Shown one piece after another: positions 1 to 64,000 of a stretch of DNA of 64,000 bases. The position numbers and the translations under genes are program-made. Within the stretch, counting starts at the first letter, position 1; every line of letters starts with the position of its first letter. Origin of the DNA: Bradyrhizobium diazoefficiens (GTDB taxonomy: Bacteria; Pseudomonadota; Alphaproteobacteria; Rhizobiales; Xanthobacteraceae); contig NZ_CP067100.1 in the NCBI RefSeq assembly GCF_016616235.1, positions 1,981,001 through 2,045,000 of the forward strand, in the 5' to 3' direction. Under the pieces are notes generated by a model. The model searched no databases. It saw nothing but the letters and a program-made list of their open reading frames with translations, and was not told the origin of the DNA.

Positions 1-76
1 GCCGAAGCTTCCGAACGATCCCGCGGCCGCGCAGAATCGCCGCATCGAGATCCTGATCCGGGAGAAGCGCCCTTGA
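1..76 (+). CDS. motB: MotB C-terminus (partial, runs in from the left edge)
   Basis: Frame 2 is open from the window edge to a TGA at 74-76 and encodes about 24 residues ending in NRRIEILIREKRP. The NRRIEI-type ending is typical of the OmpA-like peptidoglycan-binding domain at the end of MotB, the stator protein that anchors the flagellar motor to the cell wall. The motC start overlaps the stop, which is the usual motB-motC arrangement in Rhizobiales. Only the tail is visible, so the identity rests on this ending plus context. Confidence 0.75.
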   Translation, partial: PKLPNDPAAAQNRRIEILIREKRP

Positions 77-1260
77 TCAGGCTGCTGCTCTGCGCCGCAT
101 GGCTGATAGCGTTGGCGCTGACAGCGGCGCCTGCGCTTGCAGATCCGGCGCCGGCATCAACCGCGAACGAGCCGTATGCGCTCGTGCGAGCGCTGCAGGC
201 CGTGCAGGACGGCATTGCCAACGGCGACACGGCAGCTCATGCCAGCCACATCGCCCTGATCCGTCAGATCGGCGAAAAATTCATCGCCGCCGATGCAAGC
301 GTATGGAGCAACGCACAGAACGGTCAGGCTGTCGTCATTTACCTGCTCAGCGGCGGCGCGCCGCAAGTGGTCCGCAAGCTGCCGCGCGACAAGCTGAACG
401 TCGACGGACGGCTGTTCGATGGGGCGCTCGCCTATGTCGAGGGCCGTCAGGACGATGCGCGCGAGCAGCTCAAGGACATCCAGCCGCGCACGCTTCCCTC
501 GGGCCTCGGCGGCCAGGTCGCGCTGGTGCAGGGCGCGCTGTTCGCGCGCAAAGAGGCATCACTCGCGATCGAGCGGCTGGACGATGCGCGCCTGCTGTTG
601 CCGGGCACGCTGGTGGAGGAAGCGGCGCTGCGCCGCGAGATCCTGCTGGTCGGTCAGGCCGAGGATTTCGACAAGTTCGAGTTCCTGACGCTGGCGTATA
701 TCCGCCATTACCGCAATTCGATCTATGCCGGCGATTTCTGGCAGCGCTTCTCTTCGGGCCTGACGCAATCGAGCATTGCGCTCGACGAGCGCCGCTTCGC
801 ACGGATCGCCACCTTGCTGGAGCAGATCGATCGCGCGAGCCGCCTCAAGCTTTACCTCGCGATCGCGCGCGCCGCCATGATGCGCGGACGGCTGGAAATG
901 ACGCGGCTTGCCGGCGAGCGGTCCCTGACGCTCAGCGCCGATGCGTCACCCGAACGCGAGCGAGCGCATTTCTTCCGCGGCGTCTCGCGCGCGCTCACCG
1001 ACGAATATGACGGCGGCGTTGCCGAGCTGAAGGCGCTCGACCGGTCGAAACTGCCCGAGCGCGACGTTCCCCTTCTGAATGCCACGCTGCAGCTCGCGCT
1101 CGATGTCCGCAAGGCGTTCGCCGGCAATTCGGCCGCCGCAGCCGACAAGCCTCCGGTCACGCCGGCGCGGCTCGATCTCGCCTCCTCGACCGCGATCCTC
1201 GTGCGCGCGCAGAAGCAGCTCGGCGAACTCGAACTTCTCACCAGGGATCGCCGCCCATGA
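73..1260 (+). CDS. motC: MotC, periplasmic motility protein
   Basis: The 395-residue protein starts at a TTG that overlaps the motB stop. It has a clear N-terminal signal peptide (hydrophobic core LLLCAAWLIALALT, cleavage near ALA-DPAP). The rest is a soluble alpha-helical periplasmic domain. In rhizobia MotC is a periplasmic partner of the stator protein MotB and is needed for flagellar rotation (family knowledge). The gene order motB-motC-fliK is the standard rhizobial one. The identification comes from order, length and export signal; no catalytic motif is expected. The stop overlaps the fliK start by four bases (ATGA), so the two are probably translationally coupled. Confidence 0.88.
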   Translation: MIRLLLCAAWLIALALTAAPALADPAPASTANEPYALVRALQAVQDGIANGDTAAHASHIALIRQIGEKFIAADASVWSNAQNGQAVVIYLLSGGAPQVVRKLPRDKLNVDGRLFDGALAYVEGRQDDAREQLKDIQPRTLPSGLGGQVALVQGALFARKEASLAIERLDDARLLLPGTLVEEAALRREILLVGQAEDFDKFEFLTLAYIRHYRNSIYAGDFWQRFSSGLTQSSIALDERRFARIATLLEQIDRASRLKLYLAIARAAMMRGRLEMTRLAGERSLTLSADASPERERAHFFRGVSRALTDEYDGGVAELKALDRSKLPERDVPLLNATLQLALDVRKAFAGNSAAAADKPPVTPARLDLASSTAILVRAQKQLGELELLTRDRRP

Positions 1261-2621
1261 CCAAGCTTAGCGGAACCTCCGGACAGCTTTTTTCGGGGTT
1301 CGCCGAGAGCCTCACCATGCGCGGGACGTCGCGCTCCGCCAAGGGCGCCGGCACCAAGTCGCCGGCGGACTCGTCGTTCAACGATCTGCTTCACACCGTC
1401 TCGAATCTCGCGAAGCGAGCCCTGAACGACGAGGGCAGCGACACCGCCGTGAAGGGCGGAACGCTGCGCACGCGTCTTGTGCATCCGGCCGAGACGGACA
1501 AGGACGAGACGGTGCATGAGCGCACCGCGGCCGCCGCGGAATCCAAAGCGGCCGGGACGTCGGAGAATAAGTCCACCGACAAATCGTCCGACAAGAAGGC
1601 CGACAAGTCGGGGAAGCACGGTCCGGCAAGTCTTGCCGCGAAGCCGGACGTCCAGGATCAACCGGGCATCCCTGTGATCGTTGGGCAAGAGATCGCCGCC
1701 GCGTTTGCCGTGAAACCGCAGACGCAAGCCGCGGCCAGCGACAGGAAGGACGCGCCGGCGCGAGACGAGCGCGACTCCGCAACGAAGCGCGACGTTCAGG
1801 CCACCGGCATGGCAAAGGCAACCGCCGTCGACGCCGCCTCATCCACGGCGGCTCCGATCGGGGGCCGCTCGCAAGGAGCGGCTCCGCGAATGGCGGCGGC
1901 CCTGCAGACGGCGTTGGCGCAGGACAGCGAGCCGTCGTCCACGGCCATGCCGCCGGCATCCGGCTTCGAAGCCATCACGGCAAATGTCGAACGGGCCGCC
2001 AAGGCCGCGGGGCGTGAGGCGCTGCCCGAGGCGACCAAGGTCACTGTGGTTCAGCAGGAGACTCATCTGCCTCCGGCGCAGTTCAACGTCCCGCAGCAGA
2101 TCGCCAGCGCGATCGTCGGCGAGCTCAAGGAAAGCGCGGCGCAGACGGCGTCCGCAGCCCCCGATTTCGCGACATCGCAGGGCAACGCCCCGGATCAACC
2201 GCTCAAGATCCTGACCATCAATCTCGAGCCGCCGGCGCTCGGCAACGTCACCGTCCGGCTTCGTCTCGTCGGCACCGAGGTGTCCGTCCATCTCGCGGCT
2301 GAGCGCAAGGACACGAGCCAGATGCTGGACCAGCAGCGTGACTCGATCCGCGATCTCATGCAGTCGGCGGGCTACGTCGCCGACGTCGCGCCGGTGCAGC
2401 ACGGCTCGCTCGATGGATTCCAGAGCGGCTCCGGCCAGCCGCAGCCGCAGCCCTCCGGCCAGCAGCAGCCATCGTCGCAGTCGCAAGGCACGTTCGACGG
2501 CGCGGGCAACTCGTCGAGGCAGCCGGACGGCGGCGCGAGCCAGGAGCGACAGTCCAACCAGGAGACGCGTCATGATCACGACGTGGGCCCGCAGACTCGT
2601 CGCGGCCCTGTTTATCTGTAG
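1257..2621 (+). CDS. fliK: FliK, flagellar hook-length control protein (formerly MotD in rhizobia)
   Basis: The 454-residue protein has a long, low-complexity N-terminal half rich in Ala, Ser, Lys, Asp and Thr. A conserved FliK C-terminal domain lies at about residues 320-380 (PLKILTINLEPPALGNVTVR, then VSVHL and SQMLDQQRDSIRDLMQSAGY). A disordered Gln/Ser/Gly-rich tail follows. This architecture, a molecular ruler plus a C-terminal domain that switches export specificity at FlhB, is typical of FliK. It is coupled to motC by a four-base overlap. The next gene starts about 50 bases inside its 3' end. The protein is a secreted component that sets hook length. Confidence 0.88.
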   Translation: MTKLSGTSGQLFSGFAESLTMRGTSRSAKGAGTKSPADSSFNDLLHTVSNLAKRALNDEGSDTAVKGGTLRTRLVHPAETDKDETVHERTAAAAESKAAGTSENKSTDKSSDKKADKSGKHGPASLAAKPDVQDQPGIPVIVGQEIAAAFAVKPQTQAAASDRKDAPARDERDSATKRDVQATGMAKATAVDAASSTAAPIGGRSQGAAPRMAAALQTALAQDSEPSSTAMPPASGFEAITANVERAAKAAGREALPEATKVTVVQQETHLPPAQFNVPQQIASAIVGELKESAAQTASAAPDFATSQGNAPDQPLKILTINLEPPALGNVTVRLRLVGTEVSVHLAAERKDTSQMLDQQRDSIRDLMQSAGYVADVAPVQHGSLDGFQSGSGQPQPQPSGQQQPSSQSQGTFDGAGNSSRQPDGGASQERQSNQETRHDHDVGPQTRRGPVYL

Positions 2622-3153
2622 CGTGGGCACCGCGGCAGCGGCGACCGACAATGCGCGCCCCTGCGAGCGCGAGATGGCGCGTGCGTCCCAACAGTACGGG
2701 ATTCCGCTCGGCATCCTCTATGCGGTCGGACTCACCGAGACCGGGCGGCGCGGCGCGCTCTATCCTTACGCGCTCGGCGCCGACGGCCGGACCGTGTTCG
2801 CCAAGGATATGGACGACGCGATCGCTAATTTCGAGGCGATGCGCGCCAGGGGCATCAAGCTGATCGACCTCGGCTGCATGCAGATCAACCATTATTATCA
2901 CGGCGACAAGTTCGCCTCGGTGCGGGCGATGTTCGATCCAGCCAGGAACGTCGACTACGCCGCGCGCTTCCTGAAAGAGCTGAAGCAACGCGAGCGCAGC
3001 TGGACCATGGCGATCGCCCGCTACAACGCAGGTCCCAACAACCAGCCGGCGCAGAAGCGCTACGTCTGCCACATCGTCGCTCATCTCGTCTCGAGCGGGT
3101 TTGGCGCGTGGACCGACGAAGCACGCTCGTTCTGTCAGCCCAAGACGACATGA
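2572..3153 (+). CDS. Lytic transglycosylase (SLT-type), flagellum-associated
   Basis: The 193-residue exported protein has a signal peptide (hydrophobic LVAALFICSVGTAAAA). The ATG at 2572 was chosen over the longer upstream reading because it keeps the signal peptide and has an AGGAG site 8 bases upstream. The start lies inside the end of fliK. Transglycosylase motifs are visible: YAVGLTETG with the candidate catalytic Glu at residue 56, then GCMQINHYYH and AIARYNAGPN. The enzyme probably cuts peptidoglycan to let the rod and hook pass. Rhizobial clusters carry an equivalent gene between fliK and flgE. The C-terminal region has extra Cys residues (YVCHI, RSFCQP) that could form a periplasmic disulfide. 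Confidence 0.85.
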   Translation: MITTWARRLVAALFICSVGTAAAATDNARPCEREMARASQQYGIPLGILYAVGLTETGRRGALYPYALGADGRTVFAKDMDDAIANFEAMRARGIKLIDLGCMQINHYYHGDKFASVRAMFDPARNVDYAARFLKELKQRERSWTMAIARYNAGPNNQPAQKRYVCHIVAHLVSSGFGAWTDEARSFCQPKTT

Positions 3154-3250
3154 TTTGAACAACCCCAAAGCTGTGCATGGTTCCCAATCATCAGCCCCGC
3201 GCAAGCAAGAGCCCGCATTGTAGCGGCAACCTACCGAAGGAGCCCAATTC

Positions 3251-4489
3251 ATGAGCCTGTATGGTGTTATGCGCACCGGCGTTTCCGGAATGAACGCGCA
3301 GTCCAACAAGCTGTCGACGGTTTCGGACAACATCGCGAACGTCAACACGACCGGCTACAAGCGGGCTTCGACGGAATTCTCGTCGCTGATCCTGAACAGC
3401 GGCTCCGGCAATTACGACTCCGGCGCGGTCGAGACCACGGTGCGTTACGCCATCTCCGATGCCGGCAACTACCAGTTCACGACCTCGACGACGGATCTTG
3501 CGGTCCAGGGCAACGGCTTCTTCGTCGTGCAGGACGCAAACGGCAATAACTTCCTGACGCGCGCCGGCGCGTTCGTGCCGGACAGCACCGGCAATCTCGT
3601 CAACGCCGCCGGCTTCCAGCTGATGGGCTACAACATCGCGAACGGGGCCGTGCCCAACGTCGCCGCCAATGGTTTCGGCAATCTGCAGGTCGTCAACGTC
3701 AATCAGATGGCACTCCAGGCTTCGGCTTCGACCAAGGCAACAGTCGCGGCCAATCTGGCTCCGAGCGCCACCAACCTCACAGCGCCTGCCGGCCCGGCCA
3801 ACTATACGTCGAAGACGTCAATGGTGACCTACGACAATATCGGAAATGCCGTGACGCTTGACGTCTATCTTGCCCAGACCGCGACGGACACCTGGGATGT
3901 CCAGGTCTACCAGGGAGGGTCGCTGCTTGCACCAACCGGCCCTAGTACGACGTTCACCTTTGACACGACGGCGGCCGGCAAGGGCGCGCTGGCAGCAGCG
4001 AGCACGAAATCGCTTGCGTTTAATATACCCAGTGCCGGCGGTTCGACCTTCCCCTTCACGATAGACCTCTCGGCGATGACGCAGGTCGCCTCTAGCTTCG
4101 ACTTCAAGGCGACGGTCGACGGCAACGCACCGTCCGCGGTCGAAAAGGTCAATATCGACGACAAGGGCGTGGTCACCGCGGTCCTGAAGAACGGCACCGA
4201 GCTGCCGAGCTTCCAGATCGCGCTCGCGACCGTGCCGAGCCCGGACCATCTGACGCCCGAGGTCGGCAACGTCTATTCGCCGAACCTGGATTCCGGAAAC
4301 GTGCAGGTCGGACTTGCCGGCCAGGGCGGTCTCGGCACCATCAAATCTGGCGCGCTGGAAGATTCCAACGTCGACCTCGCGGACGAATTGACCTCGATGA
4401 TCGAGGCGCAGCGCGGCTTCACCGCGAACTCGAAATCGTTCCAGACCGGCGCCGACTTGCTGGACGTGGTCGTCAACCTGAAGCGCTGA
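3251..4489 (+). CDS. flgE: FlgE, flagellar hook protein (system 1)
   Basis: The 412-residue protein has the FlgE N-terminal rod/hook signature (GVMRTGVSGMNAQSNKL, then SDNIANVNTTGYKR) and the C-terminal helix SMIEAQRGFTANSKSFQTG ending LLDVVVNLKR. Between them lies the variable surface domain. A GAAGGAG ribosome site sits just upstream of the ATG. It forms the universal joint between rod and filament. The 97-base gap before it is the largest in this part of the cluster and may hold an extra promoter, although no convincing boxes are visible. A second, clearly different flgE lies near position 60400. Confidence 0.95.
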   Translation: MSLYGVMRTGVSGMNAQSNKLSTVSDNIANVNTTGYKRASTEFSSLILNSGSGNYDSGAVETTVRYAISDAGNYQFTTSTTDLAVQGNGFFVVQDANGNNFLTRAGAFVPDSTGNLVNAAGFQLMGYNIANGAVPNVAANGFGNLQVVNVNQMALQASASTKATVAANLAPSATNLTAPAGPANYTSKTSMVTYDNIGNAVTLDVYLAQTATDTWDVQVYQGGSLLAPTGPSTTFTFDTTAAGKGALAAASTKSLAFNIPSAGGSTFPFTIDLSAMTQVASSFDFKATVDGNAPSAVEKVNIDDKGVVTAVLKNGTELPSFQIALATVPSPDHLTPEVGNVYSPNLDSGNVQVGLAGQGGLGTIKSGALEDSNVDLADELTSMIEAQRGFTANSKSFQTGADLLDVVVNLKR

Positions 4490-4523
4490 TTCCCACGGCG
4501 CTCGCCCCCGGCAAGAGCAGATC

Positions 4524-5999
4524 ATGAACCTTACCGCCGCACTCGAATCCGCCCGCTCCTCGCTCATGGCGTCGGGCATCCAGTCGTCGACCATCTCGCG
4601 CAACATCGCCGGTGCCAGTGCCACCGGCTATTCGCGCAAGATCGCCGTGCTGGACAACTTCCCCGGGACCGGCGTCTATGTGGAGGCGATCCAGCGCGCC
4701 GCCAGCTCGGGTCTCTACAACAACGTCTTGATCGCGACCTCCTCGTCGGCCAAGCAGAGCGCGATCTATGACGGTCTCCAGAAGATCGCATCTGCCACGG
4801 TGGACGATCCGGAGCTCGATCAGTCGCCGACGGCGCAGCTCAATGCGCTGAAGCAGGCGCTCCAGCAATATGCCAACGCCCCTGATAACACTACGCTGGC
4901 GCAGGCGGCGGTCACGTCCGCCAAGGACATGGCCACGGCGCTCAACCAGGCGACCCAGACGGTACAGTCGGTCCGTGCGGGCGCTGATGCCGACATGAAG
5001 ACGTCGGTTCAGAACATCAATCAGCTGCTCTCCCAGTTCCAGACCGTGAACACCGCGATCGTGAAGGGTACGATCTCCGGCGACGACATTACCGACTATC
5101 TCGACCAGCGCGACAGCATCGTCTCGCAGCTGTCGCAGGAGCTCGGCGTTACGATGTCGCTCCGTACCAATGGCGACGCGGCGCTCTACACCGACAGCGG
5201 CGCCGTCCTGTTCGACAAGACGGCGCGTACGGTGAGTTTCGTGCCCACCAACTCCTATACGGCCGGCACCACGGGCAATGCGGTCTATGTCGACGGTGTG
5301 CCGGTGACCGGCGCCAATTCGGTGATGCCGCTGAAATCGGGCAAGCTTGCCGGCCTCGCTCAGCTGCGCGACCAGGACGCAGTCACCTATCAGAGCCAGC
5401 TCGACGAAATCGCGCGCGGCCTGATCAACACCTTCAGGGAGAGCGATCAGACCGCGGCGGCGCTGCCCGACGTTCCCGGCCTCTTCACCTATCCCGGCGC
5501 GCCAGCGATGCCGGCGAGCGCCACCGTCTCGGCCGGCCTTGCCGGCCTGATCAGCGTTGCCGCCTCGGTTGATCCGGCCCAGGGCGGCAACCCGAACCTG
5601 CTGCGCGACGGCGCGATCAGCGGCAGCGCCGCATACCAATACAACACCGCGGGCAACGGCGGCTACTCGGCCAGGCTGCAGCAGCTGATCGGCGGCATGG
5701 ATGCGTCGCAGCCGTTCGATGCAACCACGCAAGGCAAGCCGAGCGGTAGCCTGATCGACTATGCGTCGTCGTCGACGAGCTGGATCGAAAACCAGCGCAA
5801 GGCCGCGGACTCCAACGTCAGCTACCAGAAAACGCTGCTCGACCGCAGCACTGCGGCGCTGTCGAACGTCAGCGGCGTCAACATGGACGACGAGATGTCC
5901 CTGATGCTGCAGGTCGAGCGCACCTATTCGGCCTCGTCGAAGATCATCTCGACCGTCGACGAAATGTTGCAGAGCCTGCTGGCCGCCGTGGGGAATTAA
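4524..5999 (+). CDS. flgK: FlgK, hook-filament junction protein 1 (system 1)
   Basis: The 491-residue protein starts with the FlgK/flagellin-like helix (MNLTAALESARSSLMASGIQ, then SRNIAGASATGYSRK). It ends with the paired C-terminal helix NVSGVNMDDEMSLMLQVERT followed by YSASSKIISTVDEMLQSLL. It joins the hook to the filament. The gene lies directly between flgE and flgL and is three bases from flgL, so they form one transcription unit. Length is normal for the family. Confidence 0.93.
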   Translation: MNLTAALESARSSLMASGIQSSTISRNIAGASATGYSRKIAVLDNFPGTGVYVEAIQRAASSGLYNNVLIATSSSAKQSAIYDGLQKIASATVDDPELDQSPTAQLNALKQALQQYANAPDNTTLAQAAVTSAKDMATALNQATQTVQSVRAGADADMKTSVQNINQLLSQFQTVNTAIVKGTISGDDITDYLDQRDSIVSQLSQELGVTMSLRTNGDAALYTDSGAVLFDKTARTVSFVPTNSYTAGTTGNAVYVDGVPVTGANSVMPLKSGKLAGLAQLRDQDAVTYQSQLDEIARGLINTFRESDQTAAALPDVPGLFTYPGAPAMPASATVSAGLAGLISVAASVDPAQGGNPNLLRDGAISGSAAYQYNTAGNGGYSARLQQLIGGMDASQPFDATTQGKPSGSLIDYASSSTSWIENQRKAADSNVSYQKTLLDRSTAALSNVSGVNMDDEMSLMLQVERTYSASSKIISTVDEMLQSLLAAVGN

Positions 6000-6002
6000 G
6001 TC

Positions 6003-7049
6003 ATGATGAGCGCCAACTACATCTCGACCTTGATGCTGTCGTCGTCGTTGAGGTCCTCGATCACGAACAACCAGGCTGCGCTGAGCAAGGCATCGAAGGA
6101 GGCGACCACCGGCCGTTTCTACGACGTCGGCCTCGAGCTCGGCGCCACGACGGGAAGCGACCTCACCCTGCGGGCGGACCTGAGTTTCGCCGATCAGCTC
6201 GTCGATACCAACGGGCTGGTCTCGGGACGCCTCGACATAACGCAGAGCCGGATCACCCAGCTCGGCTCGACCGCGACGGACTTCCTCAAAGACCTGATCG
6301 CGGCCCGTAGCACCGACGGTGGCGGGCGGATCATCCTGCCACCCGCGTCCTCCAACCTCCAGGACCTGATCGGCGCGCTGAACGTCTCCTATAACGGCTC
6401 GTATCTGTTCTCGGGCATCAACACGCAGAACCAGCCGATCACGGCCTACACCGCCGGCTCCGCCAGCAAGAACCAGGTCGACGCCGATTTCCTTGCGGCC
6501 TTCGGCTTCTCGCAATCCTCGGCCAGCGTGAACACCATCACCCCGGCCCAGATGCAGACCTTCCTCGATACCACCTTCGATGCCGAGTTCGCGAGCCCGG
6601 CCTGGAACACCAATTGGTCGACGGCCACCGACCAGGTCATGCAAAGCCGCATCTCCACGACCGAGGTCGCCGATACGTCGGTTAGCGCCAACCAGGCCGG
6701 CTTCCGCAAGCTTGCCGAGGCCTACACCATGATGGCCGATCTCGGCAACGCGAACCTCGACCAGGCGACGTTCCAGGTCGTCGTCGACAAGGCCATCGGC
6801 CTCGTCGGAAACGCCATCACCGATCTCGCGACGCTCGGCGGCGATATCGGCACGGTCCAGCAGCGGATCACGTCCGCAACCGATAAGCTCAAGACGCAGC
6901 AGGATATTCTGAACAATCAGATCGTCGGTATGGAGAAGGTCGATCCGGCCGAGGCTTCGGTCCGGGTCAACACCTTGCAGACCCAGATTCAGACCGCGCT
7001 TGCGCTGACATCTCAGCTCCAGAAGATCAGTCTCATCAACTATCTCTGA
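6003..7049 (+). CDS. flgL: FlgL, hook-filament junction protein 3 (system 1)
   Basis: The 348-residue flagellin-like junction protein has an N-terminal SSLRSSITNNQAALSKASKE helix with the following TTGRFYDVG segment, and a C-terminal helix that ends SQLQKISLINYL. Two adjacent ATG codons (6003 and 6006) could start it. It works with FlgK at the hook-filament junction. It is followed by a short tandem repeat and then flaF. Confidence 0.9.
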   Translation: MMSANYISTLMLSSSLRSSITNNQAALSKASKEATTGRFYDVGLELGATTGSDLTLRADLSFADQLVDTNGLVSGRLDITQSRITQLGSTATDFLKDLIAARSTDGGGRIILPPASSNLQDLIGALNVSYNGSYLFSGINTQNQPITAYTAGSASKNQVDADFLAAFGFSQSSASVNTITPAQMQTFLDTTFDAEFASPAWNTNWSTATDQVMQSRISTTEVADTSVSANQAGFRKLAEAYTMMADLGNANLDQATFQVVVDKAIGLVGNAITDLATLGGDIGTVQQRITSATDKLKTQQDILNNQIVGMEKVDPAEASVRVNTLQTQIQTALALTSQLQKISLINYL

Positions 7050-7088
7050 GCCAAGGTAGCTCTGAGCCAAGGTAGCTCTGAGCCAAGG
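7044..7088. repeat. 16-bp tandem repeat, 2.8 copies, spanning the flgL stop
   Basis: The unit CTCTGAGCCAAGGTAG occurs at 7044-7059 and 7060-7075, with a partial third copy at 7076-7088. The first copy contains the flgL stop codon, so the repeat begins inside the coding sequence. Such repeats arise by slippage and may vary in copy number between strains. No function is evident. Confidence 0.9.
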
Positions 7089-7150
7089 CTCGTTCGTAAC
7101 GCTCGTAACATTCGTCTGGGTTATCCGGTTTCCTGCGCAGAGTGGTTGTG

Positions 7151-7495
7151 ATGACTTTTGAAGCCTATGAAGCGGTCGTCGACGACAGCGGCTCCGAGGC
7201 GCGCGGCCGCGAACGGCAGGCGCTCAGCCTCGGCATCGACCGGCTCGAGCGGCTCCAGAAGGGCCGCTTCAGCCTCGAGGATCTGGTCGAGAGCCTGCTC
7301 TATGTGCGGCGGCTGTGGACGATCTTCATCGAGGACCTCGCACATCCGGAGAACGGGCTTCCCGAGAAGCTACGGGCCGACATCATCTCGATCGGCCTGT
7401 GGGTGGTCAAGGAGGCGGATCGGCTTCGCGAAGAGAGGTCGAACGACGTGGCGCAGCTCATCGAAATCAACCGCCTGATCCGAGACGCGCTCTGA
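7151..7495 (+). CDS. flaF: FlaF, flagellar biosynthesis regulator
   Basis: The protein has 114 residues from the ATG at 7151; a GTG at 7142 is an in-frame alternative. It matches the FlaF pattern: helical, with EARGRERQALSLGIDRLERL near the start and LYVRRLWTIFIEDL in the middle. FlaF is an alphaproteobacterial protein needed for flagellin production or secretion and works opposite FlbT (family knowledge). It overlaps flbT by one base (TGATG), the characteristic flaF-flbT pairing. Identification rests on sequence style plus its place between flgL and flbT. Confidence 0.9.
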   Translation: MTFEAYEAVVDDSGSEARGRERQALSLGIDRLERLQKGRFSLEDLVESLLYVRRLWTIFIEDLAHPENGLPEKLRADIISIGLWVVKEADRLREERSNDVAQLIEINRLIRDAL

Positions 7496-7905
7496 TGAAG
7501 ATCTCATTGCGGGCGGGCGAGCGGATCTACATCAACGGTGCGGTGCTGCGCGTCGACCGCAAGGTCTCCGTCGAGCTCGTTAACGACGTCATGTTCCTGC
7601 TCGAAGGCCAGGTCATGCAGGCCTCCGACGCCACCACGGCGCTGCGGCAGCTCTATTTCATCGTCCAGCTCATGCTGATGAACCCGACCGACGTCAGCGA
7701 CGCATCGGCGCTCTACGGCAGGCACCACGCGGCTCTGCTTGCGGTGTGCGAGAGCCGCGAGATGCTCGACGGTCTTGCGGCGATCGATGAGCTGGTCGGC
7801 ACGACCCGCTATTTCGAAGCGCTCAAGCGGATCCGGGCGCTGTTTCCGGTGGAGCAGGCGATCCTCGCCGCTGCCACGGCCGTAACCCCATTCGAGGCTG
7901 CCTGA
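7495..7905 (+). CDS. flbT: FlbT, post-transcriptional regulator of flagellin
   Basis: The protein has 136 residues from the ATG that overlaps the flaF stop. The N-terminus MKISLRAGERIYINGAVLRV and the following FLLEGQVMQASDATTALRQL are characteristic of FlbT. In Caulobacter FlbT binds the flagellin mRNA leader and represses translation; in some rhizobia its role is positive (family knowledge). It should act on the flagellin mRNA of this system, which lies outside the window. A longer upstream reading frame exists but would overlap flaF heavily and is not needed. Confidence 0.93.
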   Translation: MKISLRAGERIYINGAVLRVDRKVSVELVNDVMFLLEGQVMQASDATTALRQLYFIVQLMLMNPTDVSDASALYGRHHAALLAVCESREMLDGLAAIDELVGTTRYFEALKRIRALFPVEQAILAAATAVTPFEAA

Positions 7906-7920
7906 CAGCGGAGAGGCCAC

Positions 7921-8343
7921 ATGAACGTCACCAGCGCGACCGACAGCACCAGCAAGTCGTCCAGTTCGACCGGCTCCACCACGTCCACGTCGAGCACCGG
8001 CGTCGATTACAACACGTTTCTTCAGCTTCTCATCGCCGAGATGAAGAACCAGGATCCGACCAATCCGATGGATACTTCGCAATATATGAGCCAGTTTGCC
8101 CAGCTGTCGTCGGTCGAGCAGGCCATGCAGACCAACAACAAGCTGGATTCGCTGCTGTCCTCGCAGTCGCTGTCGCAAGCAGACGGACTGATCGGAAAGA
8201 AGGTCAGTTTCACGGACTCGACCGGAGCGACCTTCAGCGGCAAGGTTGCATCGATCTCCATCAATACCAACGGTTCCATCGCGACTCTCGAGGACGGTAC
8301 CAAAGTCGCCATTGGGCCCGGGCTCACGATCAGCCAGTCATGA
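7921..8343 (+). CDS. flgD: FlgD, hook-capping protein, short form (system 1)
   Basis: The 140-residue protein has a Ser/Thr-rich N-terminus followed by the FlgD signature (YNTFLQLLIAEMKNQDPTNP, then SQYMSQFAQLSSVEQAMQTN). It stops soon after the first part of the C-terminal domain (LIGKKVSFTDSTGATFSGKV). It therefore lacks the Ig-like insert of the longer FlgD proteins, as is usual in rhizobial clusters. It caps the growing hook. Its stop overlaps the fliQ start by four bases. Confidence 0.93.
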   Translation: MNVTSATDSTSKSSSSTGSTTSTSSTGVDYNTFLQLLIAEMKNQDPTNPMDTSQYMSQFAQLSSVEQAMQTNNKLDSLLSSQSLSQADGLIGKKVSFTDSTGATFSGKVASISINTNGSIATLEDGTKVAIGPGLTISQS

Positions 8344-8606
8344 ACGAGCGCGACGCCCTCGACATTGTCCAGGCGGCGATCTGGACCATCATCGTCGCCT
8401 CCGGCCCTGCGGTCGGCGCCGCCATGCTGGTCGGCACCCTCATCGCGCTGATGCAGGCCCTGACCCAGATCCAGGAGGTGACGCTGACCTTCGTTCCGAA
8501 GATCATCGTCATTCTGCTGGTCGTCGCCGTCTCCGGTTCCTTTATCGGCGCGCATCTCTCCACCTTCACCGAGATGGTCTACTCGCGAATCGAGCATGGC
8601 TTCTGA
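8340..8606 (+). CDS. fliQ: FliQ, flagellar export gate protein
   Basis: The 88-residue protein has two membrane segments (IWTIIVASGPAVGAAMLVGT and VPKIIVILLVVAVSGSFIGA). The FliQ signature LMQALTQIQEVTLTFVPK lies between them. It is part of the FliPQR core of the flagellar type III export gate. It is translationally coupled to flgD (ATGA). fliP is not in this window. Confidence 0.95.
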   Translation: MNERDALDIVQAAIWTIIVASGPAVGAAMLVGTLIALMQALTQIQEVTLTFVPKIIVILLVVAVSGSFIGAHLSTFTEMVYSRIEHGF

Positions 8607-8684
8607 TCTGCAGAAAGCGCCAGTCACCACCCTCGCGTAAGCTTTGCACGGCAGATTGAGGGGCGGACCCTCTGCCGGTGACCC

Positions 8685-10766
8685 ATGGCCGATACCTTAG
8701 CTGCTAGCCTGCCCAGCCCGCGACGCCTCGGGGCGGACGCCTTCTTCGCAGGCGGTATCGTGGCCATGCTCACGATCCTGTTCCTGCCGATCCCTCCGAT
8801 CCTGATCGATCTCGGCCTCGCGTTCTCGATCGCACTGTCGGCGCTGATCCTGATGGTCGCGCTGTGGATCCAGCGGCCGCTCGACTTCTCGGCCTTCCCG
8901 ACCGTACTGCTGATCGCGACGATCCTGCGCCTCGCGCTGAACGTCGCGACCACGCGTCTGATCCTGTCGCGCGGCGGGGAGGGCGAGCAGGCCGCGGGTT
9001 ACGTCGTCGCCGGTTTCTCGAAGTTCGTTATGGGCGGCGACTTCGTCATCGGCCTGATCATCTTCGCGATCCTGGTCACGGTGAATTTCGTCGTGATCAC
9101 CAAGGGTGCGACTCGTATCGCCGAAGTCGGCGCCCGTTTCACTCTGGATGCCATCCCCGGCAAGCAGATGGCGATCGACGCCGACCTGTCCGCGGGCCTG
9201 ATCGACGATAAGGAGGCCCAGCGCCGGCGCCGTGAGCTCGAGGAAGAGAGCGCATTCTTCGGCGCCATGGACGGTGCCTCGAAATTCGTCCGCGGCGATG
9301 CCATCGCCGGCCTGATCATCACCGCGATCAACATCTTCGGCGGCATCATCATCGGCGTCACCCATCATGGGCTGACGCTGGCGCGCTCCGCCGACGTCTA
9401 CACAAAACTCTCCGTCGGCGACGGTCTGGTGTCGCAGATGCCGGCGCTGATCGTGTCGCTGTCGGCGGGCCTGCTGGTCTCCAAGGGTGGCACTCGGGGT
9501 TCGGCGGAGCAGGCGGTGCTCCGCCAGCTCAGCGGCTATCCCCGCGCCGTGTCAGCGGCCGCTTTGATGATGTTCGTGCTGGCTTTGATGCCGGGCCTGC
9601 CGATGGCGCCGTTCGTGCTGCTCGGCGGCGTCATGGCCTTCGTCGGCTACTCGCTGCCGAAGCGGGCAGCGGCCTTGAAGCAGAAGGAAGACGCGCGCAA
9701 GGCCGATGAGCGCGCCCAGGTGGAGGCCAAGGACTCCGTCAAGGAACAGCTCAAGACCGCGGAGATCGAGCTGTCGCTCGGCGGCCATCTTTCGGTCCAT
9801 CTGTTGGGCTCGCGCACCGAGCTTGCGCACCGCGTCGCCAAGATCCGCAAGAAGTTCGCCAAGCAATACGGCTTCGTCATCCCCGAGATCAAGCTCACCG
9901 ACAATCTGTCGATCGATCCGAAGGCGTACCAGTTCCGGATTCACGATACGCGTGTCGCCCAGGGCGAGCTCAGGCTCGGCGAGGTGCTGGTGCTGGTCGA
10001 CAAGGACGGCAAGCCCGACGTACCCGGCGAAGAGGTGATCGAGCCCGCCTTCGGCATGAAGGCGCTGTGGGTGACGGAAGCCTTCACCGACGAGGTCAAG
10101 CGACAGGGCTGCAAGCCGGTCGACAATCTGTCGGTACTGCTCACCCATTTGAGCGAGGTGATCAGGGCGAACCTCGCCCAGCTGCTGTCCTACAAGGACA
10201 TGCGCGGGCTGCTCGACCGGCTCGATCCCGAATACAAGCGCCTGGTCGAGGATCTCTGCCCGTCGCAGATCTCCTATTCCGGTCTGCTGGCAATCCTCAA
10301 GATCCTGCTGGCCGAGCGCGTGTCGATCCGCAACCTGCATCTGATCCTCGAGGCCATCGCCGAGATCGCGCCTCATGTGCGGCGCTCCGAGCACATCGCC
10401 GAGCACGTGCGCACGCGGCTTGCGCAGCAGATCTGCGGCGACCTCTCCGAAAATGGCGTGCTCAACGTGGTCCGCCTCGGCAACCGCTGGGATCTCGCCT
10501 TCCACCAGAGCCTGAAGCGCGACGCCAAGGGCGACGTCGTCGAGTTCGATGCCGATCCGCGCCTGATCGAGCAATTCGCGACCGAAGCCAGCGCCGCTAT
10601 CCGCAAGTTCACCGACAACGGCACCAGCGTGGTGCTGGCGGTGACGCCCGAAGCCCGCCCCTATGTCCGCATGATCCTGGAGCGGGTGTTCCCGACCTTG
10701 CCGATCCTGTCGCATGTCGAGGTCGCGCGCAGCGCCGAGATCAGAGCGCTCGGAGCCGTGTCGTGA
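8685..10766 (+). CDS. flhA: FlhA, flagellar export gate and substrate-docking protein
   Basis: The 693-residue protein has a membrane-embedded first half of about eight helices. It contains the conserved FHIPEP region ([20 protein letters not shown], then [20 protein letters not shown]). The cytoplasmic second half (residues about 340-690) forms the nonameric docking ring for export chaperones. Length and motifs are complete. FlhA drives proton-linked export with FlhB and FliPQR. A 78-base gap precedes it, and its stop overlaps the fliR start (GTGA). Confidence 0.96.
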
Positions 10767-11515
10767 TCAGCAGCTTCGCCGACAGCGTGCTGGTCACGTT
10801 CATCGTGTTCTGCCGCATCGGCGCCTGCATGATGCTGGTGCCGGGCTATTCCAGCGTCAACGTTCCGGCCCAGGTCCGATTGTTCGTCGCGCTCGTGACG
10901 ACGTTTGCGCTGACGCCAGTCCTGATCGCGATCCTGAAACCTCTCACGGACAACGCGGCGCCGCTGACGCTCGCGCTGTTGATCTGCTCCGAGCTCGTGG
11001 TCGGCAGCGTCATCGGGCTCGGCGGGCGCGTGTTCTTCCTCGCGCTCCAGACCATGGCGACCGTGATGGCGAGCGCGATCGGGCTCAGCAACATCCCGGG
11101 GACGCCGATCGGCGATACCGATCCGGCGCCGGCGCTGGTGCCGCTGATCATGGCGGCCGTCACCACGCTGTTCTTCATGACCGACCAGCACTGGCAGGTG
11201 CTGCGCGGGCTGATGAACTCCTACGACGTCTGGCATCCAGGCAGTAGGCTCGGTGACAGCATGGCGCTCGATCAGCTGGTCGGTCGCCTGTCCGAGGCCT
11301 TCGTGCTGACCTTGCGGATCACCAGCCCGTTTATCGTCTATTCGGTCATCGTCAACCTCGCGGTCGGCCTGATCAACAAGCTGACGCCGGCAATCCCGGT
11401 CTACTTCATCTCGGTGCCCTTCGTGCTGTTCGGCGGCTTCCTGCTGCTCTACCTCACCAGCGACGAGCTGTTGACGCAATTCATGCTCGGCGTCTCGTCG
11501 TGGCTGGCGGAGTGA
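10763..11515 (+). CDS. fliR: FliR, flagellar export gate protein
   Basis: The protein has 250 residues from a GTG that overlaps the flhA stop by four bases; the longer upstream reading frame lies inside flhA and is rejected. Five or six hydrophobic segments are visible (for example [20 protein letters not shown] and [20 protein letters not shown]). The family motif [12 protein letters not shown] is near the C-terminus. With FliP and FliQ it forms the export channel. Confidence 0.94.
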
Positions 11516-11521
11516 CCGGTC

Positions 11522-11941
11522 ATGACCTCACGCGCAGACAAGCTCGGGCGGATGGTCTCGCTGGTGAAGCTCCAGCTCCGCTTGTCCGAATGGCAACTGG
11601 CGCAATTGCGGCAGCAGGAGCGCGGCTTGCTGGACGAGCAGGAATGGCTGGTCGGAGCCCTGAACCAAGGCAAGCCGCCGGCCGGCTCGTCGAGCGAATC
11701 GATCGCGCGGCGCCTGAACAGGACCAGCGTCGGTGCACGCGCGGTCCAGGCGAAGGCATCGCAGCAGCTCGACCAGGTCCGCTCCGAGACGCGCCGCGTG
11801 AAACAGCTCGAGCAGGTCGCCAGGGCGGCGCTCGCGGACAAGCTGCGCGATGCCGAAAAGCGTGCGCTCGAGGAGATGACGGGAACAAGCCTCACCGTGC
11901 GCGAGTGGACGCCGCGGCCAGCCAGCCGGAACAAGACATGA
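11522..11941 (+). CDS. FliJ-like coiled-coil protein, probable export chaperone
   Basis: The 139-residue charged protein is predicted to be almost all helix (KLGRMVSLVKLQLRLSEWQL and TRRVKQLEQVARAALADKLR are heptad-like). Size, charge and coiled-coil character resemble FliJ, the export-ATPase-associated escort protein, but similarity is weak by eye. It lies six bases after fliR and overlaps the next gene by four bases (ATGA), so it belongs to the flagellar unit. The alternative is an uncharacterised flagellar protein specific to this lineage. Confidence 0.6.
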   Translation: MTSRADKLGRMVSLVKLQLRLSEWQLAQLRQQERGLLDEQEWLVGALNQGKPPAGSSSESIARRLNRTSVGARAVQAKASQQLDQVRSETRRVKQLEQVARAALADKLRDAEKRALEEMTGTSLTVREWTPRPASRNKT

Positions 11942-12420
11942 TCGTAACAGCAACGCCCGACCTCGTCCTCGACGTCCTCGATGCCGCCGATCCCGTGACG
12001 CAGCGCGCGGCGGCGGCCAAGCTCGATGCGCTGAAATCATCGGGCGCCGATTTTGCCGCCACGATGGACGCGGAGGTCGGCAAGGCCAAGGCGGCAACTG
12101 GCGATCAAGCCGCGGCGAAAGTTGCCGAGGCGCAATCGACTGCCGTGAACGGGCCGCCGGTGCAGGTGATCAAGGCGCCGGCGTCCGGCGAGGTGTACCG
12201 GAAGTTCGAAGCTTTCATCCTCCAGACCTTCGTCGAAACGATGCTGCCGAAGGAGTCGGAGGAGGTGTTCGGTAAGGGCACGGCCGGCGGCGTCTGGAAG
12301 TCGATGCTGGCGGAGCAGCTCGGTGCCCAGCTGGCAAAGGGCAAGGGCATTGGCATTGCCAAGCAGCTCGCCGCTGCGCATCCGACGGGACCGGACGCGA
12401 CGGGGAAAGCCGGATCATGA
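11938..12420 (+). CDS. flgJ: Rod-binding protein, FlgJ N-domain type
   Basis: The protein has 160 residues from the ATG that overlaps the upstream stop. The rod-binding domain is visible at residues about 85-145 (YRKFEAFILQTFVETMLPKE, then GGVWKSMLAEQLGAQLAKGK). There is no muramidase domain, unlike enterobacterial FlgJ. That fits a system where a separate lytic transglycosylase (2572-3153) opens the cell wall. It probably acts as rod scaffold or cap. The stop codon lies inside a perfect 16-base palindrome. Confidence 0.85.
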   Translation: MIVTATPDLVLDVLDAADPVTQRAAAAKLDALKSSGADFAATMDAEVGKAKAATGDQAAAKVAEAQSTAVNGPPVQVIKAPASGEVYRKFEAFILQTFVETMLPKESEEVFGKGTAGGVWKSMLAEQLGAQLAKGKGIGIAKQLAAAHPTGPDATGKAGS

Positions 12421-12425
12421 TCCGG
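12410..12425. other. Perfect 16-bp palindrome over the flgJ stop codon
   Basis: CCGGATCATGATCCGG is fully self-complementary and includes the TGA stop. It lies 33 bases before the next gene. It could form a small hairpin in mRNA or bind a dimeric protein. It has no T-run, so it is not a standard terminator. Confidence 0.6.
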
Positions 12426-12457
12426 GAATGATGACAGACTTTGAGGGGTGATTTCCT

Positions 12458-12970
12458 ATGCAGGTACAAGAAGGCGCGGCGGCCCTGACGATGGAGCAGC
12501 CGGTCGTGGACAGCGAGGCAATGACGACGCGAGCAGGATCAGGCGGTGCGCAATTGCCTGCGCTGCTGCCGAATGCCGGCAGCGAGGCGGTGGTTGGCGG
12601 CACCGAGGCTGCGAGATCGGACGAAATGCGCGGCCTGCTATCGGCGATCTGGCGGCTCGAGACCATCGTCGAGGAGGAGACGGCCGCGCTCACGAGCGGC
12701 AAGAAGATCGATTTCGACGACTTCAGCGCCCGCAAGAGCCGGAGCATGCTCGAATTCGTCCGCCTGATGCGGGCACGGATGCATCTCGGCGGCGAGGTCG
12801 AGATCACCGAGGAGATCCAGCGGTTGCGCGAGAAGCTCGAGCGCAATCGCTCCGTCCTCGAAATGCACTACGACGCGGTGCGGGAGGTCGCGGCCATCAT
12901 CGTCAAGGCCGTCAAGGACGCCGAGTCGGACGGCACCTATACCGGTCGCACAGCGCAGGACGGAAAATGA
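12458..12970 (+). CDS. FlgN-like flagellar chaperone (system 1)
   Basis: The 170-residue protein has an unstructured first third and then a helical region (SAIWRLETIVEEETAALTSG, RSMLEFVRLM, ITEEIQRLREKLERNRSVLE). The helical region resembles FlgN, the export chaperone for FlgK and FlgL. The pattern of a helix containing EEETAAL followed by KSRSMLE is common in alphaproteobacterial FlgN-like proteins. A similar protein sits next to flgK in the second locus (61923-62384), which supports the role. It overlaps the following gene by four bases. Confidence 0.72.
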   Translation: MQVQEGAAALTMEQPVVDSEAMTTRAGSGGAQLPALLPNAGSEAVVGGTEAARSDEMRGLLSAIWRLETIVEEETAALTSGKKIDFDDFSARKSRSMLEFVRLMRARMHLGGEVEITEEIQRLREKLERNRSVLEMHYDAVREVAAIIVKAVKDAESDGTYTGRTAQDGK

Positions 12971-13422
12971 TCAGGGTCGTGCTGGCCGGACTCTGGGTCT
13001 GCATCCTCACCGCAGGCACCAGCTATGGCGTGGCCTATTGGAAGGAAAACGGCAGCTTGCTGCCGGCGAAGGACGAATATCTCGACGGGCTGCAATACCA
13101 GAAGACACGGGCGCTGAGCGTGCCCATGATCGAGAACGGCAATGTGCAGGGCTACATCGTCGCGCGCTTCGTCTACACCATGGAAGCGCGCACCATGCAC
13201 CAGCTCAACGTTCCGCCGGAGGCGTTCGTCGTCGACGAGGCCTTCCGCAGGATCTATGCCGACGACCACCTCGATTTCAGGAAGCTCGCCCGTTACGACC
13301 TCTCCGTTCTCACGACAGCGATCAAGCAGCGCGTCAACGAGCGGATGCAGGCCGACGTCGTCCAGGACGTCCTGGTCGAGGATTTCAACTACGTGTCGAA
13401 GGAAGAATTCCAGAAGCAGTAG
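12967..13422 (+). CDS. Small single-pass membrane protein at the end of the flagellar unit
   Basis: The 151-residue protein starts at the ATG that overlaps the upstream stop (ATGA). It has one N-terminal hydrophobic segment (VVLAGLWVCILTAGTSYGVA) and a periplasmic domain of about 125 residues. The FVYTMEARTMHQLNVPPEAF and ERMQADVVQDVLVEDFNYVS segments and the overall plan (anchor plus small mixed domain) recall FliL, but no diagnostic FliL motif is visible. Its place as the last gene of the flagellar operon suggests a motor or basal-body role. Function is unproven. Confidence 0.7.
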   Translation: MIRVVLAGLWVCILTAGTSYGVAYWKENGSLLPAKDEYLDGLQYQKTRALSVPMIENGNVQGYIVARFVYTMEARTMHQLNVPPEAFVVDEAFRRIYADDHLDFRKLARYDLSVLTTAIKQRVNERMQADVVQDVLVEDFNYVSKEEFQKQ

Positions 13423-13461
13423 GGCAGCCCTTTTTTGACGTCTTAGCCTCCAGAAATTGCA

Positions 13462-13497
13462 ACGGCCTCTGCGAAGGTGCTCCGCAGAGGCCGTTTT
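13462..13497. terminator. Intrinsic terminator between the flagellar operon and ftcR
   Basis: A perfect 12-base stem (ACGGCCTCTGCG paired with CGCAGAGGCCGT) with a 9-base loop is followed by TTTTCGT on the + strand. It sits 40 bases after the last flagellar gene and 26 bases before the 3' end of ftcR. On the other strand the stem is followed by TGCAATTT, so it may work for both convergent units. Confidence 0.85.
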
Positions 13498-13522
13498 CGT
13501 GTCCTCGTTGCGTCCCGCCGTC

Positions 13523-14293
13523 TCAGTTTCCGGCCGGGTACGCCGCCGGGGCGGCGTGCGCCCTGTTCAGGAGGATGCCGACCTCGTCGAGATCCTGCAT
13601 CGGCACTTCGATGGTTTCGCCGGCCGGAATGTTGAGTCGGTATCCGACGTAGCGCCGGGCCACGATCGCATCGAAGCCGAGGCGGTCGCGGAGCTTCTTG
13701 CGCAGCTTGCTGACGTGGCTCTCAATCACGCTCTCGTCGAAGGTCGACTCGAAGATGCCGTAGACCGCGTTGAAGATCTGCGTCTTAGTGATCCACTTGC
13801 CGTGGTTAGCGACCATATATTCGAGAATGCGCAGCTCGCGGCGGGGCAGGGTGAGGGCGTGGCCCGCGATCTCCGGGTCACGTCCGTTGAAGAAGACCTG
13901 GATCCTGCTCTCGCACGGCCTCGGCAGGTCGCCAACCCGGCGGCGCGCGATCGCGGCCGTTCGGGCCAGGATCTCGCGCAGATGTATCGGCACATGCACG
14001 ACGTCGTCGACGCCCGATTCGAACAGCTCGAGCGTGTTCTTGAGCATCTTCTGGCCGCTCATGGCGATGATGGGAGCCGAGGAGCGCTTGCGCATCGCCC
14101 GCGGCAGGCTTCCGCGGGCATCGCAATCCCCGAGCAGGAAGGCATCGACCGCCGCCAGATCCGATTCACTCGCAGACTGCAGCCATTCCCAGAATTCTCC
14201 GGAGGAGAATCCGATCGACGAGACACCTTCGCGAACGAGCCCTCCAACGTAGCTGTTCGTGACGCTCTCGCGATCATCAACGATAATATACAT
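13523..14293 (-). CDS. ftcR: FtcR/LafR/Rem-type flagellar master regulator (atypical response regulator)
   Basis: The protein has 256 residues from the ATG whose complement is at 14291-14293 (MYIIVDDRESV). The N-terminal receiver-like domain (1-115) is degenerate: the stretch AVDAFLLGD has Gly55 where the phosphoacceptor Asp should be, and the conserved Lys-Pro is replaced (VPIHLREI). The C-terminal half is an OmpR/PhoB winged helix (LTLPRRELRILEYMVANHGK, then FDESVIESHVSKLRKKLRDR and ARRYVGYRL). FtcR of Brucella, Rem of Sinorhizobium and LafR of B. diazoefficiens are the known family members. They activate this kind of flagellar cluster without classical phosphorylation. The gene lies convergent to the cluster end rather than inside it. 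Confidence 0.9.
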   Translation of the reverse strand: MYIIVDDRESVTNSYVGGLVREGVSSIGFSSGEFWEWLQSASESDLAAVDAFLLGDCDARGSLPRAMRKRSSAPIIAMSGQKMLKNTLELFESGVDDVVHVPIHLREILARTAAIARRRVGDLPRPCESRIQVFFNGRDPEIAGHALTLPRRELRILEYMVANHGKWITKTQIFNAVYGIFESTFDESVIESHVSKLRKKLRDRLGFDAIVARRYVGYRLNIPAGETIEVPMQDLDEVGILLNRAHAAPAAYPAGN

Positions 14294-15107
14294 CAGTCTT
14301 TCGCCCCTGTTTCGCACTTCTCGCGGCCGGCTAGTTGTTGTGATGCCCGGCCCGGCGACCATGCTGTTTGACGATATTTCCCATCCCGCGAACCGTTATT
14401 ATGGTTTCGATATTCGCGGGCAGCCCTACGCATTCAGTGCCCACCTGCGCGGGCCTGTTACTTCGACTCGATACTGAACGCTTACTGCGTGAGGCCCGGC
14501 GGGTCTTACATCCCGCGGAGCGGATTGAGAAAGCGGCCTAGACCAGTTGCGCCAAGTTGCTCATCGCGTCCGAACGCTACTGTGCTGTGCCGATCTCCTC
14601 GCCAACCGGCGAGAATCACTTGAGTAGGACCGTAACAATTGCCTAATTCCGATCAAGCGCGCGCTGCAAAGCGATTGCTATGTGTGTTTGATGCTGTTGA
14701 TTTGTTTCGAGTTGTTTCTTGGTATGTTCAATCGCATCAGTTGATTTGAAATTCGAACTAGTTTTGCACCGCAGCGGTTCTAAAGTTCCGCATCTCCGTA
14801 TAATCACAGCTATTTTGGGTAGCGCGGCAAGCTCGGCGCATGCCGCAATTTTCAACTCCGGATTGACTCTCCTTGCTGTGTTTCTACATGCGACAATTCG
14901 ACTCACGTGTGGCGAGGAGACTCCAGCTTGGCGAAATCTTGGCGAGGGTGTGTCTTTCGAGTCGCACTCTCGCCACGTGCATGACGCGTTCGACTCATGT
15001 GACGTCGCATCGCGCGTGATGAAAAGCTTTCGATGCGCACGTTTCAGGCAAGCTTCGGCAAATAATCTCGTCGATCAAACAGATTGAACCGAACGGAGCA
15101 TTTTCAC
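14294..15107. other. 814-bp intergenic region, AT-richer than its surroundings, no gene supported
   Basis: The region separates the ftcR start from the next + strand gene and must contain both promoters. Short open frames exist on both strands, but they use weak starts, have no ribosome sites and encode compositionally odd peptides. Several stretches (around 14690-14830) are much richer in A and T than the coding DNA. No clear promoter pair, RNA gene or mobile-element end could be assigned by eye. Confidence 0.6.
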
Positions 15108-16085
15108 ATGTTGTCCGATGGACAAGCTCGTCCCAACGAGACCGCTGATGTTTCCGCGGCGGCGAAGCCGGCTCCAGCGGCGAGCACTATAAAGGACAAC
15201 GCGGCGCAAGCGGCCAAGCCTGCGAACTTCAAGCCTGCTGCAAGCGCAAAGCCGGCAGCGAGCGCAAAGCGTATGTCGACCGTGGCGAACGACGAGACCT
15301 TGGCAAAAGAAGCGCTTGAAGGATTGAAGCGTATTCGCGCCAAGGCGCGCCTCGACAAGATGGCGATACCCAAGCCCACGCCAGTCGCGCTCAAGCCGGC
15401 CGTAATCGTGGCCAAGCCGCCGCCGCCTCGTCCGACATGGGTCGCGCCGCTCGCAACATTGGCGGTCGCCGCCATCCTGGTGGTCTGCGCCTGCACCGGC
15501 GTGATCGCCTATCTCGCCACGCAGCCTGCCCAGAGCAACGTTGCGGCCAACACCGAGATCAGGAATCTGCGCGAGACGGTCGGGCAGCTGCGTAAGCAGC
15601 TGTCGGGCGTGTCCGAAAATCTCGACGGCCTGCGCACCGCGGTCGATCAATCGAGCAAGGCGACCAATGACCGTTTCGGCAGGTTCGCCGAGAACCTCGA
15701 CCGCATCGAGCGCGTGAGCTCGTCCTCGACGGCAAAGCTCGACAAGCTCGCCCAGGCGCAGGCTCCGGCGCCGACAATGGCGCAATCGCAGCCGTCGTCA
15801 CAGGCAGCCCCGATGATGGCGTCGCTCGCGGCACCCGAGGTCACCGGCTCGGTGCCTCCGTCAGAGCGCTCGTCGGCGCCGCGGAAGGCGGTCAAGGGCT
15901 GGTCGGTCCGCCAAGCCTATGAAGGGATCGCGATCCTGCAAAGTCCGAACGGCGTCGTCGAGGTCGTGCTCGGACAGCAGGTGCCGGGCCTCGGCCGCAT
16001 CGAGGAGATCAGGAACGAGAACGGGCGCCTGGTGGTGGAGTCCAGCGGCGGCGTCATCTATTCGTCACGCAGGGCGACGCCCTGA
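15108..16085 (+). CDS. Membrane-anchored coiled-coil protein of unknown function
   Basis: The protein has 325 residues from the ATG at 15108, which has GGAG ten bases upstream; a TTG at 15084 is the alternative. Layout: an Ala/Pro/Lys-rich cytoplasmic part with repeated KPAASAK-like units (residues 40-60); one membrane segment (PLATLAVAAILVVCACTGVI); a coiled coil (EIRNLRETVGQLRKQLSGVS to about residue 210); a Ser/Pro/Ala linker; and a small C-terminal domain (GWSVRQAYEGIAILQSPNGV, VVEVVLGQQVPGLGRIEEIR, SGGVIYSS). The last part resembles the beta-rich terminal domain seen in several envelope-anchored proteins. I do not recognise the family. It stands alone and converges with the marR gene. 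Confidence 0.82.
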   Translation: MLSDGQARPNETADVSAAAKPAPAASTIKDNAAQAAKPANFKPAASAKPAASAKRMSTVANDETLAKEALEGLKRIRAKARLDKMAIPKPTPVALKPAVIVAKPPPPRPTWVAPLATLAVAAILVVCACTGVIAYLATQPAQSNVAANTEIRNLRETVGQLRKQLSGVSENLDGLRTAVDQSSKATNDRFGRFAENLDRIERVSSSSTAKLDKLAQAQAPAPTMAQSQPSSQAAPMMASLAAPEVTGSVPPSERSSAPRKAVKGWSVRQAYEGIAILQSPNGVVEVVLGQQVPGLGRIEEIRNENGRLVVESSGGVIYSSRRATP

Positions 16086-16099
16086 GCCAAAGCCGCCTT

Positions 16100-16678
16100 C
16101 TACTGGCGGTGATGCTCGAAGCTGGTGCATAGCAGATCGATCTCCGCCTCCGCGATCGCTGCGCGGAACAGGCGGCAGCTGAACTCGGCCGTCGTCTTGC
16201 TGTCCGCGGCGGTGCGATCTTCGCGAAGGAAGATACATCGCTTGCAAACGTCGGTGTGATGCCGCTGCTCGGCCGCATCCGACTGATCCAGCACGTGCCG
16301 GAGCGCATCGCGGAAGCGGATCTTGGCTTCGTCGTCGAGACCGGCAATCGCCTCGACGAGAACGTTGACGGGGTCGCGCACCAGGAACTTCTTGCCCTGC
16401 TGCGTCACGCTCAGCATGACTGACCGTTTGTCCGTGGCGGAGCGCTTGCGCTCGATGTAACCGAGCCGCTCGAGCTCGCCGATGATGAACGAGGCGGTGC
16501 CGCGCGTGGTACCGACATAGCTTGCGAGCGCCGAGGGTGTCCTCGAGAAGCGGTTGGCACGAGAGAGGAAGCGCAGCGCCATCCACTCGCGGTCACGCAA
16601 GCCGTGCTTGCTGCCTTCGAACCACAGGATTCGCGCCACCTGCTCCACCAGTTCAATCGATTCGCGAGCCAAATTCAT
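16100..16678 (-). CDS. MarR-family regulator with a C-terminal four-cysteine set
   Basis: The 192-residue protein has a MarR winged helix at residues 30-110 (TPSALASYVGTTRGTASFII, then RLGYIERKRSATDKRSVMLS is the wing). After a dimerisation helix it has a tail of about 55 residues with Cys145, Cys148, Cys168 and Cys184 plus His140 and His141. CxxC with two further Cys could bind zinc or an iron-sulfur cluster, or form redox-active disulfides. The gene is convergent to the membrane protein gene and has its own promoter region. Target genes are unknown; autoregulation is likely for the family. Confidence 0.85.
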   Translation of the reverse strand: MNLARESIELVEQVARILWFEGSKHGLRDREWMALRFLSRANRFSRTPSALASYVGTTRGTASFIIGELERLGYIERKRSATDKRSVMLSVTQQGKKFLVRDPVNVLVEAIAGLDDEAKIRFRDALRHVLDQSDAAEQRHHTDVCKRCIFLREDRTAADSKTTAEFSCRLFRAAIAEAEIDLLCTSFEHHRQ

Positions 16679-17297
16679 TTCGATACCGGTGCGGATAAAA
16701 CTTTATTCAATTGAGCCTTGGGCAGCGCAATCTGTATGGATGACAATGAAGCTGTCGGGCGGTTCTTCGTCCCGGGGGACGGCTAGCGCTCGGGAAACCG
16801 CTTCTCCGTTTCCGGAGATGGAACTTCCGGCCGTGGAACTAGGGCGGCACGAAGAAAGTTCGAGTAAATCGCACGGCTCAACTATTCGGAAAATTTCCGT
16901 CAAATCGCGGCGATACGTGCGCGATTTCAGCCGTGCGCGATATCCGGGCAATATGATGTGTCATCGGGGCCATCATCGAGCCAGTTTGTTGCGAGGAAGG
17001 GCTTCGAGTGGGGCGAAGGAGCCGAACGTCCGCAACATCCGACGCCGCAACGTGCAATGGCAGAACCGCAATCGTCGGTTAATGGATGTTGCGCCGCAGC
17101 GCAGTCACGCGGTTAAATCCCGCACACGATCTGAACAAATCTGATCTGGCATGGGCCCTCTCGGACACCGCTGACGGTGTCAGGACGAGGATCTGGCAGC
17201 GGCGTGCTCGCAGGCTGGTGACTTGCCTTTCCCGGGCAACTATTGGCGAATGCGACGCGCCGGGGCACCAGGATAGCCAGCAGGGAAGGGTAGATCG
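16679..17297. promoter_or_regulatory. 619-bp divergent region between marR and the dienelactone hydrolase gene
   Basis: Promoters for both flanking genes must lie here. TCAATTGA at 16707-16714, inside TTTATTCAATTGAGCC about 30 bases upstream of the marR start, is a perfect 8-base palindrome of the AT-rich kind bound by MarR proteins. It is a possible autoregulatory operator. The remainder has no supported gene; open frames here lack ribosome sites and plausible composition. Confidence 0.4.
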
Positions 17298-18185
17298 ATG
17301 AGCTTCCAATCCAACATGACATCCGACGTCGTCGGGCTGACCAAAGCCGCCCCGGTCTCGCGCCGCGGATTCATGAGCGCCACTGCGGCCGTTGCCGCCG
17401 GCTACACGCTTGCGGCAGGTCCCGTCCGTGCCGACGTGATCACGACCGACACCAGCGGCCTCCAGGCCGGCGACGCCAGGATCAAGGTCGGCTCCGAGGA
17501 GATGCCGGCCTATTTCGCCCGTCCCGCCGGCAACACCAAGGCGCCGGTCATCATCGTCGCGATGGAGATCTTTGGCTTGCACGAATACATCAAGGACGTG
17601 ACGCGGCGCCTCGCCAAGCTCGGCGCGTTCGCGGTGGCGCCCGACTATTACTTCCGCAAAGGCACCGATCTCACCAAGATTACCGACATCAAGGACTTGC
17701 TGCCGATCGTCAATGCCAAGCCGGACGCCGAGCTCTTGTCCGATCTCGATGCGACGGTGGCCTGGGCGGGATCGCAAGGCGGCGACACCGCGAAGCTCGG
17801 CATCATCGGCTTCTGCCGCGGCGGTCGCACCGTCTGGGAATATGCCGCCCATAGCGGTGCGCTCAAGGCTGGCGTTGCCTTCTATGGTCCGCCGGTCGAT
17901 CCGGCCAATCCGCTCTGGCCGAAGAGCCCGATGCAGCTTGCCCCCGAGATGAAGGCGCCGGTGCTGGGCCTTTATGGCAGCGCCGATACCGGCATTCCGG
18001 TCGCGCAGGTCGAGCAGCTCAAGGCGGCGCTCGCGCAGAACAAGAAGACGGCCGAATTCAAGATTTACCCGGACGCGCCGCACGGCTTCCATGCCGACTA
18101 CCGCGGCAGCTACCGCAAGGACGCGGCGGAAGATGCCTGGAAACAGGCGCAGGCCTGGTTCAAGAAGTATGGCGTGCTGAGCTGA
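17298..18185 (+). CDS. Dienelactone hydrolase family protein, Tat-exported
   Basis: The 295-residue protein carries a twin-arginine signal near residues 20-46 (SRRGFMSATA, then AAGYTLAAGPVRA). The alpha/beta-hydrolase core has the DLH triad: Cys173 in GFCRGG, Asp230 in YGSADTGIP, and His262 in DAPHGFHADY. EIFGLHEYIKD is also typical. Family members open dienelactones or related cyclic esters. The exported form suggests a periplasmic esterase or lactonase. It is a single-gene unit in front of the convergent epimerase gene. Substrate is unknown. Confidence 0.9.
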   Translation: MSFQSNMTSDVVGLTKAAPVSRRGFMSATAAVAAGYTLAAGPVRADVITTDTSGLQAGDARIKVGSEEMPAYFARPAGNTKAPVIIVAMEIFGLHEYIKDVTRRLAKLGAFAVAPDYYFRKGTDLTKITDIKDLLPIVNAKPDAELLSDLDATVAWAGSQGGDTAKLGIIGFCRGGRTVWEYAAHSGALKAGVAFYGPPVDPANPLWPKSPMQLAPEMKAPVLGLYGSADTGIPVAQVEQLKAALAQNKKTAEFKIYPDAPHGFHADYRGSYRKDAAEDAWKQAQAWFKKYGVLS

Positions 18186-18204
18186 CGCGGATTTCGCACC
18201 AATT

Positions 18205-19077
18205 TCACTTCACGATCGCGCCGGAACCCCATCCTCCCTCGCCTGCGCGCCACAGCGCATCGAGGCCGTGCCGATAGGTCGGGCAGGACAGCGTGACGGC
18301 AAGCTCGCGCTTGAGCTTCGCGTTGGAGACGCGGGCGCTGCTGGCATAGAAGCTGCGCGCCATCGCCGACATCTCGGCGGTCGCGAAGGCCTCCTCGGGC
18401 GGCGGCGCAACGTTCATCAGCTTCGCCGCATAGGTGATCACGTCCTGCGGCGACGCGGGCTCGTCGTCGCAGATATTGAAGATGCCGCCACCCTGGTGAC
18501 CGATCGCGGCCATAATCGCGCTTGCGATATCGTCGACATGGATGCGGTTGAAGACTTGTCCCGGCTTGATGATGCGCCTTGCCGTGCCTGCGCGCAGCGT
18601 CACCAGCGCGTTGCGGCCGGGCCCATAGATGCCGGCCAGCCGCAGGATCGCGGCATTGCCGCTGGTCGCATCGGTCCAGGCCTGCTCGGCCGCAATGCGC
18701 ATGCGCGTGCGCTCGAGCGTTGCCTGCGGCGGCGTGCTCTCGTCGACCCATCCGCCGCCGTGATCGCCATAAACGCCGATGGTCGAGAGGTAGACGACCT
18801 TGCGGCGGCCGGCTGTCAGCACGTCGCCGAATGCTGCGATGGCGGGATCGCTGGTGCTGCCGGGCGGGATCGAGATGAGTAGAACGTCGGCATTGCCGAT
18901 ACGTTCGACTGTCTCGCGAGCCGGGCTAGTGGCGGAAAAGCCATGCACCTCGATGCCGGCAAGATCGTCCCGCTTGCCGGGATCGCGCACGGTGCCGGCG
19001 ATATGCGAGAAAGCGCCGCCGAATTTGCGGACAAAGTGCCGGGCACTGTAGCCAAGGCCGAGGATGAAGAGCCGCAT
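18205..19077 (-). CDS. NAD-dependent epimerase/dehydratase-like protein (YeeZ type)
   Basis: The protein has 290 residues from MRLFILGLGYSARHF. The N-terminal Rossmann motif is LGLGYS, the short glycine motif of the YeeZ-like atypical SDR group, rather than GxxGxxG. Downstream are STIGVYGDHGGGWVDE (the YxxxK region is replaced) and RLAGIYGPGRNAL. No partner genes adjoin it. It may be an oxidoreductase or a binding protein. A longer reading frame upstream has no added domain. Confidence 0.8.
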   Translation of the reverse strand: MRLFILGLGYSARHFVRKFGGAFSHIAGTVRDPGKRDDLAGIEVHGFSATSPARETVERIGNADVLLISIPPGSTSDPAIAAFGDVLTAGRRKVVYLSTIGVYGDHGGGWVDESTPPQATLERTRMRIAAEQAWTDATSGNAAILRLAGIYGPGRNALVTLRAGTARRIIKPGQVFNRIHVDDIASAIMAAIGHQGGGIFNICDDEPASPQDVITYAAKLMNVAPPPEEAFATAEMSAMARSFYASSARVSNAKLKRELAVTLSCPTYRHGLDALWRAGEGGWGSGAIVK

Positions 19078-19225
19078 GCGTCTCCCGTACAGGTGAAGGT
19101 TCCGTTCGCGCCCGCCGCGCCCCCGCTCATAAGAGATTTTTGGGCCGGGCAAAAGATATTGCGATTTGTCTCGCCTGCTGCCTCGGACCATGCTCGCTTA
19201 GCACAGACGGATCAGGAGGGAGGTG

Positions 19226-19981
19226 ATGCAGGCAGACGCGACCACCATCGCAGCGGCGGATGCCGCGGAGCTGATCCGGCGCGCAGCCGCGCTGATCTTC
19301 GACGTCGATGGCACCCTGGCCGAGACCGAGGAGCTGCATCGGCAGGCCTTCAATCATGCCTTCGTCCGCCATGGCCTCGACTGGCAGTGGGACCGGGCCG
19401 TCTACAAGGACCTGCTGCGGGTCACCGGCGGCAAGGAGCGCATGCGCGCCTATCATGACAGGCTACCGAGTGCCCGGCCATTGTCGGATGCTGATATCGC
19501 ATCGCTCCACCGCATCAAGACTGCGCATTATGCCGGGCTGATCGAAACCGGCTGCTGTCCGTTGCGGCCCGGCGTGGCGGAGCTGCTCGGTGCGGCGAAG
19601 GCGCGCAGCCAGCGGCTTGCGATCGCGACCACGACGTCGCACGGCAATATCGACGCACTGCTGTCGCAGGCGCTCGGGGCGCGCTGGGCCGCCCAGTTCG
19701 ACGCAATCGTCGGCGGCGACGACGTCAGGCAGAAGAAACCGGCGGCGGACGTCTATCTGGAGATCCTGGCGCGGCTGAAGCTGGATCCATCCGATTGCGT
19801 CGCGATCGAAGACTCCGGCAACGGGCTGATCGCGGCGTCGCGGGCAGGCATTCCGGTTCTCATTACGCGCAGCATGTTCTTCGGGGATGACGACTTCAGC
19901 GCGGCGCGGTTTGTGCTGGACGATTTGTCGGAACTCGGGCTCGCAGAACAAAAAACTGAAAAACAACCCCATGCACAGTAG
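19226..19981 (+). CDS. HAD-IA family phosphatase, CbbY/phosphoglycolate-phosphatase-like
   Basis: The protein has 251 residues from the ATG at 19226, which has AGGAGGG six bases upstream; a GTG directly before it is also possible. Motifs: I is DVDGTLAETEELHRQAF with the nucleophile Asp and the acid/base Asp, II is ATTTS, III is KKPAADVY, and IV is EDSGNGL. The cap domain lies between motifs I and II. These features fit CbbY-type sugar-phosphate phosphatases. No Calvin-cycle genes are nearby, so the specific substrate is open. Confidence 0.85.
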   Translation: MQADATTIAAADAAELIRRAAALIFDVDGTLAETEELHRQAFNHAFVRHGLDWQWDRAVYKDLLRVTGGKERMRAYHDRLPSARPLSDADIASLHRIKTAHYAGLIETGCCPLRPGVAELLGAAKARSQRLAIATTTSHGNIDALLSQALGARWAAQFDAIVGGDDVRQKKPAADVYLEILARLKLDPSDCVAIEDSGNGLIAASRAGIPVLITRSMFFGDDDFSAARFVLDDLSELGLAEQKTEKQPHAQ

Positions 19982-20005
19982 ATCACGGCGGCGTGAGTGC
20001 CATCG

Positions 20006-20413
20006 TCAGTGCACCCGGTGGCTCATTCTATCGTCCTCAGCCTGCTCGACAATCTGCGCAATCGGGCTCGACTGGTGATGCACCAGCCGCCAGCCGTCGC
20101 CGACGCGGCGAAAATGGTTGGCGGCGGCCAAAGCGGTGCCGTCGACGATCTCGATGCAGAGCACGCGGGCGCAGTCGCCATCGACGATGGCCTGCGGCTC
20201 GGCGCAGATGATCTGCGGCCTTTCAGGATTTTGCAGGATGTCGCGCCAGCTTCCGATCACGGTGGCGCGGCCGACGATCGCCGGCCAGCCGGGATGGATG
20301 CAGGAAATGGCGTGGTCATCCGCCCACATCCGCTCCATGCGTTCGAAATCGCCGGTTGAAAAGGCGGCGTAGAAAGCCGCATTGGCGGCGATGACCTTGC
20401 TGTCCTTTGCCAT
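20006..20413 (-). CDS. SnoaL/NTF2-like domain protein
   Basis: The 135-residue protein starts at MAKDSKVIAANAAFYAAFST. The pattern of FERMERMWADDHAISCIHPG, GRATVIGSWRDIL and GDGWRLVHHQSSP is typical of small NTF2-fold proteins (DUF4440/SnoaL-like). These serve as small-molecule binding domains or isomerases. It is convergent to the HAD gene. Function cannot be narrowed. Confidence 0.8.
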   Translation of the reverse strand: MAKDSKVIAANAAFYAAFSTGDFERMERMWADDHAISCIHPGWPAIVGRATVIGSWRDILQNPERPQIICAEPQAIVDGDCARVLCIEIVDGTALAAANHFRRVGDGWRLVHHQSSPIAQIVEQAEDDRMSHRVH

Positions 20414-20512
20414 GCCTCCCCGGTGGGCCAATGACAGGCAAAAATCAAGCGCGACTTCCGTTCGAATTTGCGTTCGATTTTAAGTCGCAATGCAGCATTG
20501 CCTGCTTTGTGG

Positions 20513-21997
20513 TCACACCGAAACGTGCGTCTCCACCGCCCTCCGCGCGCCGTCCTTGTAGAGACGGCCGAGCGCGGCAGTCACGGCCCCGCGCAGCTGC
20601 GGATCGGCGCCGAGCGGCCCGAATACTTTTTCCACGGCGAGCAGTGCGGGCGCGAGCCGCTCGGCCACTGCTCCCGCCTCACGCGCCAGCGCGGCGAACT
20701 CGGCGGCGAGCGGATCGCGCACGTCGATGGTGCGGCCTTGCTCGTCGATGGCGCTGACGTAACGCATCCAGCCCGCGACCGCGAGTGCATGCGTCGCGAT
20801 CGGCAAGCCCTTGTGCAGGCGATCCTGCATCGCGCCGAGCAGACGCTGCGGCAGCTTTTGCGAGCCGTCCATCGCGATCTGCCAGGTGCGGTGATGCAGC
20901 GCCGGATTGGAAAAGCGCTTCAGCAGCGAGGCGCGATAGGCGGCGAGGTCGGTGCCATCAGGCATCGTCAGCGTCACCGCGGCCTCTTCCATCACCTGCG
21001 CGGCGAGGCGCGCGAAATGCGGATCCTGCATGGTATCGGCAATGGTCTCGTAGCCGGCGAGATAGCCGAGATAGGCCAGCGCGGAATGGCTGGCGTTGAG
21101 CAGCCGCAGCTTCATCAGCTCGAACGGCTTGACGTCGGTGACGAGCTCCACGCCGGCGGCGGCGAGATCGGGCCGGCCTGCTGAAAAACGGTCCTCCACC
21201 ACCCATTGCGTGAACGGCTCCGTCATCACAGGCCAGGCGTCGCGCAGGCCGAGCGCGGTGGACACCGCATCCCGGTCGGCATCAGTCGTCTCCGGCACGA
21301 TGCGGTCGACCATGGTGGAGGGGAACGCGGCGTTGTCCGCGATCCACTTGCCGAGCTCCTTCGAGCGTAGCGCTGCGAACTGCGTCACGATCCGCTGCAC
21401 GGTATGGCCGTTGGCGGCGAGATTGTCGCAGCAGAGCACGGTGAAGGGCGCCATCCCCTGCGCCCGCCGCCGCGCCAGCGCAGCCACGATGAAGCCGGGC
21501 GCCGAACGCGGCGCGTCGAGATTGTTCAGATCGTGCACGATATCGGGATGCCGCTCGTCGAGATCGCCGGTCTGCGGGGTGTGGCAATAGCCCTTCTCGG
21601 TGACCGTGAGCGAGACGATGCGGATGGCGGGATCGGCCATCCGCTCGACCAGCGCTGCCGGCTTCTCGCGGGCGACGACGCTTGCGAGCAGCGCGCCGAT
21701 GACGCGGTGCTCGGTGCCTTCGGCCGCTCGTACGGCGACTGTGTAGAGATGATCCTGCGGAGCGAGCGCGTCGCGCGTATCGGGGCTGCGCAGGCTCGCG
21801 CCGATGATGCCCCAGGATGTGGCGCCCGTGGTGAGGCAATCGTCGATAACGACGGCCTGATGGGCGCGATGAAAAGCCCCGAGGCCGAGATGCACGATCC
21901 CGGGCGTGACGCGCGAACGGTCATACGCCGGGCGGCGGATCGGAGGTGCCAGCCGGTCGAGATTGGCGCTGCCAAGACGTACTGAACTAGGGCGCAT
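20513..21997 (-). CDS. uxuB: D-mannonate oxidoreductase / fructuronate reductase (mannitol dehydrogenase family)
   Basis: The protein has 494 residues from MRPSSVRLGSANLDRLAPPI. It is a long-chain polyol dehydrogenase with N-terminal GIVHLGLGAFHRAHQAVVID (NAD-binding Rossmann part). In the middle are GNTVPEW-like equivalents (TTDADRDAVSTALGLRDAWP, FTQWVVEDRF). The catalytic Lys region reads PFELMKLRLLNASHSALAYL. UxuB reduces D-fructuronate to D-mannonate. Facing the regulator and TRAP genes and accompanied by uxuA, it is most simply a fructuronate reductase. The alternative is mannitol or arabinitol dehydrogenase. Confidence 0.85.
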   Translation of the reverse strand: MRPSSVRLGSANLDRLAPPIRRPAYDRSRVTPGIVHLGLGAFHRAHQAVVIDDCLTTGATSWGIIGASLRSPDTRDALAPQDHLYTVAVRAAEGTEHRVIGALLASVVAREKPAALVERMADPAIRIVSLTVTEKGYCHTPQTGDLDERHPDIVHDLNNLDAPRSAPGFIVAALARRRAQGMAPFTVLCCDNLAANGHTVQRIVTQFAALRSKELGKWIADNAAFPSTMVDRIVPETTDADRDAVSTALGLRDAWPVMTEPFTQWVVEDRFSAGRPDLAAAGVELVTDVKPFELMKLRLLNASHSALAYLGYLAGYETIADTMQDPHFARLAAQVMEEAAVTLTMPDGTDLAAYRASLLKRFSNPALHHRTWQIAMDGSQKLPQRLLGAMQDRLHKGLPIATHALAVAGWMRYVSAIDEQGRTIDVRDPLAAEFAALAREAGAVAERLAPALLAVEKVFGPLGADPQLRGAVTAALGRLYKDGARRAVETHVSV

Positions 21998-22061
21998 GGG
22001 CGTCTCTCCCTTGTTTTGCCGCTGCTTGACATGGCCCTCGTCCTCGGTCAATGCTCCGGTC

Positions 22062-22090
22062 AATTGGTAAGACCAATTTTCCAAAATTGG
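22062..22090. promoter_or_regulatory. Double palindromic operator, UxuR/GntR type
   Basis: Two overlapping perfect inverted repeats lie between uxuB and the regulator. AATTGGT-AAG-ACCAATT (22062-22078) contains the FCD-GntR half-site pattern TNGTNNNACNA and is close to the known UxuR box. CCAATTTT-CC-AAAATTGG (22073-22090) shares its left arm with the first. The site is 50 bases upstream of the regulator GTG and 65 bases upstream of uxuB, a good place to control both directions. Confidence 0.8.
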
Positions 22091-22140
22091 CGGGCCGCAG
22101 GATTCTTACGTCCCGTGCGACCTTTTTCGGGGAGGCCAGC

Positions 22141-22959
22141 GTGCCGCTGGAAGCTGTGGAGGCGAGACGGCTTTATCGCCAGGTCGCCGATCAATTGCGA
22201 AGCCTGATCGACAGCGGCGAGTACGCGGTCGGCAGCCGCTTGCCGACCGAGCGCGAGCTCGCCGAGCAGCTCAAGGTGTCGCGGCCGACGGTACGCGAAG
22301 CGCTGATCGCGCTCGAGGTCGAAGGCCGCCTCCGCATCCGCGTCGGGTCTGGCATCTATGTGATCGAGCCCGCCGCTGCCGCCGCGCCCGCAACCGCTGC
22401 TGTCATCGAAGGCCCGTTCGAGCTGCTCCGCGCCCGCGAGTTTCTCGAAAGTGCGATCGCCGAAGAGGCCGCGCGCGTGGCGACGAAGGACGATGTCGCC
22501 CGCATCGATGCATCGCTCGTCGCGATGGAGAACGTCGAGCACCCCGGCGAAGCCTCGATGGTCCACGACCGCGCGTTTCATATCGCGATCGCCGGAAGCC
22601 TCGGCAATGCCGTCCTGGTCCGCGTGGTCGGCGAGCTGTTCGATCAGCGGCTCAATCCCTATTTCGCGCAGCTTGCGCATTATTTCGAGAGCCCGGGCAC
22701 CTGGCGCACCGCGCTCGACGAGCACCGCGCCGTGCGCGACGCGATCGCGGCGCACGATCCCGACGCCGCGCGCGAGGCCATGCGAAAACATCTGGCGCGC
22801 TCGCAGGAGCGCTTTGCGCAGAATTTTGGTGCCGAGGCTGCTGCGCCGGCCGGGCGAGGTCGCACTGTGCGCTCCCCGGCAAAGCCGCCAAAACCAAAGC
22901 GAGAACCGACGAACCAGGTCAAAAAGCAGGTCAAGCGCGGCAGCGCGCGGAAACGATGA
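22141..22959 (+). CDS. GntR/FadR-family regulator, UxuR-like
   Basis: The protein has 272 residues from a GTG with GGGGAGG six bases upstream; a longer frame starting at 22051 would run through the operator and is unlikely. The winged helix is at residues 10-75 (LYRQVADQLRSLIDSGEYAV, RLPTERELAEQLKVSRPTVR). The FCD ligand domain follows (ARDEFLE-like FELLRAREFLESAIAEEAAR, DRAFHIAIAGSLGNAVLVRV, DEHRAVRDAIAAHDPDAARE). It ends with a Lys/Arg/Pro-rich tail. It probably represses the hexuronate genes until an aldonate or uronate binds. Confidence 0.88.
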   Translation: MPLEAVEARRLYRQVADQLRSLIDSGEYAVGSRLPTERELAEQLKVSRPTVREALIALEVEGRLRIRVGSGIYVIEPAAAAAPATAAVIEGPFELLRAREFLESAIAEEAARVATKDDVARIDASLVAMENVEHPGEASMVHDRAFHIAIAGSLGNAVLVRVVGELFDQRLNPYFAQLAHYFESPGTWRTALDEHRAVRDAIAAHDPDAAREAMRKHLARSQERFAQNFGAEAAAPAGRGRTVRSPAKPPKPKREPTNQVKKQVKRGSARKR

Positions 22960-23030
22960 GATTGGGCGGCCCGTCTCCGCTTCGGGACGGGCGAACAAGA
23001 AACAGACTTTAGTCAGTGGAGGATAGGTCG

Positions 23031-24008
23031 ATGTTGAAGAAGATGACGATGGCGCTGGCGGCTTCGGTCGCGACGATGCTCGTGGCCGCCAGTCCCGGCA
23101 TGGCGCAGACCAAGCTCAAATGGGCCCATGTCTATGAGACCTCCGAGCCGTTCCACACCGCTTCGGTCTGGGCTGCGCAGGAGATCGGCAAACGCACCAA
23201 CGGGCGCTACCAGATCGACGTCTATCCGGCCTCGCAGCTCGGCAAGGAAGCCGACATCAACCAGGGCCTGTCGCTCGGCTCGGTCGACATCATCATCTCC
23301 GGCTCCAGCTTCGCGGCCAAGAGTTTTCCGCCGATCGGCGTGACCTATTATCCCTACACCTTCCGCGACGCCGATCATCTCCTGGCCTACACCAAGAGCG
23401 ACATCTTCAGGGAGCTCGCCAAGGGCTATGAGGACAAGAGCGGCCACCACATCATCGCGGTGACCTACTACGGCGTGCGCCAGACCTCGTCGAACAAGCC
23501 GATCAAGAGCTGTGCCGATATGAAGGGCCTGAAGATGCGCGTGCCCGACGTGCCGGCCTATCTTGCGATGCCGCGCGCCTGCGGCGCCAACACCGCGCCG
23601 ATCGCGTTCGCCGAAGTCTATCTCGCGCTCCAGAACGGCACCGTCGAGGCGCAGGAGAACCCGCTGACCACGATCGAGGCCAAGAAGTTCTACGAGGTGC
23701 AGAAGCACATCGTCCTGACCGGCCACATCGTCGACCACCTCAACACCGTCGTGGCGGGCGCGCTGTGGAAGAAGCTGTCCGACGAGGACAAGAAGATCTT
23801 CACCGACGTCGCGCAGGAAGCCGCAGCGAAAGCCACCGCGGAGATCAAGCAGAACGAGGCCAAGCTGGTCGCCTTCTTCAAGGACAAGGGCCTGACCGTG
23901 ACCGAGGTCGACAAGAAGGAGTTCCGCGACATCGTGCTGAAGAACGTCCCGTTCGAGACCTTCGGCTATCGCAAGGCCGATTGGGAACGGATTCAGGACG
24001 TCAAGTAA
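23031..24008 (+). CDS. dctP: TRAP transporter periplasmic binding protein (DctP family)
   Basis: The 325-residue protein has a signal peptide ending at PGMAQ. DctP features are present: KWAHVYETSEPFHTASVWAA at the mature N-terminus, the conserved Arg region LKMRVPDVPAYLAMPRACGA, and ALQNGTVEAQENPLTTIEAK. A GGAGG site precedes the ATG. It delivers a sugar acid to the DctQM permease encoded next. Context (uxuB, uxuA, aldonate dehydrogenase) suggests a hexuronate or aldonate ligand. Confidence 0.93.
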   Translation: MLKKMTMALAASVATMLVAASPGMAQTKLKWAHVYETSEPFHTASVWAAQEIGKRTNGRYQIDVYPASQLGKEADINQGLSLGSVDIIISGSSFAAKSFPPIGVTYYPYTFRDADHLLAYTKSDIFRELAKGYEDKSGHHIIAVTYYGVRQTSSNKPIKSCADMKGLKMRVPDVPAYLAMPRACGANTAPIAFAEVYLALQNGTVEAQENPLTTIEAKKFYEVQKHIVLTGHIVDHLNTVVAGALWKKLSDEDKKIFTDVAQEAAAKATAEIKQNEAKLVAFFKDKGLTVTEVDKKEFRDIVLKNVPFETFGYRKADWERIQDVK

Positions 24009-24096
24009 GGCCGTCGTTCCGGGGCTCGCGAAGCGAGAACCCGGAACTCGAGATTCCGGGTTCGGCTCTTCGAGCCGCCCCGGAATGACGATCGAG
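24009..24096. repeat. Palindromic intergenic repeat between dctP and dctQ
   Basis: The spacer contains complementary stretches such as TTCCGGGGCTCGCGAAGCGA, CCCGGAACTCGAGATTCCGGG and a closing GCCCCGGAATGACG. It can fold into an extended hairpin. It resembles dispersed extragenic palindromes common in Bradyrhizobium (recognition from general experience). It may moderate read-through so that the binding protein is made in excess over the permease. Confidence 0.65.
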
Positions 24097-24114
24097 AGTT
24101 CTAAGGAGCACCCC

Positions 24115-24693
24115 ATGTCCACCGCCGAAGTGCACCGGCAGATCACCGGCGACGAGATCGCCCATACCTTCGAGGAGGAGGCGACGCCGAAGGTCGATCT
24201 CGGCGTCTATGCCTTCGAGGATTGGGTGGCGCTGGCGATCTTCTGGGTGATGGCGCTCGCCGTCTTCCTCCAGTTCTTCACCCGCTACGTGCTCAACGAC
24301 AGCTATGCCTGGACCGAGGAGATCGCGACCTATTGCCTGATCGGGGTAGTCTTCATCGGCGCCTCGATGTGCGTGCGGCTGTCGCGGCATATCCAGGTCG
24401 ATCTGGTCTACCGCTATCTGCCGCACATGGTGGCGCGCACGTTGTCGACGATGATCGACCTGATCCGGATCGCCTTCTTCGGCTACGCCATCAAGCTGGT
24501 CTGGGTCTACATCCAGATCATCGGCGATGAGTCCATGACCACGATCAATCTTCCCAAGGACTACGTCTATTACGCCGTGCTGGCCGGCTTCGTGCTGATG
24601 TTCCTGCGCTCGGTGCAGGTGGCCATGCAACATCTGCGGCAGGGCTATTCGATCCTCGAACGCCCCGGCGCCTACGACGGTTTTGAAGGATAG
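24115..24693 (+). CDS. dctQ: TRAP transporter small permease (DctQ family)
   Basis: The protein has 192 residues from the ATG at 24115 with AAGGAG upstream. It has four hydrophobic segments (for example LAIFWVMALAVFLQFFTRYV and YAVLAGFVLMFLRSVQVAMQ). The DctQ signature FTRYVLNDSYAWTEEIATYC is visible. It pairs with the large permease in the inner membrane. The stop is four bases before the start of dctM. Confidence 0.93.
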   Translation: MSTAEVHRQITGDEIAHTFEEEATPKVDLGVYAFEDWVALAIFWVMALAVFLQFFTRYVLNDSYAWTEEIATYCLIGVVFIGASMCVRLSRHIQVDLVYRYLPHMVARTLSTMIDLIRIAFFGYAIKLVWVYIQIIGDESMTTINLPKDYVYYAVLAGFVLMFLRSVQVAMQHLRQGYSILERPGAYDGFEG

Positions 24694-24697
24694 TATC

Positions 24698-26104
24698 ATG
24701 CTGCTGTTGCTCGGGGGCTTCCTCATCCTGATGTTGCTCGGCGTTCCCGTGGCGATCGCCATGGCGGCGTCGTCGCTGCTCTACATTCTGGTCAGTGGCG
24801 TGACGCCGGATGTCACGCTGGCGCAGCGCATGATCGCCGGGGTCGAGAGTTTTCCGCTGCTCGCCGTTCCCTTCTTCATCCTGGCCGGTAACCTCATGAA
24901 CATCGCCGGCGTCACCGGACGCATCTACAAGTTCGCCGTCGCGCTGGTGGGCTGGATGCGCGGCGGCCTCGGCCACGTCAACATCATCGGTTCGGTGATC
25001 TTCTCCGGCATGTCGGGGACCGCGATCGCGGATGCCGCCGGTCTCGGCACCATCGAGATCAAGGCGATGAAGGACCACGGTTACACCACCGAATTCTCGG
25101 TCGGCGTCACGGCGGCCTCTGCGACGCTCGGGCCGATCATCCCGCCGTCGCTGCCCTTCGTGATCTACGGCATGATGGCGAACGTCTCGATCGGCGCGCT
25201 GTTCCTCGGCGGCGTCATTCCCGGCGTGGTCCTGACGCTGCTGATGATGGCCACCGTCACCTATTTCGCGCACAGGAACAAATGGGGTAGCGATACGCCG
25301 TTCTCCTGGCCGCAGCTCGGCTCGGCCGGGCTCGAGATCGTCGTCGTGTTCTCCTTCCCGCTCGCGATCTGGCTGATGACGCTCGCCGGCCTCTCGACGA
25401 ACCTCGCCGTCGTGATCGGCCTCGGCACGCTGCTGGCGATCGACTGGTATTTCGACTTCTCGGCGGTGATGGCGCTGATGGCGCCGGTGATCCTGATCGG
25501 CGGCATGACACTCGGCTGGTTCACGCCGACCGAAGCCGCGGTTGCAGCGGTGATCTGGTCGCTGTTCCTCGGCCTCGTGCGCTACCGCACCATGACCTTG
25601 AAGACGGTGGCGAAGGCGACCTTCGACACCATCGAGACCACGGCCTCGGTGCTGTTCATCGTCACGGCCGCCTCGATCTTCGCCTGGCTGCTGACGGTGT
25701 CGCAGGCCGCCCAGTTGCTGTCGGACTGGATGCTCAGCATCACTCACAACAAATGGGTGTTCCTGGCGCTCGCCAACGTGCTGATCCTGTTCGTCGGCTG
25801 CTTCATCGATACCACGGCGGCGATCACCATCCTGGTGCCGATCCTGCTGCCGATCGTGCTCAAGCTCGGCATCGATCCCATCCATTTCGGTCTGATCATG
25901 ACGCTGAACCTGATGATCGGCCTGTTGCACCCGCCGCTCGGCATGGTGCTGTTCGTGCTGGCGCGCGTGGCAAAGCTCTCGGTCGAGCGCACCACGGTGG
26001 CGATCCTGCCCTGGCTGGTGCCACTGATGCTCGCGCTGATCGCGATCACTTACATTCCCGAACTGACCCTCTGGCTGCCAAAATACATGGGACTCTCCAA
26101 ATGA
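24698..26104 (+). CDS. dctM: TRAP transporter large permease (DctM family)
   Basis: The 468-residue protein has about twelve hydrophobic segments and the DctM hallmarks GVPVAIAMAASS, SGMSGTAIADAAGLGTIEIK, ATLGPIIPPSLPFVIYG and LNLMIGLLHPPLGMVLFVLA. The ATG at 24698 follows GAAGGA. It is the sodium-coupled translocation subunit. Its stop overlaps the dehydrogenase start by four bases, so uptake and oxidation genes are co-translated. Confidence 0.95.
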   Translation: MLLLLGGFLILMLLGVPVAIAMAASSLLYILVSGVTPDVTLAQRMIAGVESFPLLAVPFFILAGNLMNIAGVTGRIYKFAVALVGWMRGGLGHVNIIGSVIFSGMSGTAIADAAGLGTIEIKAMKDHGYTTEFSVGVTAASATLGPIIPPSLPFVIYGMMANVSIGALFLGGVIPGVVLTLLMMATVTYFAHRNKWGSDTPFSWPQLGSAGLEIVVVFSFPLAIWLMTLAGLSTNLAVVIGLGTLLAIDWYFDFSAVMALMAPVILIGGMTLGWFTPTEAAVAAVIWSLFLGLVRYRTMTLKTVAKATFDTIETTASVLFIVTAASIFAWLLTVSQAAQLLSDWMLSITHNKWVFLALANVLILFVGCFIDTTAAITILVPILLPIVLKLGIDPIHFGLIMTLNLMIGLLHPPLGMVLFVLARVAKLSVERTTVAILPWLVPLMLALIAITYIPELTLWLPKYMGLSK

Positions 26105-27150
26105 CCTCCACCGCTCTCGCCGCAACCCTGTTCGGTCCCGAAGACCTGCGCATGATCGAGCACCCGCTCGACAAGCTCGCCGACGGCATGGTGCGCGTCC
26201 GCTTCGGTGCCGGCGGCATCTGCGGCTCCGACATGCACTATTTCCGCCATGCCCGGACCGGCGATTTCGTGGTAAAGTCGCGGCTGGTGCTCGGGCATGA
26301 GATCTCCGGCGAGATCGTGGAGATCGCAGGCTCGGCTCCATACCTGAAAGTGGGCGACCGCGTCGCCGTCAATCCGTCGCGCTGGTGCGGTCATTGCGTT
26401 GCCTGCCGCGAGGGCCGGCCAAACCTCTGCGAGAACATCTACTTCATGGGCTCGGCGTCGAAGACGCCGCACATGCAGGGCGGCTTCGCCAATTATTTCG
26501 ACGCGATCCCGGCGCAGTGCGTCAAAATTCCGGATCACGTCTCCTATCAGGCCGCAGCGCTCGCCGAGCCGCTCGCGGTCTGCCTGCACGCGGTGGCGCG
26601 CGCCGGCAATATCGATGGCAAGCGCGGCATCATCTTCGGTGCCGGCCCGATCGGGCTTCTGACCATGCTCGCTGCGCGTCGCGCCGGCATGGCCGACATC
26701 ACGGTGGCGGATATCGCGCCGGCGCCGCTGGCCTTCGCGACCCGGCTCGGCGCCTCCCATGTCGAGAACGTCTCGGGTGGTGAGGAGGGGCTGAAGGCGC
26801 AGGCTGCTGCGCGTCCCTACGACGTCGCCTTCGAGGTCTCCGGCACGGCCGCGGGCCTTGCCAGCGCGATCGCGATCATCAGGCGTGGCGGCGTGGTGGT
26901 GCAGATCGGCAATCTGCCGGGCGGCCAGATTCCGACGCCGTCGAACGCGGTGATGGCCAAGGAGATCGACCTGCGCGGCTCGTTCCGCTTCGGCTTCGAG
27001 TTCATGACCGCGGTGGAACTGATCGGCTCAGGCAGCGTCGACGTGCTGTCGCTGGTCACGGCCGAGCGGCCGCTATCGGCCGCGCCCGATGCGCTGCGGC
27101 TGGCGCTCGACCGCTCGCAGAGCGTCAAGGTCGTGCTGACCGCGAACTGA
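26101..27150 (+). CDS. Zinc alcohol dehydrogenase, probable L-gulonate/L-idonate 5-dehydrogenase
   Basis: The 349-residue medium-chain dehydrogenase has the catalytic zinc Cys in GICGSDMHYF and GHE in VLGHEISGEIVE. Four structural-zinc Cys lie in SRWCGHCVACREGRPNLC. The cofactor motif is IIFGAGPIGLLTML. It belongs to the IdnD/RspB-like group. Placed between a TRAP transporter and uxuA, with uxuB nearby, it most probably oxidises L-gulonate to D-fructuronate (the known LgoD/RspB-type role) or L-idonate to 5-ketogluconate. Motifs establish the family; the substrate is inferred from context. Confidence 0.85.
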   Translation: MTSTALAATLFGPEDLRMIEHPLDKLADGMVRVRFGAGGICGSDMHYFRHARTGDFVVKSRLVLGHEISGEIVEIAGSAPYLKVGDRVAVNPSRWCGHCVACREGRPNLCENIYFMGSASKTPHMQGGFANYFDAIPAQCVKIPDHVSYQAAALAEPLAVCLHAVARAGNIDGKRGIIFGAGPIGLLTMLAARRAGMADITVADIAPAPLAFATRLGASHVENVSGGEEGLKAQAAARPYDVAFEVSGTAAGLASAIAIIRRGGVVVQIGNLPGGQIPTPSNAVMAKEIDLRGSFRFGFEFMTAVELIGSGSVDVLSLVTAERPLSAAPDALRLALDRSQSVKVVLTAN

Positions 27151-27164
27151 TCGGGAGAATTTTG

Positions 27165-28355
27165 ATGATGCTGGAGGGATGGCGCTGGTACGGGCCGGAT
27201 GATCCGGTCTCGCTCGATGACGTCAGGCAGGCCGGGGCGACGGATATCGTCTCGGCGCTGCATCAGGTGCCGATCGGGGAACCCTGGACGCGCAAGGCGG
27301 TTGAGGCGCGCAAGAATTTCATCGAGAACGGCCAGCCCGGCCGCTCGCAGCTGACCTGGTCGGTGGTGGAATCGATTCCGATCCCTGACGATGTCAAACG
27401 GCTCGGCGCCAAGGCGACAAAGTCGATCGACGCCTGGATCGCGAGCCTGGAGGCGGTGGCCGCCTCAGGCATCAAGATCATCTGCTACAATTTCATGCCC
27501 GTGGTCGACTGGTGCCGCACCGATCTGGAGTGGGAGCTGCCGAATGGCGCCCGAGCCATGCGCTTCGACCAGGACCGCTTTGCCGCGTTCGAGCTGCACA
27601 TCCTCAAGCGTCCCGCCGCAATGCAGGAGTATTCGCCCGAGCAGCAAGCGCGCGCGAAGAAGCTGTTTGAGCAGATGAGCCAGGCGGATATCGATTACCT
27701 CGTCATGGTGATCGCCAGCGCGCTGCCGGGCTCGACCACCGAGCCGATGACGATCCCGCAATTCCGCGATCGGCTGGAGACCTATCGCGACATCACGCCA
27801 GAGATCCTGCGGCAGCACCTCACGGAATTCCTTGCGCGCGTGACGCCGGTCGCCGAACAGCTCGGCGTGTCGCTGACGCTGCACCCGGACGATCCGCCGC
27901 GCCCGCTGTTCGGGCTGCCGCGCATCGCCTCGTCCGCCGACGACTATCAGGCACTGTTCGACGCCGTGCCGTCCAAGGCCAACGGCATCTGCCTCTGCAC
28001 GGGCTCGCTCGGCGTGCGCGCCGAGAATGATCTTCCCGCGATGGCCGAGCGCTTCGGCCCCCGCATCGCCTTTGCGCATCTGCGCGCGACCAAGCGCGAG
28101 GCCGACGTCCTGTCGTTCTACGAATCCGATCATCTCGACGGCGATGTCGACATGGTGGCGGTCCTGAAGGCGCTGCTGAAGGAGAACGCGCGGCGTTCGC
28201 CTGACAAGCGCATCGTGTTCCGTCCCGATCACGGCCACCGCATGCTCGACGATCTCGCTGCCACCAAGCGCACCAATCCCGGTTACACCGCGATCGGCCG
28301 CCTCCGCGGCCTCGCCGAGCTGCGCGGCGCGATCCGCGCGATCGAGCATCGCTAG
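27165..28355 (+). CDS. uxuA: D-mannonate dehydratase
   Basis: The 396-residue protein begins with MLEGWRWYGPDDPVSLDDVR and ITSALHQVPIGE-like DIVSALHQVPIGEPW, as in UxuA. Other matches are KIICYNFMPVVDWCRTDLEW, LHPDDPPRPLFGLPRI, CLCTGSLGVRAENDLPAMAE and FRPDHGHRMLDDL. The His, Cys and Asp residues of the metal site are present. It dehydrates D-mannonate to 2-keto-3-deoxy-D-gluconate. An ATG pair (27165, 27168) starts it. KDG kinase and aldolase are not in this window. Confidence 0.95.
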   Translation: MMLEGWRWYGPDDPVSLDDVRQAGATDIVSALHQVPIGEPWTRKAVEARKNFIENGQPGRSQLTWSVVESIPIPDDVKRLGAKATKSIDAWIASLEAVAASGIKIICYNFMPVVDWCRTDLEWELPNGARAMRFDQDRFAAFELHILKRPAAMQEYSPEQQARAKKLFEQMSQADIDYLVMVIASALPGSTTEPMTIPQFRDRLETYRDITPEILRQHLTEFLARVTPVAEQLGVSLTLHPDDPPRPLFGLPRIASSADDYQALFDAVPSKANGICLCTGSLGVRAENDLPAMAERFGPRIAFAHLRATKREADVLSFYESDHLDGDVDMVAVLKALLKENARRSPDKRIVFRPDHGHRMLDDLAATKRTNPGYTAIGRLRGLAELRGAIRAIEHR

Positions 28356-28416
28356 AGGGCGAAGCTCTATCCGCTCGCAATGACGAGTTTGTGGCACGCG
28401 TGTCCCGCATTCTCGG

Positions 28417-28519
28417 TGTCATCGCCCGCGGAGGCGGGCGATCCAGTATTCCAGAGACGGCAGTGATTCCATGTAGGCCGCGGCGTACTGGATTCCCCGC
28501 CTTCGCGGAGAATGACAGC
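28417..28519. repeat. Dispersed palindromic repeat, family R1, copy a
   Basis: The roughly 103-base element starts GGTGTCATCGCC and ends CCCCGCCTTCGCGGAGAATGAC. It is closely related over its full length to 43279-43381, sharing GGCCGCGGCGTACTGGATTC and the GCGATCCAGTA core. The two ends are partly complementary (GTCATCGCCCGC... against ...CGCGGAGAATGAC), so it can fold as one structure. It lies between the uxuA and tetR ends, a typical place for such Bradyrhizobium repeats. Confidence 0.8.
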
Positions 28520-28529
28520 GAGTGTGTGG

Positions 28530-29165
28530 TTAAGCCTTCGCCAGCCACGCCAAGATCATCTCCACGATCTGCCTGCGGCTCTTCGCCAGCACCCCGGGCT
28601 CGCTGAGATCGCGGTCGAACAGCGCACCGAAGGTGTGGCGGTTGGCGACGCGGAAGAAGCAGTAGGAGGAAATCGCGAGGTGCAGGTCGATGGCGTCGAC
28701 GTCGTCGCGGAAGACGCCTTCGCTGCGGCCGCGCGCGAGGATGCCGTCGAGCGTCGCGATCACGCTGGCGTTGAGCTGGCGCAGCTGAAGATTCTGCTTC
28801 AGGTGCTTGCCATGGTGGATGTTCTCGATGCTGACGAGGCGGATGAAGTTCGGGTTGCGCTCGTCATGGTCGAAAGTGGATTCAATCAGCCGGCGCAAGC
28901 CCTCCCGGGCGTCGCAGCTTTCGATATCGAGCTGGTCCTCCAGCGCGCGGATGCTGCGATAGGCCTCCTCCAGCACCGCGAGGTAGAGCTGCTCCTTGCC
29001 CCCGAAATAGTAATAGATCATCCGCTTCGACGTGCGCGTCCGCGCCGCGATGGCATCGACGCGGGCGCCGGAATAGCCTTCCGAGGCAAATTCGGCCATC
29101 GCCACTTCGAGGATGTCGCGCTTGGTGCGGTCGGGATCGTTGGTGCGTTTCAATGGGGGCGGCAT
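28530..29165 (-). CDS. TetR-family transcriptional regulator
   Basis: The 211-residue protein starts at MPPPLKRTNDPDRTKRDILE. The N-terminal helix-turn-helix is clear (AMAEFASEGYSGARVDAIAA, TSKRMIYYYFGGKEQLYLAV). The C-terminal ligand domain is helical. It is transcribed in the same direction as the following binding-protein gene (29239-30075), which lies upstream of it. A TGAACGTTCA palindrome in the divergent promoter region at 30114 is a candidate operator. Confidence 0.88.
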   Translation of the reverse strand: MPPPLKRTNDPDRTKRDILEVAMAEFASEGYSGARVDAIAARTRTSKRMIYYYFGGKEQLYLAVLEEAYRSIRALEDQLDIESCDAREGLRRLIESTFDHDERNPNFIRLVSIENIHHGKHLKQNLQLRQLNASVIATLDGILARGRSEGVFRDDVDAIDLHLAISSYCFFRVANRHTFGALFDRDLSEPGVLAKSRRQIVEMILAWLAKA

Positions 29166-29238
29166 GCGCTCGGGCGTCGCTGTTTCTCCCGCCAGTTTCC
29201 ATGGAAACCGGCGTTGCGGCAACCCGAACGGCAGAGAG

Positions 29239-30075
29239 TCAGAACTGCACTTCGCCGGGGATGTCGTCCGCGGCGAGGCCGACGGCCTCAAAACCCTTCA
29301 GCATCCATTCGCGGGTCTGGCCCAGCGAGCGGTTGTAGTCGGCCCAGGCGCTGAGGAAGTCCTTGTAGCGCCGGTCGGCTTCGGCGCGGATGCCCATGTT
29401 GGTCGGCAGCGTCAAGAGCGGCCGCGGCACCGCGAGCTCGCCGAGCGTCGGATTCTTCTTCAGGGTCGCGACCGAGAGCACCGCCAGCGAGATGTTGCAG
29501 TCCGCCCGGCCGGTTGACACGGCGAGGATCGCCTCGTTGCGCTCCTTGAAACCGAGGATGTTCGCCTTCGGGCAATAGCGCCGCGCGATGGTCTCGTGGG
29601 TCGAGCCGATATCGACGGCGATCTTGACCTCGGGCTTGTTGATCTCGGACCAGGTCTGCGGCTTGGCAAAGCCCTTCTTGGTGATGACGGTGAAGGAGTG
29701 CACCAGGATCGGCGTCGAGAAGTCGATGACCAGCGAGCGCTCCGGCGTCGGATTCACCGCAAAGGCGAGGTCGATCTTGTCGGCCTGCAGATCCAGGATC
29801 TGGTTGCCCCAGGTCGATTCCAGCGTCTCGACCTTGGCGCCTAACTTGCTGGCGATGTCGTTCGCCATGTCGATGCAGGCGCCCGACCATTGGTTGGTGC
29901 TGAGGTCCTTGTGGAAATAGGGCTCCTGGCCGGCGATCACGGCGATCCGCAGCACGCCGCTCTTCTTGATCCGCTCGAGCGTCGAGCCGGGCGCGGTGTC
30001 CGCCCTGGCCGATCCGGTTGCCGCGATCGCGGCACCGGCGAGGGCGACGGTGGTGAGTGCGTCCCTGCGATTCAT
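29239..30075 (-). CDS. Orphan ABC-type periplasmic amino-acid-binding protein
   Basis: The 278-residue protein starts at MNRRDALTTVALAGAAIAAT, a signal peptide with an RR pair. The family-3 (PBPb) binding domain shows GVLRIAVIAGQEPYFHKDLS, GACIDMANDIASKLGAKVET and LDLQADKIDLAFAVNPTPER. There are no permease or ATPase genes next to it, so it must use a distant permease or act in sensing. It is divergent from the hydroxyacid dehydrogenase gene and shares that promoter region. Confidence 0.88.
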   Translation of the reverse strand: MNRRDALTTVALAGAAIAATGSARADTAPGSTLERIKKSGVLRIAVIAGQEPYFHKDLSTNQWSGACIDMANDIASKLGAKVETLESTWGNQILDLQADKIDLAFAVNPTPERSLVIDFSTPILVHSFTVITKKGFAKPQTWSEINKPEVKIAVDIGSTHETIARRYCPKANILGFKERNEAILAVSTGRADCNISLAVLSVATLKKNPTLGELAVPRPLLTLPTNMGIRAEADRRYKDFLSAWADYNRSLGQTREWMLKGFEAVGLAADDIPGEVQF

Positions 30076-30113
30076 GGCAGTCTCCTGGCAATCTCCTGGT
30101 CAGTCGCTTCTGC

Positions 30114-30174
30114 TGAACGTTCAACCCGGCGTCTGGACTATTTCTGTATTCAGCTTAAAATGCAATACGGTATT
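30114..30174. promoter_or_regulatory. Two palindromic sites in the divergent promoter
   Basis: TGAACGTTCA (30114-30123) is a perfect 10-base palindrome of the kind bound by TetR proteins; a TetR gene is two genes away. AATAC-G-GTATT (30164-30174) is a perfect 5-1-5 inverted repeat that could suit the GntR regulator encoded at 34976. Both lie between the binding-protein gene and the hydroxyacid dehydrogenase gene. Regulator assignment is an inference. Confidence 0.5.
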
Positions 30175-30200
30175 TTGAATTGAACGGGATAGCCAAACAC

Positions 30201-31118
30201 GTGCGTGCTCTCTTCGTCGACGCCAACGACACTCTTGCCGCGGTGACCGAAAGACTGCTGCGCGCGGACAATCTGCCGGTCGCCATCAACCGCAATCCCG
30301 CGATCTCGCCCGACGACCTGCCGCGCCTGCTCGACGGCATCGAGATCATGATCGTCGATCATACCGCAGTGCCGACGCCGATTGCCGCAAAATGTGTCGG
30401 CTTGAAGCACGTCGTCTTCCTCGGCACCGGCGCGCGCAGCTACATGAATCCGGAAGAGCTTAGTCGGCACGGCATCTCGGTTCACACCATCAAGGGCTAT
30501 GGCGACACCGCGGTTGCCGAATGCGCGATCGCCCTGATGTGGGTCGCGGCGAAAAATTTCGGCGAGATGGACCGCGGCATGCGCGAAGGCAACTGGCTGC
30601 GCCGCGACGCGGTGCAGCTCACGGGTAAGACGCTCGGCCTGATCGGCTTCGGCGGCATCGCCGCGGAAGCCGCGCGGATGGCGGCGGGCTGCGGCATGAA
30701 GGTGATCGCCTGGAACAGGTCGCCGAAGACTCATCCGGGCGTCGAATTCGTGCCGCTGCAGAAGCTGCTTGCCGAGAGCCATGTCGTCTCGCTGCATCTC
30801 TTGCTCAATGACGAGACCAAGGGGTTTTTGTCGCGCGATCGCATCGCGATGATGCGCCAAGGCAGCATCCTGATCAACACCGCGCGCGGCGCGATCGTCG
30901 ACGAGGACGCGATGCTGGATGGCTTGCGCTCCGGCCACATCGCCCATGCCGGCCTCGACGTCTTCACAATCGAGCCGCTGCCGCCGGGCCATCCGCTGAC
31001 GAAGCTGCCGAACGTGACGCTGTCGGCGCATTCGGCGTTCCGCACCCCCGAGGCGAGCGACAATCTGATCGGCGCGGCGCTGGATCACTGCCGCCGCATC
31101 ATCGCAGGCGGCCGCTAG
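30201..31118 (+). CDS. D-isomer-specific 2-hydroxyacid dehydrogenase
   Basis: The protein has 305 residues from a GTG at 30201 (VRALFVDANDTL, the normal N-terminus of the family); a TTG at 30180 is an alternative. It has the NAD-binding motif TLGLIGFGGIAAEAAR, the Arg-containing NTARGAIVDEDAML segment, the FTIEPLPPGHPL region with the catalytic Glu, and the His in LSAHSAFRTPEA. It interconverts a 2-oxo acid and a D-2-hydroxy acid. It opens a run of catabolic genes on the + strand. Confidence 0.88.
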   Translation: MRALFVDANDTLAAVTERLLRADNLPVAINRNPAISPDDLPRLLDGIEIMIVDHTAVPTPIAAKCVGLKHVVFLGTGARSYMNPEELSRHGISVHTIKGYGDTAVAECAIALMWVAAKNFGEMDRGMREGNWLRRDAVQLTGKTLGLIGFGGIAAEAARMAAGCGMKVIAWNRSPKTHPGVEFVPLQKLLAESHVVSLHLLLNDETKGFLSRDRIAMMRQGSILINTARGAIVDEDAMLDGLRSGHIAHAGLDVFTIEPLPPGHPLTKLPNVTLSAHSAFRTPEASDNLIGAALDHCRRIIAGGR

Positions 31119-31274
31119 TGCAATCATCGAAACCGGGCATGATGCCTGTGCAGGATCGAAGAGAGCTTTCGATCTTGCGCGCTCAGCCCGCCTGTCCTAC
31201 GCACCTCCGAACGAGATTTGCGCAAGATTTGCGTAAGGCGCCGCACGCACCGCCAGAGCCAGCAGGGAGCCGTC

Positions 31275-32936
31275 ATGACCATTCCCAACACCCGCACCGG
31301 AGGCCAGATCCTGATCGATCAGCTCGTCGCGCAAGGCGTCGAGCGCGTCACCTGCGTGCCGGGCGAGAGCTATCTGGCCGCGCTCGATGCGCTGCATGAC
31401 AGCCCGATCGACGTGGTGATCTGCCGCGCCGAAGGCGGCGCTGCGATGATGGCGGAAGCCTATGGCAAGCTGACGGGACGGCCGGGAATCTGTTTCGTCA
31501 CCCGCGGCCCCGGCGCGACCAATGCCAGCCACGGCGTCCACATCGCCATGCAGGATTCGACGCCGATGATCCTGTTCGTCGGCCAGGTCGACACCGGCAT
31601 GCGCGAGCGCGAGGCGTTCCAGGAGCTCGACTACAAGGCGGTGTTCGGCTCCATGGCGAAATGGGCGGTCGAGATCGATCGCCCCGACCGCATTCCGGAA
31701 TTGGTCGCGCGCGCCTTCCGCGTCGCGATGCAGGGCCGCCCCGGCCCCGTCGTGATCGCGCTGCCGGAGAACATGCTGACGGAGACCGCGGCCGTCGCAG
31801 ACGCCATGCGGATCGAGCCGGCGGTGAGCTGGCCGGCGCCATCGGACATCGAGCGCGTCGGTGCGATGCTCGCAAGCGCCAAGGCGCCGCTGGTCGTCCT
31901 CGGCGGCTCGCGCTGGACCGATGAAGCGACCAAAAGCATCGCGCGCTTTGCCGAGCGGTTCGACCTGCCGGTCGCGACCTCGTTCCGCCGGGCCTCGCTG
32001 ATCGACGCCGATCATTCGCATTATGCCGGCGATCTCGGCATCGGGCCGAGTCCGGGCCTGAAGGCGCGCATCGAGGGCGCGGATGTCATTCTCCTGATCG
32101 GCGGCCGCATGTCGGAGATGCCGTCCTCGTCCTACACGCTGCTCGCGATCCCGACACCAAAGCAGAAGCTGATCCATGTGCATCCGGGCTCGGAAGAGCT
32201 CGGCCGCGTCTACCAGCCGGCGTTGGCGATCCAGGCGGCGCCCGCCGCGTTCGCTGCCGCCGTCGAGACGTTGAAGCCTTCAGGCGCGGTTGCCTGGAAG
32301 GGCGAGGCGGCGAAAGCGCATGCCGATTACCTCGCCTGGACCGACAAGGCGCGCGAGCTGCCGGGCACATTCCAGTACGGCCAGGTGATGACCTGGTTGC
32401 GCGACCGCCTGCCGAAGGACGCGATCGTCTGCAACGGTGCCGGCAATTACGCCGGCTGGATCCATCGCCACCACCGCTTCCACAGCTTTGCCGCCCAGCT
32501 CGCGCCGACCTCGGGCTCGATGGGCTATGGCGTGCCGGCGGGCGTGCTGGCGAAACGGCAATATCCGGGTCGAATCGTCGTCGCCTTTGCCGGCGACGGC
32601 TGCTTCCTGATGAACGGCCAGGAGTTCGCGACCGCCGTGCAATACGAGGCGCCGCTGATCGTCATCATCGTCGACAACTCGCAATACGGCACCATCCGCA
32701 TGCACCAGGAGCGCGATTATCCCGGCCGCGTCGTCGGCACCCAGCTCAAGAACCCGGATTTTGCGATGTACGCGAACGCGTTCGGCGGCCATGGCGAGCG
32801 GGTCGAGCGCACCGAAGAGTTCGCGCCGGCGTTCGAGCGCGCGCTGGCCTCCGGCAAGCCGTCGATCCTCCACTGCATCATCGATCCGCGCGCGATCTCG
32901 GTCGGCAAGGATTTTGTCCCCGCGGTGAAAGCTTAA
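31275..32936 (+). CDS. Thiamine-diphosphate enzyme, acetolactate-synthase-like
   Basis: The 553-residue protein has the three domains of the POX/AHAS family. The N-terminal Pyr domain carries the catalytic Glu in VPGESYLAAL and the EGGAAMMAEAYGKLTGRPGI region. A central domain follows. The C-terminal PP domain has AFAGDGCFLMNGQEFATAVQ, closing with VIIVDNSQYG. Family members act on 2-oxo acids (decarboxylation or carboligation). It differs from biosynthetic IlvB in context, because no ilvH or ilvC is nearby. It ends four bases before the dadA-like gene, so they form an operon. Substrate is unknown. Confidence 0.88.
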   Translation: MTIPNTRTGGQILIDQLVAQGVERVTCVPGESYLAALDALHDSPIDVVICRAEGGAAMMAEAYGKLTGRPGICFVTRGPGATNASHGVHIAMQDSTPMILFVGQVDTGMREREAFQELDYKAVFGSMAKWAVEIDRPDRIPELVARAFRVAMQGRPGPVVIALPENMLTETAAVADAMRIEPAVSWPAPSDIERVGAMLASAKAPLVVLGGSRWTDEATKSIARFAERFDLPVATSFRRASLIDADHSHYAGDLGIGPSPGLKARIEGADVILLIGGRMSEMPSSSYTLLAIPTPKQKLIHVHPGSEELGRVYQPALAIQAAPAAFAAAVETLKPSGAVAWKGEAAKAHADYLAWTDKARELPGTFQYGQVMTWLRDRLPKDAIVCNGAGNYAGWIHRHHRFHSFAAQLAPTSGSMGYGVPAGVLAKRQYPGRIVVAFAGDGCFLMNGQEFATAVQYEAPLIVIIVDNSQYGTIRMHQERDYPGRVVGTQLKNPDFAMYANAFGGHGERVERTEEFAPAFERALASGKPSILHCIIDPRAISVGKDFVPAVKA

Positions 32937-32939
32937 ACA

Positions 32940-34205
32940 ATGTCAGCCGGCCGCCACGTCGCAATCATCGGCGCCGGCGCGGTCGGCGTGATCAGCGCCA
33001 TCGAGGCGCTGCGCGAGGGCCATCGCGTCACGCTGATCGATCCGGGCGAGCCCGGCGGCGAACAGGCGGCGAGCTACGGCAATGCCGGCTGGCTCTCGTC
33101 GCATTCGGTGATCCCGCCGGCCGAGCCGGGTGTCTGGAAGAAGGTGCCGGGTTATCTGATGGATCCCCTCGGCCCGCTCGCGATCCGCTGGTCGTATTTG
33201 CCGAAGGCGCTGCCCTGGCTGATCAAATATCTGCTGTCGGGCTGGACCGAGGCGAGGGTCGAGAAGACCGCCTTCGCGCTGCGTGATCTCCTGAAGGACG
33301 CACCGCTGCTGCACCGGAAGCTCGCGGAAGAAGCCGGCGTGCCCGAATTGATCGAGCGCAACGGCGTGATGCACGTCTTCCCCTCGCGCGGCAATTTCGA
33401 CAACGATCTCGGCTGGCGCCTGCGCAAGAAGGTCGGCGTCGAATGGCTGGAGCTCAATGCCGACGAGATGCGTCAGCGCGAGCCGGACCTGCACCCGCGC
33501 TACACCTTTGGCGTGGTGGTGGAGGAGGCCGGACGCTGCCGCGATCCCGGCGCTTATGTCGCCGCGCTCGCCAATCATGCGCTGGCGAGCGGCGCAAAGC
33601 TTGTGCGCGCCAGGGCGACGGGTCTCAAGCTCGACGGCGACAAGCTCGTCGCCGTCATCACCGAGACCGGCGAGATTGCCTGCGATGCAGCGGTGGTCGC
33701 CGCCGGCGCCCGCTCGAAGCAGCTCACCGCTTCGGTCGGCGATCCCCTGCCGCTCGAGACCGAGCGCGGCTATCACGTCATGATCGAGAATCCGGAAGCG
33801 GGCCCGCGCAGCTCGATGATGGCTTCAGATGCCAAGATGGTGGTAAACTGGACCAACAAGGGCCTGCGCGCCGCCGGCACCGTCGAGATCGCGGGCCTTG
33901 AGGCCGCGCCGAACTGGAAGCGTGCCGAGATCCTGCGTGACAATCTCCTCGGCATGTTCCCGAAGCTGCCAAAGGATATTCCGGCCTCGCGCATCAAGAC
34001 CTGGTTCGGCCATCGGCCGAGCATGCCAGATGGACGTCCGTGTATCGGCCACGCGCGCGCCTCGCGCGACATCGTCTATGCCTTCGGTCATGGCCATGTC
34101 GGCCTGGTCGGCTCGGCCCGCACCGGCCGTCTCGTCGCCCAGCTCCTGAGCGGCAAGCCGCCGGAAATTCCGCTGGCGCCGTTTTCGCCCACGCGCTTCC
34201 TCTGA
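32940..34205 (+). CDS. FAD-dependent D-amino acid dehydrogenase-like oxidoreductase (DadA type)
   Basis: The 421-residue protein has the dinucleotide motif HVAIIGAGAVGVISAIEALR at the N-terminus and DAO-family features (GGEQAASYGNAGWLSSHSVI, then VVEEAGRCRDPGAYVAALAN). The C-terminal FAD-contacting segment is WFGHRPSMPDGRPCIGHA followed by GHGHVGLVGSARTGRLVAQL. DadA oxidises D-amino acids to 2-oxo acids and passes electrons to the chain. Between a TPP enzyme and a racemase-like gene it may supply the 2-oxo acid for the downstream decarboxylase. Confidence 0.9.
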   Translation: MSAGRHVAIIGAGAVGVISAIEALREGHRVTLIDPGEPGGEQAASYGNAGWLSSHSVIPPAEPGVWKKVPGYLMDPLGPLAIRWSYLPKALPWLIKYLLSGWTEARVEKTAFALRDLLKDAPLLHRKLAEEAGVPELIERNGVMHVFPSRGNFDNDLGWRLRKKVGVEWLELNADEMRQREPDLHPRYTFGVVVEEAGRCRDPGAYVAALANHALASGAKLVRARATGLKLDGDKLVAVITETGEIACDAAVVAAGARSKQLTASVGDPLPLETERGYHVMIENPEAGPRSSMMASDAKMVVNWTNKGLRAAGTVEIAGLEAAPNWKRAEILRDNLLGMFPKLPKDIPASRIKTWFGHRPSMPDGRPCIGHARASRDIVYAFGHGHVGLVGSARTGRLVAQLLSGKPPEIPLAPFSPTRFL

Positions 34206-34214
34206 GGTCGCATC

Positions 34215-34958
34215 ATGACCACTCCAGCCAATGCATCCTCTCGCATCGCCAGTGGCGGCAAGGCGATCTACGGCGCGCCGCTCGGCATTTTGATGCTGGA
34301 GGCGCGCTTCCCCCGCATTCCCGGCGATATGGGCAACGGCACGACCTGGCCATTCCCCGTGCTCTATCGCGTGGTGAGCGGGGCCTCGCCGGAGAAGGTG
34401 GTGCTGAAGGGTGCCGCCGGCCTGCTGCCGGATTTCATCGAGGCGGCGAAGGATCTGGTGCGGCTCGGGGCCGAAGCCATCACCACCAATTGCGGCTTCC
34501 TCTCGCTGTTCCAGAAGGAGATCGCGGCGGCCGTCGGCGTGCCGGTCGCGACCTCGTCGCTGATGCAGGTGCCGTGGGTGCAGGCGACCCTGCCGCCAGG
34601 CAAGCGCGTCGGCCTCGTCACCGTGTCGGGCTCGACCCTGACGCCAGCCCATCTCGAAGGCGCCGGCGTGCCGCTCGATACGCCGCTGGTCGGCACCGAG
34701 CACGGCAAGGAGTTTTTCCGCGTCCTGATCAAGGCCGAGAAGGACGACATGGACATTGCCCAGGCCGAGCGCGACGTGGTCGAGGCGGGCAAGGAGCTCG
34801 TCGCCAAAAACCCCGATGTCGGCGCCATCGTGCTCGAATGCACCAATATGCCACCCTATGCGGCCGCTCTGCAGGCCGAGGTCGGGCGGCCTGTTTATGA
34901 TATCTATTCGATGATCACATGGTTTCATGCCGGACTGCGCCCGCGTCGGTTTGGCTAG
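34215..34958 (+). CDS. Aspartate/glutamate racemase-like protein
   Basis: The 247-residue protein has two Cys in the positions of the two-base racemase mechanism: AITTNCGFLSLFQKEI and AIVLECTNMPPYAAAL. The core is of the Asp/Glu/hydantoin racemase fold (RVGLVTVSGSTLTPAHLEGA). With the DadA-like enzyme it could turn an L-amino acid into the D-form that is then oxidised. Some proteins of this fold are decarboxylases or isomerases instead, so the reaction is not certain. Confidence 0.8.
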   Translation: MTTPANASSRIASGGKAIYGAPLGILMLEARFPRIPGDMGNGTTWPFPVLYRVVSGASPEKVVLKGAAGLLPDFIEAAKDLVRLGAEAITTNCGFLSLFQKEIAAAVGVPVATSSLMQVPWVQATLPPGKRVGLVTVSGSTLTPAHLEGAGVPLDTPLVGTEHGKEFFRVLIKAEKDDMDIAQAERDVVEAGKELVAKNPDVGAIVLECTNMPPYAAALQAEVGRPVYDIYSMITWFHAGLRPRRFG

Positions 34959-34975
34959 AGGTCAAGAAGCTGCCC

Positions 34976-35680
34976 ATGAACAAACACCTGGAACTCACCT
35001 CGGACAGTATCGTCGATCGCGTCTATGAACAGCTCAAGGCGATGGCCGTGAGCTACGAGTTCAAGCCGGGCGAACGGCTCAACGAGGGCGAGCTGGCAAA
35101 ACGGCTCGGCGTCAGCCGCACGCCGCTGCGCGAAGCGCTCAACCGTCTCAACACCGAAGGTTTCCTGCGCTTCACGCCGGGCAAGGGCTTTTTCTGCCGC
35201 GAGCTCGATGCGCACGAGATCTTCGATCTCTACGAGCTGCGCAAGTCGATCGAGGTCGCCGCGGTCCGGCTCGCCGTCAAGCGCGCCAGGGATGAAGACA
35301 TCGACGCGCTGCTGAAATTCCTCGAAGCTACCGGCCCCGATCCCGGCGAGCGTTCGTCGGTGGAGCTGGTCGAGCTCGACGAGACCTTTCACGAGCGGCT
35401 GATGGCAATGTCTGACAATGCCGAGATGCTGCGCGTGCTGCGCAACGTCAACGCCCGCATCCGGTTCGTACGCTGGATCGACATGGATCGGGTCAACCGC
35501 TCGAACACGCAGGCCGAGCACCGCGCCGTCGTCGAGGGTCTGAAGGCGCGGGATGAGGGGGCTTGCGTGTCGGTGCTGGAGAAGCATATCGATCGCCGGC
35601 TCGATCGTATCACCGCGGCGATCAAGGAAGGCTACGCGCAGATCTACATGCCGGCGTCGGCCAGGTCCGTGGCGAATTGA
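34976..35680 (+). CDS. GntR-family regulator (FCD subfamily)
   Basis: The protein has 234 residues from the ATG at 34976. The winged helix is at residues 10-75 (DRVYEQLKAMAVSYEFKPGE, LAKRLGVSRTPLREALNRLN). The FCD domain follows (FDLYELRKSIEVAAVRLAVK, ELDETFHERLMAMSDNAEML, AEHRAVVEGLKARDEGACVS). It lies within the catabolic run, directly after the racemase-like gene, and probably controls it. The AATACGGTATT site at 30164 is a possible target. Confidence 0.88.
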   Translation: MNKHLELTSDSIVDRVYEQLKAMAVSYEFKPGERLNEGELAKRLGVSRTPLREALNRLNTEGFLRFTPGKGFFCRELDAHEIFDLYELRKSIEVAAVRLAVKRARDEDIDALLKFLEATGPDPGERSSVELVELDETFHERLMAMSDNAEMLRVLRNVNARIRFVRWIDMDRVNRSNTQAEHRAVVEGLKARDEGACVSVLEKHIDRRLDRITAAIKEGYAQIYMPASARSVAN

Positions 35681-35687
35681 GGTTCTC

Positions 35688-35834
35688 TTCACCTCGCCCC
35701 GCTTGCGGGGAGAGGTCGGATCGCATCGAAGATGCGATCCGGGTGAGGGGGACTCTCCACGAGTCCAACTGCCAGCGTCGCCGCGGAGACTCCCCCTCAC
35801 CCCAACCCTCTCCCCGCAAGCGGGGCGAGGGAGC
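35688..35834. repeat. Dispersed inverted-repeat element, family R2, copy a
   Basis: The roughly 147-base element begins with CACCTCGCCCCGCTTGCGGG and ends with the inverse CCCGCAAGCGGGGCGAGGGA. Inside are a variable short hairpin (GATCGCATCGAAGATGCGATC), GGGTGAGGGGGACTCT and CTCCCCCTCACCCCAACCCT. Related copies lie at 39211, 47258 and 59334. It has the layout of a non-coding MITE/REP-like unit. It sits between the GntR gene and the decarboxylase genes. Confidence 0.85.
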
Positions 35835-35951
35835 GCACCACCGCTCGCGGCCGCAGCTATACAATCCTTCGATACCTGATCGTGCCAGACGGTCAGAGCC
35901 TTCGCACTCGAACATCGCTAGCCTGTTTCCAGAAATTCACGGAGACACGCG

Positions 35952-36494
35952 GTGCACAGCCCTCAGTCCCATCTCGAACCACACGCAAGCGATGACTGGT
36001 CGTCAAAACTCTATCGCGTCCTCAAAGCCGCCGATGTCAGGCAGATGTCCTACGTGCCGGATGCCGGGCACAGCCAGCTCATCCGCCTGTTTTCGGCCGA
36101 TCGCGATGTCACCTCCAATGTGCTGACCACGGAGGAGGAGGGCATCGCGATTGCCGCGGGCGCCTGGCTCGGCGGCCAGCGCAGCGTGCTGTTGATGCAA
36201 TCGAGTGGCGTCGGCAATTGCATCAACATGCTGTCGCTGCCTGCGATCGGCCGCTTTCCGCTTCTGATGCTGGTGACGATGCGCGGCGAATGGGCCGAGT
36301 TCAATCCCTGGCAGGTGCCGATGAGCCGGGCGACGCAGCCCTCGCTCGAAGCCATCGGCCTGAAGGTGATGCGGGCGGAGTCGGCGGAGGACCTGGTCGA
36401 GACCGTCGAATCCGCAGCCGCGCTCGCCTACGAGGCCGACCAGCAGATCGCAGTCCTGATCGGGCAGCGCCTGATCGGCAAGAAGAAGTGGTGA
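35952..36494 (+). CDS. TPP-dependent decarboxylase, alpha subunit (sulfopyruvate/phosphonopyruvate type)
   Basis: The 180-residue protein corresponds to the N-terminal (Pyr) half of a TPP decarboxylase. It carries the catalytic Glu motif NVLTTEEEGIAIAAGAWLGG, followed by VLLMQSSGVGNCINMLSLPA, FPLLMLVTMRGEWAEFNPWQ and VPMSRATQPSLEAIG. These match the ComD-like subunits of sulfopyruvate decarboxylase and the N-half of phosphonopyruvate decarboxylase. The PP-domain subunit follows at once. The reaction is probably decarboxylation of a 3-substituted pyruvate. Confidence 0.85.
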   Translation: MHSPQSHLEPHASDDWSSKLYRVLKAADVRQMSYVPDAGHSQLIRLFSADRDVTSNVLTTEEEGIAIAAGAWLGGQRSVLLMQSSGVGNCINMLSLPAIGRFPLLMLVTMRGEWAEFNPWQVPMSRATQPSLEAIGLKVMRAESAEDLVETVESAAALAYEADQQIAVLIGQRLIGKKKW

Positions 36495-36499
36495 CGTCG

Positions 36500-37090
36500 A
36501 TGTCCGTTCCCTCGCAGCTCGATCGCCGTGCCGCCGTCGCAGCGCTGCTGAAGAATCGCAAGGATATGCTGGTCATCTCGGGCCTTGGCTCTCCCACCTA
36601 TGATCTGCATGCGGCCGGTGATCGCGACGACAATTTTTATCTTTGGGGCGCCATGGGCGGCGCCGCGCTGATCGGGCTTGGCCTCGCGCAGGCGCAGCCT
36701 TCCAAGCGTGTCCTCGCGCTCACCGGCGATGGCGAGCAGCTCATGGGTCTCGGCGGCATCGCCACGATTGGCGTCGCGCGCCCGCGCAATCTGGACATCG
36801 TCGTGATCGACAATCAGCATTTTGGCGAGACCGGGATGCAGGCGAGCCACACCGGCGGCGGCGTCGATCTCACTGCGATCGCCGCAGCCTGCGGCTTTGC
36901 CGCGACCGGAACTATGCGAACCATCGAGCAAGTACAGCGCCTCGCTGCGCAAATCGCCGAACCGGCCGATGGCCCGCGGCTTTTTGTCATCAAAGTTCTG
37001 GCCGAAAATCCGCCGCGCTCGCTGCCCTCGCGCGATGCCGTCTTTATCAAGAACCGGTTCCGTGCTCATCTCGGGTTTGCGGCGGCCTGA
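36500..37090 (+). CDS. TPP-dependent decarboxylase, beta subunit (sulfopyruvate/phosphonopyruvate type)
   Basis: The protein has 196 residues from the ATG at 36500; a GTG at 36491 overlapping the alpha stop is possible. It has the cofactor-binding motif LALTGDGEQLMGLGGIATIG, closing with IVVIDNQHFGETGMQ, and NFYLWGAMGGAALIGLGLAQ before it. It is the PP half that completes the alpha subunit. No phosphoenolpyruvate mutase gene is nearby, so a phosphonate role is less likely than a sulfo- or other 3-substituted pyruvate. Confidence 0.85.
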   Translation: MSVPSQLDRRAAVAALLKNRKDMLVISGLGSPTYDLHAAGDRDDNFYLWGAMGGAALIGLGLAQAQPSKRVLALTGDGEQLMGLGGIATIGVARPRNLDIVVIDNQHFGETGMQASHTGGGVDLTAIAAACGFAATGTMRTIEQVQRLAAQIAEPADGPRLFVIKVLAENPPRSLPSRDAVFIKNRFRAHLGFAAA

Positions 37091-37144
37091 TCCGGAGCCC
37101 TCTCCGGGATAGCCGCCCCGAGCAGCTATCCTGGAGCGAGCCCC

Positions 37145-37924
37145 ATGAAACTATCCGGCAAGGTCGCCGTCATCACCGGCGCGGCGCGCGGCATCGGTAA
37201 GGCCTGCGCAAAGCGGTTCCTCGACGACGGCGTCAAGGTCGTCATCTCCGACGTCGACACCGATGAGCTCGAGAAGACCGTCAACGAGCTGGGCAGGCCG
37301 AAGGAGCTTTACGCCGTGCCGTGCCACGTCGCGCGACGCGCAGAGGTCGATCGTGCCGTTGCAACCGCGGTCCGGGAATTCGGCCGGCTCGACATCATGG
37401 TCAACAATGCCGGCGTCGCCCGCAACCGGGACATCCTCGAGATATCCGAAGAGGAATTCGACGAAATCATCGGCATCAATTTGAAAGGCGCGTTCTTCGG
37501 CGTGCAGGCCGCGGCCAAGCAGATGATCGCGCAGGGTGGCGGTGGGGTCATCATCAACATGTCCTCGGTGAACGCGCTGCTGGCGATCCCGTCGCTGGCG
37601 ACCTATGCGATGTCCAAGGGCGGCATGAAGCAGCTCACCTCAGTCGCCGCCGTCGCGCTCGCCCCGCACAACATTCGTGTCGTCGCGGTCGGGCCCGGCA
37701 CGATCTTGACCGATATGGTGGCGTCCTCGATCTACACGTCGGAAGACGCCCGCAAGACCGTGATGTCGCGTACGCCGGCCGGCCGTGGCGGCGAGCCGAG
37801 CGAGGTGGCTTCGGTGGTCGCGTTCCTCGCCAGCGACGATGCATCCTACATCACCGGGCAGACGATCTATCCGGATGGCGGGCGGCTGGTCCTGAACTAC
37901 ACGGTGCCGGTGAAAGAGAAGTAG
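37145..37924 (+). CDS. Short-chain dehydrogenase/reductase
   Basis: The 259-residue classical SDR has the cofactor motif VAVITGAARGIGKACAKRFL, NNAGVARN, a Ser in INMSSVNALL and YAMSKG (catalytic Tyr and Lys). The C-terminus includes DDASYITGQTIYPDGGRLVL. It may reduce the aldehyde made by the decarboxylase encoded just upstream, or oxidise an alcohol substrate. The 54-base spacing to the beta subunit fits the same operon. Confidence 0.9.
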   Translation: MKLSGKVAVITGAARGIGKACAKRFLDDGVKVVISDVDTDELEKTVNELGRPKELYAVPCHVARRAEVDRAVATAVREFGRLDIMVNNAGVARNRDILEISEEEFDEIIGINLKGAFFGVQAAAKQMIAQGGGGVIINMSSVNALLAIPSLATYAMSKGGMKQLTSVAAVALAPHNIRVVAVGPGTILTDMVASSIYTSEDARKTVMSRTPAGRGGEPSEVASVVAFLASDDASYITGQTIYPDGGRLVLNYTVPVKEK

Positions 37925-37995
37925 AGCCTCGAGACTTCACTGCGCCGATGTCATGCCGTCGATGAACTGGCGGCGATCGCTGCTTTCTTACCTCT

Positions 37996-39217
37996 CCCGC
38001 TTGCGAGAGCTTTGCATAAAGCACGAGTCTGGGATTCTCTCTGGCTTGAGGGGAAAGGGGCTGGGATGGCATATCGTCAGGTTGGACAACCGAGCTTCGC
38101 GGACGCGCTGGTGTCGCGGCGAGGAAAAGGGAGCCCGGTGCTGAGGCGGATTGGCGAACTGGTGGATTGGGAGGCAGTGGAGCGCGTGCTGGGCGGCCTG
38201 CCGGAACCGGAGCGGGGCGCGCCGGCCTATCCACGGCTGGTGATGTTCAAGGCGCTGCTGCTGCAGCAATGGTACGGGCTGTCCGATCCGGAGCTTGAAG
38301 AGGCGCTTGATGATCGGGCCTCGTTCCGCGATTTCTGCGGCTTTGTGCTGGGCGACGAGACCCCCGACCATGCAACGATCTGGCGCTTCCGGGAGGCTTT
38401 GCAGCGGGCCGGCCTGGACGAGACGCTGTTCAGTGAGATCTTGCGCCAGATTGAGGCGCATGGGCTGGTGGTGCGGCGGGGCACGCTGATCGACGCGAGT
38501 CTGATTCCGGCGGCGGTGAAGCCGCCGAAGCCGCCAGAGGATCCGCAACCGCCCGGCCCGGACGGCCTGGCGCCGAGCAAACTGGTCAACAGCAAGCGCG
38601 ATCCTGACGCGCGCTGGACCAAGAAGGGCGGCAAACGATACTTCGGCTACAAGGCACATGTGGGCATCGACCAGGGCTCGGCGATCATCCGCCGCAGCAA
38701 GCTGACCGATGCTGCGGTCAACGACACGGTGCCCGCCGACGAGTTGATCTGCGGTGATGAGAAGGCGGTGTATGCCGACCAGGCCTATGACAAGCACGAG
38801 CGCCGCAGCGGCCTTCGTGCGCGAGGCATCAAGCCGCGGCTGATGTTCCGCCCCAACAAGCATCATCCGCTGACCGAGCGGCAGAAGCGCTTCAACGACG
38901 CTGTGGGAAAGCGGCGCGCGCCGGTCGAGCAGGTCTTCGCCCGCCTCAAGGGCGGCTACCGCTGGGCGCGCGCCCGCTATCTGGGCCTGGCGCGCAACCA
39001 GACGCATCTGCGCCTGATCTGCCTCGCCATGAATCTCAAACGATGGGCGGTGCTGTCTGCTGTGGGAGCTGCAGCATGACCGTCGTCGCCCGAAGCCATC
39101 CGTCGGCCACCAAAACGCAACCGTTCCATGCCGTGCGCCGTCAGATGCTGCGCAAAAAAAGCCCGGCAGCAGGAACTACCCCCGCACATCCAATTAAGCA
39201 AAGCTCTCGCAAGCGGG
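37996..39217 (+). mobile_element. IS5-family insertion sequence (about 1.2 kb)
   Basis: One transposase gene is flanked by a perfect 20-base inverted repeat: 37996-38015 reads CCCGCTTGCGAGAGCTTTGC, and 39198-39217 is its exact reverse complement. The IS termini proper are probably GAGAGCTTTGC (from about 38005) and GCAAAGCTCTC (to about 39208). The outer CCCGCTTGC arms look like host R2-repeat sequence. No direct target duplication can be read because the flanks are themselves palindromic. The exact boundary is uncertain by about 10 bases each side. Confidence 0.8.
38066..39079 (+). CDS. IS5-family transposase (DDE)
   Basis: The protein has 337 residues from MAYRQVGQPSFADALVSRRG. It has the N-terminal domain found in IS5 proteins (PAYPRLVMFKALLLQQWYGL, then DRASFRDFCGFVLGDETPDH). 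The DDE residues are in GTLIDASLI (first Asp), VYADQAYDKHE (second Asp) and APVEQVFARLKGGYRWARAR (Glu with the Y-x2-R-x3-E-like block). The reading frame is intact, so the element may still be active. Confidence 0.93.
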   Translation: MAYRQVGQPSFADALVSRRGKGSPVLRRIGELVDWEAVERVLGGLPEPERGAPAYPRLVMFKALLLQQWYGLSDPELEEALDDRASFRDFCGFVLGDETPDHATIWRFREALQRAGLDETLFSEILRQIEAHGLVVRRGTLIDASLIPAAVKPPKPPEDPQPPGPDGLAPSKLVNSKRDPDARWTKKGGKRYFGYKAHVGIDQGSAIIRRSKLTDAAVNDTVPADELICGDEKAVYADQAYDKHERRSGLRARGIKPRLMFRPNKHHPLTERQKRFNDAVGKRRAPVEQVFARLKGGYRWARARYLGLARNQTHLRLICLAMNLKRWAVLSAVGAAA

Positions 39218-39322
39218 CGAGGTCGCGCCGTAGGCGCGGGTGAGGGCTCTTTCCTCTGGGGGATTGTCCCGTTGCGGAGACACCCTCCCCCCAACCCTCT
39301 CCCGCAAGCGGGAGAGGGGGCG
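39211..39322. repeat. Dispersed inverted-repeat element, family R2, copy b, interrupted by the IS
   Basis: From the right IS end the sequence continues as AAGCGGGCGAGGTCG, a short hairpin GCGCCGTAGGCGC, GGGTGAGGG, and then CCCCCCAACCCTCTCCCGCA and AGCGGGAGAGGGGG. This is the family R2 layout without its first arm. The missing arm, ACCTCTCCCGCTTGC, lies at the left end of the IS (37990-38004). The simplest reading is insertion of the IS into the first hairpin of an R2 copy. Confidence 0.7.
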
Positions 39323-39348
39323 CGCCGCGCAAGCGGCTTCAGCGCCGA

Positions 39349-40143
39349 TCACTCCGCCGCCACCGTCATCCCGTAACCGAGCCGCTTCGAGATCCCGCCG
39401 GCGCAATCCCGCAGCGCACGCGCGATCGGGCTGTCCCAGCGTGCATCGAAAGTGCCTTCCGGTCCCATCGCGGTGATGACCAGCGCGACGTGGCTGGAAT
39501 GGTCGAACACGGGCGCCGAGAACGCATTGACGCCGGGCAGGGGATCGCCGAGCGCGCGGGCGAGGCCGTGCTTGCGGACCTCGGTGAGCATCTCGGCGAC
39601 CTTGGCGCCCTTCACCGCGCGCTTCGGATTGTAGCCGACGCCGTGACGGTCGAGGCCACTTTCGAGCGCAGCATTGATTGTCTTCTCCGGCAGGAACGCC
39701 GCGAAAGCGCGCCCTGTCGCGGTCTCCAGCAGCGCCATCACCGAGCCGGCGCGCATCACGATGTGCACGGGCTGCCCGGGCTCCTCCAGCTGCACCACGG
39801 TCGGGCCGTGCGTGCCCCAGACCGCGAGCGAGACGGCGTGGCCGATCTGGCTCGCGAGTGCGGCGATCTTTGGCCGCGCGATGCGAACGCCGGAGAGGCG
39901 GCGGAGGCTGATCAGGCCGAGCTCCAATGCCAGCGCGCCGATCTCGTAGCGGCCGGTGGTCTCATCCTGCTCGATCAGTCCGATGCGGGAAAAGCTGGCG
40001 AGATAAGGATGCGCCTTGGCCGGCGTCATGCCGGCTTCGCGGGCGAGATCGCGCAGCATCATCGGCTCGCCGCTCCTGGCGAGCGCGCGGAGCAATTCTC
40101 CGCCGACCTCGATCGACTGGATGCCGCGGCTTTCTCTCTTCAT
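39349..40143 (-). CDS. IclR-family transcriptional regulator
   Basis: The protein has 264 residues from MKRESRGIQSIEVGGELLRA. The N-terminal winged helix is LRDLAREAGMTPAKAHPYLA. The IclR effector domain follows (PTVVQLEEPGQPVHIVMRAG, LLETATGRAFAAFLPEKT, VNAFSAPVFDHSSHVALVIT). It lies 19 bases from the end of the flavoprotein gene on the same strand, so it may be the last gene of that unit or have its own promoter. Its likely targets are the flavoprotein and transport genes next to it. Confidence 0.9.
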   Translation of the reverse strand: MKRESRGIQSIEVGGELLRALARSGEPMMLRDLAREAGMTPAKAHPYLASFSRIGLIEQDETTGRYEIGALALELGLISLRRLSGVRIARPKIAALASQIGHAVSLAVWGTHGPTVVQLEEPGQPVHIVMRAGSVMALLETATGRAFAAFLPEKTINAALESGLDRHGVGYNPKRAVKGAKVAEMLTEVRKHGLARALGDPLPGVNAFSAPVFDHSSHVALVITAMGPEGTFDARWDSPIARALRDCAGGISKRLGYGMTVAAE

Positions 40144-40162
40144 GCGCCTCCTGGCGTGTGGC

Positions 40163-41896
40163 TTACGCCGCGTCGCGCTTGGCGGCGCTGTCGGCGAGAT
40201 GACGGCCGGCAATGTAGCCGAAGGTCAGCGCCGGCCCAAGCGTGATGCCGGCGCCGGGATAATTGCCGCCCATGATGCTCGCCATGTCGTTACCGACGGC
40301 ATAGAGCCCGGGGATCACCCGGCCCTCGGCATCGAGCGCCCGCGCATTCTCGTCGGTTACGATGCCGGCATAGGTGCCGAGATCGCCGATCACCATCTTG
40401 ATGGCATAGAACGGGCCGTTCTCGATCGGCGCGACGCAAGGATTGGGGCCATGCAGCGCGTCGCCCTGGTAACGGTTATAGGCTTTTGAGCCCTTGCCGA
40501 ACGCCGGGTCATGGCCTTGTGGCGCGGTGGCATTGAACTGCTTGACCGTCTCCATGAACGTTTTCGCATCGATGCCGGCCTTCGCCGCCAGCGCCTCCAG
40601 CGTGTCGCCGCGCATGAGATAGCCGGTCTCGAGGTGATGACCCAGCGGCATCGGGAACGGCGGCACGCAGCCGAGGCCGTATTTGCGCAGCGTCTTGTGA
40701 TCGCACACCAGGAACGCGGCAATCTCCTCGCCGGGCTTGGCGGCCTTGATCATGGCCTGGACGAAGTCGTGATAGGAATTGCCTTCGTTGGCAAAGCGCC
40801 TGCCGTCGCGCATCACGGCGATCACGCCGGGTTTGGCGCGGTCGATGAAATGCGGCATCACGCCCTTCGAGCCGTTCTTGCGCGTCGTCAGCGACACCGG
40901 CACCCAGGCCGCCGCGTTCGGCAGCCGATCCTCGACATGTCCGCCCGCGCTTTCGGCAAGGCGCAGGCCATCGCCGGTATTGCCCGTCGGTCCCGGCGAG
41001 AAATGCTCGTTGCCGGTCGGCGCATGCGGGAACATCTTCTTGCGTCGTTCGACATCGTGCGGGAAGCCGCCGCAGGCGAGCACGACGCCCTGGCGAGCGC
41101 GAACGCGGACGTCGCGCCCCTCACGGGTGACGATCGCGCCGGTCACCGCGCCGCTCTCAACCGTTAGCTGGCGCACAGGGGAGGACAGCCACATCGGAAT
41201 CTTGAGATCGAGTGCGGATTTCGCAAGCCGTCCCGCCAGCGCATTGCCGTTGGTCAGCGTCATGCCGCGACCGTAGCGCAGCACGTCCATGAGATGTCGC
41301 GACAGGCGCTTTGCCACATACACGGCCGACGTCAGCGACTTCGTCACCCGCATGAAATGGATGATCTCCTTGCCGCTTCCGAGCATCATGCCGAACACGG
41401 TGAGCTCGGGCAGGGGCATGCCGAGCGTCTTGATCTGCTCGCCCAGCTCGCGGCCGTCGAACGGGCGCGTCACCATGGAGCGGCCGCCCTGCGCGCCGCC
41501 GGGCGCCTCGGCGTGATAGTCCGGGAAGACCAGCGGCATGTCGAAACGCAGCGCAGTCTTGCTGGTGAAGAAGTCCACGGCTTCGGGGCCTGCGCTGAGA
41601 AACGCATCGACCCGCGCTGCATCAAAATTGTTCCCGGCTTCGTGCCGCAAGTAAGTGCGCGCCTGCTCCGGCGTCTCCTCGATGCCGTAGGCCTTCGCCA
41701 GCGACGTGCCGGGAATCCAGAGCCAGCCGCCGGAGCGGGCGGTGGTGCCGCCGAAGCGCGGCTCCTTGTCGACGATCAGCACGTCGAGGCCGCGATAACG
41801 CGCCGTGATTGCGGCCGACATGCCGGAGCAACCTGATCCGGCCACGAGCACGTCGCACTCGTATGTTTCGCTTGCGCCACGCTCGTTGCCGGTCAT
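40163..41896 (-). CDS. FAD-dependent oxidoreductase, 3-ketosteroid dehydrogenase/fumarate reductase-like
   Basis: The 577-residue protein has the FAD motif DVLVAGSGCSGMSAAITARY and the RFGGTTARSGGWLWIPG segment typical of KstD-like flavoproteins. The C-terminal YPGAGITLGPALTFGYIAGR is shared with the FAD_binding_2 family. VTREGRDVRVRARQGVVLAC binds the cofactor in the middle. Family members introduce or reduce C=C double bonds. The neighbours (IclR regulator, LivK-type binding protein) suggest catabolism of an imported compound. No other steroid genes are visible, so KstD should not be taken literally. Confidence 0.87.
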   Translation of the reverse strand: MTGNERGASETYECDVLVAGSGCSGMSAAITARYRGLDVLIVDKEPRFGGTTARSGGWLWIPGTSLAKAYGIEETPEQARTYLRHEAGNNFDAARVDAFLSAGPEAVDFFTSKTALRFDMPLVFPDYHAEAPGGAQGGRSMVTRPFDGRELGEQIKTLGMPLPELTVFGMMLGSGKEIIHFMRVTKSLTSAVYVAKRLSRHLMDVLRYGRGMTLTNGNALAGRLAKSALDLKIPMWLSSPVRQLTVESGAVTGAIVTREGRDVRVRARQGVVLACGGFPHDVERRKKMFPHAPTGNEHFSPGPTGNTGDGLRLAESAGGHVEDRLPNAAAWVPVSLTTRKNGSKGVMPHFIDRAKPGVIAVMRDGRRFANEGNSYHDFVQAMIKAAKPGEEIAAFLVCDHKTLRKYGLGCVPPFPMPLGHHLETGYLMRGDTLEALAAKAGIDAKTFMETVKQFNATAPQGHDPAFGKGSKAYNRYQGDALHGPNPCVAPIENGPFYAIKMVIGDLGTYAGIVTDENARALDAEGRVIPGLYAVGNDMASIMGGNYPGAGITLGPALTFGYIAGRHLADSAAKRDAA

Positions 41897-41903
41897 CTGG
41901 GCC

Positions 41904-43118
41904 TCACTTCTTCAGGAGCGGACATTTGGATTCGGAGACCGGACGGAAGGCGTCCTCGCCCTTCACGGTCTTGACGATCTCCAGATAGTCCCAGGGCTCC
42001 TTGGACTGCTCGGGCGACTTCACCCTGGCCAGATACATGTCGCGGATGACGCGGCCATCCTCGCGCAAGCGTCCGCCATGGACGAAGGTATCCTCGATCG
42101 GCAGCTCGCGCATTTTCGCCATCACCTTGGCCGGATCGTCGGTGCCGGCGGCCTTGATGCCCTTCAGGTAATGCAGCACCGAGCCGTAGACGCCGGTGTG
42201 GATCATGGTCGGCATCACCTTGGTGCGCTCGTAGAATTTCTTCGACCAGGCACGCGTCGCCTCGTCCATGTTCCAGTACGAAGCCGTCGTCATATAGGTG
42301 CCCTGCGCGGACTTCAGGCCGATCGCGTGCACGTCGGTGTCGAACATCAAGAGGCCGACGAGCTTCTGGCCGCCCTGGACGAGGCCGAACTCGCCGGACT
42401 GCTTGATGGCGTTGTCAGTGTCCTGGCCGGCATTGGCGAAGGCAACAACGTCGGATTTCGAGCTCTGCGCCTGCAACGCGAAGGAGGAGAAGTCGGCGGT
42501 GTTGGTCGGATGCTTGACGCCGCCCAGGACCTTGCCGCCCATCTCGTTGATGAAGCGGGTGGCGTCCTTCTCGAGCTGCTGGCCGAAGGCGTAATCAGCG
42601 GTGATGAAGTACCAGGACTTGCCACCTTCCTTGATCACGGCGGAGGCCGTCACCTTGGACAGCGCGTAGGTGTCGTAGGTGAAATGGACGGTGTTGGGGC
42701 TGCACAGCTCGTCGGTCAGCGAGCTCGCGCCGGGACCGGAGAGCAGTGCGATCTTGTTGCGCTCGCGCACCATGTTGTGCACGGCAATCGCAATGCCGGA
42801 ATTGGGGATGTCGACGACGGCGTCGACCTTGCCGTTGTCGAACCAGCCGCGCACGATCTGCACCCCGACGTCGGTCTTCATCTGGTGATCGGCGCTGATG
42901 ATCTCGATCGGCTTGCCGAGCACGGTGGGCCCGAATTCCTCCACCGCCATTTTTGCGGCCTCGACCGATCCCGGCCCGCTGTTGTCGCGGCCCCAGCTCG
43001 ACAGATCCGTCAGCACGCCGATCCGCACCGCATCGTCGGAGACTTGCGCACGCGCGACTGTGGTCATGGCAGCCGACGTCATGGCCGCGAGCATGGCAAA
43101 GGCCAAAAGCCCTCTCAT
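41904..43118 (-). CDS. Branched-chain-amino-acid-type ABC substrate-binding protein (LivK family)
   Basis: The protein has 404 residues from MRGLLAFAMLAAMTSAAMTT, a signal peptide. Periplasmic binding domain type 1 features are VRIGVLTDLSSWGRDNSGPG, GKPIEIISADHQMKTDVGVQ and GKSWYFITADYAFGQQLEKD. No permease or ATPase genes adjoin. It lies seven bases upstream of the flavoprotein gene in the same direction, so one mRNA is likely. Such proteins often bind aromatic or other acids rather than amino acids. Confidence 0.9.
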   Translation of the reverse strand: MRGLLAFAMLAAMTSAAMTTVARAQVSDDAVRIGVLTDLSSWGRDNSGPGSVEAAKMAVEEFGPTVLGKPIEIISADHQMKTDVGVQIVRGWFDNGKVDAVVDIPNSGIAIAVHNMVRERNKIALLSGPGASSLTDELCSPNTVHFTYDTYALSKVTASAVIKEGGKSWYFITADYAFGQQLEKDATRFINEMGGKVLGGVKHPTNTADFSSFALQAQSSKSDVVAFANAGQDTDNAIKQSGEFGLVQGGQKLVGLLMFDTDVHAIGLKSAQGTYMTTASYWNMDEATRAWSKKFYERTKVMPTMIHTGVYGSVLHYLKGIKAAGTDDPAKVMAKMRELPIEDTFVHGGRLREDGRVIRDMYLARVKSPEQSKEPWDYLEIVKTVKGEDAFRPVSESKCPLLKK

Positions 43119-43278
43119 CGTCGTTCCCTCTCTTTTGTGGGCCACTTGGCGCGGCCGGTTATTCTGGCTGCCAATTAGATAATGGCGAATGAATTTGTCA
43201 ATGGCGAATTGATATCTCTGACGCAGGGCGATTTTTGGCGCTTCCGCATCATGAGAGGACACGCGCGCTTCACATTCG

Positions 43279-43381
43279 GTGTCATCGCCGGACTTGATCA
43301 GGCGATCCAGTAGTCCGGAGACGGTTGAGGTTGAGCCGAGAGGCCGCGGCGTACTGGATTCCCCGCTTTCGCGGGAATGAC
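43279..43381. repeat. Dispersed palindromic repeat, family R1, copy b
   Basis: It is the same element as 28417-28519, in the same orientation: GGTGTCATCGCC at one end, GGCGATCCAGTAGTCCGGAG, then GGCCGCGGCGTACTGGATTC and CCCCGCTTTCGCGGGAATGA at the other. It lies in the divergent region between the LivK-type gene and the MFS gene. Confidence 0.8.
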
Positions 43382-43461
43382 CAGATACTGAGAATGGGGA
43401 AACAAACACGCGGGCAGGTTGCAACCAGCGACGCGATTATCCATGATGCTTCCCGGAATCT

Positions 43462-44775
43462 TTGGGGCAGGACATGACGGCAGCAACAGGGGCCTCCGCT
43501 TCGGCGGAGAGATCGACGACGGCGCATGTGGTCTGGGCGAGCGCGCTCGGCACTGCGATCGAGTGGTATGACTTCCTGATCTACAACACCGCTGCGGCTC
43601 TGGTGTTCAGCAAGCTGTTCTTTCCGAACTTCGATCCCTTCGTCGGCACGCTCGCGGCATTCTCGACCTATGCGGTCGGCTTCGTGGCGAGGCCGATCGG
43701 CGGCGCGATCATCGGGCATTACGGCGACCGGATCGGCCGCAAGACCATGCTGGTCGCGACCATGATCGCGATGGGGCTCGGCACTTTCCTGATCGGCTGT
43801 CTGCCGACCTACAGCCAGGTCGGAATCTGGGCGCCGATCTTCCTCGTCATCCTGCGCTTCATCCAGGGCATCGGGCTCGGTGGCGAGTGGAGCGGCGCAG
43901 TGGTGATGGTGATCGAGCACGCCGGCAATCGCCGCGGCTTCTACGGCAGCCTGGTCCAGATCGGCTTTCCCGTCGGCGTCGCGGCATCGACCGGCATTTT
44001 TGGTCTGATGACTCAGCTGCCTGAAGCGGATTTCCTGAGCTGGGGCTGGCGCGTGCCGTTCCTGATCAGCATTTTGCTGGTCGGCGTTGGCTTCATCGTG
44101 CGGCTCAAGCTCGCGGAGACGCCGCACTTCAAGGAGGTCGTGGAGCGGAAGGAAGTGCTGGCGCAGCCGGTGTGGGAAGTGCTGCGCCGCGACTGGCGCA
44201 GCTTTCTGCTCGCGATCGGCATCACGGTGTCCGAGGTCGGTCTTGCTTATCTGCTCACCGTCTTCACGGTGGTCTATGCCACCACAAAGCTCGGCCTGCC
44301 GCGGCAGGTGATCCTCAATGCCGTGGTCTATGCCGCGATCGTGGAGTTCGCGACGCTGCCGCTGGCCGGCTGGCTCTCCGACATCTTTGGCCGCAAGGCG
44401 CTGTATCTCGCCGGCGGCGTGTTCTCGGTGGCGCTTGCGTTTCCGCTATTCTGGTTCCTCGATACAAAGGAGCCGGCGCTGATCACCTTCGCGCTCGTCG
44501 TCACGATGACGCTGACGCACGCGCTGCTGTTCGGGCCCAAGGCCGCCTTCATGCCGGAGCTGTTCCGCACCCAGGTGCGCTACAGCGGCGCCTCGTTGGG
44601 GGCCAATGTTGCCGCAGCGATCAGCGGCGGCTTCTCGCCACTGATCGCGACCGCGCTTTTGGCGTGGGCCGGCTCCTACTGGGCGGTGTCGGTCTACATC
44701 ATCGCGCTGTCGATCGTCACGATCATCGCGACCCTGATGACGCCGGAGACGGCGCGCGATGCGCTGAAATCCTGA
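43462..44775 (+). CDS. MFS transporter, metabolite:proton symporter (MHS) family
   Basis: The 437-residue protein has twelve hydrophobic segments and the MHS signature SALGTAIEWYDFLIYNTAAA. The loop GHYGDRIGRKTMLVATMIAM matches the MFS G-D-R-x-G-R-[KR] motif, with a second copy GWLSDIFGRKALYLAGGVFS. GGEWSGAVVMVIEHA is typical of the sub-family that includes proline/betaine, citrate and alpha-ketoglutarate carriers. It is a single gene convergent to the GH79-like gene. Substrate is probably an organic acid. Confidence 0.92.
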   Translation: MGQDMTAATGASASAERSTTAHVVWASALGTAIEWYDFLIYNTAAALVFSKLFFPNFDPFVGTLAAFSTYAVGFVARPIGGAIIGHYGDRIGRKTMLVATMIAMGLGTFLIGCLPTYSQVGIWAPIFLVILRFIQGIGLGGEWSGAVVMVIEHAGNRRGFYGSLVQIGFPVGVAASTGIFGLMTQLPEADFLSWGWRVPFLISILLVGVGFIVRLKLAETPHFKEVVERKEVLAQPVWEVLRRDWRSFLLAIGITVSEVGLAYLLTVFTVVYATTKLGLPRQVILNAVVYAAIVEFATLPLAGWLSDIFGRKALYLAGGVFSVALAFPLFWFLDTKEPALITFALVVTMTLTHALLFGPKAAFMPELFRTQVRYSGASLGANVAAAISGGFSPLIATALLAWAGSYWAVSVYIIALSIVTIIATLMTPETARDALKS

Positions 44776-44781
44776 AATCAC

Positions 44782-46293
44782 TTAGCGGCACGCGGCCACG
44801 TCCCGCATCACCAGGAAGGTGATGCTGGCGGGCGGCAGGCGGATCCGGCCTGCGGGTGCCGCTTGCGGCGCGAGGCGCGGCAGATCATCGCCGTCGGTCA
44901 AGGCGAGCGTCGTGCCGTTCAGTTGCACGCGCGCACTCTGGAGGCGGCGCGCCCGGAGCGTGTAGCGGTCGGCGGGCGCCGCCAGCGTCACGGCGTGCGA
45001 TCCATGTTGCGACGTGTTGATGAGGAGCACGGAGGCCGCGCCTTTCGTCACGGGATGACAATGCGCATAGGCGTGAACGGCCCGCGTCGAGGCCGTGCTC
45101 GCCTCGAGCACCGTCGTTCCCATCAGGCGATGCCAGAGCAGCGCGGCCCAGTAGTTCGGCCGTGGCCGAAACGTCTTTTCGTCGAGCAGCCCGTAGTCGC
45201 TCGCCGCCAGCGTGTTGTGCATCACCACCTGCACGCCGGCTCTCGCCAGCCGGCCGAGCTGATCGAGATAGCGGAACGTGTCGAGAAAGGTCGCGTCCCA
45301 GCGATTGCCGCCGCAGGCGGCATCCGCGGTCTCCGTCAGCCAGATCGGTTTGTCCGGCTCGAATTCGTCGCGCAGTCTGCGGTAGACGGCAAGCGCGGCA
45401 TCGGTCCGCGAAAACCAGTCCTCGGACAGCGCCAGGGCGGGATTGTCGTGCCCGCCGCAGCGGGGCGAGAGCGTATTGTAGTGGTGATAGGAGACGCGAT
45501 CGAGTCCCGGGCCCGATGCAGCGAGCAGATCGCGTGTGTTGATGCCGGTGGCCGGGGATGAGGCGGAGTCGCCGACCGAGCCGGGCCCAACGATCAACGT
45601 CCCGGGCGACGCGCGCTTCAGCCATGTGCGAAAGATCTTGAAGTCGCGGCCATAGGCATTCGCGTCATAGCCCATTGATGCGCCATTGTTCGCCGCGAGC
45701 GTCGGCTCGTTCATGAGTTCAGCCGCAGCGATGCGGCCGCCCAGCGATCGCGTGAAATCGAGGAGACGCTGGGCCCGGTCCGGCGCCCAGGCGCCATCGG
45801 CGTCGCGGCTGCCGGGACTGACGGCGAAAGACGTCACGATCTCCGCATTGGCGAAGTGTGCGAAATCGACGACGCCGCGCCATTGTGTGCGACTGAGCAC
45901 GGTGTTGAAGCCGGCAGGCGGTGCGGCCGGCGTAGTGTCGGTGTCGGCGAAAAACGTCGCATTCGCCCAGGTGCCGCTCACGCGCAAATAGGCCGGCCCG
46001 AGCGCTGCGGCGAGCTTGCGCAGGCGCGTGTTGGCGAGATCGATCGGCGGGCGATATGCGTAGCGATCGCCGCGACGCCCTCCTTGCGCATAAGGTTTCC
46101 AGAACCGTCCGCCTGTGACCTCCACCATCTCGATGTTGTACGACTGGAAGCGCGCATCGATCGTGCCGATCGCGCTCAGCCCTTTCGGATCGACGATCTC
46201 CGCGCCATTGCCGGCTCCCGGCGATATCGCGATGACAAGCAGTGCCATTCCGGCGGCGCGGATGGCGCGTGCAGCCGCGTCTCGCTGCTCCAT
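44782..46293 (-). CDS. Secreted glycoside hydrolase, GH79 (heparanase/beta-glucuronidase)-like
   Basis: The protein has 503 residues from the ATG with an AGGAG site upstream; a TTG 12 codons earlier is less likely. A signal peptide is visible (MALLVIAISPGAGNGAEI). The clan-A barrel has AAAELMNEPT with the acid/base Glu196 and IWLTETADAACGG with the nucleophile Glu321. PAYLRVSGTWANATFF near the N-terminus is typical of GH79. A C-terminal beta-sandwich (ASVLLINTSQHGSHAVTLAA) follows. The enzyme probably removes uronic acid residues from plant or bacterial polymers outside the cytoplasm. The link to the hexuronate locus in this window is suggestive only. Confidence 0.82.
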   Translation of the reverse strand: MEQRDAAARAIRAAGMALLVIAISPGAGNGAEIVDPKGLSAIGTIDARFQSYNIEMVEVTGGRFWKPYAQGGRRGDRYAYRPPIDLANTRLRKLAAALGPAYLRVSGTWANATFFADTDTTPAAPPAGFNTVLSRTQWRGVVDFAHFANAEIVTSFAVSPGSRDADGAWAPDRAQRLLDFTRSLGGRIAAAELMNEPTLAANNGASMGYDANAYGRDFKIFRTWLKRASPGTLIVGPGSVGDSASSPATGINTRDLLAASGPGLDRVSYHHYNTLSPRCGGHDNPALALSEDWFSRTDAALAVYRRLRDEFEPDKPIWLTETADAACGGNRWDATFLDTFRYLDQLGRLARAGVQVVMHNTLAASDYGLLDEKTFRPRPNYWAALLWHRLMGTTVLEASTASTRAVHAYAHCHPVTKGAASVLLINTSQHGSHAVTLAAPADRYTLRARRLQSARVQLNGTTLALTDGDDLPRLAPQAAPAGRIRLPPASITFLVMRDVAACR

Positions 46294-46454
46294 CCGGTCT
46301 CCTGCATGGCGGCTGCCCTGTCTTGTCATATGACTGATCCTAGCGCCGCATTCTCATGATGCGCTGCGATATCGATGCTAAAGACGTTGCTCGAGGATGC
46401 CTGATCCTCTATCGGTCGGTCCGGCACAAATAACCGTCCCAGGGAGCAAAAGAC

Positions 46455-47255
46455 GTGAAAAAGACCTCCTCACCGACGCGACGCGATCTGCTCGCAAGCG
46501 CCGCCTTGGTGACTGCAGCCACGATCGCCGAAGCCGCTCCGGCCGCTGCGCAGGCCGGGCCGAAGCCGATCTTCCCGGTGCCGATGGTGACGATCCCGAT
46601 CGTCGGCGAGACGAGTGTGTTCCAGGTTCGCCGCATCTACTGCATCGGCCGCAACTATGCCGCCCATGCGATCGAGCGCGGCTCCGATCCGAACCGCGAG
46701 CCGCCGTTCTTCTTCCAGAAGCCGACCGACGCGATCCAGAACGTCGCGATCGGCGAGGTCGCCGATCATCCCTATCCGTCGCTGACCAAGAACTATCACC
46801 ACGAGGTCGAGCTAGTCGCCGCGCTGAAATCCGGCGGCACCAATATCCCGGCCGACAAGGCGCTCGACCATGTCTATGGCTACGCGCTCGGCCTCGACAT
46901 GACTCGGCGCGACCTGCAGAACGGCATGGCCGCGGAGAAGAAGCCTTGGGAGATCGGCAAGAGCTTCGACCACGCCGCGGTGCTCGGCCCGATCCACCCG
47001 GCCAGCAAGACCGGCCATTTCGACAAGGGCGCCATTTCGCTCGCCGTCAACGGCACCGTGAGGCAGAGCTCGGATCTCAGCAAAATGATCTGGAGCGTCG
47101 CCGAGCAGATCGCAAAGCTCTCGGAAGCGTTCGAGCTCAAGGCCGGCGACATCATCTATTCCGGCACGCCGGAGAATGTCGGCGCCGTCGTGAAGGGCGA
47201 CGTGCTTCTGTGCAAGCTCGAGGGCCTGCCGGACATGTCGATCAAGATCGTCTGA
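46455..47255 (+). CDS. Fumarylacetoacetate hydrolase family protein with a Tat signal
   Basis: The protein has 266 residues from a GTG with AGGGAGCA upstream. It begins MKKTSSPTRRDLLASAALVT and continues to AAPAAAQA, a twin-arginine-like leader. The FAH domain is complete: IYCIGRNYAAHAIERG, PPFFFQKPTDAIQ, KNYHHEVELVAALKSGG (metal-binding Glu residues), and AGDIIYSGTPENVGAVVKGD. FAH proteins hydrolyse C-C bonds or decarboxylate 2-oxo acids and are normally cytoplasmic, so an exported member is unusual. It is followed by a repeat and a convergent citE-like gene. Confidence 0.87.
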   Translation: MKKTSSPTRRDLLASAALVTAATIAEAAPAAAQAGPKPIFPVPMVTIPIVGETSVFQVRRIYCIGRNYAAHAIERGSDPNREPPFFFQKPTDAIQNVAIGEVADHPYPSLTKNYHHEVELVAALKSGGTNIPADKALDHVYGYALGLDMTRRDLQNGMAAEKKPWEIGKSFDHAAVLGPIHPASKTGHFDKGAISLAVNGTVRQSSDLSKMIWSVAEQIAKLSEAFELKAGDIIYSGTPENVGAVVKGDVLLCKLEGLPDMSIKIV

Positions 47256-47257
47256 CT

Positions 47258-47346
47258 CTTCGCCTCTCCCCGCTTGCGGGGAGAGGCCGGAATTTGCGAG
47301 TGCAAATTCCGGGTGAGGAGGACTCTCCGCGCGTCCGACTGCAGGA
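47258..47346. repeat. Dispersed inverted-repeat element, family R2, half copy
   Basis: It carries the first half of the R2 layout: CGCCTCTCCCCGCTTGCGGGGAGAGG-type hairpin, the variable hairpin GGAATTTGCGAGTGCAAATTCC, GGGTGAGGAGGACTCTCC and GCGCGTCCGACTGCAG. The second arm is absent. It starts three bases after the FAH gene stop and could act as a terminator for it. Confidence 0.75.
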
Positions 47347-47394
47347 CGTCGGCGGCCTGGCGAACGATCATGGCAGGGCTTTGCGTCCTGCTTC

Positions 47395-48246
47395 TTAAGT
47401 TTGGCCGAGGATCTTCTTCGCGGCGCGAAGATGCGGCCTGTCGATCATCTGGCCGTCGAGCCGCAGCGTGCCGGAATTCGGATTTGTCGCGAATGCCGCG
47501 ATGACTTTCTCCGCCCAGTTGCGTTCGGCGTCGGTCGGCTCGAACGCCGCGTTGACGATCTCGACATGCTTGGGATGGATCAGCGCCTTCGCCGAGAACC
47601 CGTCGCGGCGCGCTGCGCGTGTCTCCTGCTCGAGCCCGGCCAAATTGTCGATGTCAGTGTAAACGGTGTCGATCGGCGCGACCTCGGCTGCTGCCGCCGC
47701 CATCAGGCAGAGATCGCGTGCGAGACGATAGGGGCTGTGGAACACGCCGCCGCTCGCTTTCTCGGTAGCGCCGAGCGAGGCCGAGAGATCTTCCGCGCCC
47801 CACATCAGGCCGGCGAGGCGAGGCGAGCAGCCGTTGTAGCTGCCGAGGCCGAAGATCGAGCTTGCGGTTTCGGTCGCGACGCAGACGATGCGCGTCGCGC
47901 CGATCGTGATGCCGTTCGCAGCCTCCAGGGCTTCGAGCCAGGCCCCGACCTGCCGCACGTCGTCGCCGCCTTGCGATTTCGGCAGCACGATGCCGTCGGG
48001 CTTGCCCGGCATCACCGCGGCAAGATCGGCGAGCGTCATGCCGGTGTCGAGCGCGTTGACGCGGACATAGAGCTGGTGCGGACCGGGACGGCTCTTCAGC
48101 ATCGCCAGGGTCAGGGTGCGCGCCTCCGGCTTCTTCTCGACGACGACGGAATCCTCGAGGTCGATGATCAGCGCATCGGCCTTGCCCTCGCTCGCCTTCT
48201 CGAATTTGCGCGGGGAATCGCCCGGCACGAACAGCATGGATCGCAT
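47395..48246 (-). CDS. HpcH/HpaI aldolase/CitE-family lyase
   Basis: The protein has 283 residues from MRSMLFVPGDSPRKFEKASE. Family motifs are DALIIDLEDSVVVEKKPEAR (metal-binding), LYVRVNALDTG, GKPDGIVLPKSQGGDDVRQV, and RIVCVATETASSIF for the second metal Glu. KALIHPKHVEIVNAAFEPTD lies at the C-terminus. Members include citrate lyase beta and malyl-, methylmalyl- and citramalyl-CoA lyases. No citD or citF is present, so it is one of the CoA-thioester lyases. Its start overlaps the maoC stop by one base. Confidence 0.9.
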   Translation of the reverse strand: MRSMLFVPGDSPRKFEKASEGKADALIIDLEDSVVVEKKPEARTLTLAMLKSRPGPHQLYVRVNALDTGMTLADLAAVMPGKPDGIVLPKSQGGDDVRQVGAWLEALEAANGITIGATRIVCVATETASSIFGLGSYNGCSPRLAGLMWGAEDLSASLGATEKASGGVFHSPYRLARDLCLMAAAAAEVAPIDTVYTDIDNLAGLEQETRAARRDGFSAKALIHPKHVEIVNAAFEPTDAERNWAEKVIAAFATNPNSGTLRLDGQMIDRPHLRAAKKILGQT

Positions 48247-48698
48247 CAGACCGGCCTCTTGTGCATCATCGCCATGCGGCGGCATTTGCCGACGATCTCG
48301 TCATTCTGGTTCAGAGCATGATGCTCGAACTCGACGATCCCGGCTTTGGGCCGCGATTTGGAGTCCCGCACCGAGAGCACCTTTGTCGTCGCCCGCAACG
48401 TATCGCCATGGAAGACAGGCTTTGGAAAGGTGACGTCCGTCATGCCGAGATTGGCGACGGTGGTGCCCAGGGTCGTATCATAGACCGTCATGCCGATCAT
48501 GATGCCGAGGGTGTAAAGGCTGTTGAAAATGCGCTGGCCGAACTCGGTCTTTTCGGCGAAATGCGCGTCGATATGCAGCGGCTGCGGGTTCAGCGTCAGC
48601 AGGCTGAACATGGTGTTATCCATCTCCGTGACGGTCCGGCTCAGCGGATGCCTGAACTCCTGGCCCACGGAAAAGTCTTCGAAATAAAGTCCGGCCAT
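48246..48698 (-). CDS. MaoC-family dehydratase
   Basis: The 150-residue protein has a hot-dog fold and starts MAGLYFEDFSVGQEFRHPLS. DNTMFSLLTLNPQPLHIDAH carries the catalytic Asn/Asp-His motif, followed by FGQRIFNSLYTLGIMIGMTV. Members are R-specific enoyl-CoA or mesaconyl-CoA hydratases. Paired with the CitE-like lyase this recalls mesaconyl-CoA hydratase plus methylmalyl- or citramalyl-CoA lyase. It is divergent from the acyl-CoA dehydrogenase gene. Confidence 0.9.
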   Translation of the reverse strand: MAGLYFEDFSVGQEFRHPLSRTVTEMDNTMFSLLTLNPQPLHIDAHFAEKTEFGQRIFNSLYTLGIMIGMTVYDTTLGTTVANLGMTDVTFPKPVFHGDTLRATTKVLSVRDSKSRPKAGIVEFEHHALNQNDEIVGKCRRMAMMHKRPV

Positions 48699-48924
48699 CG
48701 CGGTTTCCTCCCTGCGAAATAACAGCGCGCGCATGCCTCGCGCCGCATGACCCTATGCATGGTAGACACACTTGATAGGCAAATTCACGTATCTGCACGC
48801 GATTTTTCGAGCTAAAGAACGCGGACGAGGCACGTCAGGGCGCAGCAAGCGGCCACGGCCTTGGGGGAACGCGAATAGAAGGGAGATGGCGCGGCCGCGG
48901 CTCCCAAGGAGGGAGATCAAGACC

Positions 48925-50091
48925 ATGGATTTCGCGCTCACCGACCAGCAGGAAGCCATTCGCGACGCCATCGCCAAGATCTGCGAAGGCTTTCCCGACG
49001 CTTACTGGCTGAAGAAGGATCACGACGGCGGCTTCCCCCACGATTTTCATAAAGCACTTGCCGATGCCGGCTGGCTCGGCATCTGCGTGCCGGAAGAATA
49101 TGGCGGCTCCGGGCTCGGCATCACCGAAGCTGCGATCATGATGCGCACCATCGCGGAGTCAGGCGCTGGCATGTCGGGCGCCTCCGCGGTGCACATCAAC
49201 GTGTTCGGGCTCAATCCCGTGGTCGTGTTCGGCACCGAAGAGCAGCGCAAGCGCATGCTGCCGCCGATGGTCGAGGGCCGCGAGAAGGCGTGCTTCGCCG
49301 TCACCGAGCCCAACACCGGCCTCAACACCACGCAGCTCAAGACCCGCGCCGTCGCCAAGAACGACCGCTACATCGTCAACGGCCAGAAGGTCTGGATCTC
49401 GACCGCGCAGGTCGCACACAAGATCCTGCTCTTGGCGCGCACGACGCCGCTGGAAGAGGTGCGCTCGCCGACCCACGGTCTCAGCCTGTTCTACACCGAC
49501 TTCGACCGCAACAAGATCAAGGTCCATGAGATCGAGAAAATGGGCCGCAAGATCGTCGATTCCAACGAGCTGTTCTTCGAGGATTTTGAGATCCCGATGG
49601 AGGACCGTATCGGCGAAGAGGGCAAGGGTTTTCAGTACATCCTCGAAGGCATGAACCCCGAGCGCATCCTGATCGCGGCGGAAGCCGTCGGTCTCGGCAA
49701 GCTGGCGCTGTCGCGCGCGACCGAATACGCCAAGACGCGCGTGGTGTTCAACCGTCCGATCGGCAAGAATCAAGGCATCCAGCACCCCCTCGCGGTGAAC
49801 TGGGTCGAGCTCGAGGCAGCCTGGCTGATGGTGATGTCGGCGGCATGGCAATACGACAAGGGTATGCCCTGCGGCGCGGCGGCCAATGCCGCCAAATATC
49901 TCGCGGGCGAAGCCGGCTTTTCGGCCTGCGAGCAGGCCGTGATGACCCATGGCGGCTTCGGTTACGCCAAGGAATTCCATGTCGAGCGCTACTTGCGCGA
50001 AGTGCTGATCCCGCGCATCGCGCCGGTCAGCCCCCAGCTCGCTCTAAGCTTCATCGCGGAAAAAGTGCTCGGGCTCGCCAAGTCGTACTAG
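48925..50091 (+). CDS. Acyl-CoA dehydrogenase
   Basis: The protein has 388 residues from the ATG at 48925 with AAGGAGGGA upstream. ACAD motifs are ACFAVTEPNTGLNTTQLKTR and YIVNGQKVWISTAQVAHKIL. The C-terminal FAD helix contains QAVMTHGGFGYAKEFHVERY, then LREVLIPRIAPVSPQL. It oxidises an acyl-CoA to the 2-enoyl-CoA. It stands divergent from maoC and citE and could give a dehydrogenase, hydratase and lyase sequence for a branched or dicarboxylic acyl-CoA. Confidence 0.93.
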   Translation: MDFALTDQQEAIRDAIAKICEGFPDAYWLKKDHDGGFPHDFHKALADAGWLGICVPEEYGGSGLGITEAAIMMRTIAESGAGMSGASAVHINVFGLNPVVVFGTEEQRKRMLPPMVEGREKACFAVTEPNTGLNTTQLKTRAVAKNDRYIVNGQKVWISTAQVAHKILLLARTTPLEEVRSPTHGLSLFYTDFDRNKIKVHEIEKMGRKIVDSNELFFEDFEIPMEDRIGEEGKGFQYILEGMNPERILIAAEAVGLGKLALSRATEYAKTRVVFNRPIGKNQGIQHPLAVNWVELEAAWLMVMSAAWQYDKGMPCGAAANAAKYLAGEAGFSACEQAVMTHGGFGYAKEFHVERYLREVLIPRIAPVSPQLALSFIAEKVLGLAKSY

Positions 50092-50140
50092 GCGGGTCGT
50101 CCCGACCGAGACGGTGACGACGCCCGCGTGGCGCGCTAGC

Positions 50141-50677
50141 TCAGTTCATCATCGCCAGCGTCGGGCGCTGGTTCTCGCCGCCCCCAATGATGGCAGGGAT
50201 GTCCGTCGCCTCGCCGGCGATCATGTGCGACATGCTCCAGAACAGGCGGGCGAGGCGGGAGAACACCAGCCGTTCGCGCTCGGCGGGAACGGTGCCGTCC
50301 GGGATCGTCACCGTCTCGAGGCCAACCACTTTCTTGAAGTCGGGCCACATCGTCATTGACTGCGCGATCACCGAGTAGCAGCGCGGATCGTCCTCGCTTT
50401 CGTCGGGCGCCGGCGGCAGGCCTGGATATTGAGTGGGTGCGGCGTAGAATTTGTAGGCGCCGCAGCCGAGCTGGAGCAGGAACTTTTCGGAGACGGCGAC
50501 ATCGGCGGCAAACGACACCAGGCGCGCCTCGCTCAACACGTCCGGATCGATCGCGCTGAGGTCCGATGCGCGCAGCGCCGAGCAGAAGGCGAGGTCGCGA
50601 TTGTGCTCGCGGAGCAGGTTGGCCAGCGGCTGCTGCTGTTGCAGGGTGTCAGTGAGCAGGATGATGGTCTTGAGCAT
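50141..50677 (-). CDS. Degenerate formyltransferase-like protein
   Basis: The 178-residue protein starts MLKTIILLTDTLQQQQPLAN. The segment YKFYAAPTQYPG (residues 75-86) resembles the active-site loop YNFHPGPPEYPG of formyltransferase-fold proteins. Here the catalytic His is Tyr and the Asn is Lys, so formyl transfer seems lost or changed. I cannot assign a reaction. It lies 13 bases after the glycosyltransferase-like gene and is the last gene of a three-gene operon. Confidence 0.6.
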   Translation of the reverse strand: MLKTIILLTDTLQQQQPLANLLREHNRDLAFCSALRASDLSAIDPDVLSEARLVSFAADVAVSEKFLLQLGCGAYKFYAAPTQYPGLPPAPDESEDDPRCYSVIAQSMTMWPDFKKVVGLETVTIPDGTVPAERERLVFSRLARLFWSMSHMIAGEATDIPAIIGGGENQRPTLAMMN

Positions 50678-50690
50678 CGTGTGATGTCCG

Positions 50691-52016
50691 TCAGGGCAAG
50701 AGATGGCGTGCGGTCGTGACCGCCTCGTCGGCGGCATGGGCTGCGAAGAAATCGTTGGCGATGCGCTGCCCCGGCGCGATCTCCAGGATGCGGTAGCGCG
50801 CAAGCGCCGCAGCGTCGCGCGCGGGACCGATGTCATCCTGCCAGGCGCAGAGCGTCAGTTCGAGCCGGCCGTATCCGCCGCAATCGGCGGCATAGGCGCC
50901 GGTCACGGCTTCCACCGTCGCGGCGACCGCGCCGGCATCGCTGGCGGAAACATCGCGCAGGATCACGGCGATGCCATTGCCGGCCTCGACCTTCGAGGTC
51001 ATCACCATGAAGGCATCGCGGGGGCCGGTGCGTCCGGCGCGGCGGGCCGCGCGCGCGATGCCGGCGAAGCCATGATCTGGGCCGAGGTCCAGTGTTGTGG
51101 TCTGCGCGTTGTGCAGGATCGTGGCGCGCATCGCGCCAAGGTCCCCCTTCAGCGCGTGATAGGACCGCGGCAGCCACACGGTGTCGAGCGGCACCTGCGA
51201 GGAGGTCAGGCTCCAGGCCTGGTCGAGCAGGTAGCCCTCCCAGATCGCAGGAAACGACGCGGCAAGCTGCTGCCAGGTGCGGAGCAGCATTTCGGCGCGG
51301 GCGGTGCGGCCGAGATAGAGCGTGCGCGCCGACATCTCCCAGCGATTCCATTTGTGCAGGGCGACGTCGCAGCCAAGGAAGGACGGCAGCAGCGGCGCTT
51401 CGCGCAAGATCGCACCGGCCTCGACGAACAGCAGCGGCTCGCGATATTTGTTCCACATCCGCAGCAAGAACTCGGTCTTCTCGAAGCAGAGAACGCGATC
51501 GTCGAGCTGCGTGTCGATCGGCTCGATATGGCAGCCAAGGTCAAAGCGCTCGAGCGAGTGCCGCAGGGCGAAAGCCGCGGTCGCATCGCCGCCGCGTGGA
51601 TAGCAGGAAACGATCCGCGGCCGGACCGTGGACGCATCAGCAGCGGTGAGGAATTTCGACCAGCCGATGCCGCCCCACCACAGCTCGTGCGGGCCGTCCG
51701 CGCCGCAGGGGCCGACGGTGCCGAACTCGGTCAGCTTGGACTTGAGGAAATCGAAGCCGGGATTCTCGCTGGTGGGAATGACGACGGCACAGCCGGGCGT
51801 GAGCGCGCGGTAGAACAGCTCGGCCGCGGCGCCGCTCGGCGGCTCCTTCAGGATGATGACGCCGCTGCGCCGGCCCTCGCCGGCGCCGTCGAGCCTCAGT
51901 GCGCCGTACTGGCCCACCAGCCAGTCCAGGCGATCGCGCTGGGCCCGGCCGAGCCTGATGCCGCCGAATTGCAGCAGCCGATCAAGGTTTTCGTGCGTCC
52001 CGTCCGTCAAGCCCAT
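50691..52016 (-). CDS. Glycosyltransferase-like protein of unknown specificity
   Basis: The protein has 441 residues from the ATG at 52016; a TTG five codons earlier is possible. The middle part looks like a nucleotide-sugar-transferase fold: DDRVLCFEKTEFLLRMWNKY, EPLLFVEAGAILREAPLLPS (the DxD-like position reads EAG), then EMSARTLYLGRTARAEMLLR and WEGYLLDQAWSL. The N-terminal 130 residues are different and unassigned. A second section (DAFMVMTSKVEAGNGIAVIL) begins near residue 330. Neighbours on the same strand are a HAD protein and a formyltransferase-like protein, which suggests glycan synthesis. Confidence 0.55.
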   Translation of the reverse strand: MGLTDGTHENLDRLLQFGGIRLGRAQRDRLDWLVGQYGALRLDGAGEGRRSGVIILKEPPSGAAAELFYRALTPGCAVVIPTSENPGFDFLKSKLTEFGTVGPCGADGPHELWWGGIGWSKFLTAADASTVRPRIVSCYPRGGDATAAFALRHSLERFDLGCHIEPIDTQLDDRVLCFEKTEFLLRMWNKYREPLLFVEAGAILREAPLLPSFLGCDVALHKWNRWEMSARTLYLGRTARAEMLLRTWQQLAASFPAIWEGYLLDQAWSLTSSQVPLDTVWLPRSYHALKGDLGAMRATILHNAQTTTLDLGPDHGFAGIARAARRAGRTGPRDAFMVMTSKVEAGNGIAVILRDVSASDAGAVAATVEAVTGAYAADCGGYGRLELTLCAWQDDIGPARDAAALARYRILEIAPGQRIANDFFAAHAADEAVTTARHLLP

Positions 52017-52071
52017 GCCCCCTCGTGCCAACCCTTCGACTTCAACGGTCGGGACGGCGCGATCAGGCGCG

Positions 52072-54501
52072 CTATTTGAGGCTGGAGCCGAGCGGCGTGA
52101 TTGCCACGCAATAGATCGCGATGTCCTTCGTCATCGAGGCGACCGGGATCAGCACGCAGCCGTCCGCGCTCTCGGCGCGATAATGGTCGCCATTCCGCTG
52201 TATCCCGGCATAGACCAGGCTTTCAGCCGTGATGCCGATCACCTCCTGGCTCTCGGCGGCGTCGCGGACGTCGTCCGCGGTCTGGAGGGTCACGCCATGC
52301 AGCAGGCCTTCGGCGGCAAACCTCGGCAGCGGCAGCGCGATCATGGCGATGCCCATTGCGCGCGAGACCGGAATGCGCACGCGCAATTCACCGAGACCGG
52401 TGCGATGGACGGTCACCGTCTCCAGCGTTGCTTCGCCGCCGGCGCGGAACAACCCAACCTGAACCGGACCGGAGGGGCTCTCCCCAAAAACGTCGGCCGG
52501 CAGGCGGTTGGCGCCGAACAGCGCATAGAGATAGGCGTAGGAGGGCGACAGGCACGCAAAGCTGCCCGCAAGCCACATCGGCGGCGCGGTCGAGGTGCAG
52601 GCAGCCGAGAGGCCCCGCGCGACGATCTGCCGGCGGATGAAATCGCCGTCTAGCATCGGCGCCAGCGCATGGGTGCCGAGATTGACGTCGTGCTTCAATC
52701 CGCCGAGCAGGGCCAGCTCGTCCTCGTCGGGCAGCAGCAGCAGGCGCGCCAGCGTCGCCGCGCACCAGCGCGCGGCGGTTTCGGCTGCGGCGTAGGGGGC
52801 GAGGCGGAGGTCGAGCGCAACGGCTTCGGCACCGTCTGCAAAGGCGAGGGCGCCGGCCTGGATCTCGGCCGCCAGTGCGACCTGGCTTTCGGGGCGCGGA
52901 TTGATCTCGCGCAGCACCCGGCCGCCGTCATAGTCGCGCACCGACCCGTCGGCCGAGCAGCAGATCTGCTCCAGCAGTGCGACGTTGCGGATCAGCATGC
53001 GCTTGACGTGAGGCGTGACCACGAGGTCGGAGACGAACCCTGCCGCGCTGTCCTGCTCGGCGATGTCACCGAAGGCGTCGTCGAGCGAGATCAGGTAGGC
53101 GCCATGCAGGCGGATCTTGATGCCTTCGATGTCGAAGATGCGGCGCAGGGCCTTCTGCACGCTGCCGGAGTAGCCGAGATCGGCGAGCACGAGGTCGGTA
53201 CAGTGGTCGAAGCTGGGGATGGTATGGCGGAAGTAGGCGAGCAGCCGGGCCCGCAGGCCTGCAGCAAGCTCGACGATTTCGGTCGCATCCATCAGGCCGG
53301 GAAGCGCGTCGGCGAGCTCTTCACCGGACGCGATGCCGTCGGAAAAGCCGGCAAAGAACGCCGCGACCTTCGGCGGCATGATCTTCACCATGTCGCGGAA
53401 GGCCGGAGCGTCGATTTTCAGGATCTTGCTGAGGAGATCGACGAGCGGTTGCATCGTGTCAGCGGAGGCGATCAGGCTGACGCGGCGATTGACCTCGATA
53501 TAGGCCGCCGTCCCCCCGTGCAGGTCCTGCCAGATCCGGTGCGATAGAAAGCCGTCGCGGCCGAGAAAACCGAGCGCGGCCGTCCGGCCGGGACCTGCCA
53601 CCTCTTCGCAGCGCCTTGCCACGAAAGCGTCAAAGGCCGCCATCACTGGGCCGAGGACGGTCAGGCCCAGGTGGAAGGCGGGAGATCTTTCGGCGCTGCG
53701 CGCGGCGACCATGCGTCGCAAGGTGCGCGTGCCGTGGTCGAGCCGTGATGGCCCGCCCGTGCACAACAGCTCGAACAGTGCGGTCTCGCGCTGAAATTTG
53801 GAAGCGAGCCAAGCCGCGGCCTGCGGATAGTAGCGTGGCCGAATGCCGTGGCGCTTCGCCCCCTTGACGTCGGCCTTGTCATTGTCGCCGATATGAAAGG
53901 AGGCGCTGGCGTCGATGCCCTCGTTGGCCAGGTACGTTGCGAACAGCGTCTCGCTCTTGCTGCTGCCGTGATCGCAGGACGCGTAGAGGAAGTCCCAGGT
54001 CAGGCCGGGATGGCAAGCGCGCAGCAGCCGCGCCAGCCGGCCCGAATCCCAATAGGTGTCGGAGATGAATCCGACACGGTGACCAGCGTGCTTCATGTCC
54101 ACATATTGCCGAAGCATGTCCGGATTGGCGCGGCAGAGCTCGAGCTCGGCGGCGAACTCCGATTCGACGAGGTCGTTCAGATCGCGGCGCGCGAGGCCGA
54201 ACAGGTTGAACGGAAAGAACGAATAGATTTCCTCGATATGCACTTCGCTTCCGCCGCGTTTCTCCTTCGCGGTTCGGCGTGCACGCGATTCGGCCTGGAT
54301 TCGATGCTGAACGAAACTCGCGGAAACATTCGGACAAGTTCTTGAAATGCCGGAAAGCCCGTAAGTCCTTTCAAATACGCCGTCTGGCGTCGTGCACGCG
54401 CGAAGCAGAAACGTATCGAAAACATCGAACGACCAAGCAGAAACAATTTGCGCGCGGCGCTCCAGCGCGGCCATTGCGATCGTCATGCTGCAATTCCCCA
54501 T
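52072..54501 (-). CDS. Large HAD-superfamily protein of the glycan-cluster type (COG5610-like)
   Basis: The protein has 809 residues; a second ATG at 54486, with GGGGA upstream, may be the real start. The N-terminal HAD domain (25-235) has motif I WSFDVFDTFLLRA, motif II GFISDTYWDSGRL and motif IV FHIGDNDKADVKGAKRHGIR. In the middle are LGFLGRDGFLSHRIWQDLHG and LVLADLGYSGSVQKALRRIF, which recur in large HAD proteins of polysaccharide clusters. The last 250 residues are unassigned. The gene heads a three-gene operon that lies back to back with the flagellin region. Enzymatic role is unknown. Confidence 0.7.
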   Translation of the reverse strand: MGNCSMTIAMAALERRAQIVSAWSFDVFDTFLLRACTTPDGVFERTYGLSGISRTCPNVSASFVQHRIQAESRARRTAKEKRGGSEVHIEEIYSFFPFNLFGLARRDLNDLVESEFAAELELCRANPDMLRQYVDMKHAGHRVGFISDTYWDSGRLARLLRACHPGLTWDFLYASCDHGSSKSETLFATYLANEGIDASASFHIGDNDKADVKGAKRHGIRPRYYPQAAAWLASKFQRETALFELLCTGGPSRLDHGTRTLRRMVAARSAERSPAFHLGLTVLGPVMAAFDAFVARRCEEVAGPGRTAALGFLGRDGFLSHRIWQDLHGGTAAYIEVNRRVSLIASADTMQPLVDLLSKILKIDAPAFRDMVKIMPPKVAAFFAGFSDGIASGEELADALPGLMDATEIVELAAGLRARLLAYFRHTIPSFDHCTDLVLADLGYSGSVQKALRRIFDIEGIKIRLHGAYLISLDDAFGDIAEQDSAAGFVSDLVVTPHVKRMLIRNVALLEQICCSADGSVRDYDGGRVLREINPRPESQVALAAEIQAGALAFADGAEAVALDLRLAPYAAAETAARWCAATLARLLLLPDEDELALLGGLKHDVNLGTHALAPMLDGDFIRRQIVARGLSAACTSTAPPMWLAGSFACLSPSYAYLYALFGANRLPADVFGESPSGPVQVGLFRAGGEATLETVTVHRTGLGELRVRIPVSRAMGIAMIALPLPRFAAEGLLHGVTLQTADDVRDAAESQEVIGITAESLVYAGIQRNGDHYRAESADGCVLIPVASMTKDIAIYCVAITPLGSSLK

Positions 54502-54999
54502 CCACCAGCACGATTAACGTGCGCATGCGCGAGGTCAGGCGCCACATCAGCGAAAAAAGTTCACGCGCGATTCAAAATCGCGTTCGTCGCGACTGACAGA
54601 TTCAAAAAAATCGCTAGGTTCGAAAAAGGTGATTCGGAAAAAATTGCCGGGTGCGGAAGTCGTCTTGCGTTCATTCACACCCGGAAACAATCGCGGCTTC
54701 ACGCGCGTCGTGCGCGGCGCGCTCGATCACCTAGTGCCGCGTAATGTCAGCGTTTTCTCTCAACGACATCTATTCAGGATGGATGATCCGCCATGGCGCG
54801 AGACGATGTGATGACTGCGGATGTGAGGTGCGGGATGATCGCGCAGTCGGCAATTATTGCCCGATACTCGGCAAAATCGACCGGCTAACATCTTGAAAAA
54901 CAACAAAAATTCTCCGCCTGGATCGTTTTGGTGCCGCGTTCAACGCCTGGAAGCCGTGTGGCATGTGTGCCGCCGGCATTGCGGGTTGGAGATTGCGGG
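54502..54999. promoter_or_regulatory. 498-bp AT-rich divergent region upstream of the ECF sigma gene
   Basis: The region must hold promoters for the HAD-led operon and for the sigma factor gene. It is clearly richer in A-tracts than its surroundings (around 54540-54660 and 54890-54910). No reading frame with a ribosome site and plausible composition is present. No -35/-10, -24/-12 or RNA element could be assigned with confidence. Confidence 0.5.
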
Positions 55000-55698
55000 A
55001 TGAGTTACGCTGCTGATGTCATGGCTCCCGCCGCGGCCGAGATTGCGACGACAGCGCCGGCCGAAATCGCCGTGCCGATGATGCCGTCGGCGCCGCTCGC
55101 GCCGGACAGCGCGCCTGGTGCCGCCGAAATCGTCTTCGATGAAGACAGCGAACTCCTCGACAGGCTCGCTGCCAACGACGAGGCGGCGTTCCGAATTCTG
55201 GTCGAGCGTCATATCGACCGCGCCTATGCGATCGCGCTGCGCATCGTCGGCAATGCGGCGGACGCCGAAGACGTGGTGCAGGACACCATGCTCAAGATCT
55301 GGAGCCATCGCGGCCGCTGGCAGCACGGCCGCGCCAAGTTCTCGACCTGGCTCTACCGCGTCATCTCCAACCGCTGCATCGACCTGCGCCGCAAGCCGCG
55401 CAACGAGAATGTCGAGACCGTACCCGAGCTCGCCGACGGCCAGCCCGGCGCCGTCGAGATCATCGAGCGCAACGAGCTGAATGACATGCTGGAGCTCGCC
55501 ATGCAGCGCCTGCCCGAGCAGCAGCGCATCGCGGTGATCTTCTCGTACCACGAGAACATGAGCAACGGCGAGATCGCCCAGGTGATGGACACCACGGTGG
55601 CGGCGGTCGAGTCGCTGCTCAAGCGCGGCCGCCAGCAGCTGCGCCAGCTGCTGCGCAAGCACGAGCGCGACATCCGCACCGCGTTTACCGACTGCTAA
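55000..55698 (+). CDS. ECF-family RNA polymerase sigma factor
   Basis: The protein has 232 residues from MSYAADVMAPAA, with GGAG ten bases upstream. An Ala/Pro-rich leader of about 45 residues precedes region 2 (FRILVERHIDRAYAIALRIV, DAEDVVQDTMLKIW, FSTWLYRVISNRCIDLRRKP). Region 4 is LPEQQRIAVIFSYHENMSNG, then VMDTTVAAVESLLKRGRQQL. No anti-sigma factor gene adjoins it. It is 140 bases upstream of fliC, so control of the second flagellar locus is an attractive idea, but the sequence does not prove it. Confidence 0.9.
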   Translation: MSYAADVMAPAAAEIATTAPAEIAVPMMPSAPLAPDSAPGAAEIVFDEDSELLDRLAANDEAAFRILVERHIDRAYAIALRIVGNAADAEDVVQDTMLKIWSHRGRWQHGRAKFSTWLYRVISNRCIDLRRKPRNENVETVPELADGQPGAVEIIERNELNDMLELAMQRLPEQQRIAVIFSYHENMSNGEIAQVMDTTVAAVESLLKRGRQQLRQLLRKHERDIRTAFTDC

Positions 55699-55713
55699 CC
55701 ATAAAATCTCCCT

Positions 55714-55729
55714 CGCGAAAATTTTCGCG
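55714..55729. other. Perfect 16-bp palindrome between the sigma gene and fliC
   Basis: CGCGAAAATTTTCGCG is fully self-complementary. It lies 16 bases after the sigma gene stop and 110 bases before fliC. The transcript could form a short hairpin, or the DNA could bind a dimeric regulator. No T-run follows. Confidence 0.65.
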
Positions 55730-55838
55730 CCTGATCTTCTTGCGCTCCGCCGTTTGAGCGAACGGACGGGGCTGCGGTCTGCGTCGTCAATCGTCTCAAC
55801 GATGCGGCACGCCATGCCCATCAGCACAGGAGCTTCCA

Positions 55839-56663
55839 ATGCCTGCAATCAACACCAACACCGCCGCGAACTCCGCGGTCCGCTACCTCAACATCAACTC
55901 CGCGCAGGAGAGCAGCTCGCTCGCGAAGCTGTCGAGCGGCTCGCGCATCACCTCGGCCTCCGACGACGCCGCGGGCCTCGCGATCTCGACCCGCATCTCC
56001 TCGGACGTCACCACGCTGCAGCAGGCCGCGACCAATGCCTCGCAGGCGACCGCGATCCTCCAGACCGCCGACGGCGGCGCCTCGAACATCTCCGACATCC
56101 TGGCGCGCATGAAGTCGCTGGCCTCCGAATCCGCCTCGGGCACCACGACCGACTCCAGCCGCGCCTACATCAACTCGGAATTCTCCCAGCTCACCAGCGA
56201 AATCGATTCGATCTCGACCGGCACGCGTTATTCCAGCCAGAGCCTTCTGGACGGCACGAGCGTGTTCTCCTCGGGCGTGTCCGTGCTGGTCGGCTCCTCC
56301 GGCTCCGACACCATCACCATCACGCTGGCCAGCCTGACGTCGTCGTCGCTCGGCGTCTCCTCGCTCGATGTCAGCACGCTGTCGGACGCGACCTCGGCGC
56401 TGACCGCGCTCGATACCGCGATCGACACCGTCTCGGCCGCCCGCGCCAGCATCGGCGCGCAGGAATCCCGGTTCAACTTCTCGTCCGACTCGATCTCGAC
56501 CCAGACCCAGAACCTGCAGTCCGCGAACTCGGCGATCAAGGACGTCGACATCGCGTCCGAACAGGCCAAGCTGTCCTCCGCCGAAGTGAAGACCCAGGCC
56601 GCGGTGTCGGCCGAATCAGCGGCGAACCAGATGCCGCAGTACCTGCTCAAGCTCCTCGGCTAA
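55839..56663 (+). CDS. fliC: Flagellin (short form, system 2)
   Basis: The 274-residue protein has the D0/D1 flagellin helices: MPAINTNTAANSAVRYLNIN, LAKLSSGSRITSASDDAAGL and the C-terminal IKDVDIASEQAKLSSAEVKT, ending QMPQYLLKLLG. The central region is short (about residues 140-190) and very rich in Ser and Thr, offering many O-glycosylation sites. There is no Cys. An AGGAG site is eight bases before the ATG. A strong hairpin follows, so the gene can be expressed above fliD. The N-terminus differs from the usual rhizobial flagellins. Confidence 0.95.
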   Translation: MPAINTNTAANSAVRYLNINSAQESSSLAKLSSGSRITSASDDAAGLAISTRISSDVTTLQQAATNASQATAILQTADGGASNISDILARMKSLASESASGTTTDSSRAYINSEFSQLTSEIDSISTGTRYSSQSLLDGTSVFSSGVSVLVGSSGSDTITITLASLTSSSLGVSSLDVSTLSDATSALTALDTAIDTVSAARASIGAQESRFNFSSDSISTQTQNLQSANSAIKDVDIASEQAKLSSAEVKTQAAVSAESAANQMPQYLLKLLG

Positions 56664-56689
56664 GGCGGGAGGCGCAAACCACCGTCATG

Positions 56690-56714
56690 CCGGGCCGGCT
56701 TGATGCCGGCCCGG
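56690..56714. terminator. GC-rich hairpin between fliC and fliD
   Basis: A perfect 10-base stem (CCGGGCCGGC with GCCGGCCCGG) closes a 5-base loop and is followed by TTCTCC. It starts 27 bases after the fliC stop. It probably works as a partial terminator or mRNA stabiliser so that flagellin is made in excess over the cap protein. Confidence 0.7.
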
Positions 56715-56742
56715 TTCTCCCGGGGATGGAGCGGCCACCTCA

Positions 56743-58440
56743 GTGACCAGCGTCAGTTCGAGCACCAGCAGCACGTCGACCACGAGCTCATCGAGCGCTT
56801 CCTCGGTGACCACGACCGGGACCAGCACGTCGACCAGCGTCGACTGGAGCGCGCTGATCACCGCGGCGGTGAACGCCAAGCTTGTCCAGGCGACCACGAT
56901 CTCGACCACGATCACCGCCAACGAGGCCAAGATCTCGGCCTACCAGACCCTGCAGACCGATCTTTCGACGCTGTCGAGCGGGCTGTCTTCACTCGCGACT
57001 TCCGTCGTCAATTCGTTGGCGACCAACGTCTTCGCCACCCGTGCGGCGACGCTCAGCTCGACCGGCGACGTGAGCGCGTCCTCCGCGCTATCCATGTCGG
57101 TCAGCAACGGCGCGGCGACTGGCGACCACACGCTGACGATCAGCCAGATCGCGACAGCGCACAAAGTGCTCGGCACCTCGCAGTCGAGCCAGACCAGCGA
57201 GCTCGGCTATTCCGGCACCTTCTCGATCGGCCTCGAGGGCGGGACCACGTCCGACATCACCATCGACAGCACGATGTCGCTCCAGGACATCGTCGACAGC
57301 ATCAACGCCCAGACCTCGAGCACCAATGTCCAGGCCTCGATCGTCCAGGTGTCGAGCGGGTCATATGAAATGGTGCTGACCGGGACCGAGGACGCCGCCG
57401 ACATCACCTATTCCAGCACGTCCGGCGACGATATCCTCAACAAGCTCGGGGTGACCGACACTACCGGCACCTTCGCTGACGTGCTCCAGACCTCGCAGGT
57501 CGCCGAGTTCACCCTCGACGGCATTTCGATGACGCGGGATACCAACGACATCACCGACGTGCTCACCGGCGTGACGTTCAACCTGCTCCAGGCGACGCCC
57601 GACGGGGCGACCGTGGACATCAGCATCGAGCCCGACACCAGCCAGATCGAGACGGCGGTCGAGACCTTCGTCACCAATTACAACACCTTTCGCGATGCGG
57701 TCATCGCGCAGCAGGCGACCGGCTCGGACGGCACGGCGGATTCGAGCGCGGTGCTGTTCGGCGACGGCACCATGCGCGACATCATGGACGCGCTGCAGAA
57801 CGCGCTCAACAGCACGGTGGGCGGGCTCACCATGGCCGACCTCGGCCTCTCCTTCAACGAGAAGAACGAGCTCGAGCTCGACACCTCGACCTTGTCCGAG
57901 ATCCTCAGCACCAATCTGAGCGGCGTCACGACGTTGCTGTCGGCGCAGACCAAGACCTCGTCGAGCCAGCTCACCGTCGTCAACACCGGAACCTCGCCGC
58001 AGTCCTTCACGCTCGATCTCACGGTGGATTCCGACGGCAATCTCTCCTCGGCCTCGGTCGGCGGCGATGCGTCGCTGTTCACGGTCAGCGGCACCACGAT
58101 CATCGGCGTTGCCGGAACGGCCTATGCCGGCATGGCCTTCACTTACTCGGGCTCGACGTCGCAGTCGATCACGGTGACCTCGACCTCCGGCATCGCCACC
58201 CAGCTCTACCAGATTTCCAAGAACTACTCGTCGAGCTCGGGCGCGTTGCAGACGTTGATCACCAACCTCACGGATCGTGACGACAAGCTCCAGCAGAAGG
58301 TGGACGACATCGAGAGCGCCGCCTCCGCCTATCAGACACAGCTCCAGACCCAATACGCAAGCTACCAGGCCGCGATCGAGAGCGCCAACAACACGCTCAC
58401 CTATCTCAAGGCCCTGCTCAACTCCAGCTCGAGTGATTGA
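56743..58440 (+). CDS. fliD: FliD, flagellar filament cap (system 2)
   Basis: The protein has 565 residues from a GTG. It has a Ser/Thr-rich N-terminus, the FliD N-terminal domain (VDWSALITAAVNAKLVQATT, then ITANEAKISAYQTLQTDLST), the hook-associated repeats and the C-terminal domain (SSGALQTLITNLTDRDDKLQ, then YQTQLQTQYASYQAAIESAN, NTLTYLKALL). It caps the filament tip and folds flagellin there. Its stop is two bases before fliS. FliD is absent from the rhizobial-type cluster at the left of the window. Confidence 0.95.
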   Translation: MTSVSSSTSSTSTTSSSSASSVTTTGTSTSTSVDWSALITAAVNAKLVQATTISTTITANEAKISAYQTLQTDLSTLSSGLSSLATSVVNSLATNVFATRAATLSSTGDVSASSALSMSVSNGAATGDHTLTISQIATAHKVLGTSQSSQTSELGYSGTFSIGLEGGTTSDITIDSTMSLQDIVDSINAQTSSTNVQASIVQVSSGSYEMVLTGTEDAADITYSSTSGDDILNKLGVTDTTGTFADVLQTSQVAEFTLDGISMTRDTNDITDVLTGVTFNLLQATPDGATVDISIEPDTSQIETAVETFVTNYNTFRDAVIAQQATGSDGTADSSAVLFGDGTMRDIMDALQNALNSTVGGLTMADLGLSFNEKNELELDTSTLSEILSTNLSGVTTLLSAQTKTSSSQLTVVNTGTSPQSFTLDLTVDSDGNLSSASVGGDASLFTVSGTTIIGVAGTAYAGMAFTYSGSTSQSITVTSTSGIATQLYQISKNYSSSSGALQTLITNLTDRDDKLQQKVDDIESAASAYQTQLQTQYASYQAAIESANNTLTYLKALLNSSSSD

Positions 58441-58442
58441 TC

Positions 58443-58868
58443 ATGCATAATCCGATGGCGTACATGGCCAACCAGGCCTATCGGGGAGCCGCGACCAGCG
58501 TGCCGCCGCTTAAGGCGATTTCGATGCTGCTCGGCGGCGCGATCACCTTCCTCCAGAAGTCGCTGACGGCGCAGGAAGCGCGCCGCTTCGAGGAGGGGCA
58601 CGAGTATCTGATGAAAGCGACCGCGATCCTGCGCGGGCTCAGCCACAATCTGGATTTCACCAAAGGCGGCGCGGTGGCGGAGCGGCTGTTCCAGACCTAT
58701 AACGCACTGATCCTGGCGAGCCTCAAGGCGTTCGGCCGCCCGCATGCGCGCGAGAGTTTTGGACGCATCACCGCCGGGCTGACCGAGCTGAAGGAGGCCT
58801 GGGAGCAGGTCGACGCGACGGCGCGGGGCGCCAAGGCCGCGCCGGCCGATTCGGCCCGCAAGGGCTGA
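58443..58868 (+). CDS. fliS: FliS, flagellin export chaperone (system 2)
   Basis: The 141-residue helical protein has the FliS pattern: a start with Tyr near residue 14 (MAYMANQAYRGAATSVPPLK, compare the family's YxxxxVxTASP), ISMLLGGAITFLQKSLTAQE, and a last helix HARESFGRITAGLTELKEAW. It binds the C-terminus of flagellin until export. The fliC-fliD-fliS order is classical. The Pro/Ala-rich tail is extra. Confidence 0.88.
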   Translation: MHNPMAYMANQAYRGAATSVPPLKAISMLLGGAITFLQKSLTAQEARRFEEGHEYLMKATAILRGLSHNLDFTKGGAVAERLFQTYNALILASLKAFGRPHARESFGRITAGLTELKEAWEQVDATARGAKAAPADSARKG

Positions 58869-59036
58869 AGGGCGCCGGCTCGCTCATCCGCAGCGCGCTC
58901 GCAATCAAGACGCCTGCCGTTTCGGCGCTTTCCGTAGTGCTCCGGGCGGTTTTGGCGCGCGAAGCCGCTCAAATCCGGTTTCCGCCGCGCCTGCAATGCT
59001 TTATGACGGGCCTGACCGAGGCGGGACCGGCGGGCG

Positions 59037-59309
59037 ATGGACGTCACCGAGTTTGAGGAACTGATCGATCGGCTGGGCGAGGATCTCTCGCTCTGGCCCG
59101 ACGATCGACGCCTGCCCGCCGAAGAGCTGCTGGCGCAATCGGCCGCCGCGCAAGCCCTGCTCGACGAGGCGCGCGCCTTGCGCCACGCGCTCGCCGCGCC
59201 CGCCGTCCGCGCGCCCAAAGGCCTCGCCGACCGCATCGTCGCCGCGGCTGCGAAACTGAAGGGCGACACCACCGAGCCGCGCACCGAAGGCGAGACGGCG
59301 GAGAGCTGA
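59037..59309 (+). CDS. Small acidic helical protein of unknown function
   Basis: The 90-residue protein starts MDVTEFEELIDRLGEDLSLW. The following PDDRRLPAEELLAQSAAAQA and LLDEARALRHAL resemble the N-terminal part of small proteins often found with ECF sigma factors in alphaproteobacteria. There is no membrane segment. A role as a soluble partner of the sigma factor at 55000 is possible but speculative. It stands 168 bases after fliS. Confidence 0.6.
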   Translation: MDVTEFEELIDRLGEDLSLWPDDRRLPAEELLAQSAAAQALLDEARALRHALAAPAVRAPKGLADRIVAAAAKLKGDTTEPRTEGETAES

Positions 59310-59333
59310 GCGGCTCTTTCTGACATCGTCGCT

Positions 59334-59482
59334 CTCTTCACCTCTCCCCGCTTGCGGGGAGAGGTCGAATTCGATCGCAGATCGAATTCGGGTGAGGGAG
59401 CTTCCGCGAGTCCAACCCTCACCTCCTTCCCGGAGACTCCCCCTCAGCCCAACCCTCTCAGCGCGAGCGGGGCGAGGGAGCG
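59334..59482. repeat. Dispersed inverted-repeat element, family R2, copy d
   Basis: The full R2 layout is present: CACCTCTCCCCGCTTGCGGG, the variable hairpin GAATTCGATCGCAGATCGAATTC, GGGTGAGGGAGCTTCCGCGA, GGAGACTCCCCCTCAGCCCA and the closing GCGAGCGGGGCGAGGGAGCG. The rest of the gap up to the flgD start (59483-59685) shows no gene. Confidence 0.85.
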
Positions 59483-59685
59483 CGGCGCCACTGCGGCGCT
59501 AAATCAGCTTGAACTCGCCGCTTCCCAAGTTGCGCATGCGGCAGATTTTGCCGTGTCGAAAGCCGATTTCTCGCGCGCGAATCCTCGCCTGAATCCGCGC
59601 ACCCACGCGTTTCATCAGCACACAGATTTCAAGCACAGCCGAGTGGCACCTGATCGCCGGCAGCGCAGGAAAGCCGGAGCTTCTG

Positions 59686-60354
59686 ATGACCGTTTCCGCC
59701 ACGAGTTCAGCAACGACTGCAACCACGACGTCATCGTCGTCGTCGAGCACGTCGTCCAGTTCGTCGCTCACATCAAGTGATTTCCTCAGCCTGCTCGTCA
59801 GCGAGCTTCAGAACCAGGATCCGCTGAACGCGACGTCGACCACCGACTTCATCAATCAGCTCACCTCCTACGCCAATTTCACCCAGCAGCAATCGATCAA
59901 CTCCAACATGTCCTCGCTGGCGAGCTCGTTCTCGAGCCTCGTGACGCTCAACTCGGTGAACTATATCGGTCACACCGTGGAGGCGAAGACCGACACCTCG
60001 ACGCTGAGCAGCGGCTCGGCAACCTTCGGCTACTCGCTGTCGTCGGCCGCATCGAGCGTCTCGATCAGCATCTCGGATTCGTCGGGAAACGTCGTCTACA
60101 CCGGAACCGGGACCGGAAATTCCGGCTCGAACACCTTCACCTGGGACGGCAAGGATTCCAGCGGCAACCAGCTCGCGGACGGCGGCCAGTACACCATCTC
60201 GGTGACCGCGACGGACTCCGCCGGCAACTCGGTCCTCAACTACACGACCGTCACCGGCACGGTGACCGGCATCGACACCTCGACCTCCACGCCCTCGCTC
60301 ACGGTGAACGGCGTCTCGGTCAGCGCGGCCAACATCCTCGGCGTCACGTCCTGA
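59686..60354 (+). CDS. flgD: FlgD, hook-capping protein, long form (system 2)
   Basis: The 222-residue protein has a very Ser/Thr-rich N-terminus, then the FlgD signature SSDFLSLLVSELQNQDPLNA, continuing TSTTDFINQLTSYANFTQQQ. A full C-terminal part includes the FlgD Ig-like domain (GSNTFTWDGKDSSGNQLADG, then YTISVTATDSAGNSV). It is 82 residues longer than the FlgD of system 1. The two are therefore not recent duplicates. An AGGA-containing site precedes the ATG. Confidence 0.94.
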   Translation: MTVSATSSATTATTTSSSSSSTSSSSSLTSSDFLSLLVSELQNQDPLNATSTTDFINQLTSYANFTQQQSINSNMSSLASSFSSLVTLNSVNYIGHTVEAKTDTSTLSSGSATFGYSLSSAASSVSISISDSSGNVVYTGTGTGNSGSNTFTWDGKDSSGNQLADGGQYTISVTATDSAGNSVLNYTTVTGTVTGIDTSTSTPSLTVNGVSVSAANILGVTS

Positions 60355-60386
60355 TCCCAACGTCCTGATTTCCTCGGAGTTTCCTC

Positions 60387-61652
60387 ATGAGTCTCACCGG
60401 CGCATTGTCTTCGGCGATCTCGGCGCTCAGCGCCCAGAGCCAGTCCCTGTCGATGATCAGCGACAACATCGCCAACTCCGACACGACCGCCTACAAGACC
60501 ACGTCGGCGATGTTCGACGCGCTGGTCACCGCGTCGAGCAATACGACCTCCTACGCCTCGGGCGGCGTGACCGTCGCCGGCCGCGCCAACATCAGCCAGC
60601 AGGGCTTGCTGGCCGCGACCTCCAATGCCACCGACGTCGCGATCCAGGGCTCGGGTTTCTTCGTGGTGACCAGCGCCACATCAGGCGGCGTCACCTCCTA
60701 CACCCGCAACGGCGCCTTCACGATCAACAATGCGGGCTACCTCGAGAACAACGGAAGCTATCTGGAAGGATGGCGCACCGACGCGGACGGCAATGTCGTC
60801 GGCAGCGAGTCCGCCAGCAATCTCTCGGCCATCAACACCCAGATCGCCTCGACCAGCGGCAGCGCCACCACCAAGACCACAATCGCGGCCAATTTGCCCT
60901 CGGATGCGGCCACCGGCGACACCTATACCAGCTCGATGACGGTCTACGATTCGCTCGGTGCGGCGAATACGATGCAGATCACCTGGACCAAGACCGGCAG
61001 CAACGCCTGGAGCGCGAGCTTCGCCAATCCGACATCGACGTCCGACACGACGACCGCCACCGGCACGGCCTCCGGCACGATCGCCATCACCTTCAATAGC
61101 GACGGCTCGCTCGCCAGCACCAGCCCGGACCCCGCGACGGTCTCCATCACGGGCTGGACCGACGGTGCCGCCGATAGCACGATCACCATGGATCTCGGCA
61201 CTGTCGGCGCGACGGACGGTCTGACGCAATATGCGTCCGGTGAAACGACGCCGGCGGTGAACGTCACCAGCATCGATTCGGACGGCCTCTCCTACGGCAA
61301 GCTGTCGAGCGTCTCGATCGGCAAGAACGGCGTGGTCGACGCCACCTATTCCAACGGCGAGACCATCGCGATCTACAAGATCGCGGTGGCGACCTTTGCC
61401 GATCCCAACGGGCTCTCCGCCGCCAGCGACGGCCTCTATTCGGCGACGGTGACGTCCGGCAACGCCTCACTACAGGCCTCCGGCGAGAACGGCGCGGGCA
61501 CGATCTACGGCAGCGAGCTGGAATCCTCGACCACCGACACCTCCAGCCAGTTCTCGAGCATGATCTCGGCGCAGCAGGCCTATTCCGCCGCGTCCCAGGT
61601 CATCTCCACCGTCAACAAGATGTACGACACCCTGATCTCGGCGATGAGGTGA
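60387..61652 (+). CDS. flgE: FlgE, flagellar hook protein (system 2)
   Basis: The 421-residue protein has the N-terminal MSLTGALSSAISALSAQSQS followed by ISDNIANSDTTAYKTTSAMF. The C-terminal half includes SQFSSMISAQQAYSAASQVI and ends STVNKMYDTLISAMR. Its surface domain is rich in Ser, Thr and Gly and shows little resemblance to FlgE at 3251. It follows flgD by 33 bases and is followed by a small gene three bases later. Confidence 0.93.
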   Translation: MSLTGALSSAISALSAQSQSLSMISDNIANSDTTAYKTTSAMFDALVTASSNTTSYASGGVTVAGRANISQQGLLAATSNATDVAIQGSGFFVVTSATSGGVTSYTRNGAFTINNAGYLENNGSYLEGWRTDADGNVVGSESASNLSAINTQIASTSGSATTKTTIAANLPSDAATGDTYTSSMTVYDSLGAANTMQITWTKTGSNAWSASFANPTSTSDTTTATGTASGTIAITFNSDGSLASTSPDPATVSITGWTDGAADSTITMDLGTVGATDGLTQYASGETTPAVNVTSIDSDGLSYGKLSSVSIGKNGVVDATYSNGETIAIYKIAVATFADPNGLSAASDGLYSATVTSGNASLQASGENGAGTIYGSELESSTTDTSSQFSSMISAQQAYSAASQVISTVNKMYDTLISAMR

Positions 61653-61655
61653 GCG

Positions 61656-61916
61656 ATGCGCGGTGAAAAGGCGAGCGCAGCCGGAGAGGTGCTGCTGCGC
61701 CGGCTGCGGCGGCTGGTGGCGCGGGCCGCCGGCGTCAGGGGCGGCGACGGCAAGCAGCTTCTCGCGCTAGTCGACGACATCGAGACAACCCGCCGCGGCC
61801 TCCTGCGGGAATGCGCGGAGATCGAGGGCGAGATGAGACAGGCATCCGTCAGGGCGACTGCGATCGGCGCATATTTGCGCAACTCGCAAGTCCAGCGCGG
61901 CAAACGGCATAATTAG
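61656..61916 (+). CDS. Small basic protein of unknown function in the flagellar unit
   Basis: The 86-residue, Arg-rich helical protein begins MRGEKASAAGEVLLRRLRRL. Positions after residue 35 look like a coiled coil (LLALVDDIETTRRGLLRECA, then EIEGEMRQASVRATAIGAYL). Size and character suit an export chaperone or escort. It lies between flgE and a flgN-like gene with three and six bases of spacing, so it is surely part of the operon. Confidence 0.72.
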   Translation: MRGEKASAAGEVLLRRLRRLVARAAGVRGGDGKQLLALVDDIETTRRGLLRECAEIEGEMRQASVRATAIGAYLRNSQVQRGKRHN

Positions 61917-61922
61917 AAGGCG

Positions 61923-62384
61923 ATGACCATGACTGTAGCCCAAGCCAGGATGACGAGTGCCGCAAACGGCGATATCAGGATCAAGTCGCTGATCACGCTG
62001 ATCGACAGGCTGACCGCCTTGGTGGCCGAGGAGAATGCCGAGCTCGCCAAGGGCCTGCCGGCCTCGCGCCTGAAGCAGGTCGACGAGAAGAACCGGCTGG
62101 CAGAGATGTTCGAGCGGATCGTCGCCGAATGCGCGGCCGGCACGACCAGCCTGCACGTGCGCGACCGGATTCTGCGCGAGCAGCTGATGGAGCGGATCCT
62201 GAAGCTGCGCGCGGCGATGGACGAGAATTTGGTGCGACTGCGTGCGGCGATCGAAGCCAGCAATCGCCGGATCGAGGCCGTCATGCAGGCGATCCGCGAG
62301 CAGATCGCGGCGGTGTCGCCCTACGGCGCCTCGGGCCGGCTCGCCGCCCGCGCCGTCTCCAGCGGCACCAGCCGCAGCGCCTGA
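61923..62384 (+). CDS. FlgN-like flagellar chaperone (system 2)
   Basis: The 153-residue helical protein starts MTMTVAQARMTSAANGDIRI. The core contains SLITLIDRLTALVAEENAEL, followed by KQVDEKNRLAEMFERIVAEC, and ILKLRAAMDENLVRLRAAIE. The EENAEL then DEKNRL spacing is like FlgN, and the gene sits directly upstream of flgK, its expected client. It is analogous to the protein at 12458 in the first cluster. Confidence 0.75.
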   Translation: MTMTVAQARMTSAANGDIRIKSLITLIDRLTALVAEENAELAKGLPASRLKQVDEKNRLAEMFERIVAECAAGTTSLHVRDRILREQLMERILKLRAAMDENLVRLRAAIEASNRRIEAVMQAIREQIAAVSPYGASGRLAARAVSSGTSRSA

Positions 62385-62403
62385 CAATTCGAGGAAAGCC
62401 GCC

Positions 62404-64000
62404 GTGTCACTCGATATCGCACGATCGATCGCCTTCAGCGGGTTGTCGGCGACATCCGTGCAGATCAGCGTGACGTCGTCGAACATCTCGAACGCCGACA
62501 CGACAGGCTATACGACGAAGACGGCGAACCAGTCGAGCAGCGTCACCAATGGCGTCGGCACCGGCGTCACGGTGACGGGCATCACATCGACGGTCGACAA
62601 GCTGCTGCTGAAGTCGCTGATCTCCGCGACCTCGGATCTCGGCACGGCCGATACTGCCAACACCTATCTGACCTCGCTGGAGAAGCTCTATGGCTCGACC
62701 AGCAGCACGGACGATTCGTCGACCGGGACCTCGCTCGCCAACAGCATCGCTTCACTGGAATCGGCGCTGTCGTCGCTGGCGAGCACGCCCAGCAGCGCCT
62801 CGCTGCAATCCAACGTCATCAGCGCGCTCGACGACGTCGCGAGCCAGCTGCGCGAAACCTCGAGCGGCATCCAGAAGCTCCGCTCCGACGCCGACCAAGA
62901 CATCGCCTCCTCGATCGACGACGTCAACACGGATCTGCAGCAGATCGCGGACCTGAACGCCCAGATCAAGCAGACCGCGGCGGCCGGCCAGTCGACCGCG
63001 GACCTCGAGGACCAGCGCAACACCGCGTTTCAGGACCTCGCCTCGAAGATGAACATCAGCTATTTCACCGCGTCGAACGGCGATCTCCAGATCTACACCA
63101 CGTCGGGCCAGGCGCTGGTGGACTCGTCGGCGCACACGATCAGCTATACGGCCGCGGCCAAGGTGACGGCGGCGACGACCTATACCGCGGGCTCCTCGTC
63201 GAGCGGTTTCAGCGCGATCACGGTGAACGGGGTCGACATCACCTCCCAGATATCGGGCGGCGATATCGGCTCGCTGATCACGCTGCGCGACAAGACCCTG
63301 CCTGCGGCGCAGTCACAGCTCGACCAGCTTACGCAGCAGCTGGCATCAGTAATGAACAGCGTCTCGAACAGCGCATCCTCGGTGCCGGCGCCGACCAGCC
63401 TCACCGGCACGACCAGTGTCACCGGCGGCACGGCGCTCTCCGCCACCGGTACGGTGCGCATCGCCGTCACCGACGAAAGCGGCAATTTGGTTTCCTACGG
63501 CGATCTCGACCTCTCGTCCTACGCCACGGTCGGAGATCTCGTCACCGCCATCAACGGCATCTCTGGCCTGTCGGCCTCGGTCGATTCCGACGGCCATCTC
63601 TCGATCTCAGCGACCGGCTCCGGCAACGGCGTCGCCATCAACGAGATGACGAGCTCGGTCGGGAGCTCGGATGAAGGTTTCTCGGAATATTTCGGCCTCA
63701 ACGACCTCGTGACCGGAACGAGCGCGGCGGATATCGCGGTCAATAGCAAGATCCTGTCCGGCACCAGCGAGCTGCAGCTCGCGACGCTGGATTCCTCGTC
63801 GAGCCTGACCGCCGGCAGCACCGTGCTGTCGTCGGGTTCCGCTACCGTGGTCAACGCGTTCTACGACGCGCTGACGGACTCCCGGACATTCGCCTCCACC
63901 GGCGGCCTCGCGGCCACCACCGGCTCTCTCGCCGACTATGCCGCGGCCATCGTATCCGATGTCGCGAGCAAGGCATCGCAGGCCGCGACGACCTACACCG
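62404..64000 (+). CDS. flgK: FlgK, hook-filament junction protein 1 (system 2), partial
   Basis: It starts at a GTG with GAGGAAAG six bases upstream and stays open to the window edge (532 codons seen). The N-terminus SLDIARSIAFSGLSATSVQI, followed by SVTSSNISNADTTGYTTKT, is typical of FlgK. QLRETSSGIQKLRSDADQDI, IQQIADLN-like DLQQIADLNAQIKQTAAAGQ and DLEDQRNTAFQDLASKMNIS are also characteristic. The C-terminal helix lies outside. It is longer than the FlgK of system 1, with a bigger Ser/Thr/Gly-rich insert. Confidence 0.92.
   Translation, partial: MSLDIARSIAFSGLSATSVQISVTSSNISNADTTGYTTKTANQSSSVTNGVGTGVTVTGITSTVDKLLLKSLISATSDLGTADTANTYLTSLEKLYGSTSSTDDSSTGTSLANSIASLESALSSLASTPSSASLQSNVISALDDVASQLRETSSGIQKLRSDADQDIASSIDDVNTDLQQIADLNAQIKQTAAAGQSTADLEDQRNTAFQDLASKMNISYFTASNGDLQIYTTSGQALVDSSAHTISYTAAAKVTAATTYTAGSSSSGFSAITVNGVDITSQISGGDIGSLITLRDKTLPAAQSQLDQLTQQLASVMNSVSNSASSVPAPTSLTGTTSVTGGTALSATGTVRIAVTDESGNLVSYGDLDLSSYATVGDLVTAINGISGLSASVDSDGHLSISATGSGNGVAINEMTSSVGSSDEGFSEYFGLNDLVTGTSAADIAVNSKILSGTSELQLATLDSSSSLTAGSTVLSSGSATVVNAFYDALTDSRTFASTGGLAATTGSLADYAAAIVSDVASKASQAATTYT

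Follow-up and report, generated by a model that had tools for sequence, protein, structure and literature searches.

Two described systems stand closest to the locus analysed here. As regards the enzymes, the CrpP-CriT part of Bcs3 from Haemophilus influenzae type b (Hib) and the 7shg protein from Thermobacillus composti are PRPP-dependent two-domain ribofuranosyltransferases in which HAD and phosphoribosyltransferase motifs follow one another in the same order as in protein A of the present locus; according to the available parts of their descriptions, they make capsule and other polysaccharides (PMC10299916; PMC11127046). As regards the genetic setting, the RpoE6-Asf6-FliC2 cassette of Azospirillum brasilense, in the accessible portion of its description (PMC12826043), shares with our locus an ECF sigma factor, a short flagellin, fliD, fliS, flgD and flgE. 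Its fliC2 promoter reads CGCCAG-N16-CGTGAG, and its small flagellin, positive in PAS staining, is reported as likely glycosylated. The sigma gene is the last of that cassette and the first of ours, and the same portion of the paper makes no mention of the genes A, B and C described below. According to that paper, B. diazoefficiens 110spc4 also carries sigma, fliC, fliD and fliS genes of this kind.

The window, that is, the whole stretch of 64,000 nucleotides that was analysed, contains a cassette of the RpoE6 type on the plus strand, in an order that agrees with what is accessible of PMC12826043. It begins with the gene of an RpoE6-like ECF sigma factor (55000..55698, ATG start; NF009190 match, 3.2e-129), adjoined by fliC, encoding a short flagellin of 274 aa that is the proposed acceptor (55839..56663; Pfam Flagellin_N, 1e-33), fliD for the filament cap (56743..58440; FliD_C, 7.4e-47), fliS for the flagellin chaperone (58437..58868; FliS, 8e-20), flgD (59686..60354; FlgD, 7e-16, and FlgD_ig, 1.5e-18) and the hook gene flgE (60387..61652; FlgE_D2, 2.9e-17). 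A small conserved ORF of 90 aa (59037..59309, plus strand) might, as a guess, encode an anti-sigma factor like Asf6. Neighbourhood genes lacking a Pfam match were named from tblastn or by eye. Divergent from the sigma gene and fliC, three intact genes lie back to back on the minus strand: A (54486..52072, 804 aa, the ORF being open from 54501), B (52016..50691, 441 aa from the best start, ATG 52016; the ORF extends from TTG 52031 to give 446 aa, the version whose residue numbers are used here) and C (50677..50141, 178 aa). Gaps of 55 bases between A and B and of 13 bases between B and C, the adjoining sigma gene and fliC (the starts of A and sigma are separated by about 0.5 kb) and the Ser/Thr-rich flagellin centre (23 of 48 residues at FliC positions 140-187) all bear out the arrangement described in an earlier note made from these letters. 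The gene set is likewise real: among 72 B loci obtained from one degenerate-pattern search (best 80 of 81 confirmed matches kept), 65 carry A and 70 carry C, or pieces of them, and for all three genes comparison with relatives gives a median dN/dS of 0.14-0.20. Orthologues of flgD and flgE are found in 66 and 65 of these 72 loci, the 90-aa ORF in 68, and FliC measures 274-277 aa in 69/69 sequences (the window and 68 loci). No match to phage families was obtained for A, B or C at E 0.01.

Alignment of the regions upstream of A and fliC reveals a common ECF-type motif, CGCCTGA-N15-CGTT, which resembles the RpoE6 promoter of Azospirillum fliC2. It stands before A (54516..54541, minus strand, its end 29 bp from the start codon), before B (52044..52069, minus strand, 27 bp from ATG 52016), in a scan before flgD (59586..59611, plus strand) and, with N16 spacing, upstream of fliC (55728..55754, plus strand). 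Across the loci it precedes A in 60/61 sequences tested (60 of 65 complete or partial A genes), fliC in 61/61 (67 of 68 fliC genes), B in 55 of the 72 listed genes and flgD in 61 of 66, of which only the scan matches before B and flgD constitute an independent test, the motif having been read from the other two. Moreover, 243 of the 252 matches within 1.48 Mb are located upstream of one of these four genes. A sigma-dependent fliC promoter is predicted from the conservation of the motif and its similarity to the RpoE6 promoter; general promoter and terminator scans gave no signal exceeding that of shuffled sequences.

Protein A is more than a large HAD protein. Residues 13-222 (53821..54450, minus strand) form a PRP/CrpP-like HAD phosphatase domain, in which the four motifs are all complete and D21, D24, S142, D143, K177, D201 and D206 are invariant in 170/170 sequences. 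The reading as HAD plus an unassigned region is ruled out by matches of the remainder to 7shg and Bcs3, about 600 residues of A being colinear with 7shg by profile and matching both enzymes by fold. Indeed, residues 253-605 (52672..53730, minus strand) correspond to a gPRT/CriT-like phosphoribosyltransferase domain, in which R310, D311, R334, Y439, E506, G514, S515, H599 and D600 are kept throughout the same 170 sequences (a set including near-duplicates and duplicates between loci and protein hits) and D436 is invariant across the 31 rows of alignment A2. R310 and D311 supply the Arg-Asp of loop 1, D436 the acid of loop 3, and E506 and S515 the residues of loops 5/6, where loops were assigned from the accessible description of Bcs3 (PMC10299916) rather than from an alignment to Bcs3; in the match to 7shg, D436 appears as an Asp replacing Glu818 of Bcs3. 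The AF2 model places both domains within one chain; its quality is modest, with a pLDDT of 66, and its two-domain fold matches have a high rmsd of about 21 A, so that it does not fix the domain arrangement. Unlike Bcs3 and 7shg, A contains no recognisable CroT or SH3b part, has an additional β-rich C-terminal part (residues 665-800, 52087..52494, minus strand; AF2 secondary structure, block pLDDT mostly >80), and stands in a flagellar rather than a polysaccharide context. At the sequence level both active sites are conserved, and PRPP is the probable donor, with a ribofuranosyl group as the probable product.

For protein B, structure prediction and fold search identify a GT-A core at residues 136-313 (51093..51626, minus strand), a fold shared with the PBCV-1 capsid enzyme (2p72), BoGT6a, glycogenin and PF03407 proteins, from which B differs by having extra parts at both its N- and its C-terminus and by the sequence E204-A205-G206 in place of the DxD metal site. 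B itself gives no match to PF03407 (Nucleotid_trans) in a Pfam scan with E up to 1 and is not filed as a member, two of three short B relatives scanned from other genomes do match it, and the B profile retrieved a single chance-level match (E 1) from PDB sequences. In a set of 190 B sequences, near-duplicates included, the third DxD position is D in 51 and G in 131, and Asp270 is invariant in all 190. Since the DxD site varies within the family while other residues are invariant, B need not be dead, and the reading of B as degenerate and hence inactive was rejected.

Protein C gives no Pfam match and is counted as formyltransferase-like only through its relatives, all four scanned full-length homologues matching PF00551. 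Such homologues keep the Asn-His-Asp of folate-dependent, ArnA-like formyltransferases, whereas the window protein is truncated and reads K-Y-D; the triad is intact in 24 of 71 C sequences, that of the window among the 71. C derives from an intact formyltransferase, whose active site and C-terminus have been lost in the window clade. A decaying pseudogene is rejected by a median dN/dS of 0.144 at a dS of 0.48 (the window compared with the first 30 loci among the 42 of its clade), values which indicate that C remains under purifying selection. The earlier note had seen a large HAD protein, a glycosyltransferase-like protein and a degenerate formyltransferase-like protein, and suggested that the chemistry could be new, two of the three lacking usual catalytic residues. 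This argument holds in part: A is fully equipped, B with its EAG may well be active, and C alone of the three has truly lost its catalytic site. Unusual chemistry, with PRPP as sugar donor, is predicted in A, where the note had not seen it.

Linkage to flagellin was followed across genomes. Close to B, upstream and divergent, fliC is found in 68 of the 72 listed loci; the four others comprise three contig ends and one deletion. The latter, in B. cajani (L070), is a natural one: the locus lacks fliC, sigma and A, retains B and C only as remnants, and has a flagellin/FlgL-family gene directly preceding the tail of B. Among 60 same-genus genomes, including our own, A, B and sigma co-occur in the same 23. 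This linkage within Bradyrhizobium is partly due to shared ancestry. A is not needed for flagellin everywhere, as five photosynthetic Bradyrhizobium loci and a further one (L073) possess fliC and B without A, and another (L072) retains A as a remnant. Outside the genus, a genome of another family (G497) carries a nearly full-length A homologue of about 33 percent identity, its HAD residues mostly lost, that adjoins sigma, three fliC genes and fliD. In a sphingomonad-like family (f64), fliC lies 0.26-2.2 kb from the A homologue in 10 of 17 loci, seven of these within larger flagellar clusters (fliE, fliF or motAB, flgKL adjoining) and three beside a different, Pfam-confirmed short flagellin with a flgG-like gene nearby; the other seven of the 17 have no flagellar query gene nearby. 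In the motB-fliC clusters of this family a methyltransferase often follows the A homologue. Class-wide, three of 12 genomes with an A-like match have a flagellar query gene nearby and nine do not, in tblastn searches with the window cassette proteins that could miss diverged flagellar genes. A homologues away from flagellar genes are expected if the wider A family also serves other glycans.

The order-wide B profile search matched 14 of 397 genomes, our own included; B adjoins sigma-fliC-fliD-fliS in one (G294), a distant B lies about 1.7 kb from flgK and a FlgL-like gene in another (G052), and eight further ones with weaker matches show no flagellar query gene in the stretches retrieved (L174-L181). 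Two sigma-fliC cassettes (G078 and G071) matched no trio gene, and their FliC spans about 391 and 498 codons; with n=2, a longer FliC where the trio is absent is only a hint. The earlier note had asked whether the trio stays beside flagellin genes, and would have been contradicted by homologues usually found elsewhere: in Bradyrhizobium and Rhodopseudomonas B stays with fliC, and for A elsewhere the picture is mixed.

We favour, with somewhat better than even confidence, the view that the trio is a protein-glycosylation module of the small-flagellin cassette, B and A building a ribofuranose-containing glycan on FliC or on its FliD/FlgE partners. In the scheme that we infer for donor, sugar, linkage, acceptor and order of steps, the RpoE6-like sigma factor would drive the cassette including the trio; B would most likely add the first sugar from a nucleotide donor to Ser/Thr of FliC (alternatively to FliD/FlgE) in the cytoplasm; the phosphoribosyltransferase domain of A would transfer ribofuranose 5-phosphate from PRPP to this sugar, or directly to the protein; and the HAD domain would remove the 5-phosphate to leave a ribofuranosyl group, expected to be β-linked (+132 Da). 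In sister lineages an intact C may formylate the glycan, whereas in the window clade C would have been retained without formylation chemistry, perhaps as a structural partner. The adjacency to fliC, the shared motif and the recurrence of A greatly strengthen the earlier proposal of flagellar modification by the trio, flagellin itself being the presumed acceptor.

It is rather unlikely, in our estimate, that the trio is a member of the flagellar ECF regulon with an acceptor other than flagellin, which could be FliD, FlgE of the hook or a lipid-linked glycan. The motif before flgD, the cassette's own hook and cap genes, the conjectural nature of the acceptor of A and B and the seven f64 homologues away from flagellar genes speak for this, but in the other ten it is the flagellin gene itself that lies close to A, and the FliC centre is rich in Ser/Thr. 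A scaffold or chaperone role of catalytically dead B and C, with only A, or nothing, being enzymatic, would account for the EAG of B and for the missing Asn-His and 178-aa length of C; against it stand the family-wide variation of the DxD site, the invariant D270 and the metal-independent BoGT6a among the fold neighbours of B, so that we regard it as improbable for the pair and likely right for C alone. Ordinary LPS or capsule enzymes merely lying beside fliC, as the capsule- and polysaccharide-making relatives of A and the GT-A cores related to B in loci without flagellar genes might suggest, are very improbable in view of the 68/72 linkage, the common motif, the joint loss in L070, the recurrence of A with fliC in other families and neighbours among which no further sugar-pathway or export gene was recognised in the scan. 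A Maf route was also considered: PF01973, which we take to be the family covering Maf, gave no match in the window's own genome, in a search whose control matched only in archaea.

Glycosylation of flagellin is well known with nucleotide-activated sugars such as pseudaminic or legionaminic acid, rhamnose and GlcNAc. PRPP-based ribose decoration is known from capsules, and none was reported for flagella in the literature searched. If the favoured module is correct, a recently described capsule chemistry would extend to protein modification, a nucleotide precursor would replace the nucleotide sugar in protein glycosylation, and motility would be tied to nucleotide metabolism; the mass shift predicted for each ribofuranose is +132.04 Da, and with the HAD domain disabled it would be +212.01 Da. 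More generally, the balance appears even as to whether in many Alphaproteobacteria the flagellins carry PRPP-derived ribofuranose attached by a two-domain transferase-phosphatase, in at least two separate flagellar settings: the cassettes with an ECF sigma gene and, in the sphingomonad-like family, the motB-fliC clusters. The Bradyrhizobium ECF-sigma flagellin cassette, whose role is called undescribed in the accessible portion of PMC12826043, would thereby gain a testable product, and the surface chemistry of flagellin may affect how plants sense root bacteria.

The genome holding the window is a single contig of 7.67 Mb whose near relatives are Bradyrhizobium. Three genes follow each other on its minus strand: A (54486..52072), coding for a ribofuranosyltransferase-like protein that combines HAD and PRPP-type phosphoribosyltransferase regions, B (52016..50691), for a GT-A-fold glycosyltransferase, and C (50677..50141), for a formyltransferase homologue, with 55 bases between A and B and 13 between B and C. 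Divergent from this trio, the plus strand carries an RpoE6-like ECF sigma gene (sigma), fliC, fliD, fliS, a 90-aa ORF, flgD and flgE. The 90-aa ORF (59037-59309) is conserved in 68 of 72 loci and has a homologue of 149 aa with a hydrophobic stretch in locus L073; at a guess, it could be the anti-sigma partner of sigma. Flagellin_N gives 10 matches in the genome, 9 of them above the cut-off, including the short fliC of the window (genome position 2036848) and a FlgL-like cassette gene just outside the window; other groups lie at 1.97-1.99 Mb and 3.07-3.09 Mb (G000:C1:1973867-1976652 and 3081333-3086808). With ten matches in several groups, the genome has several filament systems, of which the cassette forms one. 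The flagellins at 3.08 Mb are long, with open frames of 770-786 codons.

The association of B with flagellin is conserved in public genomes, fliC lying upstream and divergent of B in 68 of the 72 B loci recovered (best 80 of 81 confirmed matches kept), and the FliC adjoining B measures 274-277 aa in all 69 sequences. Three of the four remaining loci are contig ends (L005, L038, L055). The fourth, L070 of B. cajani, reads as a deletion, since fliC, sigma and A are absent, B and C are remnants, and a Flagellin_C-matching gene directly precedes the B tail. All seven genes (A, B, C, sigma, fliC, fliD, fliS) are present in 61/72 loci. A is absent from five photosynthetic Bradyrhizobium loci (L058, L059, L063, L065, L066); L072 keeps an A remnant and lacks C, and L073 lacks both. 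Within the genus, A, B and sigma (cut-offs 1e-100 for A and B, 1e-30 for sigma) co-occur as one block in an identical set of 23 of 60 genomes, our own included, a count that excludes weaker A-like or B-like matches in G015, G023, G048 and G052. Sigma-fliC cassettes with no matched trio gene (L202 and L203; genomes G078 and G071), two cases only, have a longer FliC. A record titled Frankia sp. RB7 (L007) holds a Bradyrhizobium-type locus at 86 percent identity; its name looks wrong.

Alignment of the A-sigma and sigma-fliC intergenic regions (window and 60 loci) revealed a common conserved block, CGCCTGA-N15/16-CGTT, derived with the upstream regions of B and flgD left out. Its four copies in the whole window precede A, B, fliC and flgD. 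A slightly shorter version is observed 4 times vs 0.50 expected, 4 being reached by 1 of 100 shuffles, and the own genome contains 23 matches vs 6 for the backward control. In total, 252 matches were counted in the 1.48 Mb of the 72 loci, upstream of fliC (67), flgD (61), A (60), B (55) and sigma (3), or elsewhere (6). The straightforward reading of these sequences is that A and B, with C behind B, would belong to the flagellar sigma regulon, and we infer that the motif may be bound by the cassette's sigma. In four of the five photosynthetic loci without A, a copy persists at the expected start of A, ~400-450 bp ahead of B. In Azospirillum, the RpoE6 promoter of fliC2 has been mapped by experiment and reads CGCCAG-N16-CGTGAG (PMC12826043, section 9). 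That paper describes the Azospirillum cassette and names Rhodopseudomonas palustris BisA53, Bradyrhizobium and Magnetospirillum as carrying syntenic clusters; its abstract and sections 5, 9 and 17 make no mention of the trio.

A profile search with A over 385 genomes of the class retrieved 12 genomes besides our own, three of them with flagellar genes matched beside the A-like gene. In G497 sigma, three copies of fliC, and fliD come after the A homologue, and a TPR protein that matches Glyco_transf_9 is encoded nearby. This homologue (L222:8727-11174) keeps the phosphoribosyltransferase residues and has lost most HAD motif residues; judging from these residues, it might leave phosphoribose on the acceptor. 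The A gene of both G598 and G696 is flanked by motB and a methyltransferase gene, which in G598 matches PF13578, and stands ~1 kb from fliC. Homologues of A at E up to 1e-20 are present in 17/149 genomes of their family, f64, which we guess to be sphingomonads. A flagellin gene lies 0.26-2.2 kb away in 10 of the 17, seven of these loci sitting within larger flagellar clusters; in the other three, L255, L257 and L258, A stands beside a different, Pfam-confirmed short flagellin, with a flgG-like gene close by. The remaining seven show no flagellar query gene within ~9 kb either side of A. Several f64 loci place a methyltransferase gene between A and fliC (L227:7894-8712, L223:11218-12030), hinting at a methylated sugar. 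In the passages searched of a paper on Sphingomonas flagellins (PMC13015449), 'glycosylat' is confined to the reference list.

Protein C occurs in two forms among 71 sequences (window and 70 loci). Asn-His-Asp is kept in 24, of 240-245 aa, and the four of these that were scanned all match PF00551. Shorter forms of 169-178 aa, together with one 125-aa remnant, make up the other 47; all of these lack the Asn and 46 also the His. That short C is a decaying gene is ruled out by its median dN/dS of 0.144 (30 of 42 clade loci), the medians for B, A and fliC being 0.186, 0.200 and 0.101 (fliC over 29 loci).

The retention of B where A is lost suggests that B would act first and A second; C would be accessory, formylating in sister lineages. 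Protein-linked ribose has a precedent in the C. difficile S-layer, as an alpha-Rib branch on an O-glycan (PMC6254364); no report of ribofuranosylated flagellin was found in the literature searched, which took in few subscription journals. We consider it highly probable that A belongs to the PRPP-dependent ribofuranosyltransferase family, and a flagellar acceptor for the trio is probable. Taken jointly, these two propositions are somewhat favoured: B and A may build a ribofuranose-containing glycan on the small flagellin or its hook/cap partners.
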